A DNA stretch of 64,000 nucleotides from the NCBI RefSeq assembly GCF_028369105.1, contig NZ_JAQNDO010000001.1, forward strand, positions 3,936,501-4,000,500. The letters run 5' to 3'. The translations under genes were made by a program, and so were the position numbers. Under the pieces are notes generated by a model. It was not told where the DNA came from, searched no databases, and saw only the letters and a program-made list of their open reading frames with translations. Positions 1 to 64,000 of the stretch are shown here, one piece after another (the stretch's first letter is position 1; every line of letters begins with the position of its first letter). The DNA is from Polyangium mundeleinium. Lineage in GTDB: Bacteria; Myxococcota_A; Polyangia; Polyangiales; Polyangiaceae.

Positions 1-1
1 A

Positions 2-847
2 GCCGATACCGTGTTCTACCAGGGCTACGCCGATCTGTCGGTGCAAGTACAATGCGCGGCTTGCTCGTGCGGACCCGCGTCTTGCACGCTGCCTGGCTCG
101 ATCAACGTCGACTCCGCGAGCTTCTGCCAAGGTGGCAACGCGACCAGCTACCAGGCGCCTCCAGGATGGGACGGGTCGTGCGTCTCACCCGCCGTGCTCC
201 CCTCGGGAAGCTTTTCGTCGATCGAGCTGACGGCCCCCACTGTGACGGGATGCGAGCCGATCGGAGATCCCATCCCCAAGGCCCCGGGCTTCGCGCCTGG
301 CGGGCCTGGAGGGCCTAAATCGTTCGCGAACGGCATCTCTTGGGGGAAGTACGCGAAAGCCTGCCATGGCACGGCAGAAGGGCGTTGTGAGTCCCCGAGC
401 GACACGTGCCTTCCGAGCACCGAGCCACCTCCGCCCGAGTTCAGGCAGTGTGTGCAGTACACGCTGCCGGTCGACGAGGCGAACCTGCCTCAATGTCCCG
501 AGGCGTTCCCCGAGCGGGTCCTGACCTATCGGGGGACGACCGGGAAGGTCGAGTGCTCACCTTGCGAATGCGGGGAGCCTACGGGAGCCAAATGCAGCGC
601 TGCGATCTCCGCTTACCAGGATCCGGCATGTACGGGTCTGCCGATGTCCCTGTTCGAGAACGTTCCCGCAACGCCGACCTGCATCGACTACAGCGGATCT
701 CCGTTCTCGTACGCGCTTGGGTCGATGTCGGCGAAGTGGACCCTGAACGAGCCAGGGACGTGCGAACCGAAGGGCGGGGAGCACGTGGGAGAGGTGAAGG
801 GCATCGATCCGAGGGTCTTCTGCTGTCAGGGCTTGGCTGCGGAGTAG
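2..847 (+). CDS. Cys-rich exported protein, 3' part (partial)
   Basis: The reading frame is open from the window edge to a TAG at 845-847, so the true start lies upstream; the GTG at 11 is unlikely to be it. The visible 278 residues hold about 20 cysteines in two comparable blocks: CAACSCG near residue 16 and CSPCECG near residue 182. Each is followed by a similar Cys/Pro/Gly-rich segment, which suggests two copies of a disulphide-stabilised module. A Pro-rich linker (STEPPPPEF) lies between them. No catalytic motif or membrane segment is seen. Proteins of this look are common among large myxobacterial secreted or outer-surface proteins. Function is unknown. The coding call is firm, the extracellular location is inferred from cysteine content. 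Confidence 0.7.
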   Translation, partial: ADTVFYQGYADLSVQVQCAACSCGPASCTLPGSINVDSASFCQGGNATSYQAPPGWDGSCVSPAVLPSGSFSSIELTAPTVTGCEPIGDPIPKAPGFAPGGPGGPKSFANGISWGKYAKACHGTAEGRCESPSDTCLPSTEPPPPEFRQCVQYTLPVDEANLPQCPEAFPERVLTYRGTTGKVECSPCECGEPTGAKCSAAISAYQDPACTGLPMSLFENVPATPTCIDYSGSPFSYALGSMSAKWTLNEPGTCEPKGGEHVGEVKGIDPRVFCCQGLAAE

Positions 848-984
848 CGCCAGTCCACCTCATTTCGGCGAGCTGACCGAGCGAGCCACGACGAAACGAC
901 AGGAACTGCCATGCGAGCCACCGTCCTCTGCCGCATGGTGAGACCGCGGCGGCGGGATGGAACGGGCAGCGCCACGAAGGTGCG

Positions 985-1027
985 TGTCTCCCTCGGGGGG
1001 AGACAGAATCTGTCTCCCGGGAGACAG
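985..1027. promoter_or_regulatory. Paired operator-like palindromes in 848-1185 intergenic region
   Basis: The 338-bp gap before the serine hydrolase gene holds no gene but two adjacent inverted repeats. The first is TGTCTCCC-tcggg-GGGAGACA (985-1005). The second is a perfect 18-bp palindrome, CTGTCTCCCGGGAGACAG (1010-1027). Centres are about 23.5 bp apart, near two helical turns. They lie about 160 bp upstream of the ATG at 1186. The same TGTCT...AGACA core recurs three times at 7770-7832. A dimeric repressor or activator site is the simplest reading; a DNA repeat family is the alternative. Confidence 0.5.
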
Positions 1028-1185
1028 CGCTGGCCGGCGCCGCGCGACGAATAGGCCGGGGAACGCGCAGGCCGCGCTGGCATGCGCGTTGCGATGCGCT
1101 CCAGCACGGCCGCCTGTGCGACGCATAGCGACCATTCCCGCCCAGCGCCCCCTCGAGGGCTCCCCTTTTTGACACGAGATCGACC

Positions 1186-3936
1186 ATGAAACGTATTTCG
1201 ATCGAGCGCAGCTCTTCCTGTCGGGCCGTGGCTGCAGCCGGCGCGGCCACCGTCTGCCTGCTCGCCGCATCGCCGAGCCGCGCGGAGAGCCCGGTCGTTC
1301 ATCACAACGACGCGATAATGGCCTCGGTGCTCAACGACGCGCGCAGCGCCTACCCGGAGATCCCCGGCATCGCCGCGGCCGTGATCATCGATAATGACAT
1401 CTACCTTGCCGCGCGTGGCGTCCGGCATCGTGTCTTGCAGACGCCGCTCCAGGAGACAGACGCCTTCCAGCTCGGCTCGGTGTCCAAGACGCTGACCGGC
1501 GCCCTGCTCGCGAAGGAGGTCGACCTCGGCAACCTGTCGTGGAATACGACGCTCTTCACCTCGCTGCCGGATATCTTCCTCGGCGTGCCGTCGAGCCCCT
1601 ACCTCCATGTGACCGCCGCCCAGCTCTCGGCGCACACGAGCGGCACGCCGTACGATACCTCGGCCCACGTGAACGGCGTCGGCGGCGCCGCCAACGATTA
1701 TGTCTCCGTGGCGAACTTGAGCACCCGCCGCCTCAACTACGCCCACGACGCGATCCTGGATACCCCCCTCTTCTCCCCCGGGACCGGGGTCAGCTACGAT
1801 GGCAGCCATATCCTCGCCGTCGCGATGATGGAGCGGGCGACGGGCAACTCGTACGAGACCCTGATGCAGGCCCTGCTCTTCGCGCCACTCGGAATGACCT
1901 ACGCCAAGTGGGCGCCCGACGCCGTCGAGCATAGCTGGAGCGGGAGCGGCGCCCCCGTCCCGCATAGCTCCGCGACCGTGGGGCTGCGCAGCCCCGTGGG
2001 CGGCGTCAGCGCCTCGATCGAGGACGTGGCGCGCTTCGCCCACATGTCCCTGTGGCGCCCGCAGGACGCGACGCACTTCTACTCGGCGAGCGCGCGGGAC
2101 GCGATCCGCACGGCCGTGAAGGGGAGCAACTACAGCCCCGGCTTCTCCGTCGACGTGAACAACAGGGCCGGCGGGCTCGAGCTCTGGCACACTGGCTCGA
2201 ATGGGTCGAACTGGTCCATCATCGCCATCTGGCCAAACCGCAAGATGGCCATCGTGGTGCTCACCAACTACGCCCACGATTTCAATGCGGCCGGGGCTGG
2301 GTGGGTGTACAACCAGATCGCGGACTACGCCGCCATCGCCTGGCCCAACGTGATTACACAGACGTTCCCCAATACCGGCGCGACGACCTACCAGGCCACG
2401 GTGGCGTCGGCGGTGGACGGGAACGGAAACCAGGCCGTCTACGGCGCGGGCTACGAGGCGACCAAGGCCTTCGACGGCAACTACAGCACGCGCTGGGCGT
2501 CGCCGGCCGGCGTCACCGACGCGACCCTCAACGTGACCCTGCCCGCGGCGAGCACGGTCTCGCGCGCGGTGATCAACGAGGCCGGTCCGTTCGCCAAGGC
2601 GGGGACGTCAGCGCAGGAGTTCCGGGTCCAGCATTTCGACCTGTACGTGTCCACCGGCACCTCGACCTACCTCGCGGCGTCCGGTGACCATATCGGGCCC
2701 AATCTCCAGATCCCGCTCAACCTCGATGCGCCGCGCGCAGGTTCGACACGAACGCCGCGATCCGGGCGCGGACCTTTGCCTCGAGGACGCGAGGCCGCCG
2801 CTCCCCGCGAGGCCGCGCCGCGGCGCGGATCGACTGTCCTCGCTCCCCGCGAGGAGCGCCGCGGCGCGATCGATGTCCCATGCGGCGATCCGCAGCGCCC
2901 GGCAGATGAGCTGCCGGAGGTGCAGATCCGCGCGCTGCCGGTTGCCCTGGTACGCAGGATCCCGGCCGCACGCCGTGGGGCTGAAGCGGTGCTTGCGCAG
3001 GAGCGCGAGGCGCGCCCGCTCCTCCTGCGTCAGCGCGTCAGGCGCGCCGCGCGGGCTCGACGTCACGGCCTGGCCGACGTCGCCCTTGAGCTCAGGAGGC
3101 AGCTCGACGTAGCGCCCGCGGCCCTCGAGCACCGCGCGGAGGAGCAGGGCGTCGAGCTCGCGCACATGGGTCGTGTAACGACGTTGAACGAAAGCCGACA
3201 TCAGGACGGGCGAGACGCGCGGCGCGAGCGTCGACTGGTGCGCCTCGCCCACCAGGCCATGGCGTTCGGGCACGCCCGCGTTCGGGTAGTTGCGCTGGTT
3301 GCCGAAGAGCTCGGCGTCGGCCAGGCCCTCGGGGATGGTGGCCGCGTTGCGCGAGACCAAAGGGCGTCGGCCGCGCGCCGATCGCGCGTGGATCGCGCCG
3401 GCCACCAGCTCCTTGCCGGAGCCGCTCTCGCCCAGGATGAGCACATGCGCGTGGTGACGCGCGACAGCGGCGATGCGGTGGCGGAGGTCCCAGAGGATCG
3501 GGCTCTCGCCGACCATGCCGAAGGCGTCCGCCTCGCCGAAGGCGTGGAGCGGGGCGTCGAGATCCTCGGTCTGCGCGGGGCGGATGGGCGCGCGGTGGAC
3601 GCAGAGCAGGAGCAGCTCGTTGCGCAGCTCGATGACCTCCCCCGGCGCGACGGAGGCGTGGGTCACCTCGCGCCTGCCGTACACCAGCGGGCACGAGCCC
3701 ACATTCTCGATCTCGAGCCCGCCGCTCGCAGTCGATGCAAGGCGAAGCTGCGCCCGCGAGATCCGCGGACACACGAGCGGCCCCGTCGGCACGAGCGCGC
3801 CTGGGCGCTGGCGCACGAGGAAGACGCGCCGCTCCGCCACGCCGAGCCGGTCATCGCCCCGCCCGAAGATCCACCGGCCGGGGTCGCCCGTGGGGATCAG
3901 CAGCGCCTCCCCGATCCGGGCCGGCTCGTGCCGTGA
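1186..3936 (+). CDS. Serine hydrolase (class C beta-lactamase fold) with cut discoidin-like C-terminal domain
   Basis: An exported serine hydrolase of the class C beta-lactamase / D-alanyl carboxypeptidase superfamily. Residues 1-33 form a signal peptide ending SRA. The nucleophile motif SVSK is at 98-101, a YDGS variant of the YxN motif at 204-207, and HTG (in place of KTG) at 335-337. Residues about 400-512 form a discoidin-like beta domain related to the end of the kinase at 4122-5900. The protein should stop shortly after residue 512 (about base 2722). Instead the frame runs on for 404 Arg/Ala-rich codons that are antisense to a decayed FHA activator, so only about 1186-2722 is native and the last part of the discoidin domain is lost. 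Substrate is unknown; peptide or ester hydrolysis outside the cytoplasm is inferred. Confidence 0.75.
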   Translation: MKRISIERSSSCRAVAAAGAATVCLLAASPSRAESPVVHHNDAIMASVLNDARSAYPEIPGIAAAVIIDNDIYLAARGVRHRVLQTPLQETDAFQLGSVSKTLTGALLAKEVDLGNLSWNTTLFTSLPDIFLGVPSSPYLHVTAAQLSAHTSGTPYDTSAHVNGVGGAANDYVSVANLSTRRLNYAHDAILDTPLFSPGTGVSYDGSHILAVAMMERATGNSYETLMQALLFAPLGMTYAKWAPDAVEHSWSGSGAPVPHSSATVGLRSPVGGVSASIEDVARFAHMSLWRPQDATHFYSASARDAIRTAVKGSNYSPGFSVDVNNRAGGLELWHTGSNGSNWSIIAIWPNRKMAIVVLTNYAHDFNAAGAGWVYNQIADYAAIAWPNVITQTFPNTGATTYQATVASAVDGNGNQAVYGAGYEATKAFDGNYSTRWASPAGVTDATLNVTLPAASTVSRAVINEAGPFAKAGTSAQEFRVQHFDLYVSTGTSTYLAASGDHIGPNLQIPLNLDAPRAGSTRTPRSGRGPLPRGREAAAPREAAPRRGSTVLAPREERRGAIDVPCGDPQRPADELPEVQIRALPVALVRRIPAARRGAEAVLAQEREARPLLLRQRVRRAARARRHGLADVALELRRQLDVAPAALEHRAEEQGVELAHMGRVTTLNESRHQDGRDARRERRLVRLAHQAMAFGHARVRVVALVAEELGVGQALGDGGRVARDQRASAARRSRVDRAGHQLLAGAALAQDEHMRVVTRDSGDAVAEVPEDRALADHAEGVRLAEGVERGVEILGLRGADGRAVDAEQEQLVAQLDDLPRRDGGVGHLAPAVHQRARAHILDLEPAARSRCKAKLRPRDPRTHERPRRHERAWALAHEEDAPLRHAEPVIAPPEDPPAGVARGDQQRLPDPGRLVP

Positions 3937-4050
3937 CCACAAGATGACCAGCCCATCCATCTCGAGCCCGGCGTGGGAGGCTCCAGGATCCGAGAGGCTC
4001 GTGGGCGGGAGGGTGGAGTGATCGAGGGTTCCGGCGGGGGCTCTCGGCAT
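2717..4050 (-). pseudogene. Decayed FHA-domain sigma-54-dependent activator
   Basis: Read on the minus strand from ATG 4050. An N-terminal FHA domain is recognisable (FGRGDD, then RISRAQL, then ENVGS). It is followed by the start of a sigma-54 AAA+ domain with Walker A GESGSGKE. After the GLVGEAH segment the frame jumps to YTTHVRELDALL, which normally lies about 100 residues later. The Walker B and arginine-finger region is therefore deleted. The C-terminal helix region continues (NRQRADLHLRQLI, WDIDRAAALLAG). Around 2800-2877, next to an imperfect tandem duplication of about 40 bp, it shifts frame and ends as KVRARIAAFVSNLR at 2717. It cannot be a working ATPase. It meets the truncated serine hydrolase tail to tail, so both were damaged at one junction. 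Confidence 0.75.
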
Positions 4051-4121
4051 GCGGCGCGGATGCGCCCGCACGCTATCCGACGGAGGTGGGCTCCGCAAGA
4101 CACGGGGGCACGGGCATCAGG

Positions 4122-5900
4122 CTAGGGCACGAATTCAACTTCGTAGAGGCTCGGTCCGTCGGTGCTCTCCATCTTGAGCCACACGCTCTGGATATCGTGG
4201 TAGCGCTGGTCGAGCCGGATCTCCCGTCGAGGACCGATGTCCTTTCCAGACGCGACCTGCCACTCGTTCGTGCCGTTGGAGAGCCACAGCTCCCAGCCGC
4301 GCACGCGGAACTCGAGATCCTCCCACAAGAGCTGCACCACCGTGTCGGAGATCGCCCGCTTTGGCAGCGGGCCGCGCTCGAAGAGCACCGCGGCCGAGAT
4401 CGTGCTCGGCGCGCGCAGGGTGACGGTGAGTATCGAGCTTGTCACGTCGTAGGGCGCGGCCCAATACGTCCCGTGATCGCCGTCGAAGGCCGCGACCGTG
4501 GGGAAGTCTTCGGTGTACCGGCAGTCGGCGGCCGCGATCCCCGCACACTCGGTCCGCACGCGCGCGATCGGCAGCGCGGATCGGATGCTCCTCGTCGCGC
4601 TCGCGGCCGCGCCGGGATTGGCGCTGGGATCGGCGTCCGGCGCTGCAGACGCCGTCGGCGCAGAGGTGTGACCCGCGGCGAGCTTTGCCTCCACCGTGGC
4701 GCCGATGACCGCGGCCGCGGCCACGGCGGCGATCACCAGCGCGCGCGACGCCGCAGAGCGCCGCGGAGGGATTGACGGTGCGCCCGCCACGGGCGAGTTT
4801 GCCACCTGCTGCTCGGCGGCGGCCGGCAATGCGGCGCTGTTGCGCTCCTGCCGGTTGGCGTCGGCCCATGACGGCTCGGCGGAGGGCGCGGTCCCCCGGC
4901 CGGTGTCGGAGGGGTCTGCCGTGCCATCGAAGGTCGAGGAAGAGGGCTCGGCCGCGGCTTCGTCGAGCGGCGCGTCCTCGGGGGCCGCGGGTGTGGCGAG
5001 GATGAGCGCGATGCGTTGCGCGGAGGTGCGCGCGTGCTCCGGCGCGACGTCGGCCAGCGCCGTGGCGAGCTCGGCCACGTCGGCGTAGCGGTCCACGGGA
5101 TCGGGCCGCAAGCACCGCTGGACGATCGCCTCGAGCGCGGGCGGCGCGCCCGGGAGCGCGTCGCGGAGCGGCGGCGCCCCGCGGAGGATGAGCTCGTGGA
5201 TCTCGAGGATCGATCTCGCCGGGAAGGGCGGCGCGCCGGTGAGCAGCGTGTACAGGGTGGCGCCGAGGGCCCAGAGGTCGGCGCGCGCGTCGATCGTGCG
5301 CGACGCGCGCATCTGCTCGGGTGCCATGTACAGCGGCGAACCCACCATCGCGTTCGATTCGGTGAACTGCAGGTCCGCGCCGTCGGCCGCGACGCTGACG
5401 CGCTTGGAGATGCCGAAGTCGATGACCTTCACCAGGGGCGAGCCGTCGGCGCGGCGGACGAGGAAGAGGTTCCCGGGCTTGATGTCGCGGTGTACCAGGC
5501 CGAGCGCGTGCGCCTCGGCGAGCGCCTCCGCGGCCTGCAGGATGTACCCGACGGCCGCGTCGATGGGCAGCGGTCCGCCCCTGGCGAGCGCCGCGCCGAG
5601 GTCCTGGCCGTCCAGGTACTCCATGACCAGGTAGGGCTCGCCGGTCTCGAGCGCGCCGACGTCGAAGACCCGGGCGACGTGCTCGCTGCGGATCCGCATG
5701 GCGGCGCGCCCCTCGCGCGCGAGGCGCGCCGCGACGTCGCTGCGCAGGATCATCCGCGCGATGGGGAACTTGATGGCCACGCGCTCGCCGAGGTGGAGGT
5801 GCCTCGCGGCGACGACAACGCCCATGCCGCCGCGGCCGAGGACGCGCTCGACGCGGTACTTGCCAGAGATGATGCTCCCGACGCGAGCTTCCGCATCCAT
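4122..5900 (-). CDS. Membrane Ser/Thr protein kinase with C-terminal discoidin-like domain
   Basis: A eukaryotic-type (Hanks) protein kinase of 592 residues from ATG 5900; a longer frame to 6110 exists, but its first 70 codons look non-coding. The glycine loop GRGGMG is at 22-27, the catalytic lysine is in VAIKF (K44), the catalytic loop is HRDIKPGN near 135, and DFG lies near 157. The activation segment carries GSPLYMAPEQ. A low-complexity Ala/Pro/Ser linker leads to one membrane helix near 390. The rest is a presumably periplasmic domain of about 150 residues resembling the C-terminal domain of the serine hydrolase at 1186, including a shared IGP motif before the last strand. It probably senses an extracytoplasmic ligand and phosphorylates cytoplasmic targets; neither is known. 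A small membrane protein gene lies just upstream on the same strand. Confidence 0.88.
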   Translation of the reverse strand: MDAEARVGSIISGKYRVERVLGRGGMGVVVAARHLHLGERVAIKFPIARMILRSDVAARLAREGRAAMRIRSEHVARVFDVGALETGEPYLVMEYLDGQDLGAALARGGPLPIDAAVGYILQAAEALAEAHALGLVHRDIKPGNLFLVRRADGSPLVKVIDFGISKRVSVAADGADLQFTESNAMVGSPLYMAPEQMRASRTIDARADLWALGATLYTLLTGAPPFPARSILEIHELILRGAPPLRDALPGAPPALEAIVQRCLRPDPVDRYADVAELATALADVAPEHARTSAQRIALILATPAAPEDAPLDEAAAEPSSSTFDGTADPSDTGRGTAPSAEPSWADANRQERNSAALPAAAEQQVANSPVAGAPSIPPRRSAASRALVIAAVAAAAVIGATVEAKLAAGHTSAPTASAAPDADPSANPGAAASATRSIRSALPIARVRTECAGIAAADCRYTEDFPTVAAFDGDHGTYWAAPYDVTSSILTVTLRAPSTISAAVLFERGPLPKRAISDTVVQLLWEDLEFRVRGWELWLSNGTNEWQVASGKDIGPRREIRLDQRYHDIQSVWLKMESTDGPSLYEVEFVP

Positions 5901-5976
5901 AAGCTGCCTCGTATAGCGCGGAACGTAGGTGAAGTGACGCGAAGGAGCAGCATTCCAGCCCCGCTTCCGCCGGGCG

Positions 5977-6135
5977 TCAGGGCGCCTGGCCCTCGACGAG
6001 GCGGGCGCCCCCGACGACGAGCGCCACGAGCAACCCGATGAGGGCGAGAAGCACGAGGAACGGCCAATTCTTAAATGGAATGGTGCCAGCCAATGGTTCG
6101 ATACGCGCACCGCGCGAAGTCGACGGTTCCGTCAT
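5977..6135 (-). CDS. Small single-helix membrane protein
   Basis: A 52-residue ORF too short for most gene callers. ATG 6135 is preceded by GAGG eight bases upstream. It starts MTEPSTSRGARIEPLAG, has one hydrophobic helix (roughly residues 25-43, FLVLLALIGLLVALVVGG) and ends LVEGQAP. It lies 76 bp upstream of the kinase gene on the same strand, so the two may form an operon. Function is unknown; a partner or regulator of the kinase is one possibility. The ribosome site, helix and codon use support a real gene, but there is no homology evidence. Confidence 0.5.
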   Translation of the reverse strand: MTEPSTSRGARIEPLAGTIPFKNWPFLVLLALIGLLVALVVGGARLVEGQAP

Positions 6136-6158
6136 CGTGTTGCCTCGGAGTGAACGCT

Positions 6159-6320
6159 AGAGCGCCGAACGGTTCGGCGCTCTGCGAGATCGCGAAGCGA
6201 ACTCGCCTCGGGGGGTGAATCGACCGGGCTTTGCCCGGGCGAGAGGGGGACGCGAGGCGTCCCCCTCGGGACAAAAGAGCTAGAACATCGAGCGGTTGTT
6301 AAACCGATCGATGTTCTAGC
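6159..6320. repeat. Cluster of four perfect hairpins in the 6136-6551 gap
   Basis: The 416-bp gap between divergent genes holds no ORF but four perfect inverted repeats in 162 bp. First, 12-bp arms around one base (6159-6183, arm AGAGCGCCGAAC). Second, a 6-bp stem with loop TTT (6224-6238). Third, a 10-bp stem with loop GAG (6244-6266, arm AGGGGGACGC). Fourth, 13-bp arms GCTAGAACATCGA at 6279-6291 and 6308-6320 enclosing a 5-bp inner stem. None has a U-run, so simple terminators are unlikely. They may be stacked operators or a mobile palindromic repeat. Confidence 0.55.
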
Positions 6321-6551
6321 AACAAGGGGCCGAGCCTGAACCCCAGACCCTTGCAGGCGGAAGCCCGTACCTCGTGGGGCGGGCCCGGCGCCTGGGCCCA
6401 CGCCCACCCATTTTCGTCAGGGAAATCGCTCCCGCCCGGTTGGCATCAAACTTGAAAAGCCTCCTCGAAGCCACGCGCAGGACATGGATGCTTGCGCTTC
6501 GGCCATGTCGCCAGAGGGTCGATACCTCTGACGCGTCGAAAGGACCGTTTC

Positions 6552-7223
6552 ATGAACCGTTGGACGATGACGATGATGATGATCCTGGGGGCGACCTCCC
6601 TCGGGGTGGCAGGCTGCACGGCGGACGCCTCGGACGAGCTCGCCTCGGACGAGCTCGCCTCGGGTGAGCGCGTGGACGAGGCGGAAGAGGCGCTCATCAC
6701 TCCGATCTACACCATGCCCACGTTCACCCCGCCCGCGTTCCCCTCCTGGTCCTCGTCGTCCGGCTGGACCAGCGACGTCCTCATCATCCACAAGGTGCAG
6801 AACACGGCGACCAAGTGGGCCACCTTCTACGCTTTCGCTGACTTCTCCCAGTTCGAGGGGCCGTATAACGCCGACAACATCACCGGTTGCCTCAATTCTT
6901 ACATCACGGTGTCCGTCCGCACGAGCACCTCGAGCAGCGGCACGTTGAGCGCGGCCGACACCACACCCGACAACTCCGAAGAGGCAGGCAGCTACGGCAA
7001 GAAGTTCTATGCGACGCCCAGCGTTGGCTTCAATGCGGCAAACCAGCTCGTCATCCTGGGTTGCGGCGTGACCTTCGCGGTGGGCGATTGCGACCGGTAC
7101 GAGTTCGCGTCGAACGAGAACTACGTGCAGTTCGAGGTGTACGGGATCGGCGGCGACGGCACGGCCGGCCAGTTGTACACCCAGATCGACCACAAAACCC
7201 CGAACATCGCAAACTGTCCCTGA
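6552..7223 (+). CDS. Secreted lipoprotein of unknown function
   Basis: The start is taken at ATG 6552, with AAAGGA ten bases upstream. It begins MNRWTMTMMMILGATSLGVAGC, a lipoprotein signal with lipobox GVAGC. The mature region opens with a short acidic tandem repeat (SDELA twice), then a Pro/Ser-rich stretch. A globular domain of about 150 residues follows, with few charges and several cysteines (ITGCLN, ILGCGV, VGDCD, IANCP). No known domain is recognised. It is monocistronic, with the hairpin cluster upstream. Surface location is inferred from the lipobox; the function is unknown. Confidence 0.75.
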   Translation: MNRWTMTMMMILGATSLGVAGCTADASDELASDELASGERVDEAEEALITPIYTMPTFTPPAFPSWSSSSGWTSDVLIIHKVQNTATKWATFYAFADFSQFEGPYNADNITGCLNSYITVSVRTSTSSSGTLSAADTTPDNSEEAGSYGKKFYATPSVGFNAANQLVILGCGVTFAVGDCDRYEFASNENYVQFEVYGIGGDGTAGQLYTQIDHKTPNIANCP

Positions 7224-7769
7224 CCAGCACCCGTCCACGGGGCAGCGCCATGCAAGGCGCCCGCTTCACCGGCGGCGGCTTCCAGGTGCCATAACGCACG
7301 GCCTGCCTGGGCCAGTACATCCGCGACCGGGAGCATCCCTGCGGCCCGCTTCAGCGCGTCGCCGTACGGGCGCCCCGTCAACACGGTGAGCGTCCAGGCG
7401 TGAAGCCCCGGAGAGCCCTCGACGTTTGGGAGGGCTCCCCGGGGCGTGCGCGCTCCCTCCGCGATCGTCGGCCGGAGCGTGCTCCCGCAGCCATAGCCGC
7501 GGCTGCGGCCGTGACTTTCCCCTGAACGAGTACCGCCAGAAGAGCGGCCCGCGGATCCGCCCCGGGACGGGCCCAAAGGGCGGCATGCGCCCGGGAAGTT
7601 GCAAATGGGGCCGATCCGTCATCCGCGAGACGCCCTTTCTCCGGCTGCCCCTTCCAGTCGACGTTCATCGAACAAGACCCGGACCAGCGCCTATCCTTCG
7701 AGCTGGGTGCAGGATCGATCCAAGGACGGCGGGGGACCGCTCGGTCGCAGGGGGCATGCCGGAGAGCCC

Positions 7770-7832
7770 ATGTCTTCCGGCGAGACGTTTTGTGTCTTGC
7801 CGGAAGACACCTCATGTCTTCCGGCAAGACAT
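7770..7832. promoter_or_regulatory. Triple array of TGTCTT-CCGG-AAGACA palindromes at 22-bp spacing
   Basis: Three copies of one near-palindrome lie in a row: A (7771-7787, TGTCTTCCGGCGAGACG), B (7792-7810, GTGTCTTGCCGGAAGACAC) and C (7814-7832, ATGTCTTCCGGCAAGACAT). The cores of B and C are reverse complements of each other. The centres at 7779, 7801 and 7823 are exactly 22 bp apart, so all three face one side of the helix. The surrounding stretch 7224-7845 has no gene I can defend; a minus-strand frame around 7300-7400 looks weakly coding. The array sits just before a transposase remnant. The core resembles the pair at 985-1027. Confidence 0.5.
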
Positions 7833-7845
7833 GAGAGCGCCGTCG

Positions 7846-8082
7846 ATCGAGGATCTGCAGATGCGCCATGGGCGCAAGAGCAAATCGAAGGGACGCGAAG
7901 CGCTCCGGCAGCGAGTCCACGTCGAACATCGACTCGCTCATCTCTCCCATAAGCAAGGGCCTCGCGCCCGCTATCTTGGTCTACGCAAGAACCTGTTCGA
8001 CCTGAGGCGCCACTACGCCGTGCTCAACCTGGAGAGCATCCACCGGCACGGCGGCATCCTGGCCATGCACAACGCCACGTAA
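7846..8082 (+). pseudogene. Transposase remnant (IS1182/DDE_Tnp_1-like)
   Basis: Only conserved pieces of a DDE transposase survive. MRHGRKSKSK comes from the segment before the second catalytic Asp. After an internal deletion it is joined to the C-terminal block RVHVEHRLAHLSHKQG, ARYLGLRKNLFDLRR and NLESIHR, which carries the region of the last catalytic Glu. The frame upstream of 7846 is not transposase-like. No terminal inverted repeats could be defined. It is an old, non-functional insertion that marks this stretch as a landing zone. The stretch 8083-8235 downstream holds nothing recognisable. Confidence 0.65.
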
Positions 8083-8235
8083 CTTCATGGGAAGCGAACG
8101 GGTTGGCGCTCGAGTCCCCTCATGGGGACGAACGTGTCCTAACGACGATCCGTCGCGCGAACCTGCGGCTGTGGTGGCTCCGGGGCCAAGACGCATCGGC
8201 CCTGGACGTCGGGCGGGATGGGGCGGGTCAGGACC

Positions 8236-8609
8236 GTCGGCAACGGCTGGGGGCTTCGTCGACAGGCTCGCTGTGGTTGTCGGCAACGGCCGGGGGCTTC
8301 GTCGATAGGCTCGCCGGGCTTGTCGGCAACGGCTGGGGGCTTCGTCGACATGCTCGCCGGGCTTGTCGGCAACGGCTGGGGGCTTCGTCGACATGCTCGC
8401 CGGGCTCGTCGGCAACGGCTGGGGTCCTTGTCGACATGCTCGCCGGGCTTGTCGGCAACGGCTGGGGTCCTTGTCGACATGCTCGCCGGGCTTGTCGGCA
8501 ACGGCTGGGGTCCTTGTCGACATGCTCGCCGGGCTTGTCGGCAACGGCTGGGGTCCTTGTCGACATGCTCGCCGGGCTTGTCGGCAAGGGCCGGGGGCTC
8601 CGTCGACAC
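8236..8609. repeat. 43-bp minisatellite, nine tandem copies
   Basis: The word GTCGGCAA(C/G)GGC recurs at 8236, 8279, 8322, 8365, 8408, 8451, 8494, 8537 and 8580, exactly 43 bp apart each time. Every unit also contains a GTCGA(C/T) site and, in most copies, GCTCGCCGGGCT. The first copies are the most diverged (CTTCGTCGACAGG, then CTTCGTCGATAGG) and the middle copies are identical, as expected for slippage or unequal crossing over. Because 43 is not a multiple of three, all six frames stay open by cycling through frames. Those long frames are artefacts. There are no unique spacers, so it is not CRISPR. The rest of 8083-8858 shows no gene. Confidence 0.9.
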
Positions 8610-8858
8610 AGATCGTGAAGGTCGGAGGCGCGCGGGTCGGTGGTCGAATACGATGCGGGAGGCGTTGTCGACGTAGCCACCCCGGAGGTCGAGAATCATC
8701 GACCCGTCGCGCGCGGACATTGCGTGTCCCATCAGCCTGCGGATTCTCTTGCGCGGCTCCGCCCTCGCCGTGCACAAGGATCGTCAGGAACAACGCTGGC
8801 CCGCGCATCACGCCACGGGGGTGACTCGGTGTGGCCTGCGGGAACGGAGGGTCCTTCC

Positions 8859-9847
8859 ATGGCCTGGCTTCCCTCGACGCGTCCGATCGGCCGGATCGGC
8901 GGTGCGCCACGTCGTCATCGCAATCCATTGATCCATTGGTTCATCGCCGCGCTCGTCGCGCTGTCGCTCGTTTTGTCTGGGTGCGCCTCCTCGCGAGACG
9001 CCGCCATGGCCCGGATCTTCGAGGCGCCGAACGTCATTCACGTCTGCGTGCGCCCGCCGAACGTGCCGGAGAACCAGCGCTCCTGGGCGCTCACCTCCGA
9101 TGGCTTGCCCTCTTTCGGGGCGCGGGAGGTGGACCTCGCGAGACGCGAAGGCAGCCCCGTCTATGTATTCGATATTGGAGCCCCTCGCGAGAGCGCGAGA
9201 CTCTTACCGATTCCGTACCATCGGCTCGAATGCCCGGCGCCGCCGAAGCCCCGCGTGGTCGCGGCGAAGGTCGAGGGCAAGCAGGACGAGGCGACCAAGA
9301 AGACCGAGGCGAAGAAGGCCGAGCGGCCGAAGCTGCTGCCTCGGCCGATCGCGAGATCGCCCGAGCGGTGCACGGAGCCGGGGCAGGCGCGGAGGCGCGG
9401 CGGGACGGGCGGACGTACCTGCACGAGGGTCCTCGTCAAGCGGACCCGCACGGAGCCCGTCGTCGCGGAGAGCGCCCGCGAGGGTCCGGCCGGCTGAGCC
9501 GGCGAGGTTGTAACGCGGCCGGGGGTGCGCAGCCGGCGACAGCGGCTAGCACTTCACCTCGCGTACGAACACCAACCAAGGAGCAGCGGGAGGCTGCGCT
9601 TGCGCGAGCCAAGGGTCCGGATGGAGTCGAACGATGTACCCACTGCGACACACCTCTCGATCGGCAGGCTGGCAAGCCGAATTCCGCCGAGATTGACCAC
9701 AGGAAGGCGTTCGTCAAAGGTGGGCAAACGACCGATTCGAATCTTGATGCAGCATGCCATACGTGCAATCGTTCGAAAGGCCCCAAAGAGCTCGGCACAG
9801 AGTGGACACCCGAACAAGCAATGAGAGATCATGAGAGATGTACCTGA
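8859..9847 (+). pseudogene. Lipoprotein-anchored HNH nuclease toxin, frameshifted
   Basis: Starts at ATG 8859 with GGAGG about ten bases upstream. Residues 1 to about 47 form a lipoprotein signal (ALVALSLVLSGC), followed by a domain of about 90 residues and a Lys/Glu/Ala-rich linker. At about 9350-9353 one base appears to be missing (ATCGC-GAG). The frame passes from LLPRPIA into EIARAVHGAG only after a one-base correction, and then reads on to the end at 9847. The C-terminal domain is an HNH endonuclease: CTHC, then EIDHRKAFVKGG, then CHTCNRSKG. Architecture and neighbour fit a contact-dependent polymorphic toxin delivered from the cell surface. The C-terminal module and the next gene have visibly lower GC than the flanks, as for exchanged toxin tips. 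As it stands the protein is broken before the nuclease. Confidence 0.75.
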
Positions 9848-10139
9848 TGATACATTGCCGCTCGTTCGAAGAATTCGCGAGGCGATCAGCGCGTGCGCGC
9901 CGTTCGACGGCAAGGTACGCGTGAGCGTGGCAGATGAACCACGGTGGGAGACCACGAGTTCTGGCGACCAAGTCCTTGTACGCTGGGCATGTTGGACTCT
10001 GGAGCGGAACGGCGTCGAACTCACCGAACCCGTGTTCGAAGTCCTTTGCAAGGACATCACGCGAGAGAGCCTCGCTGACGATCTGTCAAGCCGTCTTCCC
10101 GATGTGGAGATCGAGGTGGATAACGCAATCGAGGTGTAG
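9831..10139 (+). CDS. Probable immunity protein for the HNH toxin
   Basis: A 102-residue acidic, soluble protein starting MRDVPDDTLPLVRRIREAI. Its ATG lies inside the toxin reading frame, overlapping it by 17 bases, which is typical of translationally coupled toxin-immunity pairs. It has no signal peptide, as expected for a cytoplasmic inhibitor of a nuclease. Base composition is less GC-rich than the surroundings and matches the toxin tip. No domain family is recognised. The immunity role is inferred from position, size and charge. Its frame is intact although the toxin is frameshifted, as expected if the cell still meets siblings carrying a live toxin. Confidence 0.65.
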   Translation: MRDVPDDTLPLVRRIREAISACAPFDGKVRVSVADEPRWETTSSGDQVLVRWACWTLERNGVELTEPVFEVLCKDITRESLADDLSSRLPDVEIEVDNAIEV

Positions 10140-10186
10140 ATAGGCCAACGGCCCATGTTCCATCCGACCAACAAGTGAGGAGACCC

Positions 10187-10685
10187 ATGGGGCACCAGTC
10201 AACCATCTACATGACGCCGAAGGACACGGCGGACCTCGAGCAGCGGCTTCGGGAGCGGACGGACTTGGCCATCCTCCTCTGGAAATCGCCATCTGCATCG
10301 CCGCGCATCGTGGACTCGCTCAACTTCTACGAGAACGGGGAGCAATGGTACGGCCTGTACCTCGCACGGCCCGAGGACCTGGACGCGATCGTGATGGACT
10401 ACGTGAAGACACAAGGGTATTGGACGCTGGAGAGCGACCCTTCGCCCGTGGTCGAGTTCAGTTGCTGCTCCTTCAAAGGGGACCGATTGCGGGAGGGGCG
10501 CGTGTATTACGTCGACAAGTTCTGGACGCCCGACCGGGGGGGTGGAGAAGAGCGAGGCGTTCCGGAAGTGGGCCAGAGACCTCCGGCGGGCAGCCTGTCA
10601 CCTGGTAGCGGACGGCCTGTCGACGGAGCCCAGGCCCTCCTCGCGTCGAGCGTCGTGCCGGGTCTGCCAACCCATCGCGCCGTGA
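10187..10685 (+). pseudogene. 5' part of a split, frameshifted gene of unknown family
   Basis: Starts at ATG 10187 (MGHQSTIYMTPKDTADLEQR) after a GTGAGGAG ribosome site. About 115 residues read naturally up to VYYVDKFWTPDRG. There a run of seven G (10536-10542) breaks the frame; skipping one base restores VEKSEAFRKWARDLRRA. The restored frame ends at 10685 in unrelated sequence next to an IS66 remnant. A fragment at 11688-11798 looks like the missing end of the same protein. I recognise no function. The position right after a toxin-immunity pair suggests an accessory or second immunity-type protein. Confidence 0.55.
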
Positions 10686-10830
10686 GCGTATCGAACGATT
10701 TGCGCATGTCGACAGGCTCTCGATATGCGTAGACCCTGACCTGCCGCGTCGAGTCAATCACGACAGCCTCCGAAGCAGCTCGGCGAGCGCGTCGAGGTCG
10801 AGTCCCTCGACGCGTAATCCCGAGCGGTGC
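10670..10830 (-). mobile_element. IS66 family remnant (end of orf1, start of orf2)
   Basis: On the minus strand, 10830-10758 encodes SGLRVEGLDLDALAELLRR and a stop, matching the C-terminus of the IS66 orf1 protein. Four bases of overlap (GTGA) lead into the orf2 (TnpB) start at 10761, which reads RQVRVYAYREPVDMRKSFDTL before losing similarity near 10675. This is the normal IS66 gene order and overlap, so it is one fragment of a real element. The 47-bp part of orf1 recurs at 11514-11560 with one mismatch. Confidence 0.75.
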
Positions 10831-10838
10831 GGGGTGGG

Positions 10839-11384
10839 TCAGTGGCCCCCGAAGAACCATTCGCTGGGGCCGCGCGACTCGGAGATGTAGTACTCGCTGA
10901 TATTCTTGGCGAACGCGGAGCGAGACATGGTGCCGTCTCCGTCGAGGTGGAGTCGGGCGAAAGCGGTGCGAGCGTCAGCGTCGGTCAGACCGTATGCTTG
11001 CAGGTAGGATGAGAACTCGTCGGCGCTGAGCGCACCGTCGTCGTTGACATCGATGGCGTCGAAGACCAGCTCGTTGCCGGCCACGGCGTGGGCCAGGGCG
11101 TCAGGATCGGCTGACGTCCAGGCACCCACACGGGCGAAGTACTCCTCGAGGGTTACCGTGCCGTCGCCGTTGGCGTCGCTCCCTTTGAAGTAGGCCTCCC
11201 ACCAGGTCTGGTGGGCGGCGACGATTTTCCTATGCCGCTCCGACCCCTCCTCCACGCCCTGGAGCGCTGCCACTGCTGCCCCGAGGACGGCGAAGTCGGA
11301 TTCGTCGACGACGCCATCCTTGTTGCGGTCGAAGCGGTAGAAAGCCATGGCCAATTTGCGCTTCACGAAGTTCGAGATCGCCAC
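10839..11384 (-). CDS. Calerythrin-like EF-hand calcium-binding protein
   Basis: A soluble 181-residue protein from GTG 11384, with GGAGGAACGAAC directly upstream as the ribosome site. Four EF-hand positions are visible: DRNKDGVVDESDF (19-31), DANGDGTVTLEEY (about 70-82), DVNDDGALSADEF (about 109-121) and a degenerate LDGDGTMSRSAF whose first ligand position is His/Leu rather than Asp. Helical stretches separate the loops, as in calerythrin and sarcoplasmic calcium-binding proteins. It probably buffers or senses Ca2+ in the cytoplasm. It lies alone between two IS66 fragments and inside the gap of a split gene, which suggests it arrived as cargo or by rearrangement. Confidence 0.88.
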   Translation of the reverse strand: MAISNFVKRKLAMAFYRFDRNKDGVVDESDFAVLGAAVAALQGVEEGSERHRKIVAAHQTWWEAYFKGSDANGDGTVTLEEYFARVGAWTSADPDALAHAVAGNELVFDAIDVNDDGALSADEFSSYLQAYGLTDADARTAFARLHLDGDGTMSRSAFAKNISEYYISESRGPSEWFFGGH

Positions 11385-11513
11385 GTTCGTTCCTCCATTG
11401 ATGTGAATCGGGTCTCTGTCAAAAGAGAAGTAGTCTATTCACCAAGCGTGCCCCAGGTCAATGGCCATCCGTAACGATGCAAACGACGACCGCCCGGCGC
11501 ATGCCCTCCGCGA

Positions 11514-11583
11514 CGAGCGCGTCGAGGTCGAGCCCCTCGACGCGTAATCCCGAGCGGTGCTGCACGACGAAAGATCCGCCTGC
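11514..11583 (-). mobile_element. Second IS66 orf1 fragment
   Basis: The minus strand encodes SFVVQHRSGLRVEGLDLDAL, again the C-terminal part of IS66 orf1, then runs into unrelated sequence before the orf1 stop. Bases 11514-11560 match 10784-10830 with one mismatch. The two fragments thus form direct repeats on both sides of the EF-hand gene. The rest of 11385-11687 contains nothing recognisable. Confidence 0.6.
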
Positions 11584-11687
11584 CCGCGTCGCCGGGACGT
11601 CCATGAATTCAACGGCTCGGGGTACGCCCTCCCTCGTCCTCGACCCTCGCTCCGCTCGATCTCCGCACGAATCGCCGCCGCTCGCTG

Positions 11688-11798
11688 ATGCATACGACCC
11701 TCAAAAAATCGTTGAAGCGGCGTGACGCGAAGGATGTCGAGTACATCGGCGCGGATGCCCAGGCGTGGGTCGACGCCGGAGGACAGCTCGTCGACTGA
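11688..11798 (+). pseudogene. 3' fragment matching the gene broken at 10187
   Basis: The frame MHTTLKKSLKRRDAKDVEYI followed by GADAQAWVDAGGQLVD and TGA (11796-11798) looks like the C-terminal tail expected after EKSEAFRKWARDL in the 10187 gene. In my memory of that family, a basic LKKSL helix and a YIGP-A-AW tail close the protein. About 1 kb of IS66 debris and the EF-hand gene separate the two halves. The assignment is by pattern only; it could come from a second paralogue. Confidence 0.45.
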
Positions 11799-11876
11799 AG
11801 CGGACGGCACAGGTTGCATCGAGCCCCCGACAAGGGTACCACCTCGAAGAGGCAGACGAGCCTCCGACCTCGCACC

Positions 11877-12425
11877 ATGGCCCTCGAACAAGACCCGAAA
11901 GCCACCCCCTCGGCCGACCTCGCCACGACCCGCGCCGTCCCTTACCCCACGAGCCGGCTCGCCGCGCGCATCGACCTGGTCGACATGGCCCAGGAGATCG
12001 AAAAAGCCGATCAGGCGCTCGGCATGGTCGTCGGGGGGAAGCTCGAGGTCATCCGCGACCAGATGCGCGCGCTCCAGGAAGAGGCGCGGCGCCTGCTCGA
12101 CGAGGCGCGCATCTCGGCGCGATTGCACCGCGCGCGCTGCAGCTTCCGCAAGATCCCCGGCCGCGTCTATCACCTCTATCGGCGCAGCGAGGACGACCTT
12201 TATTTCTCGATGCTCTCCCCCGCGGAATGGGGCGGCGCGCCCCCGCACGCCTTCGAGGGCTCCTACCGGCTCGAAGTCGACATGAGCTGGACATGTTTGA
12301 TGGTGGGGGCTCCGCCCGGCGAGCCGGGCTGTGCCCCCACACCCCCCGGGCAGGGGACGAACGCGGAGCGCGACCGGACCCCCGAGGGCCGCGCGCTCGT
12401 GCAGAAGCTCCTCCAGGAAGGCTGA
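11877..12425 (+). CDS. DUF2452 domain protein with in-frame palindromic insert
   Basis: Starts MALEQDPKATPSADLATTRA at ATG 11877. A helical N-terminal half (AQEIEKADQALGMVV, LEVIRDQMRALQEEARRLL) leads to the DUF2452 signature: FRKIPGRVYHLYRRSEDD, FSMLSPAEWG, then GSYRLEVDMSWT. The function of DUF2452 proteins is not known to me. After VDMSW the reading frame passes through a GC-rich palindromic element (12304-12347) coding GAPPGEPGCAPTPPG, then ends with a short charged helix. The same kind of element is in frame in the helicase gene at 53910. The protein is cytoplasmic by lack of signals. Confidence 0.75.
   Translation: MALEQDPKATPSADLATTRAVPYPTSRLAARIDLVDMAQEIEKADQALGMVVGGKLEVIRDQMRALQEEARRLLDEARISARLHRARCSFRKIPGRVYHLYRRSEDDLYFSMLSPAEWGGAPPHAFEGSYRLEVDMSWTCLMVGAPPGEPGCAPTPPGQGTNAERDRTPEGRALVQKLLQEG
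12304..12347. repeat. Palindromic protein-tolerated repeat element, copy a
   Basis: A 44-bp element opens TGGGGGCTCCGC and closes GTGCCCCCACACCCCCC. The outer stem TGGGGGC pairs with GCCCCCA. The apical part CCCGG-CGAG-CCGGG forms an inner stem. Copy b at 56948 has the same outer stem but a different inner stem (CTCCGCT with AGCGGAG), so pairing is kept while bases change. Both copies lie in frame inside genes. Confidence 0.6.
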
Positions 12426-12428
12426 TTC

Positions 12429-12689
12429 CTACATTCCGCCCGCCGACGCGACCACGCCGCGCCCATAAATGTGCCCGATCCGGGCAAACGATTCGACGGT
12501 ATAAAGCGCGCCCGCCAGCGCCAGCACCGACGCGAGCGCGAGCTCGGGCCACCGAAAGCCCGGGCGACGTTTGCCTTCGAGCGCCGCGACGGCTGCGTCG
12601 AGCGCCTTCACCCGACGCGCGGGCGAGGGGGATTGCGCGGGCAAACCGCGGAGTTTTTCGAGGAGCGGATCGTCGTCACGGCCGTTCAT
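12429..12689 (-). CDS. Small membrane protein, probable anti-sigma partner of the ECF factor
   Basis: An 86-residue protein from ATG 12689, only 8 bp after the ECF sigma gene ends on the same strand. Residues 1-50 are charged and helical (MNGRDDDPLLEKLRGLPAQ, VKALDAAVAALEG). One membrane helix follows near 55-70 (LALASVLALAGALYT), with a short outside tail. Gene order and topology match membrane anti-sigma factors, where the cytoplasmic N-terminus holds the sigma factor. No zinc-binding HxxxCxxC motif is present, so it is not a classic ZAS protein. The anti-sigma role is inferred from context. Confidence 0.65.
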   Translation of the reverse strand: MNGRDDDPLLEKLRGLPAQSPSPARRVKALDAAVAALEGKRRPGFRWPELALASVLALAGALYTVESFARIGHIYGRGVVASAGGM

Positions 12690-12697
12690 CGTGCACC

Positions 12698-13261
12698 TCA
12701 TCCTATCACGGCGGCGTCTTTGCGCGCCGGTCCTTCGAGCTTTTCGGCGAGCGCTGTGCGTGCCCGCGAGAGCCTTTGCCGGAAGGCCTCCGGCTGGATC
12801 CCGAGCACCTCGGCGGCCTGCTTTGGTTCGAGCCCCTCGACCCCCACCAGCAAAAGCACCTCGCGGTGGGCCATGGGCAGCGCTTCGAGCGCCTTTTCGA
12901 GCGCGGCGATCTCGTCCCCCGCGTCCGGCCGCGCCGAAGGCCCCTCCGGCTCGGCGTCCTCCGCGCCGACCGCGAACCGCGTGAAGTCGAGGGCGGCCCA
13001 GCGCCGCCACGACCGGAATTTGTTTCGGGCGATCGTGAAGAGCCAGGCCGGGAGATCCGTGCCGTCGGCGAGCCGTTCGGCGTGGCGGGCCACGGACACC
13101 CACGTCTCCTGGTGCAGATCCTCGGCCACGTCCCGCCGGCGCGACAGCCGCAAGAGGAAGCCGAAGAGCCGGTCCGAGAACGACGTGTACACGACCCGCA
13201 GCGCGGCCTTGTCTCCGTTGCGCAGGCGTGCGACGAGCTCTGCTTCCTCGGCTCGGTCCAT
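12698..13261 (-). CDS. ECF RNA polymerase sigma factor
   Basis: A 187-residue sigma-70 family protein with only regions 2 and 4. Region 2 is seen in YTSFSDRLFGFLLRL, DVAEDLHQETWVSVARH and WLFTIARNKFRSWRR. An acidic linker follows (AEDAEPEGPSARPDAGDE). Region 4 holds the helix-turn-helix LPMAHREVLLLVGVEGL and PKQAAEVLGIQPEAFRQRL. It initiates transcription at promoters responding to envelope or stress signals. It is followed by a likely anti-sigma gene and divergent from a membrane protein gene. The shared 135-bp promoter region contains a TGTCAC inverted repeat (13293-13317), which would fit autoregulation. Confidence 0.92.
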   Translation of the reverse strand: MDRAEEAELVARLRNGDKAALRVVYTSFSDRLFGFLLRLSRRRDVAEDLHQETWVSVARHAERLADGTDLPAWLFTIARNKFRSWRRWAALDFTRFAVGAEDAEPEGPSARPDAGDEIAALEKALEALPMAHREVLLLVGVEGLEPKQAAEVLGIQPEAFRQRLSRARTALAEKLEGPARKDAAVIG

Positions 13262-13292
13262 GTCGTCCCCTCGAACACGGAAGTAGCCCAGG

Positions 13293-13317
13293 CGTGACAG
13301 AAAAAAAATCTGTCACG
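13293..13317. promoter_or_regulatory. Divergent ECF-type promoter inverted repeat
   Basis: CGTGACAGA and TCTGTCACG (9-bp arms) face each other across seven A residues, between the sigma factor (start 13261) and the membrane protein gene (start 13396). TGTCAC on each strand would be a suitable -35 element for some ECF groups, one pointing each way. A dimer-binding operator is the alternative. Confidence 0.4.
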
Positions 13318-13395
13318 TTCGCCGCCGCCCGGAGTTCTTCGCGGCATGGGGACGGCGCCTCGCCCGTCCGCGCCGAGCGAAGGAGAACGAGGGTC

Positions 13396-13767
13396 ATGAA
13401 AGGCTTCAGTTTGTGGGCGTTTTTCGTCGAGGGCGGGTGGGGGATGTGGTCCACGCTCCTCTTCGGCCTCCTCGCCGTCGGCGCCGCCGCGTGGTTCGCG
13501 CGCCGCCCCGAGCCCCGCCGCCTCGCCTTCACGGGCGCGATGTGGCTCACCCTCGTGACCGTCACGGCGCACGCGACGTGGACGAACGTCGCCGCCGTGT
13601 GCTCGTACCTCGAAGACCCGCAGCGTGTCCCCGACGCGGAGATCACGCGCACCTTCTTCATCGGCTTGAAAGAAGCGAGCCGCCCCGGCGCGCTCGGCGG
13701 CATTTTCCTCACGCTCGTGCCGATCCTGCTCGGCGTGGGCGCACTACGGGGGCGCGCCTCGGACTGA
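13396..13767 (+). CDS. Four-helix membrane protein of unknown function
   Basis: A 123-residue protein from ATG 13396 with AGGAGAACGAGGG upstream. Hydrophobic segments are near residues 18-34 (STLLFGLLAVGAAAWF), 43-60 (FTGAMWLTLVTVTAHAT) and 98-116 (ALGGIFLTLVPILLGVGAL), with the N-terminal FSLWAFFVEGGWGMW possibly re-entrant. The start resembles the beginning of MotA/TolQ/ExbB-type proteins, but the rest does not continue as that family. It is divergent from the ECF sigma gene and is a plausible target of it. Its 3' end overlaps the convergent gene by 24 bases. Confidence 0.65.
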   Translation: MKGFSLWAFFVEGGWGMWSTLLFGLLAVGAAAWFARRPEPRRLAFTGAMWLTLVTVTAHATWTNVAAVCSYLEDPQRVPDAEITRTFFIGLKEASRPGALGGIFLTLVPILLGVGALRGRASD

Positions 13768-14757
13768 GGATCCGCGCGGATCGAGCGATCGAACGGCGCG
13801 CTCGATCTCGTCGAGCCGCGCCTTCGACGCCTCGTACCCGACCCGCCCGCGCACGGCGAAGGCCATCTCGTCGCGGGCCCAGCGCGCGGCGACGTCCTGG
13901 AACCGCGAACGCCCCGCGCCGCGGGCCGACGCTCGCGCGAGCTCGTTCCCCCGTTTGATCGCCTCGCGGGCCACATCGAACGTGAACACCGGCGCGCCGT
14001 GGCCGAGCTTCGCTTCGACCCAGTGCATCACGCTCCCTTCCCAGGGTTCGAGGTACTTGCAGCGGCCCGTGGGCTCGTCGACGCCCTCCACCGGCGACGT
14101 CCAATCGAGGTGAATGTCGTCGAGCGCCGCAGGGCGCCCCTCCGGCTGCTCGAACCCGCGCAGATCCCCCTTCCCGACGCAGAAATGCGTGCCCTCTTGC
14201 AAGGGCACGTCGACCTCGCGCCAGGTATCCGCGTCGGGCAGCTCCGCGCGGGCCGCCCGGAACAAGGCGCGCGGCAGGAGCTTGATCGCGGGGCGGAGCT
14301 GGTGTTCGAGCCCGCCCATGTAGGCGTCCCGCGCCACGCGTTTGCCGTGCGGCCCCATGAGCAGATCGTCGAGCCGCCGCCGCATCGCCGCCGGATTGCG
14401 GTAGACCACCTTGATCCCGGCGCTCCCGCCCCACCATTGGTTGCGGATCCACTGGATTTCCCGGAAGGTCGCGCGTGTGCGATCGATGCCCTCGATGCGG
14501 TGGAACAGCCGCACGAGCAGGTTCACGGCCATCGGCCCGAGGTGGTCGAGCGCGGCCCAGGCCGTCTTCGGCGCGGGATCCCGGAACCCGAACATGAGGT
14601 TGTCCTCTGCGCCGGCCGCGCCGGCCTGCCGGTCCACGAACGAGCGGACGATCGTCTCGCGGAGATCCTCGTGCAGCGCGGCGTACGGAGATTCGGCCGG
14701 CGGATCGGGGTGCATTCGGCGGATGATGACTCCATTCGGCCGTTCGGGGGAAACCAT
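13744..14757 (-). CDS. Conserved-looking cytoplasmic protein, function unknown
   Basis: A protein of about 337 residues. The start is uncertain: ATG 14757 (MVSPERPNGV) and ATG 14715 (MHPDPPAES) are both possible and neither has a strong ribosome site. There are no signal peptide or membrane helices. Motif-like stretches such as FREIQWIRNQWWGGSAGI, LLMGPHGKRVARDAYMGG and DDIHLDWTSPVEG read as a folded enzyme-like domain, but I recognise no family. Codon use is typical of the neighbourhood. It overlaps the end of the convergent membrane protein gene. Confidence 0.6.
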   Translation of the reverse strand: MVSPERPNGVIIRRMHPDPPAESPYAALHEDLRETIVRSFVDRQAGAAGAEDNLMFGFRDPAPKTAWAALDHLGPMAVNLLVRLFHRIEGIDRTRATFREIQWIRNQWWGGSAGIKVVYRNPAAMRRRLDDLLMGPHGKRVARDAYMGGLEHQLRPAIKLLPRALFRAARAELPDADTWREVDVPLQEGTHFCVGKGDLRGFEQPEGRPAALDDIHLDWTSPVEGVDEPTGRCKYLEPWEGSVMHWVEAKLGHGAPVFTFDVAREAIKRGNELARASARGAGRSRFQDVAARWARDEMAFAVRGRVGYEASKARLDEIERAVRSLDPRGSSVRGAPP

Positions 14758-14873
14758 CGCGGATGGGCTCGGCCGGATGTGAAGGATGGGCGCCAGACGC
14801 GCCGGCACGTCGATTGCCGTCCCAGCCCCCCGAGCCAGCAAATCGGGTCCGTTGGGATCCGAGAAGGGAAACC

Positions 14874-15170
14874 ATGGGAATCGGAAGCCGGATCAAAGGC
14901 GCTGCGGAAGAGCTCGGTGGCAAGGCCAAGGAGGCCCTCGGCAACCTGACCGACGATGAACGGCTGCGCCGCCAAGGCATCGCCGATCAGGGGCGTGGAC
15001 AGGGCCGGCAGGACGCCGAGAAGGCGGGCCAGCAGGTCGAGGGCGCGTTCGAGAAGGCCGGCGGTCGCATGAAGGGCGCCGCGGGCGCGATCACGGGCGA
15101 CGAGCGAAAGCAGGCCGAAGGGAAGTTCGAGGAGCTGAAGGGCGAGGTTCGCCAGAAGATCAACAAGTAA
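14874..15170 (+). CDS. CsbD-like stress response protein
   Basis: A 98-residue, highly hydrophilic helical protein starting MGIGSRIKGAAEELGGKAKE. The CsbD signature appears twice: GAAEELGGKAKEALGNLTDD near the start, and GRMKGAAGAITGDERKQAEG near residue 63. The repeats of K/E/A/G give an extended amphipathic structure. CsbD proteins are general-stress proteins in many bacteria, with no known enzymatic role. The ribosome site GAGAAGGGAA lies just upstream of ATG 14874. A strong hairpin closes the gene. Confidence 0.88.
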   Translation: MGIGSRIKGAAEELGGKAKEALGNLTDDERLRRQGIADQGRGQGRQDAEKAGQQVEGAFEKAGGRMKGAAGAITGDERKQAEGKFEELKGEVRQKINK

Positions 15171-15181
15171 ACGGTTTGGGG

Positions 15182-15218
15182 CGCCGCTCCCGCTCGGCGC
15201 GCCGGGGCGGGAGCGGCG
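15182..15218. terminator. Bidirectional hairpin terminator between convergent genes
   Basis: Perfect 12-bp arms CGCCGCTCCCGC (15182-15193) and GCGGGAGCGGCG (15207-15218) enclose 13 bases that can pair further. The plus strand continues TTTCCTC. The hairpin lies 11 bp past the csbD stop and 16 bp before the end of the convergent gene, so it can serve both. Confidence 0.7.
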
Positions 15219-15234
15219 TTTCCTCGTTCGGCGC

Positions 15235-16110
15235 TCAGTTCGGGGCGTCGTCTTCGAAGAGATCCCCCGCGTACACGTACCAGAGCCCATTCTTGCCGCG
15301 AAGAAGCGTCTTTTGGAATGTGACCTCGTGCCGCTTTCGCAGCGCGAGGAAGAGCACGAGGTACAGGATCGCGCCGAGGAGGCGGATCACGACGAACGCG
15401 ACCGCGGCCACGATGTTCGCCCATTGAGGCCACGCCTGGAAGATCGCGTGCACCTCGACCACGGCCACGTCGCCGTCCTCGCGCACGATTGAGGCGCGCT
15501 TCACCTGCGCGCTGCGGATCTGCCCGTGCCCGATGCGGATGAACGTGGATGACCAGTCCTTGAGGCCCGTCGGCGTGGCGAGCGAGAAGGCCCCCGAGCC
15601 GATCGGGATCTCGCCGAGGCTCGGCGGAGCCACGATCTGCGCGCGCGCCGTGGGGCTGAGGCACGCCCAGGCGTACCCCTGCCGGCCCATCGCCATCGCC
15701 TTGAGGAAACTCCGCAGCGTCGCCTCGGGGCGCGCGGGCGTCCCCCGCGGCGCGATCGTGAGGTCCACGGCGCAGAGCGCCACCGCGAGGATGCCGAAGA
15801 CGATCGGGAAGATGATCAGGAGGGCGAAGGCGGGATCCCGCGACGGGATCGTTTGCACCGCCAAGACCATGCTCACGATCGCGACCGCGGCGATCACGAC
15901 GAACACGATCGTCACGCCACGCAGCCTGCCGCCGGCCTCCTTCTGGTCCACGGCGACGGCCGCCGCGTCGTCGATGTGCTGGTTCAGCCGCGCGAGGGCC
16001 TCGGCGATCGCGTCGGACGCGGGGCGCTTCTGCTTCTTCTTCTTTTTCGTCGTCGCCCGCTCCCCCGGGCCGGCTTCCGGCGGCGCGTAGGGGTTGAGTT
16101 CGTCGCTCAT
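15235..16110 (-). CDS. Membrane protein of unknown function with Lys-rich N-terminus
   Basis: About 291 residues from ATG 16110 (MSDELNPYAPPEAGPGER). The N-terminus is Pro-rich followed by a run of lysines (TTKKKKKQKR) and a helical stretch. Two membrane helices lie near 66-88 (VTIVFVVIAAVAIVSMVLAV) and 95-115 (FALLIIFPIVFGILAVALC). A domain of about 110 residues with an YAWACLSPTAR motif follows, then a third helix near 235-260. The central domain looks like the NTF2/SnoaL-like modules seen between helices in myxobacterial membrane proteins. No function is assigned. It is convergent with csbD. Confidence 0.65.
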   Translation of the reverse strand: MSDELNPYAPPEAGPGERATTKKKKKQKRPASDAIAEALARLNQHIDDAAAVAVDQKEAGGRLRGVTIVFVVIAAVAIVSMVLAVQTIPSRDPAFALLIIFPIVFGILAVALCAVDLTIAPRGTPARPEATLRSFLKAMAMGRQGYAWACLSPTARAQIVAPPSLGEIPIGSGAFSLATPTGLKDWSSTFIRIGHGQIRSAQVKRASIVREDGDVAVVEVHAIFQAWPQWANIVAAVAFVVIRLLGAILYLVLFLALRKRHEVTFQKTLLRGKNGLWYVYAGDLFEDDAPN

Positions 16111-16208
16111 CGCGCCCACCTAACCACGAGAGGCCCGGAGAGGCGAGCCTTCCGCGCGCATTTCCCTGCCCGCGCGGCTCGGCTAGCATGCGGCCCGGAC
16201 CCACCATC

Positions 16209-16982
16209 ATGAGCCAGAACCTGGACGACGAGAGGTTTTACGTCTTCGACTGGGACGCCGTCTTCGACGTCGACGATTACCTCCACTTCTACGAAGACAC
16301 GCTGCGCGCCGAACGCACGGACCATCAGGTCGACGTCCTCGTCTCGCACCTCGGCATGATGCCCGGCATGCGCGTGCTCGACCTCGGCTGTGGCCACGGC
16401 CGGCACGCCTTCGAGCTCGCGCGGCGCGGCTTCGACGTCGTCGGCATCGACCGCACCGAGGGCTTCGTCGAGCTCGCCCGCAGCGAAGCCGAGGCGGCCC
16501 GCCTCCCCATCGACTACCGCGTCGCCGACCTCCGCTCGCTCGACGAGGACGCCTCGTTCGACCGTGTCCTTTGCCTCTTCGACGTCTTCGGCTTGCACCG
16601 CGACGACGAGAACCTCGACGTCCTGCGCCGTATCACGCGCGCGCTCCGGCCCGGGGGCAAGCTCTGCCTCGACGTGCGCAACCGCGACTGGATGGTGCGC
16701 GCGCTCCTGCCCGTCACGATCCTGCAAAAGGGCGCGGATCTCATGATCGACCGGCACGTCTTCGACCCGCTCTCGGGTCGCCTCGTCGATTACCGCATCC
16801 TCGTGCGCGACGGCCGGACCCGCGAGGCCCGCTTCTCCGTGCGCCTCTACCATTTCACGGAGCTTCGCGCGCTGCTCGCCAGCGTTGGCCTCCACGTGAC
16901 CGAGGCCTTCGGCACCTGGGACGGCGATCCGATCGGCCTCGCCCACAACCGCATGATCCTCTTCGCCGAAAAAGACGGCTGA
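16209..16982 (+). CDS. SAM-dependent class I methyltransferase
   Basis: A 257-residue protein from ATG 16209 (MSQNLDDERFYVFDWDAVFD). The SAM-binding motif I is VLDLGCGHGRHAFEL near residues 56-70, the acidic residue after beta-2 is in VVGIDRTEGF, motif II/III is FDRVLCLFDVFGL near 118, and the post-motif LRPGGKLCLDV near 150 is typical. The C-terminal third (RLYHFTELRALLASVGL) is the usual class I tail. The methyl acceptor cannot be told from sequence. An earlier in-frame ATG at 16188 is less likely. It is convergent with the following lipoprotein gene, with one base between the ends. Confidence 0.85.
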   Translation: MSQNLDDERFYVFDWDAVFDVDDYLHFYEDTLRAERTDHQVDVLVSHLGMMPGMRVLDLGCGHGRHAFELARRGFDVVGIDRTEGFVELARSEAEAARLPIDYRVADLRSLDEDASFDRVLCLFDVFGLHRDDENLDVLRRITRALRPGGKLCLDVRNRDWMVRALLPVTILQKGADLMIDRHVFDPLSGRLVDYRILVRDGRTREARFSVRLYHFTELRALLASVGLHVTEAFGTWDGDPIGLAHNRMILFAEKDG

Positions 16983-16983
16983 T

Positions 16984-18015
16984 TCAGGGCGCGGCGTCGC
17001 ACGCGGGCACGAGATCCGCGCCGCCGAAGAACTCGCCCGCGAGCAGCCGCATCGCCTCGGCGTTCTCCGGCGGCCCGCACTTGAAGGGCGGGGAGGGCAG
17101 GGGTTTGTTCTCCAGCACGAGCCGTTGCTCCCGGAAAAAACGCAGCGCAAGCTCGGCCGCGTACTCGCGCACGCCGCCGCGGGGCAGGAACGCGTAGAGC
17201 CTGCCGTTCATCGTCGTGTCCGTCGGCGCGTAGGGCAAGAGGCAACGCCGGTTGTCCTTGCAGCGGGCCACGATCCCCTCGTGCAGCGCGCCGAGGGCGC
17301 GGGTCGACCACTGCTCGTGCCACGCGTCGTTCAGGTGGAAGATCTCGTGGAAGAGCGTATCGCGCACGGCCTCCTCGGAGACGTTCACCGCGCCGAACAG
17401 GTTGTACCCGATGTTCTGGTTCACCGCGAACGCGCTCGGCGCGCCGCCCTTCTCGGTGTAAAAAAATCGAAAATCGAGCGGGCGATCCCGCATCGTCACG
17501 CGTTTGCCCGTGCGGGCCTCGAGCGCCGCGAAGAAGCGCGCGTACCCGCGCATCGCCGAGAGGATCCAGACGAGGTGGTCGCGGTTCTGCCCCACGGGCC
17601 GCGCGGGCCGGAGCCGCACCTTTTGCCCGCGCCCATCCTCGGTCTCCTCCTCGGGCAAGAGCCCCGCGAGGGAGCCCGTTTCCTCGTAGAGGTCGAGCGC
17701 GAGTTGTTTCGAGGGCGCGTTGTCCGCGTAGCGCAGCGAGAGCAAGCAGCGTATGCGCGGTGCCTCGGCGAGCGTCTCGGGGCAAGCCTCGCGGAGTTCG
17801 GTCGTGCGCAGGTGGGTCGCCAGGAAGAGGACACGCTCGGCTGCTTCGGCCCGCGCGGATTTCGGCGGTGGTGCGGGAGCGGAGGCGGAAGCGGAGGCGG
17901 AAGCGGGAGCGGGAGCGGGAGCGGAAGCAGAAGCGGGAGCGGCTGCTCGGTGGGGAGGTGGCGCGGGGGCGGGCGCGCCGCAGCCGGCCGCGGCGACGAT
18001 CCACCCGACGAGCAT
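16984..18015 (-). CDS. Zincin-like lipoprotein (HExxH)
   Basis: A lipoprotein of about 343 residues from ATG 18015; GTG 18033 is an alternative. The signal MLVGWIVAAAGC carries the lipobox. A Pro/Ala/Ser-rich linker, encoded by a repetitive GCGGAAGCGGGAGC-type stretch, leads to the folded domain. The motif TLFHEIFHLND near residue 219 fits the HExxH zinc-protease signature and is followed by HEGIVARC. Four further cysteines could form disulphides. I read it as a putative surface metallopeptidase; no substrate is suggested. A truncated copy of its first 51 codons occurs at 52790-52945, at the far end of the presumed island. Confidence 0.75.
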   Translation of the reverse strand: MLVGWIVAAAGCGAPAPAPPPHRAAAPASASAPAPAPASASASASAPAPPPKSARAEAAERVLFLATHLRTTELREACPETLAEAPRIRCLLSLRYADNAPSKQLALDLYEETGSLAGLLPEEETEDGRGQKVRLRPARPVGQNRDHLVWILSAMRGYARFFAALEARTGKRVTMRDRPLDFRFFYTEKGGAPSAFAVNQNIGYNLFGAVNVSEEAVRDTLFHEIFHLNDAWHEQWSTRALGALHEGIVARCKDNRRCLLPYAPTDTTMNGRLYAFLPRGGVREYAAELALRFFREQRLVLENKPLPSPPFKCGPPENAEAMRLLAGEFFGGADLVPACDAAP

Positions 18016-18175
18016 CCTGAGCCCTCGACGCACCTCGCTATTGTCGCGGTTTCCCGCGGAGAAGAAAAGGGTTTGCCTTTGCCGTGCCCGGTCCCTTGTC
18101 GGACGGGCTCGCCGCTGTTACGAGGGAGCCGTGCCCGAAGGCGACACCCTCCACCGCATGGCCAGCGCGCTCGGC
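17897..18175. repeat. Left island-flanking direct repeat (copy 1)
   Basis: About 279 bp nearly repeated at 52821-53106. It spans the Pro/Ala linker and signal-peptide codons of the zincin lipoprotein, the divergent intergenic region, and the first codons of nei. Differences are scattered (for example GAGGTGGCG/GAGGCGGCG, GACGCAC/GATCCAC, GCGGTTTCC/GCGTTTTCC), roughly 5 percent plus small indels. Similarity stops at 18175 inside the nei start. Confidence 0.8.
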
Positions 18176-18187
18176 TCGCAGCCCTGA
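18131..18187 (+). pseudogene. Truncated nei start (18 codons)
   Basis: GTG 18131 opens MPEGDTLHRMASALG, the invariant start of Nei/Fpg glycosylases with catalytic Pro2 and Glu3. It then runs into SQP and a stop at 18185-18187. The complete gene starts identically at 53062. This stub marks the left edge of the presumed island. Confidence 0.8.
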
Positions 18188-18216
18188 AGGGACGGGGATC
18201 TCCGGTCGTCCTGCCA

Positions 18217-18753
18217 TCACGGAGCCTTTGCGCTCGGCGATCCGCACGCATCGAGCGCACGCTGGGTGAGCTCGTGAAGCGGTCGCGGCAGCGACGATAG
18301 CTTCGAGGTCGCAGGCAGTGGCCAGACATCGCTGACGGTGAAGATTCCTGCATTCGTCGTATACGTATGGACGACGATCGCGTCGCCTCCGGTGAGCCGC
18401 AGGAAGTCGATCTCATCGTGAACGCCCCTGTCGTATCGAATCTCGAGCGCAGAGAGGATGCGCTCTCGAGGGACCAAAAATTCCCTCGTGCGCTGCTCGC
18501 CGGGCATCACCGTGACCAGGCCTTTGTCGGCTTCGCGCTCGCGGGCGTACGGGGAATCCAGCGGAACACCCGACGCGGTCTCTGCCGAATACCCTGATTG
18601 CGAGATCGCGCGATCGCCGACGACGTCAATCCCCTCGACGTCGCTCGGCACGCGGATGGAAGCGCGTGCAGGATCCCCGGGGGGCCGCGTGGCGGGACGA
18701 GAGCATCCGGAAGCCGCCAGCAATACCGCCATACCGAGCCATCCGGCACGCAT
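18217..18753 (-). CDS. Lipoprotein of unknown function
   Basis: A 178-residue protein from ATG 18753, with GGAGAG seven bases upstream. The signal MRAGWLGMAVLLAASGC carries lipobox AASGC. The mature part (SRPATRPPGDPARASIRVPS) leads to a small mostly beta domain with EFLVPRERILSALEIRYD and GGDAIVVHTYTTNAG. No known domain is recognised. It is the first gene inside the presumed island and ends 30 bp after the nei stub. It is divergent from the DUF885 protein gene, with 222 bp between starts. Confidence 0.7.
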   Translation of the reverse strand: MRAGWLGMAVLLAASGCSRPATRPPGDPARASIRVPSDVEGIDVVGDRAISQSGYSAETASGVPLDSPYAREREADKGLVTVMPGEQRTREFLVPRERILSALEIRYDRGVHDEIDFLRLTGGDAIVVHTYTTNAGIFTVSDVWPLPATSKLSSLPRPLHELTQRALDACGSPSAKAP

Positions 18754-18905
18754 CCGACAACTCTCCACAGGTCGCTCCTCCGGCCGATCCATGAGCCACG
18801 CGGCGCCGACGACGCTAGCGCCTCCACGCCGTCGCGCGCAAGCCCGTGACATGACCCCGATCAGCTTCGCGAGGCGCTCCGGAAACTGGCGGCGCACACT
18901 TCGGC

Positions 18906-18919
18906 GGCCTGGGCATTGC
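18906..18919 (+). promoter_or_regulatory. Candidate sigma-54 promoter (-24/-12)
   Basis: GGCCTGGGCATTGC has GG and GC twelve bases apart, with a good TTGC at -12. The C after GGC is off-consensus at -24. It would start RNA near 18930, about 45 bases before the DUF885 gene start at 18976. A single match to a short motif is weak evidence. Confidence 0.3.
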
Positions 18920-18975
18920 TGCTCGTCCGGTCGGAGAGCGCTGCTTCTGTCACGGCGCTGGATTGGAGGGATTGT

Positions 18976-20850
18976 ATGGTGAGGGCGAGCAGGAATTTCC
19001 CACCCATGAAGGCGCGCTCGTTCGTGGCGCTCTTCTCGCTCTGTCTCGCGCTGCCAGCCTGCAGCGCCGGCACGCAGGTGAAAGGACCCGCGCGCGCGCC
19101 GGAGAGCTTCCCGGCGCTGCGCGATCGCGTTGTCGATGCGTGGCTCGCCGATCACCCGCAAAGCGCGCGCCAGCTCGGGCTGCACGCGTTCGACGGGGTG
19201 GTGCCCGATTTCCGCAAAGCCGCTATCGATGCGCGGATCGCGCGCGCGCGCAAGGCGCGCGAGGAGCTCGCCGCGGTGCCGCCCGCGGGCCTCTCGGTCG
19301 ACGATTCGCTCGACCGCGCGCTTCTGTTGCAGGAGCTCGATCTGGAGCTTTTCGCGGTGGACGAGATGCACGTCTTCCAGAAGGCGCCGCAGACCTACGG
19401 GGAGCTGTTCGCGGTGAACAATTACCTGGACCGCGATTATGCGCCGCTCGAGGTGCGGGCGCGCAAGCTCCTCGAGCACGAAAAAGCCGCGCTCGGGCAG
19501 GTCGCCCATGCCATCGCCAACCTCTCGCGCCCGGTACCGCGGCCGGTCCTCGAGACGGGGATCAAGATCTACAAGGGCTACGTGCGTTACCTGCGCGAGG
19601 ACGTCCCGAAGCAACTCCAGAAGCTCACGGATGTCGCCCTGCTCGCGGAGGTCACGCAAACCAACGAGAAGCTCGCTCGCGAAGCGGAGGCGATGGTCGA
19701 GCGCCTGCGCGTCGATTACCTGCCGTCCGCGGATCAAGATTATGCGCTGGGCGAGGCGGGGTTCAGGAAGCTCCTCGAGGTACAAGAGGGGATCCATCTT
19801 TCGCTCGACGAGTTTCTGCGCATCGGAGAGGCGGATCTCGAGGCCAACCGGCGCGCCTACGAGGCGTTGCGCAGCAAGGTGACGCCGACGCGCCCGCTAG
19901 CCGAAGAGCTCCTCGCCGAGGCGACGAAGCTGGTCGACGCGGCGCGGGCCTTCGTGGTCGAAAAAGGTATCGTGACGATACCCTCGCAGGAGCCGATCCT
20001 GGTGAAGGAGACGCCGCCGTTCATGCGGTGGAATTCGGCCTTCCAAGACGCGCCCGGGCCCTTCGAGACCGCGCGGGGGCCCTCCTTCTTCTACATCACG
20101 ATGCCCGATCCCTCGTGGCCCAGGGCCGAGCAGGAGGCTTACCTGCCCCAGCGAGGCCAGCTGATCTCGATCACCACGCACGAGGTTTGGCCGGGCCATT
20201 TCCTGCAAGGTCTCTGGCAGAATCGAGCGCCGACACGTGTCCAGAAGATGTTCACCAGCTACTCGTTCAGGGAAGGATGGGCGCACTACGGCGAGCAGAT
20301 GATGATCGACGAGGGGTTTGCCGCGAGCGAGCCGGAGGCGCGCCTGGGGCAGCTCGCGGACGCGCTCCTGCGTGATTGCCGCTACGTAGTCGCGGTGGGC
20401 CTCCATGCGAAAGGCATGACGGTCGAGCAGGCGGCGGAGCGATTCGAGAAAGAATGCTTCCAGGACCCAGCCACCGCGCGGGAGCAGGCGGTGCGTGGTA
20501 CATTCGACCCGGGCTATTTCGCGTACACGCTGGGCAAGCTGCAGATCCTCGCATTGCGAGAGGAGGCCAAGAGGCGGCTGGGGAAGCGATTCTCCCTGCG
20601 GAATTTCCACGACACGCTGCTCGCGCACGGGGCGCCGCCGATCGCGCTCGTGCGTGAGCGGGTGCTGGCGGAGATGGAGGCGATTGCAACTAAGGATAGC
20701 AGGCGCGCGGCCCCATGCCCTTCGTGCGGCCGCCCAGAGCCGATTCCTGGCAGTCCAATCACTGCGTTCCGCCGACGCTCGCCCATGGCTCGCCTTGGTC
20801 CAGGAAGTGCACGCACGATATGCGCCAGGATGAACAGCGGCGGGATCTAG
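18976..20850 (+). CDS. DUF885 family lipoprotein, putative zinc peptidase
   Basis: About 624 residues. GTATGG at 18976 has GGAGGG seven bases upstream and is preferred; ATG 19006 (MKARSFVALF) is the alternative. The signal ends at lipobox ALPAC. The body is the helical DUF885 fold. The family's metal-site motifs are ITTHEVWPGHFLQ near residue 400 and SFREGWAHYGEQMM about 40 residues later. DUF885 proteins resemble carboxypeptidase-like metallopeptidases. The last 50 or so codons after LAEMEAIA are Arg/Pro-rich and look like read-through past a lost stop, so the native end may be near 20690. Surface or periplasmic peptide hydrolysis is inferred. Confidence 0.8.
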   Translation: MVRASRNFPPMKARSFVALFSLCLALPACSAGTQVKGPARAPESFPALRDRVVDAWLADHPQSARQLGLHAFDGVVPDFRKAAIDARIARARKAREELAAVPPAGLSVDDSLDRALLLQELDLELFAVDEMHVFQKAPQTYGELFAVNNYLDRDYAPLEVRARKLLEHEKAALGQVAHAIANLSRPVPRPVLETGIKIYKGYVRYLREDVPKQLQKLTDVALLAEVTQTNEKLAREAEAMVERLRVDYLPSADQDYALGEAGFRKLLEVQEGIHLSLDEFLRIGEADLEANRRAYEALRSKVTPTRPLAEELLAEATKLVDAARAFVVEKGIVTIPSQEPILVKETPPFMRWNSAFQDAPGPFETARGPSFFYITMPDPSWPRAEQEAYLPQRGQLISITTHEVWPGHFLQGLWQNRAPTRVQKMFTSYSFREGWAHYGEQMMIDEGFAASEPEARLGQLADALLRDCRYVVAVGLHAKGMTVEQAAERFEKECFQDPATAREQAVRGTFDPGYFAYTLGKLQILALREEAKRRLGKRFSLRNFHDTLLAHGAPPIALVRERVLAEMEAIATKDSRRAAPCPSCGRPEPIPGSPITAFRRRSPMARLGPGSARTICARMNSGGI

Positions 20851-20886
20851 GGAGGGAATCCATGCAAGCCATGCGCGGGCGGTGAT

Positions 20887-20904
20887 CACGTGCGCAAGCA
20901 CGTG
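20887..20904 (+). promoter_or_regulatory. Hairpin enclosing the start codon of the P-type ATPase
   Basis: CACGTGC-GCAA-GCACGTG forms a perfect 7-bp stem closed by a GNRA-type tetraloop. The GTG start codon (20890-20892) is inside the left arm. If it folds in mRNA it would hide the start. It could also be chance, since CGC AAG CAC GTG is coding. Confidence 0.35.
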
Positions 20905-23187
20905 CAGTCGCAGTGGCAGATGGCTCTCCTCGGGCTCGCCCTCGTTGGCTTGGCTGCAGGTAGCATTCTGCATCTCGCAAGGGTCGGCGATGCGGACCGG
21001 TGGGTATGGGCTGGCGTCACGAGTATCGTTCTCATCTGGACGTTCTCCTCCGTCGTGAGGGGATTGCTCCGACGAGAAACGGGAGTCGATCTCATCGCCG
21101 TCCTGGCGATGGCAGGCGCACTCGTCCTCGGCGAACACCTCGCGGGCGTGATCATCGCGGTCATGCTCACAGGCGGCGCCGCACTCGAGCGGTTCGCAGT
21201 CGCCCGCGCACGACGCGAGCTGAGCGCCCTGCTCGAGCGCGCTCCGCATACAGCACATCGCCGAGCGGGTGCCGACACGGTCGATGTCGACATCGACGAT
21301 GTCGGGCTCGGCGACGTCCTCGTCGTCAAGCCAGGTGAGGTCGTTCCGGCGGACGGCATCGTCAGCTTGGGAACCGCGATTCTCGACGAGTCGGCGCTGA
21401 CCGGTGAATCCAAGCCCGTACAGCTCGACACCGGGTCCCCTGTACGCAGCGGCGGCACGAACGCGGGCAGCCCGTTCGAGCTGCGTGTAACTGCGCCCAC
21501 GGCCCAAAGTACCTATGCCGGCATCATTCGCCTGGTCAGGGCAGCGGAGGAATCAAAGGCGCCGTTCGTGCGACTCGCGGATCGATACGCGCTCGCCTTC
21601 CTGGGCCTTACCGTTACGCTCGCGGCCCTTGCGTGGATCGCCGGGGGAAGCCCGAGCCGCGCACTCGCCGTGCTCGTTGTCGCAACGCCGTGCCCACTCA
21701 TCCTGGCCGCGCCGGCAGCCATCATCGCCGGCGTGTCGCGCGCGGCGAGGCACGGCATCATCGTCAAAGGCGGCGGTCCGCTCGAGATGCTCGCACGTGC
21801 CACGGTGCTGCTGCTGGACAAGACCGGGACCGTGACCTCGGCGCGTCCGCAGGTCGTGGCGGTGGAAACCTTTGGCGCCATCTCCTCCGATGATGTCGTC
21901 AGGCACGCCGCGTCCATCGAGCAGGTCTCGGTACATCCGTACGCGCCCGCGATTCTTGCGGAGGCGCGGAGCCGGAGCGTCGAGCTGAGCTTCCCCGTCG
22001 ACGTGCGCGAGCAGATGGGCACGGGAATCGGAGGAAACGTGGACGGCCGACGCGTGGCCGTGGGACAGCTCGGTTTCGTGGCTCCGAGCGCACCGCGCAC
22101 GCCGGAGCTTCGGTCGATCGAGCTGCGTACCGCGGTCGAGGGCTCGTCGAGCGTGTACGTTTCGATTGACGGCTCGCTCGCGGGCGTGCTGCTCCTCCAG
22201 GACCCGATCCGGCCGGAAGCGCCGCGTGTCCTCCGCGCGCTTCGTGCCGCCGGCATTCGGCGCATTCACATGGTGACTGGCGATCATCCCGATGTCGCGG
22301 AGCTCGTCGGCGACGCCCTCGGCGTGGACCGCGTCTTTGCGGAGCGTACGCCGGAGGAGAAGGTCGAGGTCATCAAGCTCGTACGTGCCGAGGGTTTCAC
22401 GGTGATGGTCGGCGACGGCATCAACGACGCCCCGGCGCTCGCGCTCGCCGACATTGGAGTGGCGATGGGAGCGCGCGGCGCCACGGCCGCCTCCGAAGCA
22501 GCGGACGTCGTCCTCACAGCGGACCGGCTCGGAGGGCTTCTCCTCGCGACGCGGATCGCGCAGCGTACTCGGCGCATCGCGCTGGAAAGCGTCTTCGCGG
22601 GGATGGGGCTCTCGCTCGTTGCAATGGTGTTCGCCGCCGCGGGATACATCACGCCGGTCGCCGGAGCCGTACTCCAGGAGGGCATCGACGTCCTGGTGAT
22701 TTTGAACGCGCTTCGTGCGCTTGGCGGCGGTGGCCTGCTCATCATGCCAAGGCGCGGTGACGCCAAGGATCTCGCACAAGGGCTTGCCTCGGCGCACGGC
22801 TCGCTGCGTCCGCACGTCGGCGAGCTCGCCGCGCTGGCCGCGCGCCTCGACTCGCTACCAGCGTGGGAGGCGCGCGCACAGCTCGAGCGGATCCGTGACA
22901 TGTTCGAGAAGGAGCTGCTGCCCCACGAGCGGGAGGAGCAGCAGACGGCCTATCCACTCCTCGGCAAACTGCTGAAGGAGGAGGACCCGACCGGCCCGTT
23001 GATCCAGACGCATCACGAGATCCGGCGGCTCACGCGGCTCTTCGGTCGTCTGGTCGCTCAGCTTCCTGCGGAGGGCCCCAGGCCGGAGGATCTCCGAGAC
23101 CTGCGCCGTGTGCTCTACGGCCTCCACGCCATCCTCACGCTGCACTTCGCTCAGGAGGAGGAGCTGTACAGCCTGTTTGAAGGCTGA
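20890..23187 (+). CDS. P1B-5 type metal-transporting ATPase with C-terminal hemerythrin domain
   Basis: A 765-residue P-type ATPase without N-terminal HMA domains. The actuator motif TGESKP is at 171-176, the transmembrane metal site motif ATPCPL at 265-270, the phosphorylation site DKTGT at 310-314, the SVHP motif follows in the nucleotide domain, and GDGINDAPAL is the hinge motif. From about residue 627 a hemerythrin domain follows, with ligand-like HGSLRPHVGE, LLPHEREEQQ, THHEIRRL and HAILTLHFAQEEE. TPCP plus a hemerythrin tail defines the P1B-5 group, whose studied member Nia exports Ni and Fe and is induced by them. Export of Ni2+/Fe2+ with di-iron sensing in the tail is likely. The [NiFe] hydrogenase cluster in the same island fits this. 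Confidence 0.9.
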   Translation: MRKHVQSQWQMALLGLALVGLAAGSILHLARVGDADRWVWAGVTSIVLIWTFSSVVRGLLRRETGVDLIAVLAMAGALVLGEHLAGVIIAVMLTGGAALERFAVARARRELSALLERAPHTAHRRAGADTVDVDIDDVGLGDVLVVKPGEVVPADGIVSLGTAILDESALTGESKPVQLDTGSPVRSGGTNAGSPFELRVTAPTAQSTYAGIIRLVRAAEESKAPFVRLADRYALAFLGLTVTLAALAWIAGGSPSRALAVLVVATPCPLILAAPAAIIAGVSRAARHGIIVKGGGPLEMLARATVLLLDKTGTVTSARPQVVAVETFGAISSDDVVRHAASIEQVSVHPYAPAILAEARSRSVELSFPVDVREQMGTGIGGNVDGRRVAVGQLGFVAPSAPRTPELRSIELRTAVEGSSSVYVSIDGSLAGVLLLQDPIRPEAPRVLRALRAAGIRRIHMVTGDHPDVAELVGDALGVDRVFAERTPEEKVEVIKLVRAEGFTVMVGDGINDAPALALADIGVAMGARGATAASEAADVVLTADRLGGLLLATRIAQRTRRIALESVFAGMGLSLVAMVFAAAGYITPVAGAVLQEGIDVLVILNALRALGGGGLLIMPRRGDAKDLAQGLASAHGSLRPHVGELAALAARLDSLPAWEARAQLERIRDMFEKELLPHEREEQQTAYPLLGKLLKEEDPTGPLIQTHHEIRRLTRLFGRLVAQLPAEGPRPEDLRDLRRVLYGLHAILTLHFAQEEELYSLFEG

Positions 23188-23323
23188 TGAGCTTTCGGTG
23201 CCGAGACCACGTCGCGCGGGCGGTTCATGGCCAAGGCCGCCCGGAGCGTGCCAGCACGAGCCTGCGTGGCAGCCTCGATGGTGCGGAGGCGAGGGCAGAG
23301 CACCCCGCTCCTCGGGACATCTC

Positions 23324-25423
23324 CTATGCCGCCTGCGCAGATTGCTCCGCCGGAAACCACAGCCGGAAGGTCGAGCCCTGGCCCGGCGTGCTCTCCACGG
23401 CGATGGTGCCGCCGTGCGCCTCCATCAGCCCCTTGGCGATGTAGAGGCCGAGGCCCAGCCCCGTGTTCTTCTCGCGCGCCCGCGGGGCCTGAAAGAAGCG
23501 ATCGAACAGCCTGCCCAGATCCGCCGCCGAGATGCCCGGGCCGCGGTCCTCGACCGTCAGCGCCGCGCCTCCCGCCTCCGGTCGGATGGTCACCCGGATC
23601 GGCAAGCCGGCGCCAGAATACTTGGCGGCGTTGTCGAGCAGGTTCGTGAGGATCTGCGCCAGCCGGGCCGGATCGACGAAGATCTCGGGCACACGGCCCT
23701 CCACATCGAGGGTCACCGGGTGCTGCCCGAGGGTCGGCTCGATTTCAGCGAGCAACGAGCGCGTCTCCTCCTCCAGCGACACGGGCTGGCGATCGAGCGA
23801 TAGCCGCCCGACCTCGATGCGAGAGGCCTCGAGCAGGTCCTGCGTCATGTGCGAGAGCCGGCAGCCGATTCGGCGCAAACGTTGGAGTTGCTGCACCGGC
23901 ACCACGACCGAATCACCCTCGGGTTTTGCGAGCAGCTTGTTTAAAATCAACGCCATAGCCGCGACGGGATTGCGGAGATCGTGAGCGATGACGGCCGCGA
24001 ACTCGTCTCGCAGGCGGTCCATCTCGCGGTGGGCCTCCTGCGTGCTCTCGACTTGCTGGGCGTAGGCGATGGCCAGCGCTGATTGCGCGGCGAAGAGCCG
24101 GACCAGACGCTCGTCCTCCTCCGTGAACTCGGCGCCACCATCCTTGTCGCAAAGGTAGAAATTCCCGAATAGCTTCTGCCCGATGAGCAGCGGAACGCCG
24201 AGGAAGGAGGTCATCGCGGGGTGGTGCGCGGGGAAGCCGACCGATCGCGGATCGGCGTGAATGTCCGCGACCCGGCTGGGCTGCGGGTCGTGGATGAGCG
24301 CGCCCAAGAGCCCTCGGCCCTGTGGTAAGGGGCCGATGTCGCGGGCGACCTTTTCGGAGACGCCCACGTAGACGAAGTCGGAAAGGCCGGTGCCCTCGGC
24401 GTCGAGCACACCCAGGGCGCCATAGCGGGCGCGGGTCAGCTCGCAGGCCTGCTCCACCAGGCGGCGCAGCAGCTCGTGCAGGGGCATGGCGGCCTCGATG
24501 GTCATGGCCACGTCGCGAAGCAAACGCAGCCTTCGGGCCTCGCGGCGCTCGGCGTCGCGCAGCCGGGCTTGCCGCAGCCCGAGAGCACAGGCGCTCGCCA
24601 CGCCCCGGAGCAGGCGGCGCTCGAACGGGCTGAGCGTCCCCGGCTGCCGCCGCGCGAGCCCTAGCACCCCGACAAGCTCGCCCCCTACGCTCAGGGGGAA
24701 CGCCACCACCGCGTGGAGCCCCAGCTCGAGCAGGCGCAGGGTGCCACGGAAGGCGCCCTCCGGCAGCTCCTCGATGCGAGCGATCTCCTGGATGTCCCCG
24801 GTCTCGGCTGCCAGCGCCGCGACGGTGTTCGCCAAATTCGTATTCAAATCTTGCGCGAATGCCTCGGAAACCCCGACCGAGGCGACCAGCCTGAGACGTT
24901 CACAGCCCCCGGTGGCGATGAGAAACGCGGCGTCGGCGCGAACGGCGGCAGCCACCTCGTCGAGCAGCCCATGGGCCAGGGTCGAGGGCTCGTCCGCGCT
25001 GAGAAGCGCGGCGCCGATGCTGGCCACGAGGTCGGCGAGCCGGACCGCGAAGGGCTCGTCGGCGACGTTTTCGAACGCGAGCAGCGCCTCGCCAGCCGAC
25101 GCGCGGCAGCGCACCAGGAGCAGGAGGCGGCGAGCGGTTTGTCGATCGTACCAGACCTCCTCGTCGCAGAAGGACTCGCCGTGGAGGGCGCGACGCCACG
25201 GTAACTCTTTCTCGGCGAGGACCGCCTGGGTTCCGAGCCGGGATATCTCGAAGCGCTCCGACAGCCGTTCCGGGGTCGGTGACTCCATCTCCAGGAGCTC
25301 GCTCAAGGACGCGCTCGCCTGGACCTCACCCGTGCTGGTCAGCCTCATCACTGGCCAGGGGAGCAAGGACTCCACGATCATGCAGAAGGTATTGGTACGC
25401 CCGAGGGCAACCGTCGAGGTCAT
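23324..25423 (-). CDS. Soluble sensor histidine kinase, GAF-GAF-HisKA-HATPase
   Basis: About 699 residues from ATG 25423 (MTSTVALGRT); ATG 25381 is an alternative, and the longer open frame upstream looks non-coding. An N-terminal region of about 100 residues precedes two GAF domains (around 120-290 and 320-480; the second contains YGALGVLDAEGTGLSDFVYV). The phosphoacceptor site is VIAHDLRNPVAAM. The ATPase domain has the N-box LTNLLDNAAKYS, G1 EDRGPGI, and G2 NTGLGLGLYIAKGL. There are no membrane helices, so it senses a cytoplasmic signal. Two GAFs before a kinase core recall DevS/DosT-type redox or gas sensors, but heme ligands cannot be assigned. No response regulator is nearby. Confidence 0.88.
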   Translation of the reverse strand: MTSTVALGRTNTFCMIVESLLPWPVMRLTSTGEVQASASLSELLEMESPTPERLSERFEISRLGTQAVLAEKELPWRRALHGESFCDEEVWYDRQTARRLLLLVRCRASAGEALLAFENVADEPFAVRLADLVASIGAALLSADEPSTLAHGLLDEVAAAVRADAAFLIATGGCERLRLVASVGVSEAFAQDLNTNLANTVAALAAETGDIQEIARIEELPEGAFRGTLRLLELGLHAVVAFPLSVGGELVGVLGLARRQPGTLSPFERRLLRGVASACALGLRQARLRDAERREARRLRLLRDVAMTIEAAMPLHELLRRLVEQACELTRARYGALGVLDAEGTGLSDFVYVGVSEKVARDIGPLPQGRGLLGALIHDPQPSRVADIHADPRSVGFPAHHPAMTSFLGVPLLIGQKLFGNFYLCDKDGGAEFTEEDERLVRLFAAQSALAIAYAQQVESTQEAHREMDRLRDEFAAVIAHDLRNPVAAMALILNKLLAKPEGDSVVVPVQQLQRLRRIGCRLSHMTQDLLEASRIEVGRLSLDRQPVSLEEETRSLLAEIEPTLGQHPVTLDVEGRVPEIFVDPARLAQILTNLLDNAAKYSGAGLPIRVTIRPEAGGAALTVEDRGPGISAADLGRLFDRFFQAPRAREKNTGLGLGLYIAKGLMEAHGGTIAVESTPGQGSTFRLWFPAEQSAQAA

Positions 25424-25494
25424 CCCGGCTGCAAGCGACTGGGCGCAACGAGATCGATGACGCGAGGTCGAGCGGCGGCTCCGCTGGGTTGCGC

Positions 25495-27024
25495 CTACGT
25501 CGGCTGGCCTGGCTGAAATGGTCCGATCCGGTAGGGCCGCATCATCTCGTTGTCCTCGTGTTCGAGGATATGGCAATGCCAGACGAATTGCCCGGACGTT
25601 TTGAACTGCAGCCGGATGCGGGTGACCTGGCCCGGATAGGCGATGACGGTGTCCTTGAAGCCGGTCTCCCACGCCTCGGGTGGGGTTGGTGGAGTGGTGG
25701 TATCGACCTGGACTTGCTGGGTGTCCTCGTTGACGAGGATCGCCTGTCTGTCGACCACCTCGAAGGCAACCTCGTGCACGTGCATCGGGTGGGCGTCTGC
25801 GGTCGCGTTGTAGAACTCCCACACCTCCGTTGCACCGACGGCAGGGTTTTCGGTGACGGCGTCGTCCCAGTGGAGCTCGGTGAAGGTGCCCACGCCCGTA
25901 TTGGGATCGCCGGCGACGACGGTGCCCAGCAAGGCTTCCGCAGGCGCGTCGGGGAAGAACTCCGACAGCTTCTCGAGGAGCGCGAGCGGCCGTGTGACCG
26001 TCGCCGCTGGAAGCGGCGTGATGGCCGGCAACTGCAAGAATTGCGGGGGCGTGGTCGGATCGGGAGCGACCGCCGGCACGACGCGGAATTGCATCACCTG
26101 GCCCGTGGTCACCGGGTCCGCGACCGGGAAATCGACCCCCGGCACGCCGCCGCCGAATGGCTCGTCCGGACCGAGGTTGCCGAGCACGTGATTGCCGACC
26201 GGAACGTTGGTGAAGTCGACGATGAGGTCGGCCCGCTCGGCCGGGCCTATGAGCATTAGGTTTCCGTTCGTCGTGGTGAGGTTCACCGGTGCTGCCAGGA
26301 AGCCGCCCTCATTGCCGATCGCCCAGACCTCGACGCCGGGGATGTTGTTGAAGTCGAGGATCAAGAAGCGCGACTGGCAGCCGTTGAGGAAGCGGAACCG
26401 GTAGCGCCGCTGCTCGATGGTCTGGAAGGGCCAGGTGTTCCCATTGACCATCATCATGTTGCCGAAAAACTCTGGGTTCCAGATCGGCGAGATGTCGGTC
26501 TCCGGGATGTAGGGCCCGGTGATGCCGTCGAAAAACGCCCGCGTGTCGGGGTAGAAGAGCGACGCGTCCTCGTTGAACGAGCGGTCCTGAATGGCGATGG
26601 GAATCTCGTAATAGGTCTTGTTGGGCGGGAACTTGTCATTCTCCTTGGGGGCGGGCCCCGGCAGCACGGCCGGATTGCCGGATCGGGTGTCGATCACGGC
26701 ACCGTCACCATGTGGCCCGCCGCGGATGATATAAAAGCCGGCCGGGCCCGCGTACACGTTCAGGCGGGTCATGCCCAGCGCATGGTCGTGATACCAAACG
26801 GTCGCCGCGCGCTGGTCGTTCGGGTATTGGAAGGTGGCGAATCCCGGACCCCACGTGACCCCGAACTTCGCTGCGGCCTTGCTCGCGAAGAAGTCGTACC
26901 AAGTGCCTTCCGTGGCGTAGCTCGCCGGAATGTTGCCGGCCGCCGGCAGGTACCATGCCTCGGCGTAGCCGTCGCTCTCGTCGCCGACGCCAACCGCGCC
27001 GTGTACGTGGGTGACGATGGGCAC
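25495..27024 (-). CDS. Multicopper oxidase, 5'-truncated
   Basis: The visible 509 residues carry all four copper-binding segments in order: THVHG near the start, TVWYHDHA near 80, HPMHVHE near 420 and HCHILEHEDNEMM near 485. The last is the Cys-His-Ile T1 site with a Met axial ligand. The closest type is the bilirubin-oxidase/CotA group. What is missing is the beginning: signal peptide and the first strands of cupredoxin domain 1. The natural frame extends upstream of GTG 27024 as far as about 27102 (TRPLFDSTPGRYTGP) and then hits a stop where a duplicated element begins. As it stands it lacks an export signal and is probably dead or misfolded. Intact relatives oxidise metals or phenols outside the cytoplasm. 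Confidence 0.8.
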   Translation of the reverse strand: MPIVTHVHGAVGVGDESDGYAEAWYLPAAGNIPASYATEGTWYDFFASKAAAKFGVTWGPGFATFQYPNDQRAATVWYHDHALGMTRLNVYAGPAGFYIIRGGPHGDGAVIDTRSGNPAVLPGPAPKENDKFPPNKTYYEIPIAIQDRSFNEDASLFYPDTRAFFDGITGPYIPETDISPIWNPEFFGNMMMVNGNTWPFQTIEQRRYRFRFLNGCQSRFLILDFNNIPGVEVWAIGNEGGFLAAPVNLTTTNGNLMLIGPAERADLIVDFTNVPVGNHVLGNLGPDEPFGGGVPGVDFPVADPVTTGQVMQFRVVPAVAPDPTTPPQFLQLPAITPLPAATVTRPLALLEKLSEFFPDAPAEALLGTVVAGDPNTGVGTFTELHWDDAVTENPAVGATEVWEFYNATADAHPMHVHEVAFEVVDRQAILVNEDTQQVQVDTTTPPTPPEAWETGFKDTVIAYPGQVTRIRLQFKTSGQFVWHCHILEHEDNEMMRPYRIGPFQPGQPT

Positions 27025-27188
27025 CGGTCCGGTGTACCGACCGGGTGTGGAATCGAAGAGCGGCCGCGTGTCACGTCCCTCATTCCCGCCGGGCTCCTCG
27101 CTTTACCGCCCGCTGCTCGACGCGCTCGCCGGGGCGCCGACGCACGGCCCGAAGGGCGTTGCGCCCGTTGGCATTTACATGCGGCACG

Positions 27189-27580
27189 GGCAGCCCCATT
27201 CGAGCCCCGTGACTCCCGAAACACGCCGCCTCACGACCCAAGTCGATGTCTTCTCCGGCGTCCTCAGCCATGTGACGCAGCCCATCCCTGCGGCGGACGA
27301 GCTCCTCGTGATCCCCGTTCACTACTGGTACGCGGCCTCCTTCACGCGGAAACGTGGACTTCGCCTCTGGAAGGCGCCGTGGGGACGGCTCTCGGGGCTC
27401 ATCTGGGGCGGTGCGGGCGCGCGCCTCGTGGCGAATCTCCTCCTTGGCTTCGTCCCGGGTGTCGGCATTTTTTTCAATGCGATCACCGCCGTGGTCATGA
27501 CCGAAGCACTGGGCCGTTACCTCGACAGGAAGCTCGACGCCGCGGAGGCCAAGGTCGAGCGCCGAGCGTCATGACGAGCT
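27189..27580. repeat. 390-bp direct repeat, copy 1
   Basis: From GGCAGCCCCATTCGAG to the TCATGACGAG after the stop codon, this matches 37495-37888 with about ten substitutions and no indel that breaks the frame. The left end coincides with the point where the multicopper oxidase gene has lost its 5' part. The two copies are in the same orientation, 10.3 kb apart. Confidence 0.85.
27209..27574 (+). CDS. Small membrane-associated protein (DUF697-like tail), copy 1
   Basis: A 121-residue protein from GTG 27209 ([20 protein letters not shown]). A charged first half ([19 protein letters not shown]) is followed by two short Gly-rich hydrophobic stretches, [19 protein letters not shown] and PGVGIFFNAITAVVMTEALG. 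It ends in a Lys/Glu-rich helix. The PGVG-NAITA-TEA-G pattern recalls the YcjF/DUF697 domain that associates with membranes. The function is unknown. The frame is open upstream to 27011, but that part has no match in copy 2, so the start is taken where both copies agree. Confidence 0.55.
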   Translation: MTPETRRLTTQVDVFSGVLSHVTQPIPAADELLVIPVHYWYAASFTRKRGLRLWKAPWGRLSGLIWGGAGARLVANLLLGFVPGVGIFFNAITAVVMTEALGRYLDRKLDAAEAKVERRAS

Positions 27581-27663
27581 TGGACGGCCAGCCCGGACCC
27601 CTCCTACGATCCGTTCGGATCCTCAGGCTGCGTAGGCCGCGGCCTCGAGCATCCTGGTGGCGA

Positions 27664-29328
27664 CTATGTACGGTCCCGCGGCCGCTCGATGGGGATGGTG
27701 AACGAGAACGCCGTTCCCACGCCGAGGTGGCTGTCGACGGAGATCTGCCCCCCGTGCCCCTCCACGATGCCTTTGACGATGTACAGGCCGAGCCCCGTGC
27801 CCGCGCCGCGCACCGCCCGCGGCCGCCAGTAGCGGTCGAAGAGTCGTGGCAGATTCTCGGGCTTGATGCCAGCGCCGGTATCGGTGACGGAGAATCGCAC
27901 GGACACATCGTCGAGCGCGACGGCGAGCGTGATTTCTCCGCCATGGGCTGTGAACTTCAATGCATTGCCAATGAGGTTCGAGAGCGCCTGGGCAAGGCGC
28001 CCGCGATCACACGGAATTGGTAGGGAATACCCCAGCGGGCGGGTGTGGAGCCGTAGTTCCTTCTGCTCTGCGAGCGGCGCGTGGACCTCCGCGACCTCGG
28101 CGATGATCGCGTCGACCTCGTACGGGGCCATCTCGAGCGTCAAGGTATTTGCCTCGATGATCGCTGCGTCGAGGAGGTTTCGGAGCATCTGTATCGCGTA
28201 CTCCGTGGTGGCCTTCATCTTCTGTGCTCTCTCGCGGATCCGTTGCCCTGCGTCGCCCTCGGGAGCCATCCGCGAAAGCGACGCAGCGCCCAGCGAGAGC
28301 GCCGAAAGCGGGTTCCTGAGATCGTGCGCGGCGATGGCCAGCGCCTCCTCCCGCGCGAGCCGCGCCTGCTGCTCCGCCTCGTAGAGGCGCGCGCGCTCGA
28401 GGGCCTGCGCGCAATGCTGGGCGAGCGTCATCATGTATTCCCGATCCTCGCTGGTGATCTCGCAAGTTTCGAGGTAGGTGATACCAAGCGCTCCGAGAAT
28501 CCGGTCGCCGACCATCATCGGAACGGCCACCCAGGTCCTGGCCCAGTTTTGCGTGGGTATATCTGGGTAGGCATCGCGGAACACCTCACGCGATTCGAAG
28601 ACCAGAAGCCGTCCGGTGCGGATGCAGTCGGCAGATGGAAGGCGCGCGGAGATAGGAAAGCGACGCATGGGCTCGATCAGTTCCTGTGGGTATCCGGGGG
28701 CGAGGAGGACGTCGACCATGCCGTCCTCCCCTTGGAGCGCGACGTACCCCGCATCGGCATAGAGCGCTGCGCACCCTTGCGTGAGCACGACGTCCGCGAC
28801 CTGCGTGGGTGTCAAGGCACGCGAAAGCTCGGATGTGATGACCTGAAGGCGTGCCATCCGCGCTTCGGCGAGCTCGACCCGAATGCGCGCAGCACGTTCG
28901 CTGGCGAGGGCCCTCTCCCGCGCCTCTTCGGCGCGCTTGTGGCGATCGATATCGGTCATGATCTCGATGATGTAAAGCGGCGCCCCGGAACGCCCGCGGG
29001 CGAGCGAGCGCGTGACGGCGACCCAGAGCGATGAGCCGTCCCGTCGTAGCAAGCGCTCCTCGTGCGTGGAGGATTGGATGACGCCGTCGCGCATCGCCTG
29101 GAGGTGCTGGAAAGCGGCCTCCCTGTCGTCCGGGTGCCGCACGTCTCCCGCGGGGCGCCGCGTGAGCTCATCGAGGCGAAGGCCGAGGGACTCGCAGAGC
29201 CTGGGGTTCGCCCGGAGCAACTCGCCGTCCAGAGAGACGTGGGCCATACCGATAGCCGCCTGGTCGAACGTCGCGCCGGGACGTTCGTCCACATCCAAAC
29301 CCACGCCCCTTTCCTCGGCGCCCCCCAC
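27664..29328 (-). CDS. Soluble sensor histidine kinase, PAS-GAF-HisKA-HATPase
   Basis: A 554-residue protein from GTG 29328; ATG 29333 is in another frame. An N-terminal PAS domain (about 15-135: FDQAAIGMAHVSLDGELLR ... LARGRSGAPLYIIEIMTDI) is followed by a coiled helix and a GAF domain (about 165-320: CAALYADAGYVALQGEDG ... VAVPMMVGDRILGALGITYL). The phosphoacceptor is AIAAHDLRNPLSAL. The ATPase domain has LSNLIGNALKFT, TDTGAGI and GAGTGLGLYIVKGI. There are no membrane helices. It is transcribed away from the GAF regulator at 29547 across a relatively AT-rich 218-bp region. No response regulator gene lies nearby, so it is an orphan. Confidence 0.9.
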   Translation of the reverse strand: MGGAEERGVGLDVDERPGATFDQAAIGMAHVSLDGELLRANPRLCESLGLRLDELTRRPAGDVRHPDDREAAFQHLQAMRDGVIQSSTHEERLLRRDGSSLWVAVTRSLARGRSGAPLYIIEIMTDIDRHKRAEEARERALASERAARIRVELAEARMARLQVITSELSRALTPTQVADVVLTQGCAALYADAGYVALQGEDGMVDVLLAPGYPQELIEPMRRFPISARLPSADCIRTGRLLVFESREVFRDAYPDIPTQNWARTWVAVPMMVGDRILGALGITYLETCEITSEDREYMMTLAQHCAQALERARLYEAEQQARLAREEALAIAAHDLRNPLSALSLGAASLSRMAPEGDAGQRIRERAQKMKATTEYAIQMLRNLLDAAIIEANTLTLEMAPYEVDAIIAEVAEVHAPLAEQKELRLHTRPLGYSLPIPCDRGRLAQALSNLIGNALKFTAHGGEITLAVALDDVSVRFSVTDTGAGIKPENLPRLFDRYWRPRAVRGAGTGLGLYIVKGIVEGHGGQISVDSHLGVGTAFSFTIPIERPRDRT

Positions 29329-29415
29329 GACATCCCCCCTATGGCCGCTGCGGTCTGCTTCGCATAATGTTACGTACGATTATACCATACCAACCGTTCA
29401 TGTGGACCGAACGCG

Positions 29416-29431
29416 GAAATTCGAAAATTTC
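29416..29431. promoter_or_regulatory. AT-rich palindrome between divergent regulator genes
   Basis: GAAATT-CGAA-AATTTC is a perfect inverted repeat in the 218-bp gap between the kinase gene (start 29328) and the GAF protein gene (start 29547). The whole gap is unusually AT-rich for this window (also ACGATTATACCATACC at 29379-29394), as expected for a divergent promoter region. Confidence 0.4.
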
Positions 29432-29546
29432 ATGGACAACCGCCCGCTGATCACCTCTACACTACTCTCTTCGCTCACACACAGCCTACACTGAAAACGA
29501 GGGCGGGGCATAGAGTCGAAGCTGCCGCTCGGCATCAGGGGGGATC

Positions 29547-31064
29547 ATGGCAACGGCGTCACCACAAGCAGTGCTCGAGGCCGGGCGCCTCTACCGGTCG
29601 ACAGGGGCCGTTTCTAGCTCGCTTTTGCGGCCTCATGTTTTTAGATCCTGGGAGCGCTCGCACCTCGGCAAGGCCGACCCGAGACGTCCAAGGGCCGAAG
29701 CACTGGGCTCGCTCGACACCGAGCGCCTGCGCGAGCGGCACGAGGCGCTCATTCGCGCGGCGCAGCCCTACATGCGGGCGCTCTCCCGCGCCTCGGGGGG
29801 CGAGCGCCACGCAGCCATGCTGGGAGACACTCGGGCGGTGGTCCTCGACGTGCTCGGCGATGAGCAGACCATCCACGGCCCCGAGCGGGTCCCCGGCCCT
29901 GGCGCGCTGCTCGATGAGGCGGCTTGCGGGGCGAACGGGATTGGCACGGCGCTCGCGGACGGTCAGTACGTCGAGCTCGTCGGACCGGAGCATTTCATCG
30001 AAGGGTTTCACCCGTTTACCTGCCAAGGTATGCCGCTACGCGACGGCACCGGTGTGTTCGCCGGCGTGCTCAGCGTGTCCGTGCGGAGGCCGGAGGTCGG
30101 GCATCGCCTGCGGGAGATCATGCTCTGCGCCGGACACGCCATCGAGATGGAGCTCCTGGCTGCACGGCTGGAAGGGGATCTGCGGCGTGTCCTCACGCAG
30201 GGCCCGGCCCCCGAGGCGATCGAGCGGCTGCTCGGCGACGTCCTCGAAGCGCAGGCGGCCGTGCGCGTTCGGCTGGAGCTCGCCGCGGAGCAGCTCTCGC
30301 GGAGCCGTCTCACGCACGCGCGCGAGCTACTCGCGCTCGCCTCGCGGGTGCTCGAGCGATTCAGGCGCCACGCAGCGCTGTGGAGAGGGCTCGCGCTGGA
30401 CGACGAGCCGTCCGCCCCGCGCCGATTGGAGCTCGACGTCATGGTGCGCGAGCTTTTGGAGGTGCTCGAGGTCGAGGCGAGCGTCCGCAGGGTGGAGATC
30501 GTCTTGCGCGATATCGAGCCCATCGAGGTCGAGGCCGACCCGCGTACCCTGTCACGTGGTCTCTTTCGTTGCCTGCTCGGCGCCATCCAGGCTGCACGCG
30601 GCGGCGCCCTCCACGTGAAGCTCCTCCGGACGCCAGGCAACCGCGCAGAGTTGCAAGTCGTGCTGGCCCCTGGCGCGGGGACGACGCGTGAGAAGCCGGC
30701 GCCAATGCGGTTCGTGGTGGGCATGACGCTCGTAGACGACGTAGGGCTGCGTGTAGGTGGCGAGGTCGTAAAACGGCTCTATATCGAACGTGGCGTCGTC
30801 GAAGCACAGCAAGGAACGCGCCAGGTGTTGGTACGGGGCTTGCTGAATAATGCGGAGACCACTCGGCCGGGCGAGCCGACGAAGCGACAAAGGGAGCGGA
30901 GCGATGATGTGGTGGCATGTCCTCGGGGCAGCATCCATTTTGGCCCAGCTCGGGTGCGGCGCGAGCGCAGCGCTTCCAAGCACGCAGGCAGCCTCGCACG
31001 AAGGGGGAGGCTGCGCTTGCATGCAGCGCAGTGGCAAACACCGCGAACGCGGTATGCAGGGTAG
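29547..31064 (+). CDS. GAF sensor protein with degenerate kinase-like half
   Basis: ATG 29547 opens MATASPQAVLEAGRLYRSTG. Residues about 20-210 match the sensor region of AcoR-type activators: HVFRSWERSHLG, ACGANGIGTALADG, and TCQGMPLRDGTGVFAGVLSV. There is no AAA+ or DNA-binding domain. Instead a helical segment (LTHARELLALASRVLERFRRH) and a domain shaped like a histidine kinase ATPase (EVEADPRTLSRGLFRCLLGA) follow. These lack the phosphoacceptor His and the N/G boxes. The last 120 or so codons overlap the next gene by 161 bases and have poor codon bias. The native end may be near 30690. It may act as a signal-binding partner of one of the orphan kinases. Confidence 0.65.
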   Translation: MATASPQAVLEAGRLYRSTGAVSSSLLRPHVFRSWERSHLGKADPRRPRAEALGSLDTERLRERHEALIRAAQPYMRALSRASGGERHAAMLGDTRAVVLDVLGDEQTIHGPERVPGPGALLDEAACGANGIGTALADGQYVELVGPEHFIEGFHPFTCQGMPLRDGTGVFAGVLSVSVRRPEVGHRLREIMLCAGHAIEMELLAARLEGDLRRVLTQGPAPEAIERLLGDVLEAQAAVRVRLELAAEQLSRSRLTHARELLALASRVLERFRRHAALWRGLALDDEPSAPRRLELDVMVRELLEVLEVEASVRRVEIVLRDIEPIEVEADPRTLSRGLFRCLLGAIQAARGGALHVKLLRTPGNRAELQVVLAPGAGTTREKPAPMRFVVGMTLVDDVGLRVGGEVVKRLYIERGVVEAQQGTRQVLVRGLLNNAETTRPGEPTKRQRERSDDVVACPRGSIHFGPARVRRERSASKHAGSLARRGRLRLHAAQWQTPRTRYAG

Positions 31065-31548
31065 CGGCATGCAATGCGGCGGCGAACACGGCGGCCCCGG
31101 GCACGGCGGCATGGCGAGTCACGAGGGGCATGGCTCGCCCGCGGGGGCGGCCCTTTCGGACGACCGAGCTGTGTTCCACTTCCTGCTCGCGAACCGTGAA
31201 GTCATTCAGCGGCAAGTGACCCGGCTGCCCGACGGCGTCGCCACGGTCACGGAGTCCGACGATCCGGCCGTAGCGCAGAGGATTCGCGAGCACGTGAAAG
31301 CGATGCACCTGCGCCTGCAGGAGAAGCGGCCGATCCACGTGCGCGATCCGCTCTTCGCGGCAACGTTTGCGAATGCCGAGAAGGTGAAGATGACGATCGA
31401 GACCACGCCGAGGGGCGTGCGTGTGGTGGAGACGTCGACGGACCCGCAGGTCGTCGCGTTGATCCAGGCGCACGCGGACGTCGTGACCGCGTTCCTGGAG
31501 CGCGGGCACGTGGAGGTTCGGAAAAACCACCCGGTCCCGGAGCCCTGA
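30904..31548 (+). CDS. His/Cys/Met-rich lipoprotein, putative metal-binding
   Basis: A protein of about 214 residues from ATG 30904, with GGGAGCGGAG upstream. The signal MMWWHVLGAASILAQLGC has lipobox AQLGC. Residues about 30-75 are packed with metal ligands: SHEGGGCACMQRSGKHRER, GMQGSGMQCGGEHGGPGHGG, ASHEGHG. The remaining 130 residues form a folded domain (FHFLLANREVIQRQV, VTESDDPAVAQRIREHVKAM, KMTIETTPRGVRVVETSTD) with no known family recognised. A metal-buffering or metal-sensing surface protein is inferred from composition and from the Ni/Fe ATPase, copper oxidase and hydrogenase genes in the same island. Confidence 0.7.
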   Translation: MMWWHVLGAASILAQLGCGASAALPSTQAASHEGGGCACMQRSGKHRERGMQGSGMQCGGEHGGPGHGGMASHEGHGSPAGAALSDDRAVFHFLLANREVIQRQVTRLPDGVATVTESDDPAVAQRIREHVKAMHLRLQEKRPIHVRDPLFAATFANAEKVKMTIETTPRGVRVVETSTDPQVVALIQAHADVVTAFLERGHVEVRKNHPVPEP

Positions 31549-31577
31549 TCCCGGCGCGTCGGGCCGGCATCCGGAGG

Positions 31578-32828
31578 CTATGGCATCTCGCGCAGGCAGC
31601 TGGCGAGCGCATCGAGCTCCTCCCTCGTGGTGTAAAGCCCTATCGACGCGCGCGTCGTGCTGGGGAGCCCCAAGCGGCCCATCAACGGTTGCGTGCAATG
31701 GTGACCCGCCCGTACCGCGATTCCGTTCCTGCCAAGGGCGGCGCCGATCTCCTGCGGGTCCGTCCCATCGATGACGAATGCCAGGATGCTCGACTTCTCC
31801 CGGGCCGTGCCGATCAACCGGAGCCCCGGGATCTCCCGGAGCAATTCGGTGCCGTAGGCGAGCAACGCCGATTCGTGGGCGTGGATATCCGCGAGGCCGA
31901 GCGAGGACACGTAATCGATTGCAGCGCCGAGGCCGATCGCGCCGACGATGTTGGGTGTTCCCGCCTCGAACTTCTGCGGCGGCGGCGAAAACTCGGTGCT
32001 TTCGAATGTCACCGAGGAGATCATGAGGCCGCCGCCCTGGTACGGCGGCATCGCCTCGAGGTGCGGAAGCTTGGCGAAGACGACGCCGATCCCGGTCGGC
32101 CCGTATACCTTGTGACCGCTGAAGACGTAGAAATCGGCGTCGATGTCGCGCACGTCGACCGGCATGTGCAGGGCCGCTTGGCTGCCATCGATGAGTACGG
32201 GGAGCCCGCGCGCGTGCGCGAGGCGGACGAGCTCTTTGACCGGGTTCACGGTCCCCAGCGAGTTCGAGACGTGGACGACCGAGACGAACTTGACGCGGTC
32301 CGTGAGCATTCGCTCGAAGGCATCCATATCGAGCTCGCCCTCATCCGTGATCGGAGCGACGCGGAGCGCGATGCCCTTTTCCTGCCGCAGGAGTTGCCAC
32401 GGCACGATGTTGGCGTGGTGCTCCATGTGGGTGATCAGGACCTCGTCGCCTTTCTCGAGGAAATGCCGCCCGTAGCTGCTGGCGACGAGGTTGATCCCTT
32501 CGGTCGCATTGCGGACGAAGACAATCTCACGCGCGTCTCCGGCGTGGATGAAGCGGGCCACCTTCTGCCGCGCGGCGTCGTAGAGCGCCGTCGATCGCTG
32601 GCTCAGGGCGTACACGCCCCGATGGATGTTGGCGTAGTCCTCGCTCATGAAGCGTGTCATCTCGTCGAGGACGGCCCGCGGCTTCTGCGCACTCGCGGCG
32701 GTATCGAGGTACACGAGCGGTCGCCCGTTCACCGGCCGCTGGAGGATCGGGAAGTCCCGCCGTACGCGCTCGACCTCGAAGGCCGGCGCACCGGCCTTCT
32801 CCCGTACGCCCTCCTCGTTCGCTCGCAT
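31578..32828 (-). CDS. sufS: Cysteine desulfurase, SufS/CsdA type
   Basis: A 416-residue PLP enzyme from ATG 32828 with GGAGAAGAAG upstream. It removes sulphur from cysteine for Fe-S cluster assembly. Class V aminotransferase features are in order: YLDTAASAQKP near residue 40, MEHHANIVPWQLL near 135, the PLP lysine in FSGHKVYGPTG near 238, and the catalytic cysteine in RAGHHCTQPLM near 376. The RxGHHC context is that of group II (SufS) rather than IscS enzymes. No sufBCDE genes are nearby. The hydrogenase in this island needs many Fe-S clusters, so a dedicated sulphur supply is plausible. Confidence 0.92.
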   Translation of the reverse strand: MRANEEGVREKAGAPAFEVERVRRDFPILQRPVNGRPLVYLDTAASAQKPRAVLDEMTRFMSEDYANIHRGVYALSQRSTALYDAARQKVARFIHAGDAREIVFVRNATEGINLVASSYGRHFLEKGDEVLITHMEHHANIVPWQLLRQEKGIALRVAPITDEGELDMDAFERMLTDRVKFVSVVHVSNSLGTVNPVKELVRLAHARGLPVLIDGSQAALHMPVDVRDIDADFYVFSGHKVYGPTGIGVVFAKLPHLEAMPPYQGGGLMISSVTFESTEFSPPPQKFEAGTPNIVGAIGLGAAIDYVSSLGLADIHAHESALLAYGTELLREIPGLRLIGTAREKSSILAFVIDGTDPQEIGAALGRNGIAVRAGHHCTQPLMGRLGLPSTTRASIGLYTTREELDALASCLREMP

Positions 32829-33030
32829 TGCTTCTTCTCCGCGACGGCGTTGTTTCGGTACCGAACCGCCTGCAAATGTTGAAGCGATCCCCGTGCCAGG
32901 GAACGCTGCTTGGCCTCGCTGGGTACGGCACGTGCAATCGCACTGGACCATACGGACGCATCGTGCGCCGATGTACGATTTCCGCAGGCGATGCGCGCCC
33001 AGGCTGTCCTCGCCGGAAAGCTCTCCTCGT

Positions 33031-34383
33031 TCAGTCCACCGGTTTTCCGTCGAGTTTGCCGCGGATGCGCTGTACGGCGTAGACGATGAGCGCAACGAGC
33101 CCGAGCGTGGCCGCGGCGTGCAGGGCGGTCGTGTCTTGTCTCATGAGCAGGCCTGCGCAGGACAAGAATCCGAGTACGGGAATGGCCAGCGGCACGGGAA
33201 AGGCGGCGGGCGCAGCAGTCGGGTTGCGTTTGACGCGAATCAACGCGAGGTGCAACAGAAGGAACACCACGAGCAGGAATGTCGAGGTGCCGGATGCAAG
33301 GGTCTTGATGTCGCGGAAACACAGCAGCAAGACGATGGCGACCGTGACCGCGACCCCCACGCCGACGATGGGCGTGCGCCATGTGGGATGTACGTGCGAA
33401 AAGAGCGGTGGCAAAACCCCCGATCCTTTTCGTGACATACCATAGAGGAGACGCGACGTCATCAGGAGATTGAGGAGCGCGGTGTTGAACGCGGCAAACA
33501 CTGGAACCACGGTGTAAATCCACAGCGGGAATCCAGGGGCGGCTTTGCGCACGACGTCGAGCAGGGGTGACTGGGATTCGGCGAGGGCTGCCGGTGCCAT
33601 CACGGACACGGCCACCAGCGCGACGAGACAGTAGATCAGAATCGTGCCGGCGACGGAAAGACCGATGGCGAGGGGGACGTTGCGCTCGGGATGGATGACT
33701 TCCTCGCTGAGGTTGGCGAGATCCTCGAATCCGATGAAGGCGTAGAACGCCAAGGATGCCCCCGACACAGCGAGCAGCGCGGCGGGCGTGCCCTGGTGTG
33801 GCGCTGCGGCCGCGGCGAAATCGAGGTAGCTCACGGAGCCGAGGAACCGCGCGCCGAGGAAGATGACGAAGAGAAGCCCAGAGAATTCGATGATGGTGCA
33901 GACGGTATTGGCGGCGGATGACAGCACGATTCCGCGCATGGCGATGGCGCCGAGCAGGAGCACGAACGCGAGCGGCACCAGCTGATCTCGCGCCACGGCC
34001 GGCGCGCCGGGGAGCAGGGCCAGCGCATAGTTGCCGATGATACGGGCGCCAGTCGCCATCGAAAAGACCCCGGATAGCCCCACGAAGAAGGTCACGAGAA
34101 ATGTCACGAACGTATTGCGGTGAATCACGTGACAGAAATGGGCGGCGCCGCCGGCCTTGGGATAACGCGAGGTGAGCTCGGCGTAGGTGAGACCGGTGAG
34201 GCCCGCGGTGATTCCAGCAATGACGCACGACACCCAGGCGGCGGTGCCGGTCATACCGGCGATGCGGCCGACGAGCCCGTAAACGCCGGTGCCCAGGATA
34301 TCACCGATACCGAAGATGGTGATGGAGGCGAGCCCGAGCGCGCGCCTGAGCCCCTGCGGTTCTTGGTCGGGTGACGTGGTCAG
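33031..34383 (-). CDS. APC superfamily amino acid/polyamine transporter, apparent CTG start
   Basis: A 12-helix permease. The first ATG in frame (34254) would cut off helix 1, but the frame is open upstream and encodes the family's signature, FGIGDILGTGVYGLVG. Between the upstream stop and 34254 there is no ATG, GTG or TTG. CTG at 34383 is preceded by AAGGAG with six bases of spacing, so CTG is the likely start, giving 450 residues. Later motifs fit APC transporters: YAELTSRYPKAGGAAHF and FYAFIGFEDLANLSEEV (conserved Glu in helix 6). It probably imports a cationic amino acid or polyamine; the substrate is inferred only at family level. It is divergent from the permuted-binding-protein operon. 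Confidence 0.85.
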   Translation of the reverse strand: MTTSPDQEPQGLRRALGLASITIFGIGDILGTGVYGLVGRIAGMTGTAAWVSCVIAGITAGLTGLTYAELTSRYPKAGGAAHFCHVIHRNTFVTFLVTFFVGLSGVFSMATGARIIGNYALALLPGAPAVARDQLVPLAFVLLLGAIAMRGIVLSSAANTVCTIIEFSGLLFVIFLGARFLGSVSYLDFAAAAAPHQGTPAALLAVSGASLAFYAFIGFEDLANLSEEVIHPERNVPLAIGLSVAGTILIYCLVALVAVSVMAPAALAESQSPLLDVVRKAAPGFPLWIYTVVPVFAAFNTALLNLLMTSRLLYGMSRKGSGVLPPLFSHVHPTWRTPIVGVGVAVTVAIVLLLCFRDIKTLASGTSTFLLVVFLLLHLALIRVKRNPTAAPAAFPVPLAIPVLGFLSCAGLLMRQDTTALHAAATLGLVALIVYAVQRIRGKLDGKPVD

Positions 34384-34729
34384 AGCTGCTCCTTCGGGTG
34401 TCCGGGCCGGTGAGCGTCACGCGGGTTTTCCCCTCCGTACGCCCACGCAGTGGCACGAGGAGAACGCGGCTCGTCCAGACGCAGGGATAGCATGTCGCAC
34501 GAGCCTCGGTGCGCATCTCCACACCGCGCCCATGCGTCCCGGGCGCAGCCTTCCTCCAGATACGCGAGGAGCCCGCTCCGGGTGTTCTGCCGGCTCGGCG
34601 CCAAGGAAGCCTGCGCCCGCCTGGACAACCTGTGCAGCCTCTTCGATCGCCAGCCCGACGAATGGATGGGTTGGGCGAGCCCGGCGTCTGGTCCGGTTCG
34701 TGCCCGGTTCGTGCTGCGTGAGGAGAAGG
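34384..34729. other. Intergenic region with a possible gene remnant
   Basis: These 346 bp separate the divergent transporter genes. No complete gene is present. On the plus strand about 34585-34690 reads RVFCRLGAKEACARLDNLCS and then FDRQPDEWMGWA with strong GC3 bias, which looks like a remnant of a coding sequence of unknown origin. GTGAGGAGAAGG just before 34730 is the ribosome site of the next gene. Confidence 0.35.
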
Positions 34730-35608
34730 ATGCAGAAGCGATTCGCCTGGACGCTCGCGTTCCTCGCCGCGACCGTGTGGGCCGCTGCGGCGTGCGACAA
34801 GAGGGCTCCGCCCTCGCTCCCCGCCCACCCGATCACGAGCGTGAGCGACCTCATGCCCGGGGCGAGGGTTGGCGTGCAGCGGGGCACGACCGGCGCGTTC
34901 TACGCGGAGGACACGCTTGCGCCGAGGGGCGTCCAGATCGTGACCTTCATCAAGGCCCCGGACATGTACAACGCGCTCGAGGCGGGGCAGATCCAGGCCA
35001 TCATCAACGACCTTCCGATCTCCGAGGACGTGGTCGAGAGGAAGCCCGTTCTGAAGATCGTCCAGCGGATCGACAATGGCGAAAAATACGCATTCGCTGT
35101 CCACAAGGAAAACCTCGCGCTCCTCCAGGGCATCGACCAGGCGCTCGAGAACCTGTTCGCCGACGGCACCTACAAGGCGATCTTCACCAAGTATTTCCCC
35201 AGGCAGCAGCTCCCGTCTCATGTGGAGGAGGCGACGGCCGTGCCCTTCTCTGGCTGCCCCTCGCTGTCGACGGTCCAGCCGAGGACGCTGACGGTCGGAT
35301 CGGACATCCCCTATCCGCCCTTCGAGTTTTTCACCGAGAGCGGCGAACCGACGGGATTCGATGTCGAGCTCATCGAAGCCATCGCCAAGGAGCTATGCCT
35401 TACCCCGAAGTGGGTCAACTCGAACTTCGACACCATTTTCACGAGCCTCTCGGCGGGCAGGTTTGACGTGGTCGCCGCGGCCGTGACCGCGTACGCCCCG
35501 GAGGGCTCTCCCTCGTACGGCACGGTGAAGGCCCGGCAGAAAATCGTGTCGTTCACGAAGCCTTATTATTCAGCCCTGCAGTCGCTCACGGTGAAGGCGA
35601 GCGGTTGA
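34730..35608 (+). CDS. Circularly permuted amino-acid ABC transporter binding protein
   Basis: A 292-residue lipoprotein: signal MQKRFAWTLAFLAATVWAAA with Cys at 22. The family 3 solute-binding fold is complete but in the wrong order. Residues 35-157 are what is normally the second half: DLMPGARVGVQRGTTGAFY, APDMYNALEAGQIQAIINDL, then NGEKYAFAVHKENLALLQG and the closing helix ADGTYKAIFTKYF. Residues 185-292 are the normal first half: RTLTVGSDIPYPPFEFF, GFDVELIEAIAKEL, SLSAGRFDVVAAAVTAYAP, ending FTKPYYSALQSLTVKASG. The natural chain order is restored if the end (LTVKASG) is joined to ITSVSDL. A linker of about 27 residues with one Cys bridges the old N- and C-termini. The cut falls at the hinge between lobes. 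It starts a three-gene polar amino acid importer operon. Confidence 0.85.
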   Translation: MQKRFAWTLAFLAATVWAAAACDKRAPPSLPAHPITSVSDLMPGARVGVQRGTTGAFYAEDTLAPRGVQIVTFIKAPDMYNALEAGQIQAIINDLPISEDVVERKPVLKIVQRIDNGEKYAFAVHKENLALLQGIDQALENLFADGTYKAIFTKYFPRQQLPSHVEEATAVPFSGCPSLSTVQPRTLTVGSDIPYPPFEFFTESGEPTGFDVELIEAIAKELCLTPKWVNSNFDTIFTSLSAGRFDVVAAAVTAYAPEGSPSYGTVKARQKIVSFTKPYYSALQSLTVKASG

Positions 35609-35614
35609 GCGCGT

Positions 35615-36688
35615 ATGAACCGGATACCAGCGCCGCGTCCAATTCGAGGGATCGCCGCGCTCCGCGAGGGGAGCCGGCCCCTCGGGGTGGTGAGCGCCCT
35701 CGTCGGGGGGCTTGCCCTCGCGATCGTGCTTGGGGGCACGGCATCCGTGCTGACCGAATACGGGATCCAGCGCGAGGACCGGATCGCGGCGGCGCTGCAA
35801 TCGAGCGAGCTTTTCACGATCCTCGTGTCCGGGAGCCTGCTCGGCGCGGGCGCCATGGCGCTCGGCTTCGGGGCCTACCGGCGCATGCCGACCCGGGTGT
35901 CACGGGAAGAGGCGATCGCCGGGGCGGTGCTGGGCCTTCAGGCCTCGATCTCCGGCCTTGCCCTGCTCTGGTTCATCCAGGGCGACATGGAGAGGTTCGC
36001 CCGTAACTTCCTGAGCTTCGAGCAGATCGTACCGCAATACGAGGCCTTCCTGAACGGAGCCAGAAATACGCTCATCCTGGCCGGCACGGGCGAGCTCTTC
36101 GGGGTGCTCCTCGGCCTCGTCCTCTCGGTGTTCACGATTTCCAAACGGGCGGTCGTACGGGCTCCGGTGCGCGTGTACATCAACCTCTTTCGAGGGACGC
36201 CGCTCCTGCTCCAGCTATCTCTGATCTATTTCGGCCTGGCCCTCGGGCTCGGCGTGAACATGTCCGCCTACACCGCCGCCATCCTGGCCTTCTCCCTCAA
36301 CACCGGCGCCTACTCCGCGGAGGTGTTCCGGGCTGGTATCCAGTCGATCGAGCGCGGCCAGATGGAAGCAGCCCGGGGGCTCGGGCTCGGCTACATGCAA
36401 TCGATGCGGTACGTCATCGTGCCCCAGGCCGTGCGGCGGGTCATCCCGCCCCTCATGAACGAGTTCGTCATCTTGATCAAAGATACCTCGCTCATCGCCT
36501 TTCTCGGGCTGACGTACGCGCAGCGCGACCTTTTCTCCGTCGGCTCGCAGGGCTACTCGCAGTTCTTCAACGCGACATTTTATGTCGCCTCCGGGCTCGG
36601 CTATCTCGTCGTCACGCTGCCCCTGATCAGGCTGGTGACCTGGGTCGAGACGCGGCTGCGGAGCGGTCTTGTGGGGGCCGTGGCATGA
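35615..36688 (+). CDS. Polar amino acid ABC transporter permease
   Basis: A 357-residue inner-membrane protein, 6 bp after the binding-protein gene. The first 150 residues hold three hydrophobic helices not found in the minimal permease ([54 protein letters not shown]). The His/Glu/Gln permease domain follows from about 150: [36 protein letters not shown], and the ATPase-coupling EAA loop [20 protein letters not shown] near 249. It forms the membrane channel with the GlnQ-like ATPase encoded next. The N-terminal extension could dock the unusual permuted binding lipoprotein, but that is speculation. Confidence 0.9.
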
Positions 36689-37467
36689 GCCGCGAGGCCA
36701 ATGCGCTCGTGTGGCCGGCGGGGCCGGTCCCGGCGGACACGCCGCTCATCCGGCTGGAGGCCATTCACAAGTGGTGTGGCAGTCTGCATGTGCTCAAGGG
36801 AATCGACCTCGACCTTGCGTCCGGCCACGTCTTGGTGGTGATTGGCACCTCTGGCTCGGGCAAATCCACGCTCCTGCGCTGCATCGACATGCTCGAAGAG
36901 CCGACGTCCGGGCATGTCTGGTTCAAGGGCCGTGACATCACGGACGTTCGGGTGAACCTGAACGAGGTGCGAACGCACATGGGAATCGTGTTCCAGGCGT
37001 TCAACCTCTTTCCTCACAAGACGGCGCTGGGGAACATCACCCTTGCCCTGGAAAAGGTGCTGCACATGCCCAGGGATCAGGCCAGGGAGCGGGCCATGGC
37101 GGAGCTCGAGCACGTGGGGCTGGGCCAGAAGGCCCTGAGCCATCCAGGGCAGCTCTCCGGGGGCGAGCAGCAGCGGGTGGCGATCGCACGAGCCCTGGCC
37201 ATGCGCCCGGACCTGATTCTGTTCGACGAGGTCACCTCGGCGCTCGATCCGAAGCTGGTGGCCGAGGTGCTCGCCGTGATGCAGCGGCTCGCATCGGAGG
37301 GGACGACCATGGTCGTGGTGACCCACGAGATGGGGTTCGCGCGGGAGGTCGGGACCCGCCTCGTGTTCATGGACGAGGGCGTCATCGTGGAGCAGGGGGA
37401 GCCGAAAGCCGTCTTCGAAAATCCCCAGGACGAGCGGACGCGGCGGTTTCTCTCTTCGGTGCTCTGA
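36685..37467 (+). CDS. Polar amino acid ABC transporter ATP-binding protein (GlnQ-like)
   Basis: A 260-residue ATPase whose ATG overlaps the permease stop (ATGA), so the two are translationally coupled. Walker A is GTSGSGKST near 55-63, the Q-loop is [12 protein letters not shown] near 112, the signature is LSGGEQQR near 158, Walker B is [12 protein letters not shown] near 178, and the switch His is in [10 protein letters not shown]. Gln/Glu transporter hallmarks ([15 protein letters not shown]) are present. It energises uptake of a polar amino acid. A duplicated 390-bp element begins 28 bp downstream. Confidence 0.94.
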
Positions 37468-37494
37468 CGGCGCGACGGCTGTCGATCGGCGGAA

Positions 37495-37888
37495 GGCAAC
37501 CCCATTCGAGCTCCGTGACTCCCGAAACACGCCGCCTCACGACCCAAGTCGATGTCTTCTCCGGCGTCCTCAGCCATGTGACGCAGCCAATCCCTGCGGC
37601 GGACGAGCTCCTCGTGATCCCCGTTCACTACTGGTACGCGGCAGCCTTCACGCGGAAACGTGGACTTCGCCTCTGGAAGGCGCCGTGGGGACGGCTCTCG
37701 GGGCTCATCTGGGGCGGTGCGGGCGCACGCCTCGTGGCGAATCTCCTCCTTGGCTTCGTCCCGGGTGTCGGCATTTTCTCCAATGCGATCACCGCCGTGG
37801 CCATGACCGAAGCACTGGGCCGTTACCTCGACAGGAAGCTCGACGCCGCGGAGGCCAAGGTCCAGCGCCGAGTGTCATGACGAGGCTC
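37495..37888. repeat. 390-bp direct repeat, copy 2
   Basis: Matches 27189-27580 in the same orientation from GGCAACCCCATTCGAG onward, with substitutions such as GCCTCCTT/GCAGCCTT and TTTTTTTCAAT/TTTTCTCCAAT. The few changes point to recent duplication or gene conversion. Copies bound a block containing the PAS-GAF kinase, GAF protein, lipoprotein, sufS and both transporters. Confidence 0.85.
37515..37880 (+). CDS. Small membrane-associated protein (DUF697-like tail), copy 2
   Basis: The second copy of the 121-residue protein at 27209, from GTG 37515. Only a handful of residues differ (AASF to AAAF, IFFNAITAVV to [16 protein letters not shown] to VQRRVS), all conservative. Both copies are intact, which suggests they are or were recently expressed. 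It ends 14 bp from the end of the convergent PEP-synthase-like gene. Function unknown. Confidence 0.55.
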
Positions 37889-37893
37889 GAGGC

Positions 37894-40152
37894 TCAAGGC
37901 CGCCGCGCCGCCTCGAGCAGCAGGCGCCGCTCGGCCGCGGCAATCGCCCGCCGTGCAGCCGGCTCTGCGTCGGGGTTGACCGAGATCGATGTGATGCCGA
38001 GCCGCACCAGGTGCTCGGCGAACTCGGGCCGATTCGACGGAGCCTGGCCGCATAACGAGGAGGTGATTCCGGCCTTCCGGCACGCGCGGACGATCCGCTT
38101 GATCGCGTCGAGCACGGCTGCGTCCGATTCGTCGAAGAGCTCGGCGCACAACCCCGAGTCGCGATCCACGCCCAGCATGAGCTGGGTCAGGTCGTTCGAA
38201 CCGATGGAGACACCGTCGATGCCCATGCGCGCATACGTAGGGATCCAGTACGCCACCGAGGGGACCTCGGCCATGACCCATCGCCAAAGACCTCGCTGGC
38301 GGCCGAGCGCGCTTCGCTCGACCATCTCGAGGCACGCTTCGAGCTCCCAGCGCGTCCGCACGAACGGGATCATCAGGTGCAAGTTCGGCGTCTCCTCACG
38401 GACCCGGGCGAGCACGTCGAGTTCGAGGGCGAACAGCTCGGGTTCTCGCACATAGCGATAGCAGCCGCGATATCCGATCATCGGATTCTCCTCGATGGGC
38501 TCGAACCGCTCGCCCCCTTTCAGCCCGCGGAACTCGTTGGTCCGGAAATCGTAGGTCCGATAGATGACCGGTCGGGGGTGAAAGGCGCGGGTGATGCGGA
38601 GCAGGGACGTTGACATGCGCTGGATGAAGTCGTCGCGGCCGCCGGACGCGAGCAGCTCCTTCGGGTGCACCCCGGCGAGCGCGTCGAGCAGCATGAACTC
38701 GGCTCGGAGGAGCCCCACACCGTCCACCGGCAGCGCGGCGACCTCTTCGGCGCGGTCTGCAATCGCCAGGTTGACGTAAAGGCGCGTGCCGAGAACGGCA
38801 GGCGAAGGCGCGCCCGATTGCCCAGGCCCTGGGGAGGCCGTCCTGGGCTTTTCGACCGCGGGGGCGGCGCCCGCGAGCACCTGACCGCGCGCCCCGTCGA
38901 TGGTGACGAGCTCGCCATCCCGGAGCAGGCGGGTCGCCGAGCGCGCGCCGACCACGCACGGGATACGCAGCTCGCGGCTGACGATCGCGGCATGGCAGGT
39001 CATTCCGCCGCTGTCGGTCACGAGCGCCGCCGCGCGTCGGATCGTAGGTACCCAGTCCGGCGACGTCATCGGCGCCACGAGCACCTCGCCCGCCTCGAGC
39101 CTTTGCCCCTCGCCCGGCGAGCGCAGGACGCGCACCCGACCCGACGCAATGCCCGGCGAGGCGCCGAGGCCGGAGACGAGCACCGCTCCTCGCTCCGGTG
39201 GTGCACCGAGCGTCGTGATGGGCCGGCTCTGGACCAGATAGAAGGCGCCGCCTTCCTCGGCCCATTCGATGTCCTGCGGAGCGCCGTAATGTTCCTCGAC
39301 CTGTAATGCCAGGCGCACCAGCGCGAGGATTTCCTCGTCGCGGAGCACTCTGCGCCCCCCCTCCTCCTCCGACAGCTCCACGCGTCGTTCTGCGCCGTCG
39401 GGGCCACGGATGACCTTGAACGCCTTGTGTCCTACGCGCGCCTCGAGCAGCCGGGGGCCACGCTTCGATACGGTGTACGTATCCGGCTCGACCTGACCAC
39501 CGACCACGACTTCTCCGAGCCCAAATGCCGCCTCGATGACGATGCGTGAGGTATCCGCCGTCGCCGGGTCCGCGGTGAAGATCACGCCCGAGCGATCGGA
39601 GCTCACCATTCGCTGCACCACGACCGCCAAGGCGGGCTCGTCTCGAAGGCCCTCGCTCTTCCGATATGCGACCACGCGCTCGCCGTACGCGGACGCCCAG
39701 CAGTCGCGCACGCGCTCGAGCAGCGCCTGCTGCCCAACGACGTGCGTGTACGTCTCGTGCATCCCGGCAAACGAGGTCGTGGCCGTGTCCTCCGCGGTGG
39801 CGGACGAGCGCACCGCAACAGCGGGGGAGGGGCCGAACTTTTGGTAGGCATCGACAATCTCCGCCTCGATCTCGGCCGGTATCGCTGCTGCGCGGACGAG
39901 GCGCCTCATCTCGGTGCTCGTCGCGCGCATAGCGGCTGCGTCGTCCGGATCGAGCCCCGCCAAACGCTCGGCAAGCTGCTGCCGTATCCCCGCGGCCTCC
40001 ATCGAGCAGAGGAACGCATCCGCAGGAATGACGAAGCCGGGGGGCACGGGCAGCCCCGCGCGCGTGAGCTCGCCCAGATTGGCCCCTTTTCCACCGGCCG
40101 ACGCGATGTCCGCGCGCGACAGCTTTTCGAACCAGATCACGTGCCCGACCAT
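37894..40152 (-). CDS. ppsA: Phosphoenolpyruvate synthase-like enzyme
   Basis: About 752 residues from ATG 40152, which has GGAGGTGACC directly upstream; an in-frame start at 40224 is weaker. The PPDK/PEP-utilising architecture is complete. The N-terminal ATP-binding domain has [10 protein letters not shown] near 20 and [18 protein letters not shown] near 115. The swivelling phosphohistidine domain has [16 protein letters not shown] with the catalytic His near 407. The C-terminal PEP/pyruvate barrel has [30 protein letters not shown] and SSLCGQAPS, with the catalytic Cys in the last. The reaction is pyruvate + ATP + water to PEP + AMP + phosphate. It is divergent from the hydrogenase operon, so both may share a regulator. 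Confidence 0.88.
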
Positions 40153-40180
40153 GGTCACCTCCCCCCCGGGGCCCGCGGCG

Positions 40181-40200
40181 CTTGCCAGCGTGCCGGCAAG
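40181..40200. promoter_or_regulatory. 20-bp near-palindrome between ppsA-like and hydrogenase genes
   Basis: CTTGCCAGCGTGCCGGCAAG is an inverted repeat with one mismatched pair, 29 bp upstream of the ppsA-like start codon at 40152 and 80 bp before the hydrogenase start. It is not an FNR or CRP consensus. Position and symmetry suit a dimeric regulator controlling both directions. Confidence 0.4.
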
Positions 40201-40229
40201 ATTCACGCCTCGCCTGTCCAGCAACGCGA

Positions 40230-40243
40230 GGCATCCCCCTTGC
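40230..40243 (+). promoter_or_regulatory. Sigma-54 type promoter of the hydrogenase operon
   Basis: GGCATCCCCCTTGC has GGCA at -24, TTGC at -12 and the required twelve-base spacing between GG and GC. Transcription would begin near 40254, 26 bases before ATG 40280. It agrees with consensus at both conserved doublets and mismatches only at flanking positions. A sigma-54 activator and upstream binding site remain to be found. Confidence 0.5.
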
Positions 40244-40279
40244 CGCTGTCGGTTTTGCGTCTTTTGAAACGGCTACCGT

Positions 40280-41461
40280 ATGCCAATGCCCCATGCCGCC
40301 CCCGCACCACTTGCGCCTGACCGCGCGATACCTGCATCTGCTGCACGCTTGCCCGTCGTCCTCGCAGCAGCCGATCTGGACGCTCTCGTCCGGGCGCTCG
40401 CCGGGCGCGGCTACCGCGTCCTCGGGCCCGTGGCGCGTGACGGCGCAATCGTGATCGACGATGTGCGGCGCGCCACGGACCTGCCGATTGGCCTCGAAGA
40501 CGTCCAGGGGCCTGGCCGCTATCGCCTCGAGCGCCGCGATCATGACGCCTTTTTTGCGTTCACCCTCGGTCCGCATTCCTGGAAGGAAACCTTCCATGTA
40601 CCGGTCGAGCGCTTGTTCCAGATTCGGCGGAACAAGGAGGGGTTCTCCGTCATCCCGGACGCGACGCCGCGCCAGCGCGTCGCCCTGCTCGGCGCCCGCG
40701 CCTGCGAGATCCACGCGATCGAAATCCAGGACCGGATCCTCATCCACGGCGAGCACCCCGATCCTCGTTATGCCGCACGCAGAAGCGACGTTTTCGTGGT
40801 CGCGGTGAATTGCATGCGCGCGGGAAACACATGCTTCTGCGCATCCATGGGGACCGGCCCGCGCGCCGAGCGGGGGTTCGATCTCGCTCTCACCGAGCTC
40901 ATGGAGCCAGGCGACCACCGCTTTCTCGTCGAAATAGGCAGCGACGAGGGCGCCGCCGTCGCCGCGGAGTTGCCCGTTCGTCCGGCCGATCCAGAGGAGA
41001 AGGGTGCGGCGGTTTTGGTCTCCGAGCGCACCGCCGCGACCATGGGTCGCCGTCTCGACACGAGCGGGCTCAAGGAGCGTCTTCAAAAAAACCTGGAGCA
41101 TCCGCGCTGGGACGATGTCGCGACGCGCTGCCTGGCCTGCGGCAATTGCACGATGGTCTGCCCCACCTGCTTCTGTACCGAATTCGAGGACACGACCGAT
41201 CTCGCAGGCGAGACCGCCGAGCGCACGAAGCGCTGGGAGTCGTGCTTCGCGCTCGCTTTCTCCCATGTTCACGGCGGATCCGTGCGCAGCTCGATCAAGG
41301 CTCGCTATCGTCAATGGCTCACCCACAAGCTCGCCGGCTGGCACGACCAGTTCGGATCTTCCGGCTGCGTAGGCTGCGGACGCTGTATCACCTGGTGCCC
41401 CGTGGGGATCGACATCACAGAAGAGGCTGCCGCCGTCGGGCTGCCGGAAAAGGACGGCTGA
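40280..41461 (+). CDS. hydB: Group 3b [NiFe] hydrogenase beta subunit (Fe-S electron carrier)
   Basis: A 393-residue cytoplasmic protein of the HydB/HyhB family. A long N-terminal domain has [18 protein letters not shown] near 135, [20 protein letters not shown] near 170 and [13 protein letters not shown]. Two ferredoxin-like clusters follow: [16 protein letters not shown] near 280 and [16 protein letters not shown] near 368. It passes electrons between the small subunit and the flavin subunit encoded two genes on. It is the first gene of a run of about 12 kb in one direction. ATG 40280 lacks a strong ribosome site; ATG 40286 is a close alternative. Confidence 0.9.
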
Positions 41462-41470
41462 ACGAGGAGC

Positions 41471-41938
41471 ATGGAGAAGGAATCCCTCGCCCGATCGCTC
41501 GCGCAGCATCCCCTCGTCGTCGGCATGTCCGATGCGCACGTCGACTTCCTGAGCGGCTGCGTCAGGAACGTCCGTCTCGACGAGGGCCAGTTCCTCTTCC
41601 GCGAGGGCGAGCGCGCCGATGAGCTTTATCTCATTCGCTCCGGAAAAATCGCCCTCGAGATCCACGACGGCGCCCGTGGAACCATCGTGGCCGAGACCGT
41701 CGGCGGGGGCGACGCGCTCGGCTGGTCGACGCTCTTTCCACCCTATCGGTGGGGGCTCGATGCGCGCGGAATCCATCTTGCACACCTCTTCGCAATCGAT
41801 GGCGCCTGCTTGCGCGCCAAGCTCGAAGCCGACCACGACTTCGGGTACGCCTTCACCCGACGGCTTTTGAACGAGGTCCACAGCCGCCTGCAGCGGGCGC
41901 GGCTGCAGGCGCTCGACGTCTATCGGGCCCGGCCATGA
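41471..41938 (+). CDS. Cyclic-nucleotide-binding domain protein without DNA-binding domain
   Basis: A 155-residue protein, 9 bp after hydB. The Crp-type beta-roll is clear: [56 protein letters not shown]. It ends in a helix ([20 protein letters not shown]) where a helix-turn-helix would begin, so it cannot bind DNA like Crp. The cNMP phosphate-binding motif is not canonical, so the ligand is uncertain. Its gene lies between the beta and gamma subunit genes and overlaps the next by four bases. A regulatory subunit of the hydrogenase complex is likely. Such genes are known in other 3b operons. Confidence 0.85.
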
Positions 41939-42774
41939 GCGTCTCCCCCGACCCCGACCCCATGCTCCCCGAGCCGCTCCGCATCGCGCGAGCGAAGCGG
42001 GAGACGCACGGTGTTTTCACGTTCGAGCTCGACGTCTCTGCCCGCGGCGGTTTTCCGTTCCTGCCGGGGCAATTCAACATGCTGTACCCGTTCGGCGCCG
42101 GTGAATCGGCCATTTCGATCTGCGGCGATCCCCACCGGCCGGATCGGCTCGAACACACGATCCGCGCCGTGGGCGCGGTGACGCGCGCCCTCGAGCGCCT
42201 CGGTCGTGGTGACGTCGTGGGCGTGCGCGGGCCGTTCGGTAGCGCCTGGCCGGTCCGTGAGGCCGAGGGGAGAGATCTCATGGTGATCGCCGGTGGCATC
42301 GGCCTCGCCCCGCTGCGCCCCGTCGTCTACCACGCGCTCCGCCGTCGCGAAGCGTTCGGCAAGGTCGCTTTGCTCTATGGCACCCGCACCCCCGACGACA
42401 TCCTCTACCGCAAGGAGATCGAGCGCTGGCGCGGCAGGCTCGACGTCGAGGTCGAGGTCACGGTCGACACGGCCGGGAGCGATTGGCGAGGAAATACGGG
42501 TGTCGTCACCAAGCTCATCAGCCGGGCCGCATTCGATCCAGGAAGAGCGTTCGCCATGATTTGCGGCCCTGAGATCATGATGCGCTTCTGCGCCCGCGAG
42601 CTCGAGCGACTCGGCGTTTCGTTGGACCGGATATGGATCACCATGGAGCGCAACATGCGCTGCGGCATCGGCCTTTGCGGTCATTGCCAGTTCGGCCCGT
42701 CCTTCGTGTGCAAAGACGGCCCCGTGTACCGCTACGACCGGGTGCAGGACCTGCTCCTGGTGAGGGAGGTGTAG
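41935..42774 (+). CDS. hydG: Group 3b hydrogenase gamma subunit (FAD/NAD(P) reductase)
   Basis: A 279-residue ferredoxin-reductase-type flavoprotein, starting in an ATGA overlap with the previous stop. FAD is bound through [15 protein letters not shown] near 42 and [16 protein letters not shown] near 70. The NAD(P) domain has [19 protein letters not shown] near 118 and [14 protein letters not shown]. The C-terminal [20 protein letters not shown] supplies four cysteines for a [2Fe-2S] cluster. It exchanges electrons with NADP(H) in the cytoplasm. The closest relatives are HydG/HyhG of bidirectional NADP-linked hydrogenases and dihydroorotate dehydrogenase electron transfer subunits. Confidence 0.92.
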
Positions 42775-42775
42775 C

Positions 42776-43588
42776 GTGCCTACACGGAAGAAGAAACCCA
42801 AGCTTGCCGTCTTCAAGTTCGCCTCCTGCGATGGCTGCCAGCTCAGCCTCCTCGATTGCGAGGACGAGCTGCTCGTCCTGGCCGACGCCGTTCGGATCGC
42901 GAGCTTCGCCGAGGCGTCGAGCAGGGTCCTTCGGGGCCCGTACGACATCAGCCTGGTCGAGGGCTCGATCACCACACCGCACGACGCCGAGCGGATTCGC
43001 GAGGTCCGCGCCCAGTCGCGCGTCCTCGTCACCATCGGCGCGTGCGCCACGGCGGGCGGCGTCCAGGCGCTCCGCAACTTCCGTGACGTGAAGGAATTCG
43101 CGCGCATCGTCTATGCGCGACCGGAGTACATCGACACGCTCGCGACCTCGACGCCCATCGCAAACCACGTGAAGGTCGATTACGAGCTCCGCGGTTGCCC
43201 CATCGACAAGCGCCAGCTCCTCGCGGTGCTCTCGGCGCTGCTCTCCGACCGAAAGCCGTCGATCGCGAGCCACTCGGTGTGCGTGCAATGCAAGCTGCGC
43301 GGGAACGTCTGTGTCATGGTCGCGCACGGGACGCCCTGCCTCGGCCCGGTCACGCACGCGGGCTGTGGCGCCCTCTGCCCGACGTACCATCGCGGTTGTT
43401 ATGGCTGCTTCGGCCCGGCCGAGACGACCAATACGGGCGGGCTCGAATGGGCGCTCGTCGCCGCAGGCGCGAGCCACGAGGACATCGCGCGCACCTACGC
43501 CACGTTCAACGCGGCCGCGCCGCCGTTCCGGAGGGCGCAGGAAGAGCAGCTCGTGCAGATCCGGCCGAAGGAGGGGCGCCGTGGCTAG
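42776..43588 (+). CDS. hydD: Group 3b hydrogenase delta (small) subunit
   Basis: A 270-residue Fe-S protein from GTG 42776, one base after the gamma stop. It has no Tat signal, so it is cytoplasmic. The proximal cluster ligands are seen in [16 protein letters not shown] near 15, [10 protein letters not shown] near 82 and [10 protein letters not shown] near 138. The C-terminal half adds [29 protein letters not shown] and CYGCFGPAE, the ligands of two more [4Fe-4S] clusters. It relays electrons from the NiFe site to the beta subunit. It overlaps the alpha gene by eight bases. Confidence 0.94.
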
Positions 43589-44870
43589 GACGATCAAGGT
43601 CAATTACCTCGCGCGCGTCGAGGGCGAGGGGGCGCTCACCATCCGGTTCAAGGGAGACAAACCCTCGGCGGTCGAGCTGCGTATCTTCGAGCCGCCTCGC
43701 TTCTTCGAGGCGTTCCTGCGCGGCAGGGCGTACCTGGAAGTGCCGGATATCGTCGCGCGCATCTGCGGCATCTGTCCCGTCGCTTACCAGATGAGCGCCT
43801 GCCACGCGATCGAGGACGCGCTCGGCATACGGACGGACGGCACGCTCCGCGCGCTTCGGCGTCTGCTTTACTGCGGTGAGTGGATCGAGAGCCACGGGCT
43901 GCACGTGTTCATGCTGCACGCGCCCGATTTCCTGGGCTACGAGGACGCGATCGCGATGGCGAAGGACCACCGCGAATGGGTCACGCGCGGCCTCGGCATC
44001 AAGAAGGCTGGGAATGCGATCGTGGCCGCCCTCGGCGGACGGGAGATCCATCCGATCAACGTCAAGGTCGGCGGGTTCTACCGCGTGCCGACACGGACTG
44101 AGCTATCGGTGCTCTTGCCCGCGCTGGAAACTGCGCTCGGTGATGCGGAGATGTGCCTCGACTGGGCGGCGCAGTTCGAGTTCCCGGCGTTCGAGCGTGA
44201 TTACGAGTACGTCGCGCTGCGCCATGCGGACGAGTACCCATTCTGCGAGGGTCGTATCGTCTCGAACAAGGGCCTCGACATCGACCTGCACGCGTACGAG
44301 GAGCACTTCGCCGAGCTGCAAGTGCCTCACTCGACCGCGCTGCACTCGGTCGTTCGCGGCCGAAGCGACTATCAGTGCGGGCCCCTCGCTCGGTTCAACC
44401 TGAACTTCGATCGGCTCGGCGAACGGGCCCGTGACGCCGCAGAGCGCGTGGAGTTCGTCCCGCCCTGCCGTAACGTATACAAGAGCCTGCTCGCGCGCAT
44501 GGTCGAAATCATCCAAGCGTTCGACGAGGCGATCCGAATCATCCACGGGTACGCGCCGCCCGACGCGCCTGCGATCGCGGTGACCCCGCGCATGGCCACA
44601 GGGCATGGCTGCACGGAGGCGCCGCGCGGCATGCTCTGGCACAAATACACGCTGGACGAGACTGGGCTCGTCGAGGACGCCCGCATCGTCCCGCCCACCT
44701 CCCAGAACCAGAAATGCATCGAGCAGGATCTCTGGCAGCTCGCCCCGACGCTCGCCGCGATGCCCCACGCGGCGGCCACGCGGCGTGCCGAGCAGGCCGT
44801 GCGCAACTTCGATCCCTGCATCTCCTGCTCGACCCACTTTTTGCGCCTCGCAATCGAGCGGGAGGATTGA
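43581..44870 (+). CDS. hydA: Group 3b hydrogenase alpha (large, NiFe) subunit
   Basis: A 429-residue catalytic subunit from GTG 43581 ([20 protein letters not shown]). The first nickel-ligand pair is in [17 protein letters not shown] near residue 61. The second is in [20 protein letters not shown] at the C-terminus. The nine or ten residues after the His form the extension that a specific endopeptidase removes after Ni insertion; such a protease is encoded next. The gene is cytoplasmic by lack of signals. The complex oxidises H2 or evolves it with NADP(H) as partner. Members of the group are relatively oxygen-tolerant and often serve redox balance under low oxygen. Confidence 0.95.
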
Positions 44871-44871
44871 C

Positions 44872-45336
44872 GTGGTTGTTCGCGTGATTGCCATAGGCCA
44901 GCGTGCGGCGGGCGATGACGGTGTGGGGCCGGCCGTGCTCGACGCATTGCGGGCGCAGGGCGCAGGCGAGGGGGTCGACCTCTGCGAGGTGGACGAGCCT
45001 TCCGCGCTCCTGCCCCTTCTGGAGGGCGCGCACCGCGTGATCCTCGTGGACGCGGCCCTCGGTGGTGGCGGCGGCGCTGGCACGGTGCACGTGCTCGCGG
45101 AGGAGACGCTCGACGCGCGCGATATCGCACCCATTTCGACACACGGGCTGACCGTGGGGCAGGTCCTCGGGCTCGCCCGCGCGCTCGCTCCAGACAAGGT
45201 CTGTCGCGACATCTCGATCGTCGCGATCTCCGTCGAGCGTCCGGCTTGCCTTGCGTATGGCCTGTCGCCCGAGGCGCTCGCCGCCGTCCCGCGCGCGACC
45301 GAGGCCGTGCGAAACCTCGTCGCGGGAGCGAGCTGA
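44872..45336 (+). CDS. Hydrogenase maturation endopeptidase
   Basis: A 154-residue protein of the HycI/HoxW/HyaD family from GTG 44872, with GGGAGG upstream. Family motifs are IGQRAAGDDGVGPAVLDAL near residue 7 (the Asp that binds the Ni site), VDEPSALLPLLEGAHRVILV with a conserved Asp in VDAALGG, and ISTHGLTVGQVLGLA near 99. It trims the C-terminal tail of the large subunit encoded just before it. Each such protease usually serves one hydrogenase, so location assigns it to hydA. Confidence 0.9.
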   Translation: MVVRVIAIGQRAAGDDGVGPAVLDALRAQGAGEGVDLCEVDEPSALLPLLEGAHRVILVDAALGGGGGAGTVHVLAEETLDARDIAPISTHGLTVGQVLGLARALAPDKVCRDISIVAISVERPACLAYGLSPEALAAVPRATEAVRNLVAGAS

Positions 45337-45352
45337 AGAGGAGCCGACGTTT

Positions 45353-45694
45353 ATGCACGAGTCCTCGCTGGGCAAAGAGGTTCTTCGTTTGGCGCTCGCG
45401 CGAGCGAACGACGAGGGTGCGGCACACGTACGTGCGGTGCGAGGCTGGGTTGCCGAAACGGAGCAGCTCGACCCGCAGGCGATTGCGTTTCATTTCGCCG
45501 CGTACGCCTGCGGAACCAAGGCCGAGGGGGCGCGGCTCGATCTCGTGCTCCTCCGGGTCGAGGCCGAGTGCCACGCCTGCCGGAAGACCTACCGGCCCGA
45601 GCAGCACCTGCTCCTTTGCCCTCGATGTGGCTCCACCGAGGCCACGCTCCTCGGGCCAACAGGTCTCGGTATCGATTGCATGGTGGTTGATTAG
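45353..45694 (+). CDS. hypA: Hydrogenase nickel chaperone HypA
   Basis: A 113-residue protein that begins with the nickel-binding MHE motif (MHESSLGKEVLRLALARAN). The zinc site is CHAC near residue 75 and CPRC near 91. It delivers nickel to the large subunit, normally with the GTPase HypB. The central part is longer and more Arg/Ala-rich than in E. coli HypA but keeps the expected fold. No hypB is found anywhere in the window, so HypB must come from elsewhere or HypA works without it here. Confidence 0.92.
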   Translation: MHESSLGKEVLRLALARANDEGAAHVRAVRGWVAETEQLDPQAIAFHFAAYACGTKAEGARLDLVLLRVEAECHACRKTYRPEQHLLLCPRCGSTEATLLGPTGLGIDCMVVD

Positions 45695-45703
45695 GAGGAC
45701 GCT

Positions 45704-48001
45704 ATGGCGCGCGTGTCCTTGCACGTGGAGGGGATCGTTCAGGGCGTGGGCTTCCGGCCGTTCGTCTATTGTAAGGCCATGGCGCTCGGTTTGTCGGGCT
45801 GGGTCAAGAATGAATGTAGCGCCGTGGAAATCGAGGCCGAGGGGTTTCCCGAGGAGATCGAGGCGTTCGTCCGCGCGCTCGAGTTCGACTTGCCCAAGCC
45901 GGGCGCCGTCACGCGAATCGAACGCCGCGAGCTCCCCGCGCGCACAGGCGCGGCGCCACCTTCCGGGTTCTCGATCCTGCCGAGCGAGGAGGGCGCGCGG
46001 CCCGCGCCGCTGGTGCCCGCGGATCTCGCGACCTGCGCCGATTGCATGGCCGAAACCCTCGCCCCGGAGGGCCGGCGCCGCGGCTATCCCTTCACCACAT
46101 GCGCCCGCTGCGGACCGCGCTACACGATCATCGAATCGCTGCCGTACGATCGCCACCGCACTTCCATGCGGACCTTCGCGCTTTGCGACGACTGCCGGCA
46201 CGAATACGAGGACCCGAGCAACCGTCGCTTCCACGCCGAGACGATCGCCTGCCCGCGCTGTGGTCCCCGCCTTTCCCTGCTGTCGCCTGCGGGTAAGGAG
46301 ATCGCCGAGGCGGAGCTTGCGCTCCGAGCCGCCGCGTCGGCGCTGCGCGCAGGTCGCGTCGTCGCGCTGCGGGGCGTGGGGGGATTCCAGCTCCTGGTGG
46401 ACGCGACCGACAGTGATGCGGTGAGGGTGCTCCGCCGCCGGAAGCGGCGCGATGAGAAGCCCTTCGCGGTGCTCTTCGAGGACGCGCACGCTGCAGCCGC
46501 AGCGGCCGTGCTCTCTGCCGAGGAGATGCGCGCGCTCGTGGGCCCGGAGGCGCCCATCGTGCTCGCGCGCCGCCGAGTGCCCTCCATCGTCGCCCCCGAG
46601 GTGGCGCCGCGGAGTCCGCTCGTGGGCGCGATGCTGCCGGCCTCACCGCTGCACCGATTGATGGCCGAGGCCGCCGGCCGCCCGCTCGTTTGCACGAGCG
46701 GCAATCTCTCGGGGGAGCCGCTCGCCGTGGACGTGCCGGAGGCCCTCACACGTCTCGCGGGCATCGCCGATCTGTTTCTCGTTCATGACCGCCCCATTGT
46801 GCGGGCCATCGACGACTCCGTGGTGCGTGCGGGCCCGGACGGCATTTCCGTGATCAGGCGCGCCCGAGGGTTTGCGCCCAGCTCCATTGGACGATGGGCC
46901 GCCGATGCACCCGTTCTCGGCGTCGGCGCGCACCTGAAGAGCACGATCACCTTCGCCGCGGGCGGCGAGCTTTTGACGAGCCAGCATCTCGGCGATCTGG
47001 ATGGGCCCGCCGCCGTGGATCTGCTCGAGCGCACGATAAGGGACATGACTCGCTTCTTCGACCTGCGCCCCTCCGTCATTGCATGCGACCTGCACCCGGA
47101 CTACGCGTCGAGCCTCCTCGCCGAGCGACTTGCACGCGAATGGGGCGCAGAGCTCGTGCGCGTGCAGCACCACCACGCCCACGTAGTGTCCGTGGTGGCC
47201 GAGCACGGCCTGGATGAAGGCGAGGTGCTCGGCCTCGCGTGGGATGGTGTGGGGCTCGGGGCAGACGGCAGCGCGTGGGGCGGCGAGGCGCTTGTCGCGG
47301 GCGTTTCCGGCTTCCGCCGCGTCGCGCACCTTTTGCCATTCCACCTACCGGGCGGCGATCGCGCTGCCCGCGAGCCACGTCGGAGCGCGCTCGGCCTGCT
47401 TTACGCGACGCTCGGCCCGGATACCCTCGCGGCGGCGCGCGGGCTATGGGACGAGCCTGCCGTGTCCTGTCTGCTCGCAGCGATGGCCCGCGGGTTTGCG
47501 GCACCGCTCTCGACCAGCGTGGGGCGGCTCTTCGACGCGGTTGCGGCGCTTCTCGGCCTGGGGAACACATGCTCGTTCGAGGGGCAGGCGGCCATGGAGC
47601 TCGAATGGTGCGCCGCGACGCACCCCGATCCGCACCCGGAGCCTTACCCACTGCCACTTTCGGATGGGGCCCCCTCGGTTGCCGACACGGGGCCACTCGT
47701 GCGGGCCGTATTGACGGATCGGGCCGCCGGTCGGCCGCTCGCCGAGATTGCGGCTCGATTCCACGCGGGCCTGGTCGATCTCGGCGCTCGTGTTGCGGAG
47801 CGAGTGAATCTGCCTCGCGTGGTGCTCGCGGGCGGCTGCTTCCAGAATGATCTGCTCACTCGTGCGCTTACCTCGCGGCTGCGCGCGGACGGGTTCGACG
47901 TGCGCCTGCCGGCACGCGTCCCGACGAACGACGGCGGGATCTCCGTAGGCCAGGCGGCGATTGCCGCGAGGAGCCACGAATGTAGAAATGGAGGACGGTG
48001 A
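45704..48001 (+). CDS. hypF: Carbamoyltransferase HypF
   Basis: A 765-residue four-domain enzyme that starts synthesis of the CN ligands of the NiFe site from carbamoyl phosphate. The acylphosphatase domain has GIVQGVGFRPFVY near 10. Two zinc fingers follow: CADCMAE, then CARCGPRYT, and CDDCRHEYED, then CPRCGPRLS. The YrdC-like domain has GVGGFQLLVDATD, RRRKRRDEKPFAVLF and CTSGNLSGEPLA. The Kae1-like domain has VQHHHAHVVSVVAEH, DGVGLGADG and VVLAGGCFQNDLL. Length and order are standard. Its stop shares one base with the hypC start (TGATG). Confidence 0.95.
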   Translation: MARVSLHVEGIVQGVGFRPFVYCKAMALGLSGWVKNECSAVEIEAEGFPEEIEAFVRALEFDLPKPGAVTRIERRELPARTGAAPPSGFSILPSEEGARPAPLVPADLATCADCMAETLAPEGRRRGYPFTTCARCGPRYTIIESLPYDRHRTSMRTFALCDDCRHEYEDPSNRRFHAETIACPRCGPRLSLLSPAGKEIAEAELALRAAASALRAGRVVALRGVGGFQLLVDATDSDAVRVLRRRKRRDEKPFAVLFEDAHAAAAAAVLSAEEMRALVGPEAPIVLARRRVPSIVAPEVAPRSPLVGAMLPASPLHRLMAEAAGRPLVCTSGNLSGEPLAVDVPEALTRLAGIADLFLVHDRPIVRAIDDSVVRAGPDGISVIRRARGFAPSSIGRWAADAPVLGVGAHLKSTITFAAGGELLTSQHLGDLDGPAAVDLLERTIRDMTRFFDLRPSVIACDLHPDYASSLLAERLAREWGAELVRVQHHHAHVVSVVAEHGLDEGEVLGLAWDGVGLGADGSAWGGEALVAGVSGFRRVAHLLPFHLPGGDRAAREPRRSALGLLYATLGPDTLAAARGLWDEPAVSCLLAAMARGFAAPLSTSVGRLFDAVAALLGLGNTCSFEGQAAMELEWCAATHPDPHPEPYPLPLSDGAPSVADTGPLVRAVLTDRAAGRPLAEIAARFHAGLVDLGARVAERVNLPRVVLAGGCFQNDLLTRALTSRLRADGFDVRLPARVPTNDGGISVGQAAIAARSHECRNGGR

Positions 48002-48261
48002 TGTGTTTGGGGGTGCCGGGGAGAATCCTGGATGTGCGGGAGGGCGATCTCCGGTATGGGCACGTCGCATTCGGCGGCGTCGTGCGGGATGTATGCCTAG
48101 AATACGTACCCGAGGCGGGCGAGGGAGACTGGGTGATCGTGCACGTGGGATTTGCGATCTCCCGCATCGATGAGGCCGAGGCGGCTCGCGTCTTCTCCTA
48201 TCTGGAGGAGATCGGGGACCTCGGCGAGCTCGGGCGCAGGCCGGATGGGAGGACCGCATGA
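48001..48261 (+). CDS. hypC: Hydrogenase assembly chaperone HypC
   Basis: An 86-residue protein beginning [20 protein letters not shown], with the essential Cys2 exposed after loss of Met. It binds HypD and the immature large subunit and carries the Fe(CN)2CO unit. The C-terminal helix ([17 protein letters not shown]) is typical. The ATG overlaps the hypF stop by one base and the stop overlaps the hypD start, so the three are translationally coupled. Confidence 0.93.
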
Positions 48262-49349
48262 GGTACGTGGATGAGTACCGCGACGCCGATGTCTGCCGCC
48301 GCTACGCAGCCGCCATCACCGCGAGGGCCACGCGCGCGTGGCGGATCATGGAGGTCTGCGGCGGCCAGACGCACTCCATCGTACGCTTCGGCATCGACGC
48401 GCTGCTCCCGCCGGGGCTCGAGCTCTTGCACGGTCCCGGCTGTCCCGTATGCGTGACGCCGCTGGAGATGATCGACCGCGCCCTCGCCATTGCGGCCAAG
48501 CCCGGAGTGATCTTCTGTTCGTTCGGCGACATGCTGCGCGTGCCGGGGACGCGCTCGGACCTCTTCTGTGCGAAGAGCGAGGGAGCCGACGTGCGCATCG
48601 TCTATTCGCCGCTCGATGCGCTGGAGATTGCCCGCCAGAACCAGGGCAGGGAGGTCGTGTTTTTCGGGGTAGGCTTCGAAACCACGGCTCCAGCGAATGC
48701 CATGGCCGTACGCGAGGCGCGGCGGCGCGGCATATGCAACTTCTCGATGCTCGTCTCCCACGTGCTCGTGCCCCCGGCGCTCTCCGCGATCCTCTCCTCG
48801 CCGCGTTGTCGGGTCGACGCCTTCCTCGCAGCGGGCCACGTGTGCACGGTGATGGGCATGGACGAGTACCGGCCCATCGCTGCACGCCATCGCACGCCCA
48901 TCGTGGTCACGGGCTTCGAGCCGGCGGACCTTCTGCAGGGCATCCACATGTGCGTCGTGCAGCTCGAGGAGGGGCGGGCGGAGGTCGAGAACCAGTATGC
49001 GCGATCGGCGCGCCCCGAGGGCAACCGCGAGGCCATGCGCGTCGTCGCGGAGGTGTTCAGGGTCGTGCCGCGGAAATGGCGTGGAATCGGCGATATCCCG
49101 GAGAGTGGGCTCGGGCTCCGCCCCGAGTACGCGCAGCATGACGCGGAGGCGCTTTTCAACGTGGGAACGATCTCGACCGAGGAGCCGTCGGTGTGCATCA
49201 GCGGCCTGGTGCTGCAAGGGATCGAGAAACCCTCGGCCTGCCCGGCATTCGGCACACGCTGCACGCCTGAGACGCCGCTCGGAGCGACGATGGTGTCCTC
49301 CGAGGGCGCCTGCGCGGCCTATTATCGTTACCGGAGGACTGGGTCGTGA
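48258..49349 (+). CDS. hypD: Hydrogenase maturation protein HypD
   Basis: A 363-residue Fe-S scaffold that assembles the Fe(CN)2CO group. The family motifs are in order: [14 protein letters not shown] near 32, [16 protein letters not shown] near 58, [11 protein letters not shown] near 89, [14 protein letters not shown] near 135, and [12 protein letters not shown] near 192. The C-terminal [4Fe-4S] ligands are [19 protein letters not shown] and [10 protein letters not shown]. Length is standard. It starts four bases inside hypC. Confidence 0.95.
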
Positions 49350-50407
49350 CCACGCGCGATTTCGAGCTCGCATGCCCGGCGCCGCTCCGGCACCGGACGG
49401 TGCAGCTCGCGCACGGCGGCGGCGGGCGTCTTTCACGCGAGCTCGTCGAGCAGATTTTCATGCCCGCGTTCGGGGGCGCCGCGCTCTCTGCGCGGCACGA
49501 CAGCGCGGTCGTGGAGGCTCCCAAGGGCCGCATCGCGATGACCACCGATGGCTACGTGGTGCGGCCGCTGTTCTTCCCGGGCGGAGACATCGGCAAGCTC
49601 GCCGTTTGCGGCACGATCAACGATCTCGCCATGACCGGTGCTGCGCCCCGCTGGCTCGCCGTCGCCTTCGTGCTGGAGGAGGGCCTTCCCATGGCCGACC
49701 TCATCCGTGTGGTCGCCTCGATGCGCGACGCCGCCCGCGCGTCGGGGATGGAGATCGTCACGGGTGACACGAAAGTCGTGGATCGCGGCAAGGGAGACGG
49801 GATATTTGTCACGACGACGGGTGTGGGTGTCGTGCCGGAGGGGATCACGATCGAGCCTCGCGCGGTTCGGCCGGGCGACGAGGTTCTCGTGAGCGGCGAC
49901 CTCGGGCGCCATGGAATCGCGGTGCTCTCGATGCGCGAGGGGCTCACGATCACGGGTGCGCTCGAGAGCGATTGCGCGCCGCTTGACGGGCTCGTCGCCG
50001 CGCTGCTCTCGGCGGGGGTCGTGCCGCATTGCCTTCGCGATCCGACGCGCGGCGGGCTCGCGTCGGCGCTCAATGAGATTGCCCTGGACGCGGGCGTCGA
50101 CATCGAAATCGACGAGCACGCGGTTCCCGTGAACGAGACGGTGGCGGGCGCGTGCGAGCTCTTCGGACTTGATCCGCTCTACGTCGCGTGCGAGGGCCGG
50201 CTCGTCGCGTTCGTGCCGGAGGAGCACGCGGTGGCGGCTATCGACGTCATGCGCGCCCATCCGGCGGCCCCAGAGCCAGTGCGGATCGGGAGAGTCCTTG
50301 ACAACGCGGCGCCTGGTCGGGCCGGCCGGGTCACGCTCCGAAGCCGTCTCGGCACGAACCGGTTGCTCGACATCCCTGCGGGCGAGCAGCTCCCGAGGAT
50401 TTGCTGA
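49346..50407 (+). CDS. hypE: Hydrogenase maturation protein HypE
   Basis: A 353-residue enzyme of the PurM/SelD family. It dehydrates the thiocarbamate made by HypF to a thiocyanate on its own C-terminal cysteine. Motifs: [18 protein letters not shown] near 17, [20 protein letters not shown] near 66, [13 protein letters not shown] near 87 (nucleotide-binding Asp), [14 protein letters not shown] near 137, and [17 protein letters not shown] near 226. It ends in PRIC, the strictly required C-terminal cysteine. It overlaps hypD by four bases and is the last maturation gene. Confidence 0.95.
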
Positions 50408-50425
50408 GCCTGACGGAGGTTTCCC

Positions 50426-52276
50426 GTGGATCCTACATCCTGGCAACAGCGCTTCTCCCACAAGATCACGACTCCCGAAGGCGCAGCGCGCGCCATCCCG
50501 CGCGGTCGCCGCATCCTCATCGGCTCGGGTGCGGCCGAACCTGCGCGGCTCGTCGAGGCCATGGTCGAGCATGGCCATCACCTCGAAGGCAATGATATCG
50601 TCCACCTGCTCACCCTGGGCCCCGCCCCCTACGTCAAAGCTGGGCTCGAATGCCGTTTCCGTCACACGGCGTTCTTCATCGGGCCGAACGTGCGCGACGC
50701 GGTGGCCGAGGGGCGTGCCGACTTCATGCCGGTCTTCCTCTCGGATATCCCCGAGCTCATCCGCTCGCGACGCGTACGCATCGACGTCGCGCTCATCCAG
50801 GTGTCGCCGCCCGACGCGCACGGCTACGTGAGCCTCGGCGTTTCCGTGGACATCGTGCGGGCTGCAATCGACGCCGCCGATCTCATTCTAGCCGAGGTCA
50901 ATCCACGCATGCCCCGCACGCATGGCGATTCGTTCTTGAACGTCGATCGCATCCAGCACCTCGTGCCCGTCGACGCGCCCCTGCCGACGCGTGCCCCCGA
51001 GCCGCTCGACGAGGTCGATCGCGCCATCGGCCGCCATATCGCCAGCCTCGTCCCGAACGGTGCCACATTGCAGACCGGCATTGGCAGGATCCCCGATGCT
51101 GCCCTCGCCGCGCTCGAGGAGCACCACGACCTCGGCGTGCATACCGAGATGTTTTCCGACGGTGTGATGCGCCTTGTGCTTCGCGACGTGATCAACGGTC
51201 GCAAAAAAACGCTCCTGCCAGGCAAGCTCGTCACGTCGTTCGTGATGGGCAGCCAGACGCTCTACGACTGGGTGCACGACAATCCCGCCGTGGAGATGCG
51301 CCCCTCGGGCTTCACGAACGACCCGTTCATCATCGCCCAGAATGACATGATGATTGCGATAAACGCGGCCCTCGCCGTCGATCTCACCGGCCAGGTGGCA
51401 GCCGACACGCTGATGGGACGCTTCTTCTCGGGCATCGGGGGCCAGGTCGACTTCATTCGAGGTTCGGCGCGCAGCCGTGGCGGCAAGCCCATCATCGCGC
51501 TGCGTTCGACGGCCAAGGAGGGCCAAGTGAGCCGCATCGTGCCCGGCCTCGAGCAGGGCGCCGGCGTCGTCACGAGCCGCGGCGACGTGCACTATGTGGT
51601 CACGGAGCACGGCGTCGCCGATCTCTGGGGCAAGAACATCCGCCAGCGCGCGCTCGCGCTCATCGATATAGCGCACCCCGATCACCGCGCTGACCTGCTC
51701 GCGGCGGCCAAGCAGCGCCGCTACGTCTTCGGCGACCAGGCCTGCGCGCGCTCGGCGTACCCGTGGGAGGAGGTGCGGCGCGAGATGCTACCAGGCGGGC
51801 AAGAGGTGCTCGTGCGCCCGCTACGCATATCCGACGAGGACGCGCTGAAGGACCTCTTCTACCGCCTCTCCGACGAGAGCACCTACCAGCGCTTCATGAA
51901 GTTCAAACGCTCTCACCCGCACGAGGAGCTGCTGCAACTCGTGTGCCTCGATTACGAGCAGAACATGGGCCTCGTGGTGATTCACAGTGACAACGGCTGC
52001 GAGGAGATCATCGGCCTCGCCCGCTACGACGTGGCCTCGGCGACGCGGAGAGCGGACATCGCTTTCGTGGTGCGCGACGAATGGCAGGGGCGCGGGATTG
52101 GCACGCTCCTCATGCGGCGCATGGCCGAGGTGGCGCGGGCGCGCGGGGTCATGGGCTTCTTCGCGGACGTGCTCGTGAGCAACAAGCCCATGATGGCGAT
52201 CATCTACAAAAGCGGGCTGCCCGTGAAAGCCAATCTTCGAGATGGCGCTTATCATGTCGAGATTGACTTCCCATGA
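50426..52276 (+). CDS. Acetyl-CoA hydrolase/transferase fused to a GNAT acetyltransferase
   Basis: A 616-residue fusion from GTG 50426, with GGAGG seven bases upstream. Residues 1 to about 440 are a class I CoA-transferase of the acetyl-CoA hydrolase/4-hydroxybutyrate CoA-transferase type: LLTLGPAPYV, QVSPPDAHGYVSLG, GIGRIPDAALAAL, catalytic Glu in VHTEMFSDGVMRL near 242, GGQVDFIRGSARSRGG, VTEHGVADLWGK. From about 455 a GNAT domain follows (VLVRPLRISDEDALKDLFYR, DEWQGRGIGTLLMRRMAE). It may make or use acetyl-CoA from acetate under low oxygen, with the GNAT part acetylating a protein or itself. It lies 18 bp after hypE, so it is likely in the same transcript. Confidence 0.9.
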   Translation: MDPTSWQQRFSHKITTPEGAARAIPRGRRILIGSGAAEPARLVEAMVEHGHHLEGNDIVHLLTLGPAPYVKAGLECRFRHTAFFIGPNVRDAVAEGRADFMPVFLSDIPELIRSRRVRIDVALIQVSPPDAHGYVSLGVSVDIVRAAIDAADLILAEVNPRMPRTHGDSFLNVDRIQHLVPVDAPLPTRAPEPLDEVDRAIGRHIASLVPNGATLQTGIGRIPDAALAALEEHHDLGVHTEMFSDGVMRLVLRDVINGRKKTLLPGKLVTSFVMGSQTLYDWVHDNPAVEMRPSGFTNDPFIIAQNDMMIAINAALAVDLTGQVAADTLMGRFFSGIGGQVDFIRGSARSRGGKPIIALRSTAKEGQVSRIVPGLEQGAGVVTSRGDVHYVVTEHGVADLWGKNIRQRALALIDIAHPDHRADLLAAAKQRRYVFGDQACARSAYPWEEVRREMLPGGQEVLVRPLRISDEDALKDLFYRLSDESTYQRFMKFKRSHPHEELLQLVCLDYEQNMGLVVIHSDNGCEEIIGLARYDVASATRRADIAFVVRDEWQGRGIGTLLMRRMAEVARARGVMGFFADVLVSNKPMMAIIYKSGLPVKANLRDGAYHVEIDFP

Positions 52277-52344
52277 TTGCGCATCCGAGCACCTCCCACT
52301 CGGCCGCGCTCGTGCGAAGCAGCAAAACACCAAACAGATCACTC

Positions 52345-52500
52345 TCCCGGGAGGCTCCGAGAGCAAACATGCGGTCCACGGCCGAGATTAGGGCGGCAAT
52401 CTCCCGCTCGCGCCCGTACACCTTCTGCGGAATCTGGACTCGATGTGCCCTCCGGCCTCCCACTGGGCGAGGTACACATCCTCGCGCCAGGTACTCGGAG
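52345..52500 (-). pseudogene. Fragment of a multidomain kinase/AAA-ATPase sensor
   Basis: On the minus strand LAQWEAGGHIE (about 52490-52455), then with a frame change VQIPQKVYGREREIAALISA and VDRM (about 52440-52365). These read like the junction of a protein kinase domain and the following predicted-ATPase domain in large myxobacterial sensor proteins (F-IPQKLYGRE-EI-ALL). Walker A and everything after it are gone. It lies against the right edge of the presumed island. The rest of 52277-52789 has only a hairpin and no gene. Confidence 0.5.
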
Positions 52501-52539
52501 GTCTATGAATTTGTGTTGCTGTCGGCGGGGAGTAGAGGA

Positions 52540-52573
52540 TTCCCGCGAGGGGCCCACGAGGCCCCCGCGGGAA
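52540..52573. terminator. Strong GC hairpin downstream of the hydrogenase transcript
   Basis: TTCCCGCG (52540-52547) pairs with CGCGGGAA (52566-52573), and inside it GGGGCC pairs with GGCCCC around loop CACGA, with one bulged A. It lies 264 bp past the last stop codon of the plus-strand operon. There is no U-run, so intrinsic termination is possible but not assured. Confidence 0.4.
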
Positions 52574-52789
52574 CATTGGCTATTGCTGCGGGCGGAGGAG
52601 CTTTCCGACGGCACAGTGCCCCGCTCGCGCGCCCGCCGCCGCTGCGGTGACCTCGCCCTGCACGAGCGCCGCCAGCAGGGTCCTGCGTGGGTCCGCTCCG
52701 GGGATGTCTCAAAGGGCGGCCACGGGGTCCCAAGTGGCACCAACGCGCGCCAACAGGGCCGATCCGTCGACGGATGCGGATCCCGCGGG

Positions 52790-52945
52790 TTACGCCGGGT
52801 CAGGGGTGACGGAATCCGAAGCGGAAGCGGGAGCGGGAGCGCGAGCGGAGGCAGAAGCGGGAGCGGGCGCGGCTGCTCGGTGGGGAGGCGGCGCGGGGGC
52901 GGGCGGGCCGCAGCCGGCCGCGGCGACGATCCACCCGACGAGCAT
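52790..52945 (-). pseudogene. Truncated copy of the zincin lipoprotein gene (51 codons)
   Basis: From ATG 52945 it encodes MLVGWIVAAAGCG and the Pro/Ala/Ser linker as in the complete gene at 16984-18015, then reads SDSVTPDPA and stops at TAA (52790-52792). The catalytic domain is absent. It is the right-hand counterpart of the nei stub at 18131 and marks the right edge of the presumed island. Confidence 0.75.
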
Positions 52946-53106
52946 CCTGAGCCCTCGATCCACCTCGCTATTGTCGCGTTTTCCTGCGGAAAAGAAAAAG
53001 AGTTTGCCTTTGCCGTGCCCGGTCCCTTGTCGGACGGGCTCGCCGCTGTTACGAGGGAGCCGTGCCCGAAGGCGACACCCTCCACCGCATTGCCAGCGCG
53101 CTCGGC
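52821..53106. repeat. Right island-flanking direct repeat (copy 2)
   Basis: About 286 bp matching 17897-18175. It covers the lipoprotein linker and signal codons, the divergent promoter region with the conserved block CCGGTCCCTTGTCGGACGGG, and the nei start. Length differs through small indels in the GCGGGAGC-type repeat. After 53106 the sequence continues into complete nei, whereas copy 1 leaves homology. Confidence 0.8.
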
Positions 53107-53913
53107 CCGCGGCTCGTGGGACAGCCCGTGCGCGCGCTCGTGCTCCGGCACCAGTCGATCGATCGGCTCGCCGGCCACCTCGTCACCAAGGTCGAGGCGC
53201 GGGGCAAGAACCTGCTCGTGTTTTTCGACGAGGGCACCGTCCTCCACACCCACCTCCGCATGGGCGGCGCCTGGCACCTTTATGGCGAGAACGAGCGCTG
53301 GCGCCGGTCTCCGGCCTTCGCCACCGTCGTGCTCGCCGTGCCCGGCGTCGTCGCCGTCTGCTTCCGCGCGCCCGTCGCGCGCCTCGTCCGCGCAAGCTTG
53401 CTCGCCGGGGATGCCACGATCGGCAGGCTCGGGCCGGACCTCATCGCCCCCGCGTTCGACGAAGCCGCCGCGCTCGCTCGGCTCCGGCGCATGGCCGGCA
53501 AGGAGATCGGCGACGCGCTCATGGATCAGCAGGTCGTCGCCGGGATCGGCAACGTCTACAAAAGCGAGATTCTCTTCCACGAGCGGCTCGATCCGTTCGC
53601 CCCCGTCGAGGCGTTTTCCGACGAGGAGCTCGCGCGCCTGCTCGCGTTTGCCCGCCGCATCATGGTCGCCAATGCGACAGCGAAACCACACGCGAGCGGG
53701 CCCGGTGCGCATCATGGCCACACGCGGACCACCCGCGAGGGCGCGCGTCCCGGCGAAGGGCCTCTCGCCGTGTACCGCCGCGCCGGCGAACCTTGCTACG
53801 ATTGCGGCGCCCTCCTCGAAATGCGCCGCCAGGGCGAGGCGCGACGCTCCACCTATTCTTGCCCTCGATGCCAACCCCCTCGGCTCGTGGCGGTCCGGGA
53901 GGCGCACGCGTGA
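53062..53913 (+). CDS. nei: Endonuclease VIII / formamidopyrimidine-DNA glycosylase family
   Basis: A 283-residue base-excision repair enzyme from GTG 53062. It starts PEGDTLHR after the removed Met: Pro2 is the Schiff-base nucleophile and Glu3 the general acid, and EGDT is typical of Nei rather than MutM (ELPE). The catalytic lysine lies in VEARGKNLLVFF near 53. The helix-two-turn-helix is in VVAGIGNVYKSEILF near 162. A C-terminal zinc finger is CYDCG then CPRC near 252-274. It excises oxidised pyrimidines and cleaves the strand. The lhr gene overlaps its stop (GTGA), and bacterial lhr-nei coupling is known. Confidence 0.93.
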   Translation: MPEGDTLHRIASALGPRLVGQPVRALVLRHQSIDRLAGHLVTKVEARGKNLLVFFDEGTVLHTHLRMGGAWHLYGENERWRRSPAFATVVLAVPGVVAVCFRAPVARLVRASLLAGDATIGRLGPDLIAPAFDEAAALARLRRMAGKEIGDALMDQQVVAGIGNVYKSEILFHERLDPFAPVEAFSDEELARLLAFARRIMVANATAKPHASGPGAHHGHTRTTREGARPGEGPLAVYRRAGEPCYDCGALLEMRRQGEARRSTYSCPRCQPPRLVAVREAHA

Positions 53914-56900
53914 CGCGGCCCCGGGCGAAGACCTCGAAGGGCGGCGCGCTCGCCCATTTCCACGAGGCGACGCGCACCTGGTTCCAGGGCGCCTTCCCCG
54001 GGCCCACCGAGGCCCAGGAAAAAGGCTGGCCGCCGATCCAGGCCGGCCAATCGACGCTCCTCCTCGCGCCCACGGGCTCGGGCAAGACGCTCGCCGCGTT
54101 CCTCGTCGCCCTCGATCGATTGGTCTTTTCGGACGAACCACCGAAAGAATCGCGCTGTCGCGTGCTTTACGTCTCGCCGCTCAAGGCCCTCGCCGCCGAC
54201 GTCGAGCGGAACCTGCGCGCCCCGCTCGCCGGCCTTACCAAGACAGCCGAGCGTCTGGAGATTCCTTTCCGTGTTCCCACGGTCGCGATTCGCTCCGGTG
54301 ATACCTCGCCCGAGGAACGCGCGCGCCTCGGAAAACGCCCGCCCGACATCCTGATCACCACGCCGGAGTCGTTGTTCCTCCTGCTCACCTCGAACGCGCG
54401 GGAGATCCTGCGTTCGGTCGACACGGTCATCATCGACGAAATCCACTCCCTCGCTGCGACGAAGCGCGGCGTGCACCTCTTTTCGTCGCTGGAGCGGCTT
54501 GAAGCCCTGCGCGGCGAGGGGGCGCGGACCACGCGCATCGGCCTCAGCGCGACGCAACGCCCGCTCGACGAAATCGCGCGCCTGCTCGGCGGGGGCGAGG
54601 TGGACGAACAAGGGAAGTTCGTCCCGCGCCCCGTCACCATCGTCGATGCGAGCGCGCCGAAATCGCTGGAGCTTTCCATTGAAGTCCCCGTTGACGACAT
54701 GACCCGCATGGGCGAACCCGGCGAGGACGCGGGGAAGGGGCCCGGCGCGGATCCGGCGGCGCGCTCGATCTGGCCGAGCATCCATCCACGCCTCGTCGAG
54801 CTCGTCCGCGCGCATCGATCCACCATGATCTTCGCCAACAGCCGCAGGCTCTCCGAGCGGCTCGCAGCGGCGATCAACGAGGCCGCGGGTGCCGAGATCG
54901 CCGCCGCGCACCATGGCTCGGTCGCGCGGGACGAACGCACGCGCATCGAGGAGGCGCTCAAAGAAGGACGCCTCCCGTGTATCGTAGCGACCTCCTCGCT
55001 GGAGCTCGGCCTCGACCTCGGCGCCGTCGACCTCGTCGTCCAGATCGAATCCCCGCCGAGCGTCTCGGCCGGCCTCCAGCGCATCGGCCGCGCCGGCCAC
55101 GCCGTCGGCGCCACCTCGCGCGGCGTGGTGTTCCCGAAGCACCGCGGCGATCTGCTCGCGTGCGCCGCCGCCACGAGCCGCATGATCGACGCCAAGGTCG
55201 AGGCCACGTTTTACCCGCGCAACCCCCTCGACGTCCTCGCCCAGCAGATCATCGCGATCACGGCGATGGATTCGATCCACGAAGACGTCCTCTTCGCGCT
55301 CGTCCGACGCGCCGCGCCCTTCGCGGATCTCCCGCGCGCGAGCTTCGAGGGCCTGCTCGACATGCTCTCCGGCCGTTACCCCTCGGACGAGTTCGCGGAG
55401 CTGCGCCCTCGTATCGTATGGGACCGGACGACGGGCGCGATCCGCGCGCGGGAAGGTGCAAAGCGGCTCGCGGTCGTCAATGCCGGAACCATTCCCGATC
55501 GGGGCCTGTATGGCGTCTTCCTGGCGACGGAGGAGGCTGCCGGCAAACCCGGGCGTCGTGTCGGCGAGCTCGACGAAGAAATGGTCTTCGAGGCGCGCGA
55601 AGGCGAGGTCTTCGTCCTCGGCGCGTCGTCCTGGCGCATCACCGAGATCACGCACGACCGTGTCCTCGTCGTGCCCGCGCCCGGCCAGCCCGGCAAGATG
55701 CCGTTCTGGCGCGGCGATCGCGTGGGCCGCAACGTCGAGCTCGGGGCCGAGATCGGCCGCGTCGCCCGCGAGATCACGAAGGCCGACGACGCCGGAGCCG
55801 AGCGCCTCCTCCGCGAAAAACACCACCTCGACACGCGCGCCGCGAAAAACCTTCTTCGTTACGTCCGCGAGCAAGCCGCGGCGACGGGCGAGGTCCCGAG
55901 CGACACCACGATCGTGCTCGAACGATTCGTCGACGAGGTCGGCGACACCCGCGTCTGCATCCTCTCGCCGTTCGGCGGGCGCGTGCACGCTCCGCTCGCG
56001 AGCGCCATCGAGGAGCGCTGCCGCGCCGAGCTCGCCCTCGAAATCGAGGCTGTATGGGCCGACGACGGCGTTGTCTTGCGTTTCCCCGAGGCCCAGGGCC
56101 CGCCCGACGCGCGCCTCTTGCTCCCCGATGCCGACGAGGTCGAGGATCTCGTCGTCCGGAGCCTCGGCGCCTCCGCCCTCTTCGCCGCGCGCTTTCGCGA
56201 ATGCGCCGGCCGTGCGCTGCTCCTGCCGCGCAAGCGCCCGGGCAAACGCTCGCCGTTATGGGCTCAGCGAAAACGAGCCTCGGACCTGCTCGCCGTCGCC
56301 GCGCGGTATGGCTCGTTCCCCATCCTGCTCGAAACGTACCGCGAGGTCCTGCGCGACGTCTTTGATCTGCCCGCGCTCGTTGATCTGCTGAAAAAAATTG
56401 AATCGCGCAAGGTTCGCGTGCACGAGGTCGACACCCGCGCGGCGTCGCCTTTCGCCGCGTCGCTCCTTTTCGGGTACGTCGGCAACTTCATGTACGACGG
56501 GGATCTGCCGCTCGCCGAGCGCAAAGCGCAGATGCTCGCGATCGACCACGCGCGCCTGCGCGAGCTGCTCGGCGAGGCCGAGATGCGCGAATTGCTCGAT
56601 CCGGCCTCGATCGAGGTGCTCGCGCGCTCCCTCCAGCGCCTCGACGGAAAACGCCCGCCCAAGCACGCCGATCAGGTCCACGATCTCCTGCTCTCGCTCG
56701 GCGATCTCTCGCGGGACGAGATCCTTGCGCGCGCGGGCACGGACGAGGAGGGCGGCGGCGCGACGCGTGTCTCCTGTTTTCTGGACGAGCTCACGCGGAC
56801 GCGGCGTATCTTCGAGGCCACGATCGCGGGCGAGCGGCGTTTCGTCGCGGCCGAGGACGCGGGGCGGTTCCGGGACGCGCTCGGCGTCGTGCCTCCGGCG

Positions 56901-58661
56901 GGGTTGCCCGCGGCGTTCCTCGAACCCGCGACCGATCGGTCGACGCTTGGGGGCTCCGCTCCGGCCAGCGGAGCTGCGCCCCCAAACCCCCTCGTCGACA
57001 TCGTCTCTCGTTATGCCCGGACACACGGCCCGTTCCGCGCCGAGGACGTCGCGCACCGGTATGGCCTCGGCGTCGGCCCCGTGCGGGTCGCGCTCGCCAC
57101 GCTCGTGGAGCGCCGCCGTGTCACGGAGGGCGAGCTCTTGCCCGGCGGATCCGGCCGCGAGTATTGCGACACCGAGGTCCTCCGCTCGCTCAAGCAACGC
57201 TCCCTCGCGCGCCTCCGCGCCGAGGTCGAGCCCGTCCCGCCGGAGGCATACGCGCGTTTCCTTGTCGAATGGCACGGCCTCACGCGCCCGCGCCACGGCC
57301 AGGAGGCCCTGCTTTACGCCGTCGAGCTTCTCCAGGGCGCGCCGCTCGTCGCCTCCGCACTCGAAGCCGAGATCCTCCCGGCCCGCGTGCAAGGATATCG
57401 CCCCGGGGATCTCGACGCGCTTTGCGCCGCCGGCGAGGTCGTCTGGCGCGGCGTCGAGCCCGTCGGCGATTCCTCGGGCCGCATCGCGCTTTATCTCTCG
57501 CAGGCCTATCCCTATCTCGCGCCGCCGCCCGGCAAGGCCGAGGGCGCGATGGCCGCGCGGGTGCGCGAGACGCTCGCGCGGCGGGGCGCCGTCTTTTTCA
57601 GTGATCTCCTGCGCGAGACGGGCGGCTTCGGGCACGACGTGCTCGCGGCCTTGTGGGAGCTCGTCTGGGCGGGCGAGGTCACGAACGACACGCTTGCACC
57701 TTTACGTTCCCTCGGCCGCGAGGAAAAACGCGGCGGACGGCGGCACCCGAGCCGCGGCGGTCTTTTTGGCGCGCGCCGCGCGGGGCCGCCCGGGAGCGAG
57801 GGCCGCTGGTCGCTTTTGCCTCCCCTGGGTGAAAAGGGTCCCAGCGAAACCGAGCGCCGCGCCGCGCTCGCGCGAACCCTCCTCGATCGACATGGCGTCC
57901 TCACGCGCGAAGCCGCGCACGCCGAGGGCCTTATCGGTGGTTTTTCCGCCGTCTACGATGTGCTCCGCGCCATGGAGGAGGCCGGGCGGGTTCGTCGGGG
58001 GTATTTCGTCGCGGGCCTCGGCGCCGCGCAATTCGCGCTCCCGGGCGCGGACGATCGGCTCCGCTCCTTCCGCGAGCCCTCCGCCGAGGGGCGAACCTTG
58101 GTCCTCGCGGCCTCCGACCCGGCGAATCCTTTTGGCGCCTCCGTGCGCTGGCCGGGCGACGACGCCGAACCGGAGGGCGGCAATCGTGGCGCGGCGCGGC
58201 CAAAACGAGCGGCCGGCGCGCGTGTCCTCCTCCATGATGGCAAATTGCTCGCCTGGATGGGCAAAAGCGAACGTGGGCTCCTCACGTTCCTGCCGCGCGA
58301 CGAGCCCGAGCGCAGCGCGGAACGACGCGCCCTCGCCCGCGCGCTCGCGGACCTCGTCGACGAAGGCCGCGCGCGGACCGTCCTCCTTGCCACGGTCGAC
58401 GGCGAACCGACGGCCCGCTCGCCGCTCGCAGACGCCCTGAAAGAGGCGGGTTTCGTCGCGACGAGCCAGGGCTTCCTCAAGCGGCAAACCGCGGCCGCGG
58501 CGCCCCCCTCGCGGCCCTTTGGCGCGCCCGGCGGCTGGGGAAGGCCTTGGTCGAGCAAACCCGCCTCGGCGACGCCCACACCGCAAGGCAGCGAACACGC
58601 GCCGCCTCCCGACAGCGAGGACAGTGACCTCCTCGACCTCGACGACGATTTCGAAGGGTGA
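53910..58661 (+). CDS. lhr: Lhr-type superfamily 2 DNA helicase
   Basis: A helicase of about 1583 residues from GTG 53910 in a GTGA overlap with nei. The frame extends far upstream but that part is antisense or shadow sequence. Motif I is LAPTGSGKTLAAFL near 52, motif II DEIH at 176-179, and motif III LSATQRPLDEIARLLGG near 212. Domain 2 has TMIFANSRRLSERLAAAIN, VATSSLELGLDLGAVDLVV and QRIGRAGHAVG. The Lhr winged-helix, beta-barrel and long C-terminal regions follow. It unwinds DNA/RNA hybrids and DNA in repair. At about residue 1014 a palindromic element is in frame (TLGGSAPASGAAPPNPL). The C-terminal end is Pro/Ser-rich and acidic (DSEDSDLLDLDDDFEG). Confidence 0.92.
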   Translation: MTRPRAKTSKGGALAHFHEATRTWFQGAFPGPTEAQEKGWPPIQAGQSTLLLAPTGSGKTLAAFLVALDRLVFSDEPPKESRCRVLYVSPLKALAADVERNLRAPLAGLTKTAERLEIPFRVPTVAIRSGDTSPEERARLGKRPPDILITTPESLFLLLTSNAREILRSVDTVIIDEIHSLAATKRGVHLFSSLERLEALRGEGARTTRIGLSATQRPLDEIARLLGGGEVDEQGKFVPRPVTIVDASAPKSLELSIEVPVDDMTRMGEPGEDAGKGPGADPAARSIWPSIHPRLVELVRAHRSTMIFANSRRLSERLAAAINEAAGAEIAAAHHGSVARDERTRIEEALKEGRLPCIVATSSLELGLDLGAVDLVVQIESPPSVSAGLQRIGRAGHAVGATSRGVVFPKHRGDLLACAAATSRMIDAKVEATFYPRNPLDVLAQQIIAITAMDSIHEDVLFALVRRAAPFADLPRASFEGLLDMLSGRYPSDEFAELRPRIVWDRTTGAIRAREGAKRLAVVNAGTIPDRGLYGVFLATEEAAGKPGRRVGELDEEMVFEAREGEVFVLGASSWRITEITHDRVLVVPAPGQPGKMPFWRGDRVGRNVELGAEIGRVAREITKADDAGAERLLREKHHLDTRAAKNLLRYVREQAAATGEVPSDTTIVLERFVDEVGDTRVCILSPFGGRVHAPLASAIEERCRAELALEIEAVWADDGVVLRFPEAQGPPDARLLLPDADEVEDLVVRSLGASALFAARFRECAGRALLLPRKRPGKRSPLWAQRKRASDLLAVAARYGSFPILLETYREVLRDVFDLPALVDLLKKIESRKVRVHEVDTRAASPFAASLLFGYVGNFMYDGDLPLAERKAQMLAIDHARLRELLGEAEMRELLDPASIEVLARSLQRLDGKRPPKHADQVHDLLLSLGDLSRDEILARAGTDEEGGGATRVSCFLDELTRTRRIFEATIAGERRFVAAEDAGRFRDALGVVPPAGLPAAFLEPATDRSTLGGSAPASGAAPPNPLVDIVSRYARTHGPFRAEDVAHRYGLGVGPVRVALATLVERRRVTEGELLPGGSGREYCDTEVLRSLKQRSLARLRAEVEPVPPEAYARFLVEWHGLTRPRHGQEALLYAVELLQGAPLVASALEAEILPARVQGYRPGDLDALCAAGEVVWRGVEPVGDSSGRIALYLSQAYPYLAPPPGKAEGAMAARVRETLARRGAVFFSDLLRETGGFGHDVLAALWELVWAGEVTNDTLAPLRSLGREEKRGGRRHPSRGGLFGARRAGPPGSEGRWSLLPPLGEKGPSETERRAALARTLLDRHGVLTREAAHAEGLIGGFSAVYDVLRAMEEAGRVRRGYFVAGLGAAQFALPGADDRLRSFREPSAEGRTLVLAASDPANPFGASVRWPGDDAEPEGGNRGAARPKRAAGARVLLHDGKLLAWMGKSERGLLTFLPRDEPERSAERRALARALADLVDEGRARTVLLATVDGEPTARSPLADALKEAGFVATSQGFLKRQTAAAAPPSRPFGAPGGWGRPWSSKPASATPTPQGSEHAPPPDSEDSDLLDLDDDFEG
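56948..56992. repeat. Palindromic protein-tolerated repeat element, copy b
   Basis: TGGGGGCTCCGCTCCGG at the left, CTGCGCCCCCAAACCCCCT at the right, inside lhr. It shares the outer stem and the trailing A-CCCCC with copy a at 12304. Its inner stem CTCCGCT/AGCGGAG differs in sequence but not in pairing. It is read one frame position later than copy a, so the encoded peptides differ, yet both are Gly/Ala/Pro-rich. Confidence 0.6.
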
Positions 58662-58738
58662 CGGCGAAGACGGGGCAGGGAAGCCACGCACGTGGGCGTT
58701 GATTCCGTCTCCACGGCTGGGATACTTCCCCGGTTTCC

Positions 58739-59185
58739 ATGCACACGAGCCCTCCTGAGGACCTCCGCGACATGAACGGTGCTGATCCCACGAGCTTTCG
58801 CCAGCTCGGTACGCACGGGTATCGTGTCGAATCGACCGATATCTTCCATGTCAGGTTCGTGGGCAGCGTGGAGGGGATCACGATCGAAACGCTGTACGAC
58901 CTCCAGGAGGCGCATGCCGCGACGATCGGCCGGCCGATCTTCCTCCTCGTCGACATCGCGAAGTTCGGCGAGTTCTCCACGGAGGGGCGCAAGTTCTCCA
59001 CGGAGCTCGATCCCACGGGCATCATCGCCGCGACGGGCATCTACGGCGGCACTTTCCGGCAGCGCATGGTCATGAACATGCTCACGCGGGCGGGCTCGCT
59101 CCTCCGGCCTTGGCTGCCCCCCTTGCAGTTCTTCGCCCACGAGTCCGAAGCGCGGGCGTTCCTCGACGCCTGCCGCGCCCGATGA
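58739..59185 (+). CDS. STAS/SpoIIAA-like domain protein
   Basis: A 148-residue soluble protein; ATG 58772 (MNGADPTSFRQL) has a better ribosome site (GAGGA) than ATG 58739. The alternating strands and helices FHVRFVGSVEGITIETLYDL, RPIFLLVDIAKFGEFSTEGR and GIIAATGIYGGTFRQRMVM, and a final FAHESEARAFLDACR, look like the STAS-like fold used in SpoIIAA-type small proteins common in myxobacteria. No phosphoserine site can be assigned. It stands alone, 77 bp after lhr. Partner and role are unknown. Confidence 0.65.
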   Translation: MHTSPPEDLRDMNGADPTSFRQLGTHGYRVESTDIFHVRFVGSVEGITIETLYDLQEAHAATIGRPIFLLVDIAKFGEFSTEGRKFSTELDPTGIIAATGIYGGTFRQRMVMNMLTRAGSLLRPWLPPLQFFAHESEARAFLDACRAR

Positions 59186-59302
59186 GGGAACCTCCGAGGT
59201 AGGCGTCGAGGTCGGCGCGGAGGTCGACGGGAACCTCCGAGGACGGTTCCATCCCCCTTTCCCCGTTGCTCACGGCCGTCCGCTGGGGCATAGGCCTCGC
59301 CC

Positions 59303-61300
59303 ATGGGCGCCTTTTTCACCAATGTGCATGTCCGCCTCCCCCAGGGGGCCTCGCTCGAGCCGCTCCGCGCCGCGCTGATCGCTGCCGCCGAGGAAGAGGG
59401 CGCGGAGCTCTGCGCCGAGGGCGCGGAGCCGGACCGGACGGTGCTGATCCTCGGGCCGAACAAGCATGGCTGGGTGGCCATTTACGACGAGCGCACCGAG
59501 GGCCAGGACCAGGCGCGGCTCGACGAACTCGCCGCGCTGGCCTCGCGCGCGCTGGGGGCGCCCGCCATCACCGTGCTCGTGCACGACAGCGACGTGCTTT
59601 GCATGGACCTCTTCGCCGAGGGCGCCTGCGTCGACCGATACAATAGCCATCCGAGTTATTTCGGCGAGGAGGCCGACGAAAAGGACGCCGAGGATCTTTC
59701 GGGACACCCGGAGCGATGGGTGACGCGCTTCGCGCTGGGAATCTCGGCCGCGGAGCTCGGCGCCATCTGGAGCGGCAAGAAGCTCTTCGCCGAGGCCACG
59801 CTGGCCGAGACGGCGCGCGCCCTGGGGGCACCGCCGGAGCAGATGGGCGTGGGGTACCGTTATCTGGACGAGAAGACCCGGGCGAAGGCGACGGCACTGC
59901 GCTTCCGGCTGCGCGAGCGGCCGGGGTACGAGGCCGCCGCCGCGGGGTCGACGGTGCTCGTGGCACAGACGGTCGAGGCGCGCGTGCCGGCGAGGTTTTC
60001 GGTGGGCGACGAATTGCGCGTATCGCTGACCACGCACAACCACGGCGGGCCGTCGCAGGGATTGCAGGTGGCGGCCTGGGGCGACGCAATCGCGAAGGGT
60101 CTCGTGAAGGTCGAGCACTTCGAGGTGCTCGTCGGCGATGTGCGCGCGGGCGCGCGGCACGAGACGGTGGCGCCCTCGGTGCACGAGCACCAGGGCAGCA
60201 CAATGGCGGTGGCCGAGCTGAAGGAGGCCGCCTTGCCTGCGGGCGTGCCTGGCGGCTTTCATGCAATGGCACCCGGCGGGGACTGGCAGCGCGCCTTCAC
60301 GGCCATGCAACGGGCGCAGGTGCACGTGAACGTCGTGGGCCGGGTGGTCTCCGCGGGCGCGGCGACGCTCCACGTGGGATTGGTGCCGCTCGCGCATCAC
60401 GAGGGGCAGACGTCGATCACCTACGAGCTTGCCCTGGACGCGCCTCTCTGGCGTCCGCTGCGCGCGGCGCCGGAGATGCCTTCGCAGGTGCTCCTGCCGC
60501 TCTCGATGAGGCAGCTCTTGGTGGCGTTCGTGGTCTTCCCCGGCCGCAGCGAGGCCATCGCCCAGCACGCGGCGCGGGCGTTCGAGAAGCTCGCGACGCT
60601 GGTGGCGCCCGCGTCGGCCTTCGATACCGCCATGTTCCTCGCCAAGGAGGGCCGCCGTCCCGACACGAAATCGGTGCCGGGCAAAGGGTTTTTCGAGGGC
60701 GCGCGCTGGCGGAAGCTCGTCGAGGGAATGCACACGGAGCAGGTCGTCACTGTCCAAGCAAAAGAGGACATGCACGCGCTCATGGCCCAGGCGATGGCCA
60801 CGGGCGTGATGCCGATGCCAGGGCTCGGGGTCTCGTTCGGCGGCTCGATCCTGCCGCAAAAGAAGCCGGAGACCGCGGTGCTCAGCCTGTGGGTGAACGT
60901 CACGGAGCTCGCCGAGGCGCAAGGTTCCGCGGCACGGGCGCACCTCGTCGAGGTGGTGGAGGGCGCCATGGAGCGGCTGGGCGCGCTGCAAGGGTTTCTG
61001 GCGCGCTGGGGGACCGCGCCGTCGAACAGCTTGGACACGACGCAGTACGAGACGGCGTGCGGTCTTCACGGCGACACGCTGCACCCGAGCTGGGCCTCGC
61101 GCTGGCTGCGCGCGGTGGGGAACGAAGCGACGTGGATCGGGGCGCCGCTGCTCGCGCATCTGGAGGCGGATTCCCGGGAGAGGCTCGCGCAGGTGGCGGA
61201 AGAGCGCGCGGGGACAGGATGGCTGCGCGTGGAGGCGCGGCCGGGGGAATCGCTGACGGAGATCGAGCGGGCGCTCGCGGCGTTGTTGCCGGCGCGTTGA
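59303..61300 (+). CDS. Large cytoplasmic protein of unknown function
   Basis: A 665-residue protein from ATG 59303 (MGAFFTNVHVRLPQGASLEP). It has no signal peptide or membrane helix. The N-terminal 150 residues (VLILGPNKHGWVAIYDERTE, ITVLVHDSDVLCMDLFAEG, VDRYNSHPSYFGEE, GHPERWVTRFALG) resemble domains that read a calculated value and return a score, but no family comes to mind. The middle has an Ig-like or C2-like beta part (VPARFSVGDELRVSLTTHNHGG, LHVGLVPLAHHEGQ). The end has helical stretches (LAEAQGSAARAHLVEVVEGAM). Codon bias is strong throughout, so the coding call is firm even though function is not. Confidence 0.7.
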   Translation: MGAFFTNVHVRLPQGASLEPLRAALIAAAEEEGAELCAEGAEPDRTVLILGPNKHGWVAIYDERTEGQDQARLDELAALASRALGAPAITVLVHDSDVLCMDLFAEGACVDRYNSHPSYFGEEADEKDAEDLSGHPERWVTRFALGISAAELGAIWSGKKLFAEATLAETARALGAPPEQMGVGYRYLDEKTRAKATALRFRLRERPGYEAAAAGSTVLVAQTVEARVPARFSVGDELRVSLTTHNHGGPSQGLQVAAWGDAIAKGLVKVEHFEVLVGDVRAGARHETVAPSVHEHQGSTMAVAELKEAALPAGVPGGFHAMAPGGDWQRAFTAMQRAQVHVNVVGRVVSAGAATLHVGLVPLAHHEGQTSITYELALDAPLWRPLRAAPEMPSQVLLPLSMRQLLVAFVVFPGRSEAIAQHAARAFEKLATLVAPASAFDTAMFLAKEGRRPDTKSVPGKGFFEGARWRKLVEGMHTEQVVTVQAKEDMHALMAQAMATGVMPMPGLGVSFGGSILPQKKPETAVLSLWVNVTELAEAQGSAARAHLVEVVEGAMERLGALQGFLARWGTAPSNSLDTTQYETACGLHGDTLHPSWASRWLRAVGNEATWIGAPLLAHLEADSRERLAQVAEERAGTGWLRVEARPGESLTEIERALAALLPAR

Positions 61301-61407
61301 GGAAGGAGGCGCTACCTGCCGGTGAACAGCGGGGCGCTCCCAGAACCGGCACCTTCGGCTGCGCCACGATCGTCACGCTCCCATGACGGAACGCGCGCGC
61401 CGCGCAT

Positions 61408-61453
61408 ACGCGCGTGTCACACGCGCATGACACCCGTCCTACGCGCGTGACAG
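61408..61453. promoter_or_regulatory. Repeated operator-like motifs upstream of the protease gene
   Basis: Three related 13-mers: ACGCGCGTGTCAC (61408-61420), ACGCGCATGACAC (61421-61433) and ACGCGCGTGACAG (61441-61453). Between the first two, GTGTCA (61414-61419) and TGACAC (61428-61433) form an inverted repeat. They lie 111-156 bp before the ATG at 61564, in a 263-bp gap otherwise without features. Confidence 0.4.
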
Positions 61454-61563
61454 CGCAGGCGCGCCGGGGCGATACGCCGACCCGCGAACCAGGCCCCTTC
61501 CGCGGCAGGGACGCCGTGGCATACGGGATGCTATGGGTGACCGGCACCGCCCTGGAGGACACG

Positions 61564-62601
61564 ATGGCTTCGAAAACGCACTTCTTCTCGCTCCTGCTGC
61601 CCGCCCTTCTCGCCGCCTGCGGAGATCCCGGCGCGGTCGATGACGACGATCAGGACGTCGTGACGAGCGAGGACGAGACCACACTCGAGACGCCCCTCGA
61701 GACCTCGCCCCTCGATTACACGCTCTGCCTGAACCAATGCGACGCCAATCACATGATCATCGGGTGCGACGATCGCACCCAGCGCACGGCGTCGACGGAG
61801 GGCGTCAAGCCCTGGTCCTACGTGGGCTGGTTCGGCAATGGTTGCACCGGGACGCTCATCGGCAGCAACGTGGTGCTCTCGGCGGCGCATTGCTTCTTCA
61901 CCGCAGGGACCAACAACTTCAGGCAAGGCCCCATCTCGTTCTCGCTCGGGCAGACCAGCGTCCCGCCGTCGGGAGGGGGGGGCATCGGGTTGCCAGGGGA
62001 AACGTGCAGGAGACCTTATGGAACGCAGTACATCAGCAGCGTGACGGTCCCGGGCGAGTACGACAATACGTCCATCACCGTCGACAACAAGGCCTGGGAT
62101 TACGCGGTGGTGATCCTGAACGCCGCGCCTGTGGACGCGGAGCCGATGCCCTACGGGTACACCGATTGGAGCTATCTCCAGACCGAGGAGTCGCAGTCCA
62201 TCGGCTATCCAGGCGTCGACAAGGTCTCCGGGACCCTCTGGGACACCGGCCGCAAGAGCTTCCTCGGGCGCTGGCTGAACCCGACCGACGCGAACCTGAG
62301 CGGCGTGCTCTACGTCGACAACGACGGCGAGGGAGGGCAGAGCGGATCCCCCGTGTTCTACGATTACCTGCAAATCTCGGCGGGGGGCGCGGTCACGCTC
62401 GAACACAAGCTCACCGGCGTCCTCATCGGCAGCCCGGTCGCGGAGTGCCAGGCCGGCCGGAGCTGGGCGGCGCGGATCCTGCCGAAGACGGTGGACCGCA
62501 TCGACACCTGGAAGGTCGACCCCGACAGCCTGACCTATTCGCGCAAGTTCAAGGCCTTCACCGGCACGCAGATCCTGCCTGCCGATCAGGACGGCTGCTG
62601 A
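61564..62601 (+). CDS. Trypsin-like serine protease, lipoprotein
   Basis: A 345-residue protein from ATG 61564, with GGAGG six bases upstream. The signal MASKTHFFSLLLPALLAAC is a lipoprotein type; an acidic linker (DDDDQDVVTSEDETT) follows. The chymotrypsin-fold triad is visible: His in VVLSAAHCFF near 102, Asp in AWDYAVVIL near 180, Ser in GEGGQSGSPVFY near 258. The overall pattern (short loops, GQSGSPV, few disulphides) is closest to glutamyl endopeptidase/V8-type enzymes. It is likely surface-anchored and active in predation, nutrition or processing. Repeated operator-like motifs precede it. Confidence 0.88.
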   Translation: MASKTHFFSLLLPALLAACGDPGAVDDDDQDVVTSEDETTLETPLETSPLDYTLCLNQCDANHMIIGCDDRTQRTASTEGVKPWSYVGWFGNGCTGTLIGSNVVLSAAHCFFTAGTNNFRQGPISFSLGQTSVPPSGGGGIGLPGETCRRPYGTQYISSVTVPGEYDNTSITVDNKAWDYAVVILNAAPVDAEPMPYGYTDWSYLQTEESQSIGYPGVDKVSGTLWDTGRKSFLGRWLNPTDANLSGVLYVDNDGEGGQSGSPVFYDYLQISAGGAVTLEHKLTGVLIGSPVAECQAGRSWAARILPKTVDRIDTWKVDPDSLTYSRKFKAFTGTQILPADQDGC

Positions 62602-62625
62602 CGCCCGGCGACGAGGACGGGACGC

Positions 62626-63606
62626 TCACGCGTTCGCGCCCGCTGCTTTCGTGGCCTCGCGGCGCCCCAGATGCGCCTTCGCCCAGGTCCTGAAGTCCGT
62701 GGTCGCGAGTCCGTGCGCGCGCGCGTGCTCCGGTCGGGCGGGGCTGTCGACGACGTTCATCCGCTGCTGCGAGACGACGAAGGCCGGCCAGAGCCCCTGG
62801 GCGAGCGCCTCCTCCGCGGTGAGCGAGGGCGCCTCGATGGGCGTGCGGAGCACCTCCGAGAGGACCGCCGCGATCTCCCGCATCGACCGCCTGTCTCCCG
62901 CAAGCTCCAGCTCGACCCCCTTCCACGCCACCGGGTCCGTGAAGGCCGCCGCGGCCGCCGCCCCGATGTCCTGCATCGCCACCAGCGAGAGCACCGTGTC
63001 CGGCGCGAGCATCGTCAGGAGCCGGTCCTCCACCCAGTTCGCGAACAGGAACGACGGCCGCACGAAGTTCTCCATGAAGAACGCCGGCTTCAGCAAGGTG
63101 AACGAGCGGAAGCCCCCGGCGCGCGCGAGATCCTCGATGTACTCCTTGCTCTCCCAGTAGTGGACGTTCGACTCCGGCGAGCCCCACCCCGGCTGCCGGC
63201 GCTGGTACTCCCCCGAGCCAGAGACCGACGTATGCACGAACTGCGGCACGCCCGCCGCCCGTGCCGCCTCCACGAGGTTCTTCCCCTGCCGCTGCTCGTC
63301 GTCGCCTTCGAGGTTCTTCAGGTTCGGCATTTGCACCGAGAACACCCCGCGGGCCCCGGCGCAGGCCGCCCGCAGCGATGCGGGATCGTCGAAGTCGCCG
63401 CGCACCAGCGTCGCGCCGAGCTCGCCGAGCGCCCGCGCCCCTGCCGCCTCCACGTCGCGCACCAGCACGTGCACCGGCGCCCCGCGCGCGAGCAGCGCCC
63501 GCGCGACCGCGCCCCCCTGCCTGCCCGTCGCGCCCGTCACGAGGATCGGATCGGACGCCTTCACACCCATTGCGAGAATCGAATCGGATGTCGTTGCATT
63601 CGTCAT
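62626..63606 (-). CDS. NmrA-like NAD(P)-binding protein
   Basis: A 326-residue Rossmann protein from ATG 63606 (MTNATTSDSILAMGVKASDP). The dinucleotide motif is VTGATGRQGGAVARALL near 24, with basic residues after beta-2 (LVRDVEAAGARAL) suiting NADP(H). Family features include VFSVQMPNLKNLEGDDEQR, FVHTSVSGSG near 120 and SKEYIEDLARAGGFRSFTLL. NmrA-type proteins act as redox sensors or reductases of the atypical SDR group. It is divergent from an AraC-type regulator, with 34 bp between start codons, and is its probable target. It is convergent with the protease gene. Confidence 0.9.
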   Translation of the reverse strand: MTNATTSDSILAMGVKASDPILVTGATGRQGGAVARALLARGAPVHVLVRDVEAAGARALGELGATLVRGDFDDPASLRAACAGARGVFSVQMPNLKNLEGDDEQRQGKNLVEAARAAGVPQFVHTSVSGSGEYQRRQPGWGSPESNVHYWESKEYIEDLARAGGFRSFTLLKPAFFMENFVRPSFLFANWVEDRLLTMLAPDTVLSLVAMQDIGAAAAAAFTDPVAWKGVELELAGDRRSMREIAAVLSEVLRTPIEAPSLTAEEALAQGLWPAFVVSQQRMNVVDSPARPEHARAHGLATTDFRTWAKAHLGRREATKAAGANA

Positions 63607-63640
63607 GGCAAAGTCATACGCCCCGCGGTATGGACGATCA

Positions 63641-64000
63641 ATGCCTCGCCGTCCAAACGTCATATCCAAGACGCCAGAACTGCTGGACCTTCAGGACCCC
63701 CGCGGCGACGCCCTCGCCGACGTGCTGAGCGTGTCCCTGCTCCCGAACGCCCTCTTCAAGTGCATCGAAGCCCGTTCCCCCTGGGGCCTGCGCGTCCCGA
63801 CCCGTGACCGCGCCGTCTTCTACCTGATCGCACGTGGCCACGCCCTCCTGGAAATCGACGGCGAGCCTCCGCGCCCCCTCGCCACCGGCGACGTCGTCTT
63901 CATCCCGCACGGCACGGCGCACACCCTCCGCGACGAAACGGCCCGTCACCTGTTCACGGTCCACGACGGCCCGAGCTGCGCGGGCACCGGTCCTGCCCGC
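63641..64000 (+). CDS. AraC-family regulator, N-terminal cupin part (partial)
   Basis: Starts at ATG 63641 (MPRRPNVISKTPELLDLQDP) and runs off the window. The visible 120 residues are the cupin_6 sensor domain of AraC regulators: DALADVLSVSLLPNALFKC, EARSPWGLRVP, YLIARGHALLEIDGEPPRPL, ATGDVVFIPHGTAHTLRDE. The DNA-binding domain would lie beyond 64000. It is divergent from the NmrA-like gene at a distance too short for independent promoters, so autoregulation and control of that gene are likely. Confidence 0.85.
   Translation, partial: MPRRPNVISKTPELLDLQDPRGDALADVLSVSLLPNALFKCIEARSPWGLRVPTRDRAVFYLIARGHALLEIDGEPPRPLATGDVVFIPHGTAHTLRDETARHLFTVHDGPSCAGTGPAR

Follow-up and report, generated by a model that had tools for sequence, protein, structure and literature searches.

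The window analysed here is a stretch of 64,000 nucleotides from Polyangium mundeleinium (contig NZ_JAQNDO010000001.1, positions 3,936,501 to 4,000,500 of the forward strand). Its plus strand encodes, at 34730..35608, a circularly permuted family 3 solute-binding protein of 292 amino acids, a probable lipoprotein, recognised from its profile match, its orthologues in the genus, solved structures and an AlphaFold2 model. The coordinates, reading frame and peptides given for it in a first-pass annotation of this DNA agreed on re-checking. A probable ribosome-binding site (GAGGAGAAGG, 34720..34729, plus strand, identified by eye) lies immediately 5' of the ATG. The protein includes the following parts, all encoded on the plus strand: a signal peptide, a probable lipobox and a short spacer (residues 1-34, 34730..34831), assigned from the sequence and from the low AlphaFold2 confidence, which is below 50 over most of residues 1-21; lobe 2 with the crossover strand and the closing helices (residues 35-157, 34832..35200), delimited by solved-structure alignments; a new linker from the old C-terminus to the old N-terminus (residues 158-184, 35201..35281), set by the sequence and its weaker constraint, whose length of 27 amino acids was counted correctly in the annotation; and lobe 1 (residues 185-292, 35282..35605), which ends just past the first crossover strand according to solved-structure alignments and AlphaFold2. 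The motif AAAC with Cys22 is what we take to be the lipobox, following the usual lipobox rule. The only other cysteines, Cys176 in the linker and Cys223 in lobe 1, are kept in the five complete copies of the genus and, by eye, the pair is absent from the relatives L035, L037 and L038; a disulfide between them is possible. Two more 251-residue SBP_bac_3 frames are present in the same genome (G000:C1:3921486-3922073 and 2086867-2087454), one of them about 14 kb before the window.

The permuted gene is the first of a gene set. An ABC permease with an N-terminal extension (35615..36688, plus strand; Pfam PF00528) starts six bases past the stop codon of the binding-protein gene, and an ABC ATPase (36685..37467, plus strand; Pfam PF00005) overlaps the permease by four bases, so that the genes adjoining the binding-protein gene are those of a polar amino-acid ABC importer operon. 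The set is flanked by an amino-acid permease (AA_permease_2, 33031-34254, minus strand) and by a pyruvate phosphate dikinase and PEP-utilising domain protein (37894-40224, minus strand); a 121-residue frame at 37515-37880 had no Pfam match.

The binding protein scored 105.7 bits against the SBP_bac_3 profile (PF00497), compared with a curated cut-off of 26.4 (E 2e-30). Given this E-value and the presence of the gene in all six genomes of the genus, the family match is not due to chance. As the annotation had proposed to check, the profile matched in two swapped pieces and not in the usual domain order: profile positions 1-93 aligned to residues 187-291, and positions 40-131 to residues 68-157. 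Another SBP_bac_3 search also gave two stretches, the best being 187-290. Since the two profile ranges overlap, the alignments to solved structures are the cleaner evidence for the swap: AncQR (4zv1) aligned by its positions 11-104 to residues 186-290 and by 109-231 to residues 35-156; and the tandem SBD1-SBD2 protein of GlnPQ (6h30) aligned in a single run from residue 36 to 282, passing from the second half of SBD1 into SBD2. The usual order of the family (lobe 1, lobe 2, closing helix) is therefore replaced here by lobe 2, closing helix, 27-residue linker and lobe 1, and the protein was filed as a permuted relative of family 3 and not as a canonical member. The circular permutation claimed in the annotation, with lobe 2 at 35-157 and lobe 1 at 185-292, was borne out by 4zv1 and 6h30, and at the level of sequence the product is confirmed as a natural circular permutant of a family 3 amino-acid binding protein. 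That the protein was fused from parts of two distantly related paralogues was considered and rejected: outside the genus, L035 comes closest to either lobe (62% and 58%, with L205, L038 or L037 within 1 point).

L035, L037, L038 and L042 are normal-order genes belonging to gene sets of the same type, and all four belong to the Actinomycetota, which makes a transfer into Polyangium seem likely. Their permeases share 47-61% identity with that of the window over positions 6-8 to 354-356, a range that includes the extension. The annotation had suggested that the permease, through its N-terminal extension, might have co-adapted to the permuted partner; this was rejected, since the extension also occurs beside these four normal-order genes and is consequently independent of the permutation.

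The AlphaFold2 model of the permuted protein reached a pLDDT of 91.0 and a pTM of 0.84. The alignment behind it had 61 rows, namely nine permuted proteins (one partial) and separate lobe fragments of normal-order proteins, so the pairing of the lobes in the model rests on few rows. The top structural match by Z was OpuAC 2b4m (Z 12.6, rmsd 4.8, 217 residues aligned, residues 29-292 on 9-261); four OpuAC entries had Z values of 12.2-12.6 and the next row 10.6. Normal-order family 3 proteins matched the permuted model with Z of about 10 and about 170-180 aligned residues. Large binding proteins aligned more residues than OpuAC at a lower Z (5yyb, 226 residues, Z 9.9; 4ra1, 223 residues, Z 10.1), and Foldseek placed the GlnPQ tandem at the top of its list and OpuAC in third place, the OpuAC TM-scores being only about 0.5. 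The normal-order control, L035 (pLDDT 89.7), gave 50 listed rows, mostly family 3, with Z of 24.1-28.3 and 213-239 aligned residues. In the permuted model, then, a family 3 sequence seems to follow the chain order of OpuAC. The new hinge topology announced in the annotation is a fair inference, but it is not unique, OpuAC giving the best Z and a near end-to-end alignment.

The residues corresponding to HisJ D11, Y14, D30, R77, G119, T120, T121 and D161 are identical in the permuted protein; S72 is replaced by Thr, S69 and S70 by Ala, and L52 by Phe. In HisJ, R77, T120/T121 and D161 are among the positions that contact the alpha-amino acid, and all of these are kept. The Ala and Phe replacements suggest that the ligand may be other than a standard amino acid. 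In the AlphaFold2 model, the strand at 284-289, taken as the first crossover, just precedes the cut. A cut after this strand would leave each lobe as one continuous stretch with one crossover remaining, and the second crossover (strands at 108-125) would alone join the lobes, the hinge being one covalent strand versus two normally. An alpha-amino acid or a derivative would be bound between the lobes and passed to the permease, as by a normal family 3 protein. On the evidence as a whole, we regard the product as very probably functional: an amino-acid binding lipoprotein that serves an ABC importer and has been circularly permuted by nature.

The gene is present with the same order in six of six Polyangium genomes, its five relatives being 86-95% identical. 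P. fumosum (G003) has two copies, each ending at a contig end after residue 235, so that the whole gene is visible in only five genomes. The surroundings upstream in the window are common to one of these copies only (L034, not L033), and both contigs end at the identical base within the gene, which is expected if the remainder is a collapsed repeat. Among the ten pairwise comparisons of the five complete orthologues, dN/dS ranged from 0.155 to 0.32 in lobe 2 and from 0.17 to 0.40 in lobe 1; for the linker, of 27 codons only, it was 0.34-2.29 in nine pairs, one pair being not computable. By these values both lobes are under purifying selection and the linker is less constrained, although not wholly free, since four of its nine values were below 0.7.

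These data bear on three other explanations. Two tandem normal-order genes merged into one hybrid during assembly, the artefact that the annotation had named as fatal to its reading, would leave the middle of the tandem pair, which is what the gene looks like, and both P. fumosum contigs break within it; however, the genome of the window was assembled in two contigs, and the complete gene with an identical cut is found in four other genomes of the genus, assembled separately. The two-contig assembly and the five complete copies exclude such a collapse, to which we give practically no credence. A non-functional relic or hybrid pseudogene left by the duplication is very improbable: lobes 1 and 2 are under purifying selection, a plausible ribosome-binding site precedes the ATG, and in all five genomes where the gene is complete the neighbouring permease and ATPase reading frames are undamaged. 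It is also conceivable that lobe 1 of one chain pairs with lobe 2 of its neighbour in a domain-swapped dimer, as PMC10601554 describes swapped elements in circular permutants engineered from ribose-binding protein; this is improbable, given that the single-chain AlphaFold2 model, a monomer prediction, is compact and confident. The swap itself looks real and kept by selection.

Permutants were searched for in other genomes, counting single-domain proteins aligned in one run across the junction; all the counts are lower bounds, and the whole-genome searches (the class of the window, the class of G318 and a phylum sample) considered, for each genome, its 7 or 8 best candidates. A scan of contigs kept the best 80 of 374 confirmed loci, 10 of them permuted (L030-L034, L036, L039, L041, L047, L100) and 70 of normal order. 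A permutant was found in at least 11 of 317 genomes of the window's class (the six genus members, G051, G236, G238, G239 and G143); in at least 7 of 377 genomes of the phylum sample, among the matches listed (G000, G001, G004, G005, G051, G143, G914); in at least 3 of 345 genomes of the class of G318 (locus L039, Acidimicrobiales), among the matches listed (G318, G622, G439); in at least 1 of 24 genomes of the class of L035 (G675); in at least 2 of 3 genomes of the phylum of L047; and in at least 1 of 249 genomes of the class of L041, where 39 other genomes matched only within query residues 65-261, as expected of normal order. Of these permutants, G914, G622, G439 and G675 were checked individually. 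The permuted label of L041 was set by hand, since the lobe 2 profile is divided there between the two ends of the chain. Long frames with at least two SBP domains and a one-run match (L116, L119, L197, L207, L172, L173) were excluded as permutants, and G091 (a frame of 1084 aa) was also left out of the count.

The cut lies at or just after hinge 1 in Polyangium, L205, L036/L039/L171, L047, L174 and L206; at hinge 2 in L041, with lobe 2 mostly C-terminal; and inside lobe 2 in G051, G236, G238, G239 and G143. Six of about eight lineages are thus cut at hinge 1, a proportion from which no hot spot is claimed, because most of the sequences behind the search profiles (A1, A3) were hinge-1 permutants and the sample leans to hinge 1. 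Near the permuted genes of G051, G236, G238, G239 and G143 there was no match to the permease or ATPase of the Polyangium operon. The permuted genes of G239 and G143 lie just upstream of a gene (L136:6695-10300, L137:778-4425) whose product, 1200 residues long, contains HEAT repeats and matches cyclic-nucleotide-binding domains twice; the G143 product also shows, at its N-terminus, a weak MFS match that stays under the curated cut-off.

The number of events was estimated from a tree of 150 rows (18 permuted) with the lobes set in a common order; 19 loci, for the most part long frames, were left out, as were duplicates, rows with partial sequences and loci with several domains. This tree needs eight label changes, five of them forced by branches with an SH-aLRT of 95 or more; an earlier 124-row tree needed five, three of them forced. 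L206, L047 and L174 form long branches in the 150-row tree, and their placements are consequently unsure. Four lineages (L041, L174, L205, L206) are each represented by one contig of one genome, so an assembly error is possible in any of them; the Polyangium, L036-type, L047 and G051-type lineages occur in two or more genomes each. Judging from the trees and the cut places, permutation seems to have recurred in family 3, affecting about eight lineages and using at least three cut places.

A more careful tree of 31 of the 150 rows, chosen by hand, grouped Polyangium with the normal-order L035 (97/93) and the permuted L205 with the normal-order L037 and L038 (97/93). A single clade of the six permuted rows was rejected by the binding-protein sequences (AU p 0.0015, an optimistic value since the group was picked after the 150-row tree). 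The tree of permease and ATPase, calculated from rows of at least 35% identity, L044 and L073 being omitted, was compatible with a single clade (AU p 0.325); the true ATPase gene of L037 is cut by a contig end. Polyangium and L205 share the same cut place, and together with the permease and ATPase result this leaves some weight to a permuted gene ancestral to the clade of Polyangium, L035, L037, L038 and L205, in which the two permutants would go back to one event and normal order would have been restored. We consider this unlikely, as the binding-protein tree rejects the single clade, subject to the optimism of its p-value, and as normal order would have to be restored more than once.

Permutation by duplication predicts live tandem intermediates, according to PMC3320104. 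In two relatives, G369 and G373 (L172, L173), a single frame of 540 and 579 residues, respectively, spans two complete SBP domains, which in G369 are 81% identical. A permease gene lies directly 3' of each of these tandem-domain genes. The permuted L174 (G439) groups with these proteins and, at 42% over 250 columns, aligns in one run with the central part of the G369 protein: the relatives of the L174 lineage still encode the tandem duplicate predicted by the duplication route. No tandem intermediate was found in the lineage of the Polyangium gene itself; its linker, by eye and compared with L035 and L042, resembles the native C-terminal tail followed by the native stretch before lobe 1, which fits this route. 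A normal gene would have undergone in-frame tandem duplication, followed by the loss of lobe 1 from the first copy and of lobe 2 from the second. Duplication with truncation is the likely origin of the Polyangium gene, in keeping with the duplication and loss of the outer halves proposed in the annotation, and the direct evidence for such a route comes from the L174 lineage.

Natural circular permutations are often known from very distant pairs only. Here, permuted and normal-order proteins form close pairs in the same kind of operon (L205-L038, 74%; L041-L045, 76%; Polyangium-L035, about 60%), and together with the tandem relatives they provide matched pairs for testing folding, hinge motion, affinity and docking. 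A linear profile scores a permuted gene as two partial hits, which is a warning for annotation pipelines. There is, in our judgement, an even chance that family 3 is a natural laboratory of repeated permutation by duplication, with about eight events, at least three cut places, mostly at the first hinge, and a tandem intermediate alive beside one lineage; the one-crossover hinge may adjust how the protein opens and closes, and OpuAC, of the betaine family, would have arrived at the same solution.

We take the PF00497 family, to which the Polyangium protein belongs, to be of type II. Natural permutants of binding proteins are already known in two other families, OpuAC and TpMglB-2. TpMglB-2 of Treponema pallidum ('Type Ic') is described in PMC4990184 as a natural circular permutant among ABC binding lipoproteins that still binds its sugar; it has the type I sugar-binding fold, in which permutation adds a fourth crossover, whereas the Polyangium protein would have lost one of two. 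Circular-permutation relations were reported with CPSARST for betaine-binding proteins (including 2b4l), molybdate-binding proteins and CysB (PMC2395249). In the SBP_bac_3 amino-acid family, no natural permutant is reported in the titles and opening lines of abstracts among the matches listed from the open-access literature. OpuAC of Bacillus subtilis (glycine betaine; 2b4l, 2b4m, 3chg) aligns nearly end to end with the Polyangium protein, the aligned ranges pointing to the same chain order, but differs in being only 8-9% identical and in belonging to a betaine, not an amino-acid, sequence family; the betaine-binding profile (OpuAC, PF04069) gave the Polyangium protein 13.8 bits, below its cut-off of 21.2, and the two were presumably permuted separately. 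The GlnPQ SBD1-SBD2 protein (6h30) models the tandem stage, both of its domains being complete and of normal order. HisJ, LAO and GlnH resemble the permuted protein in the sequences of the lobes and in most of the ligand-contact positions compared, and differ from it in the order of the lobes. The Polyangium protein thus presumably combines the chain order of OpuAC with a ligand binding like that of HisJ.
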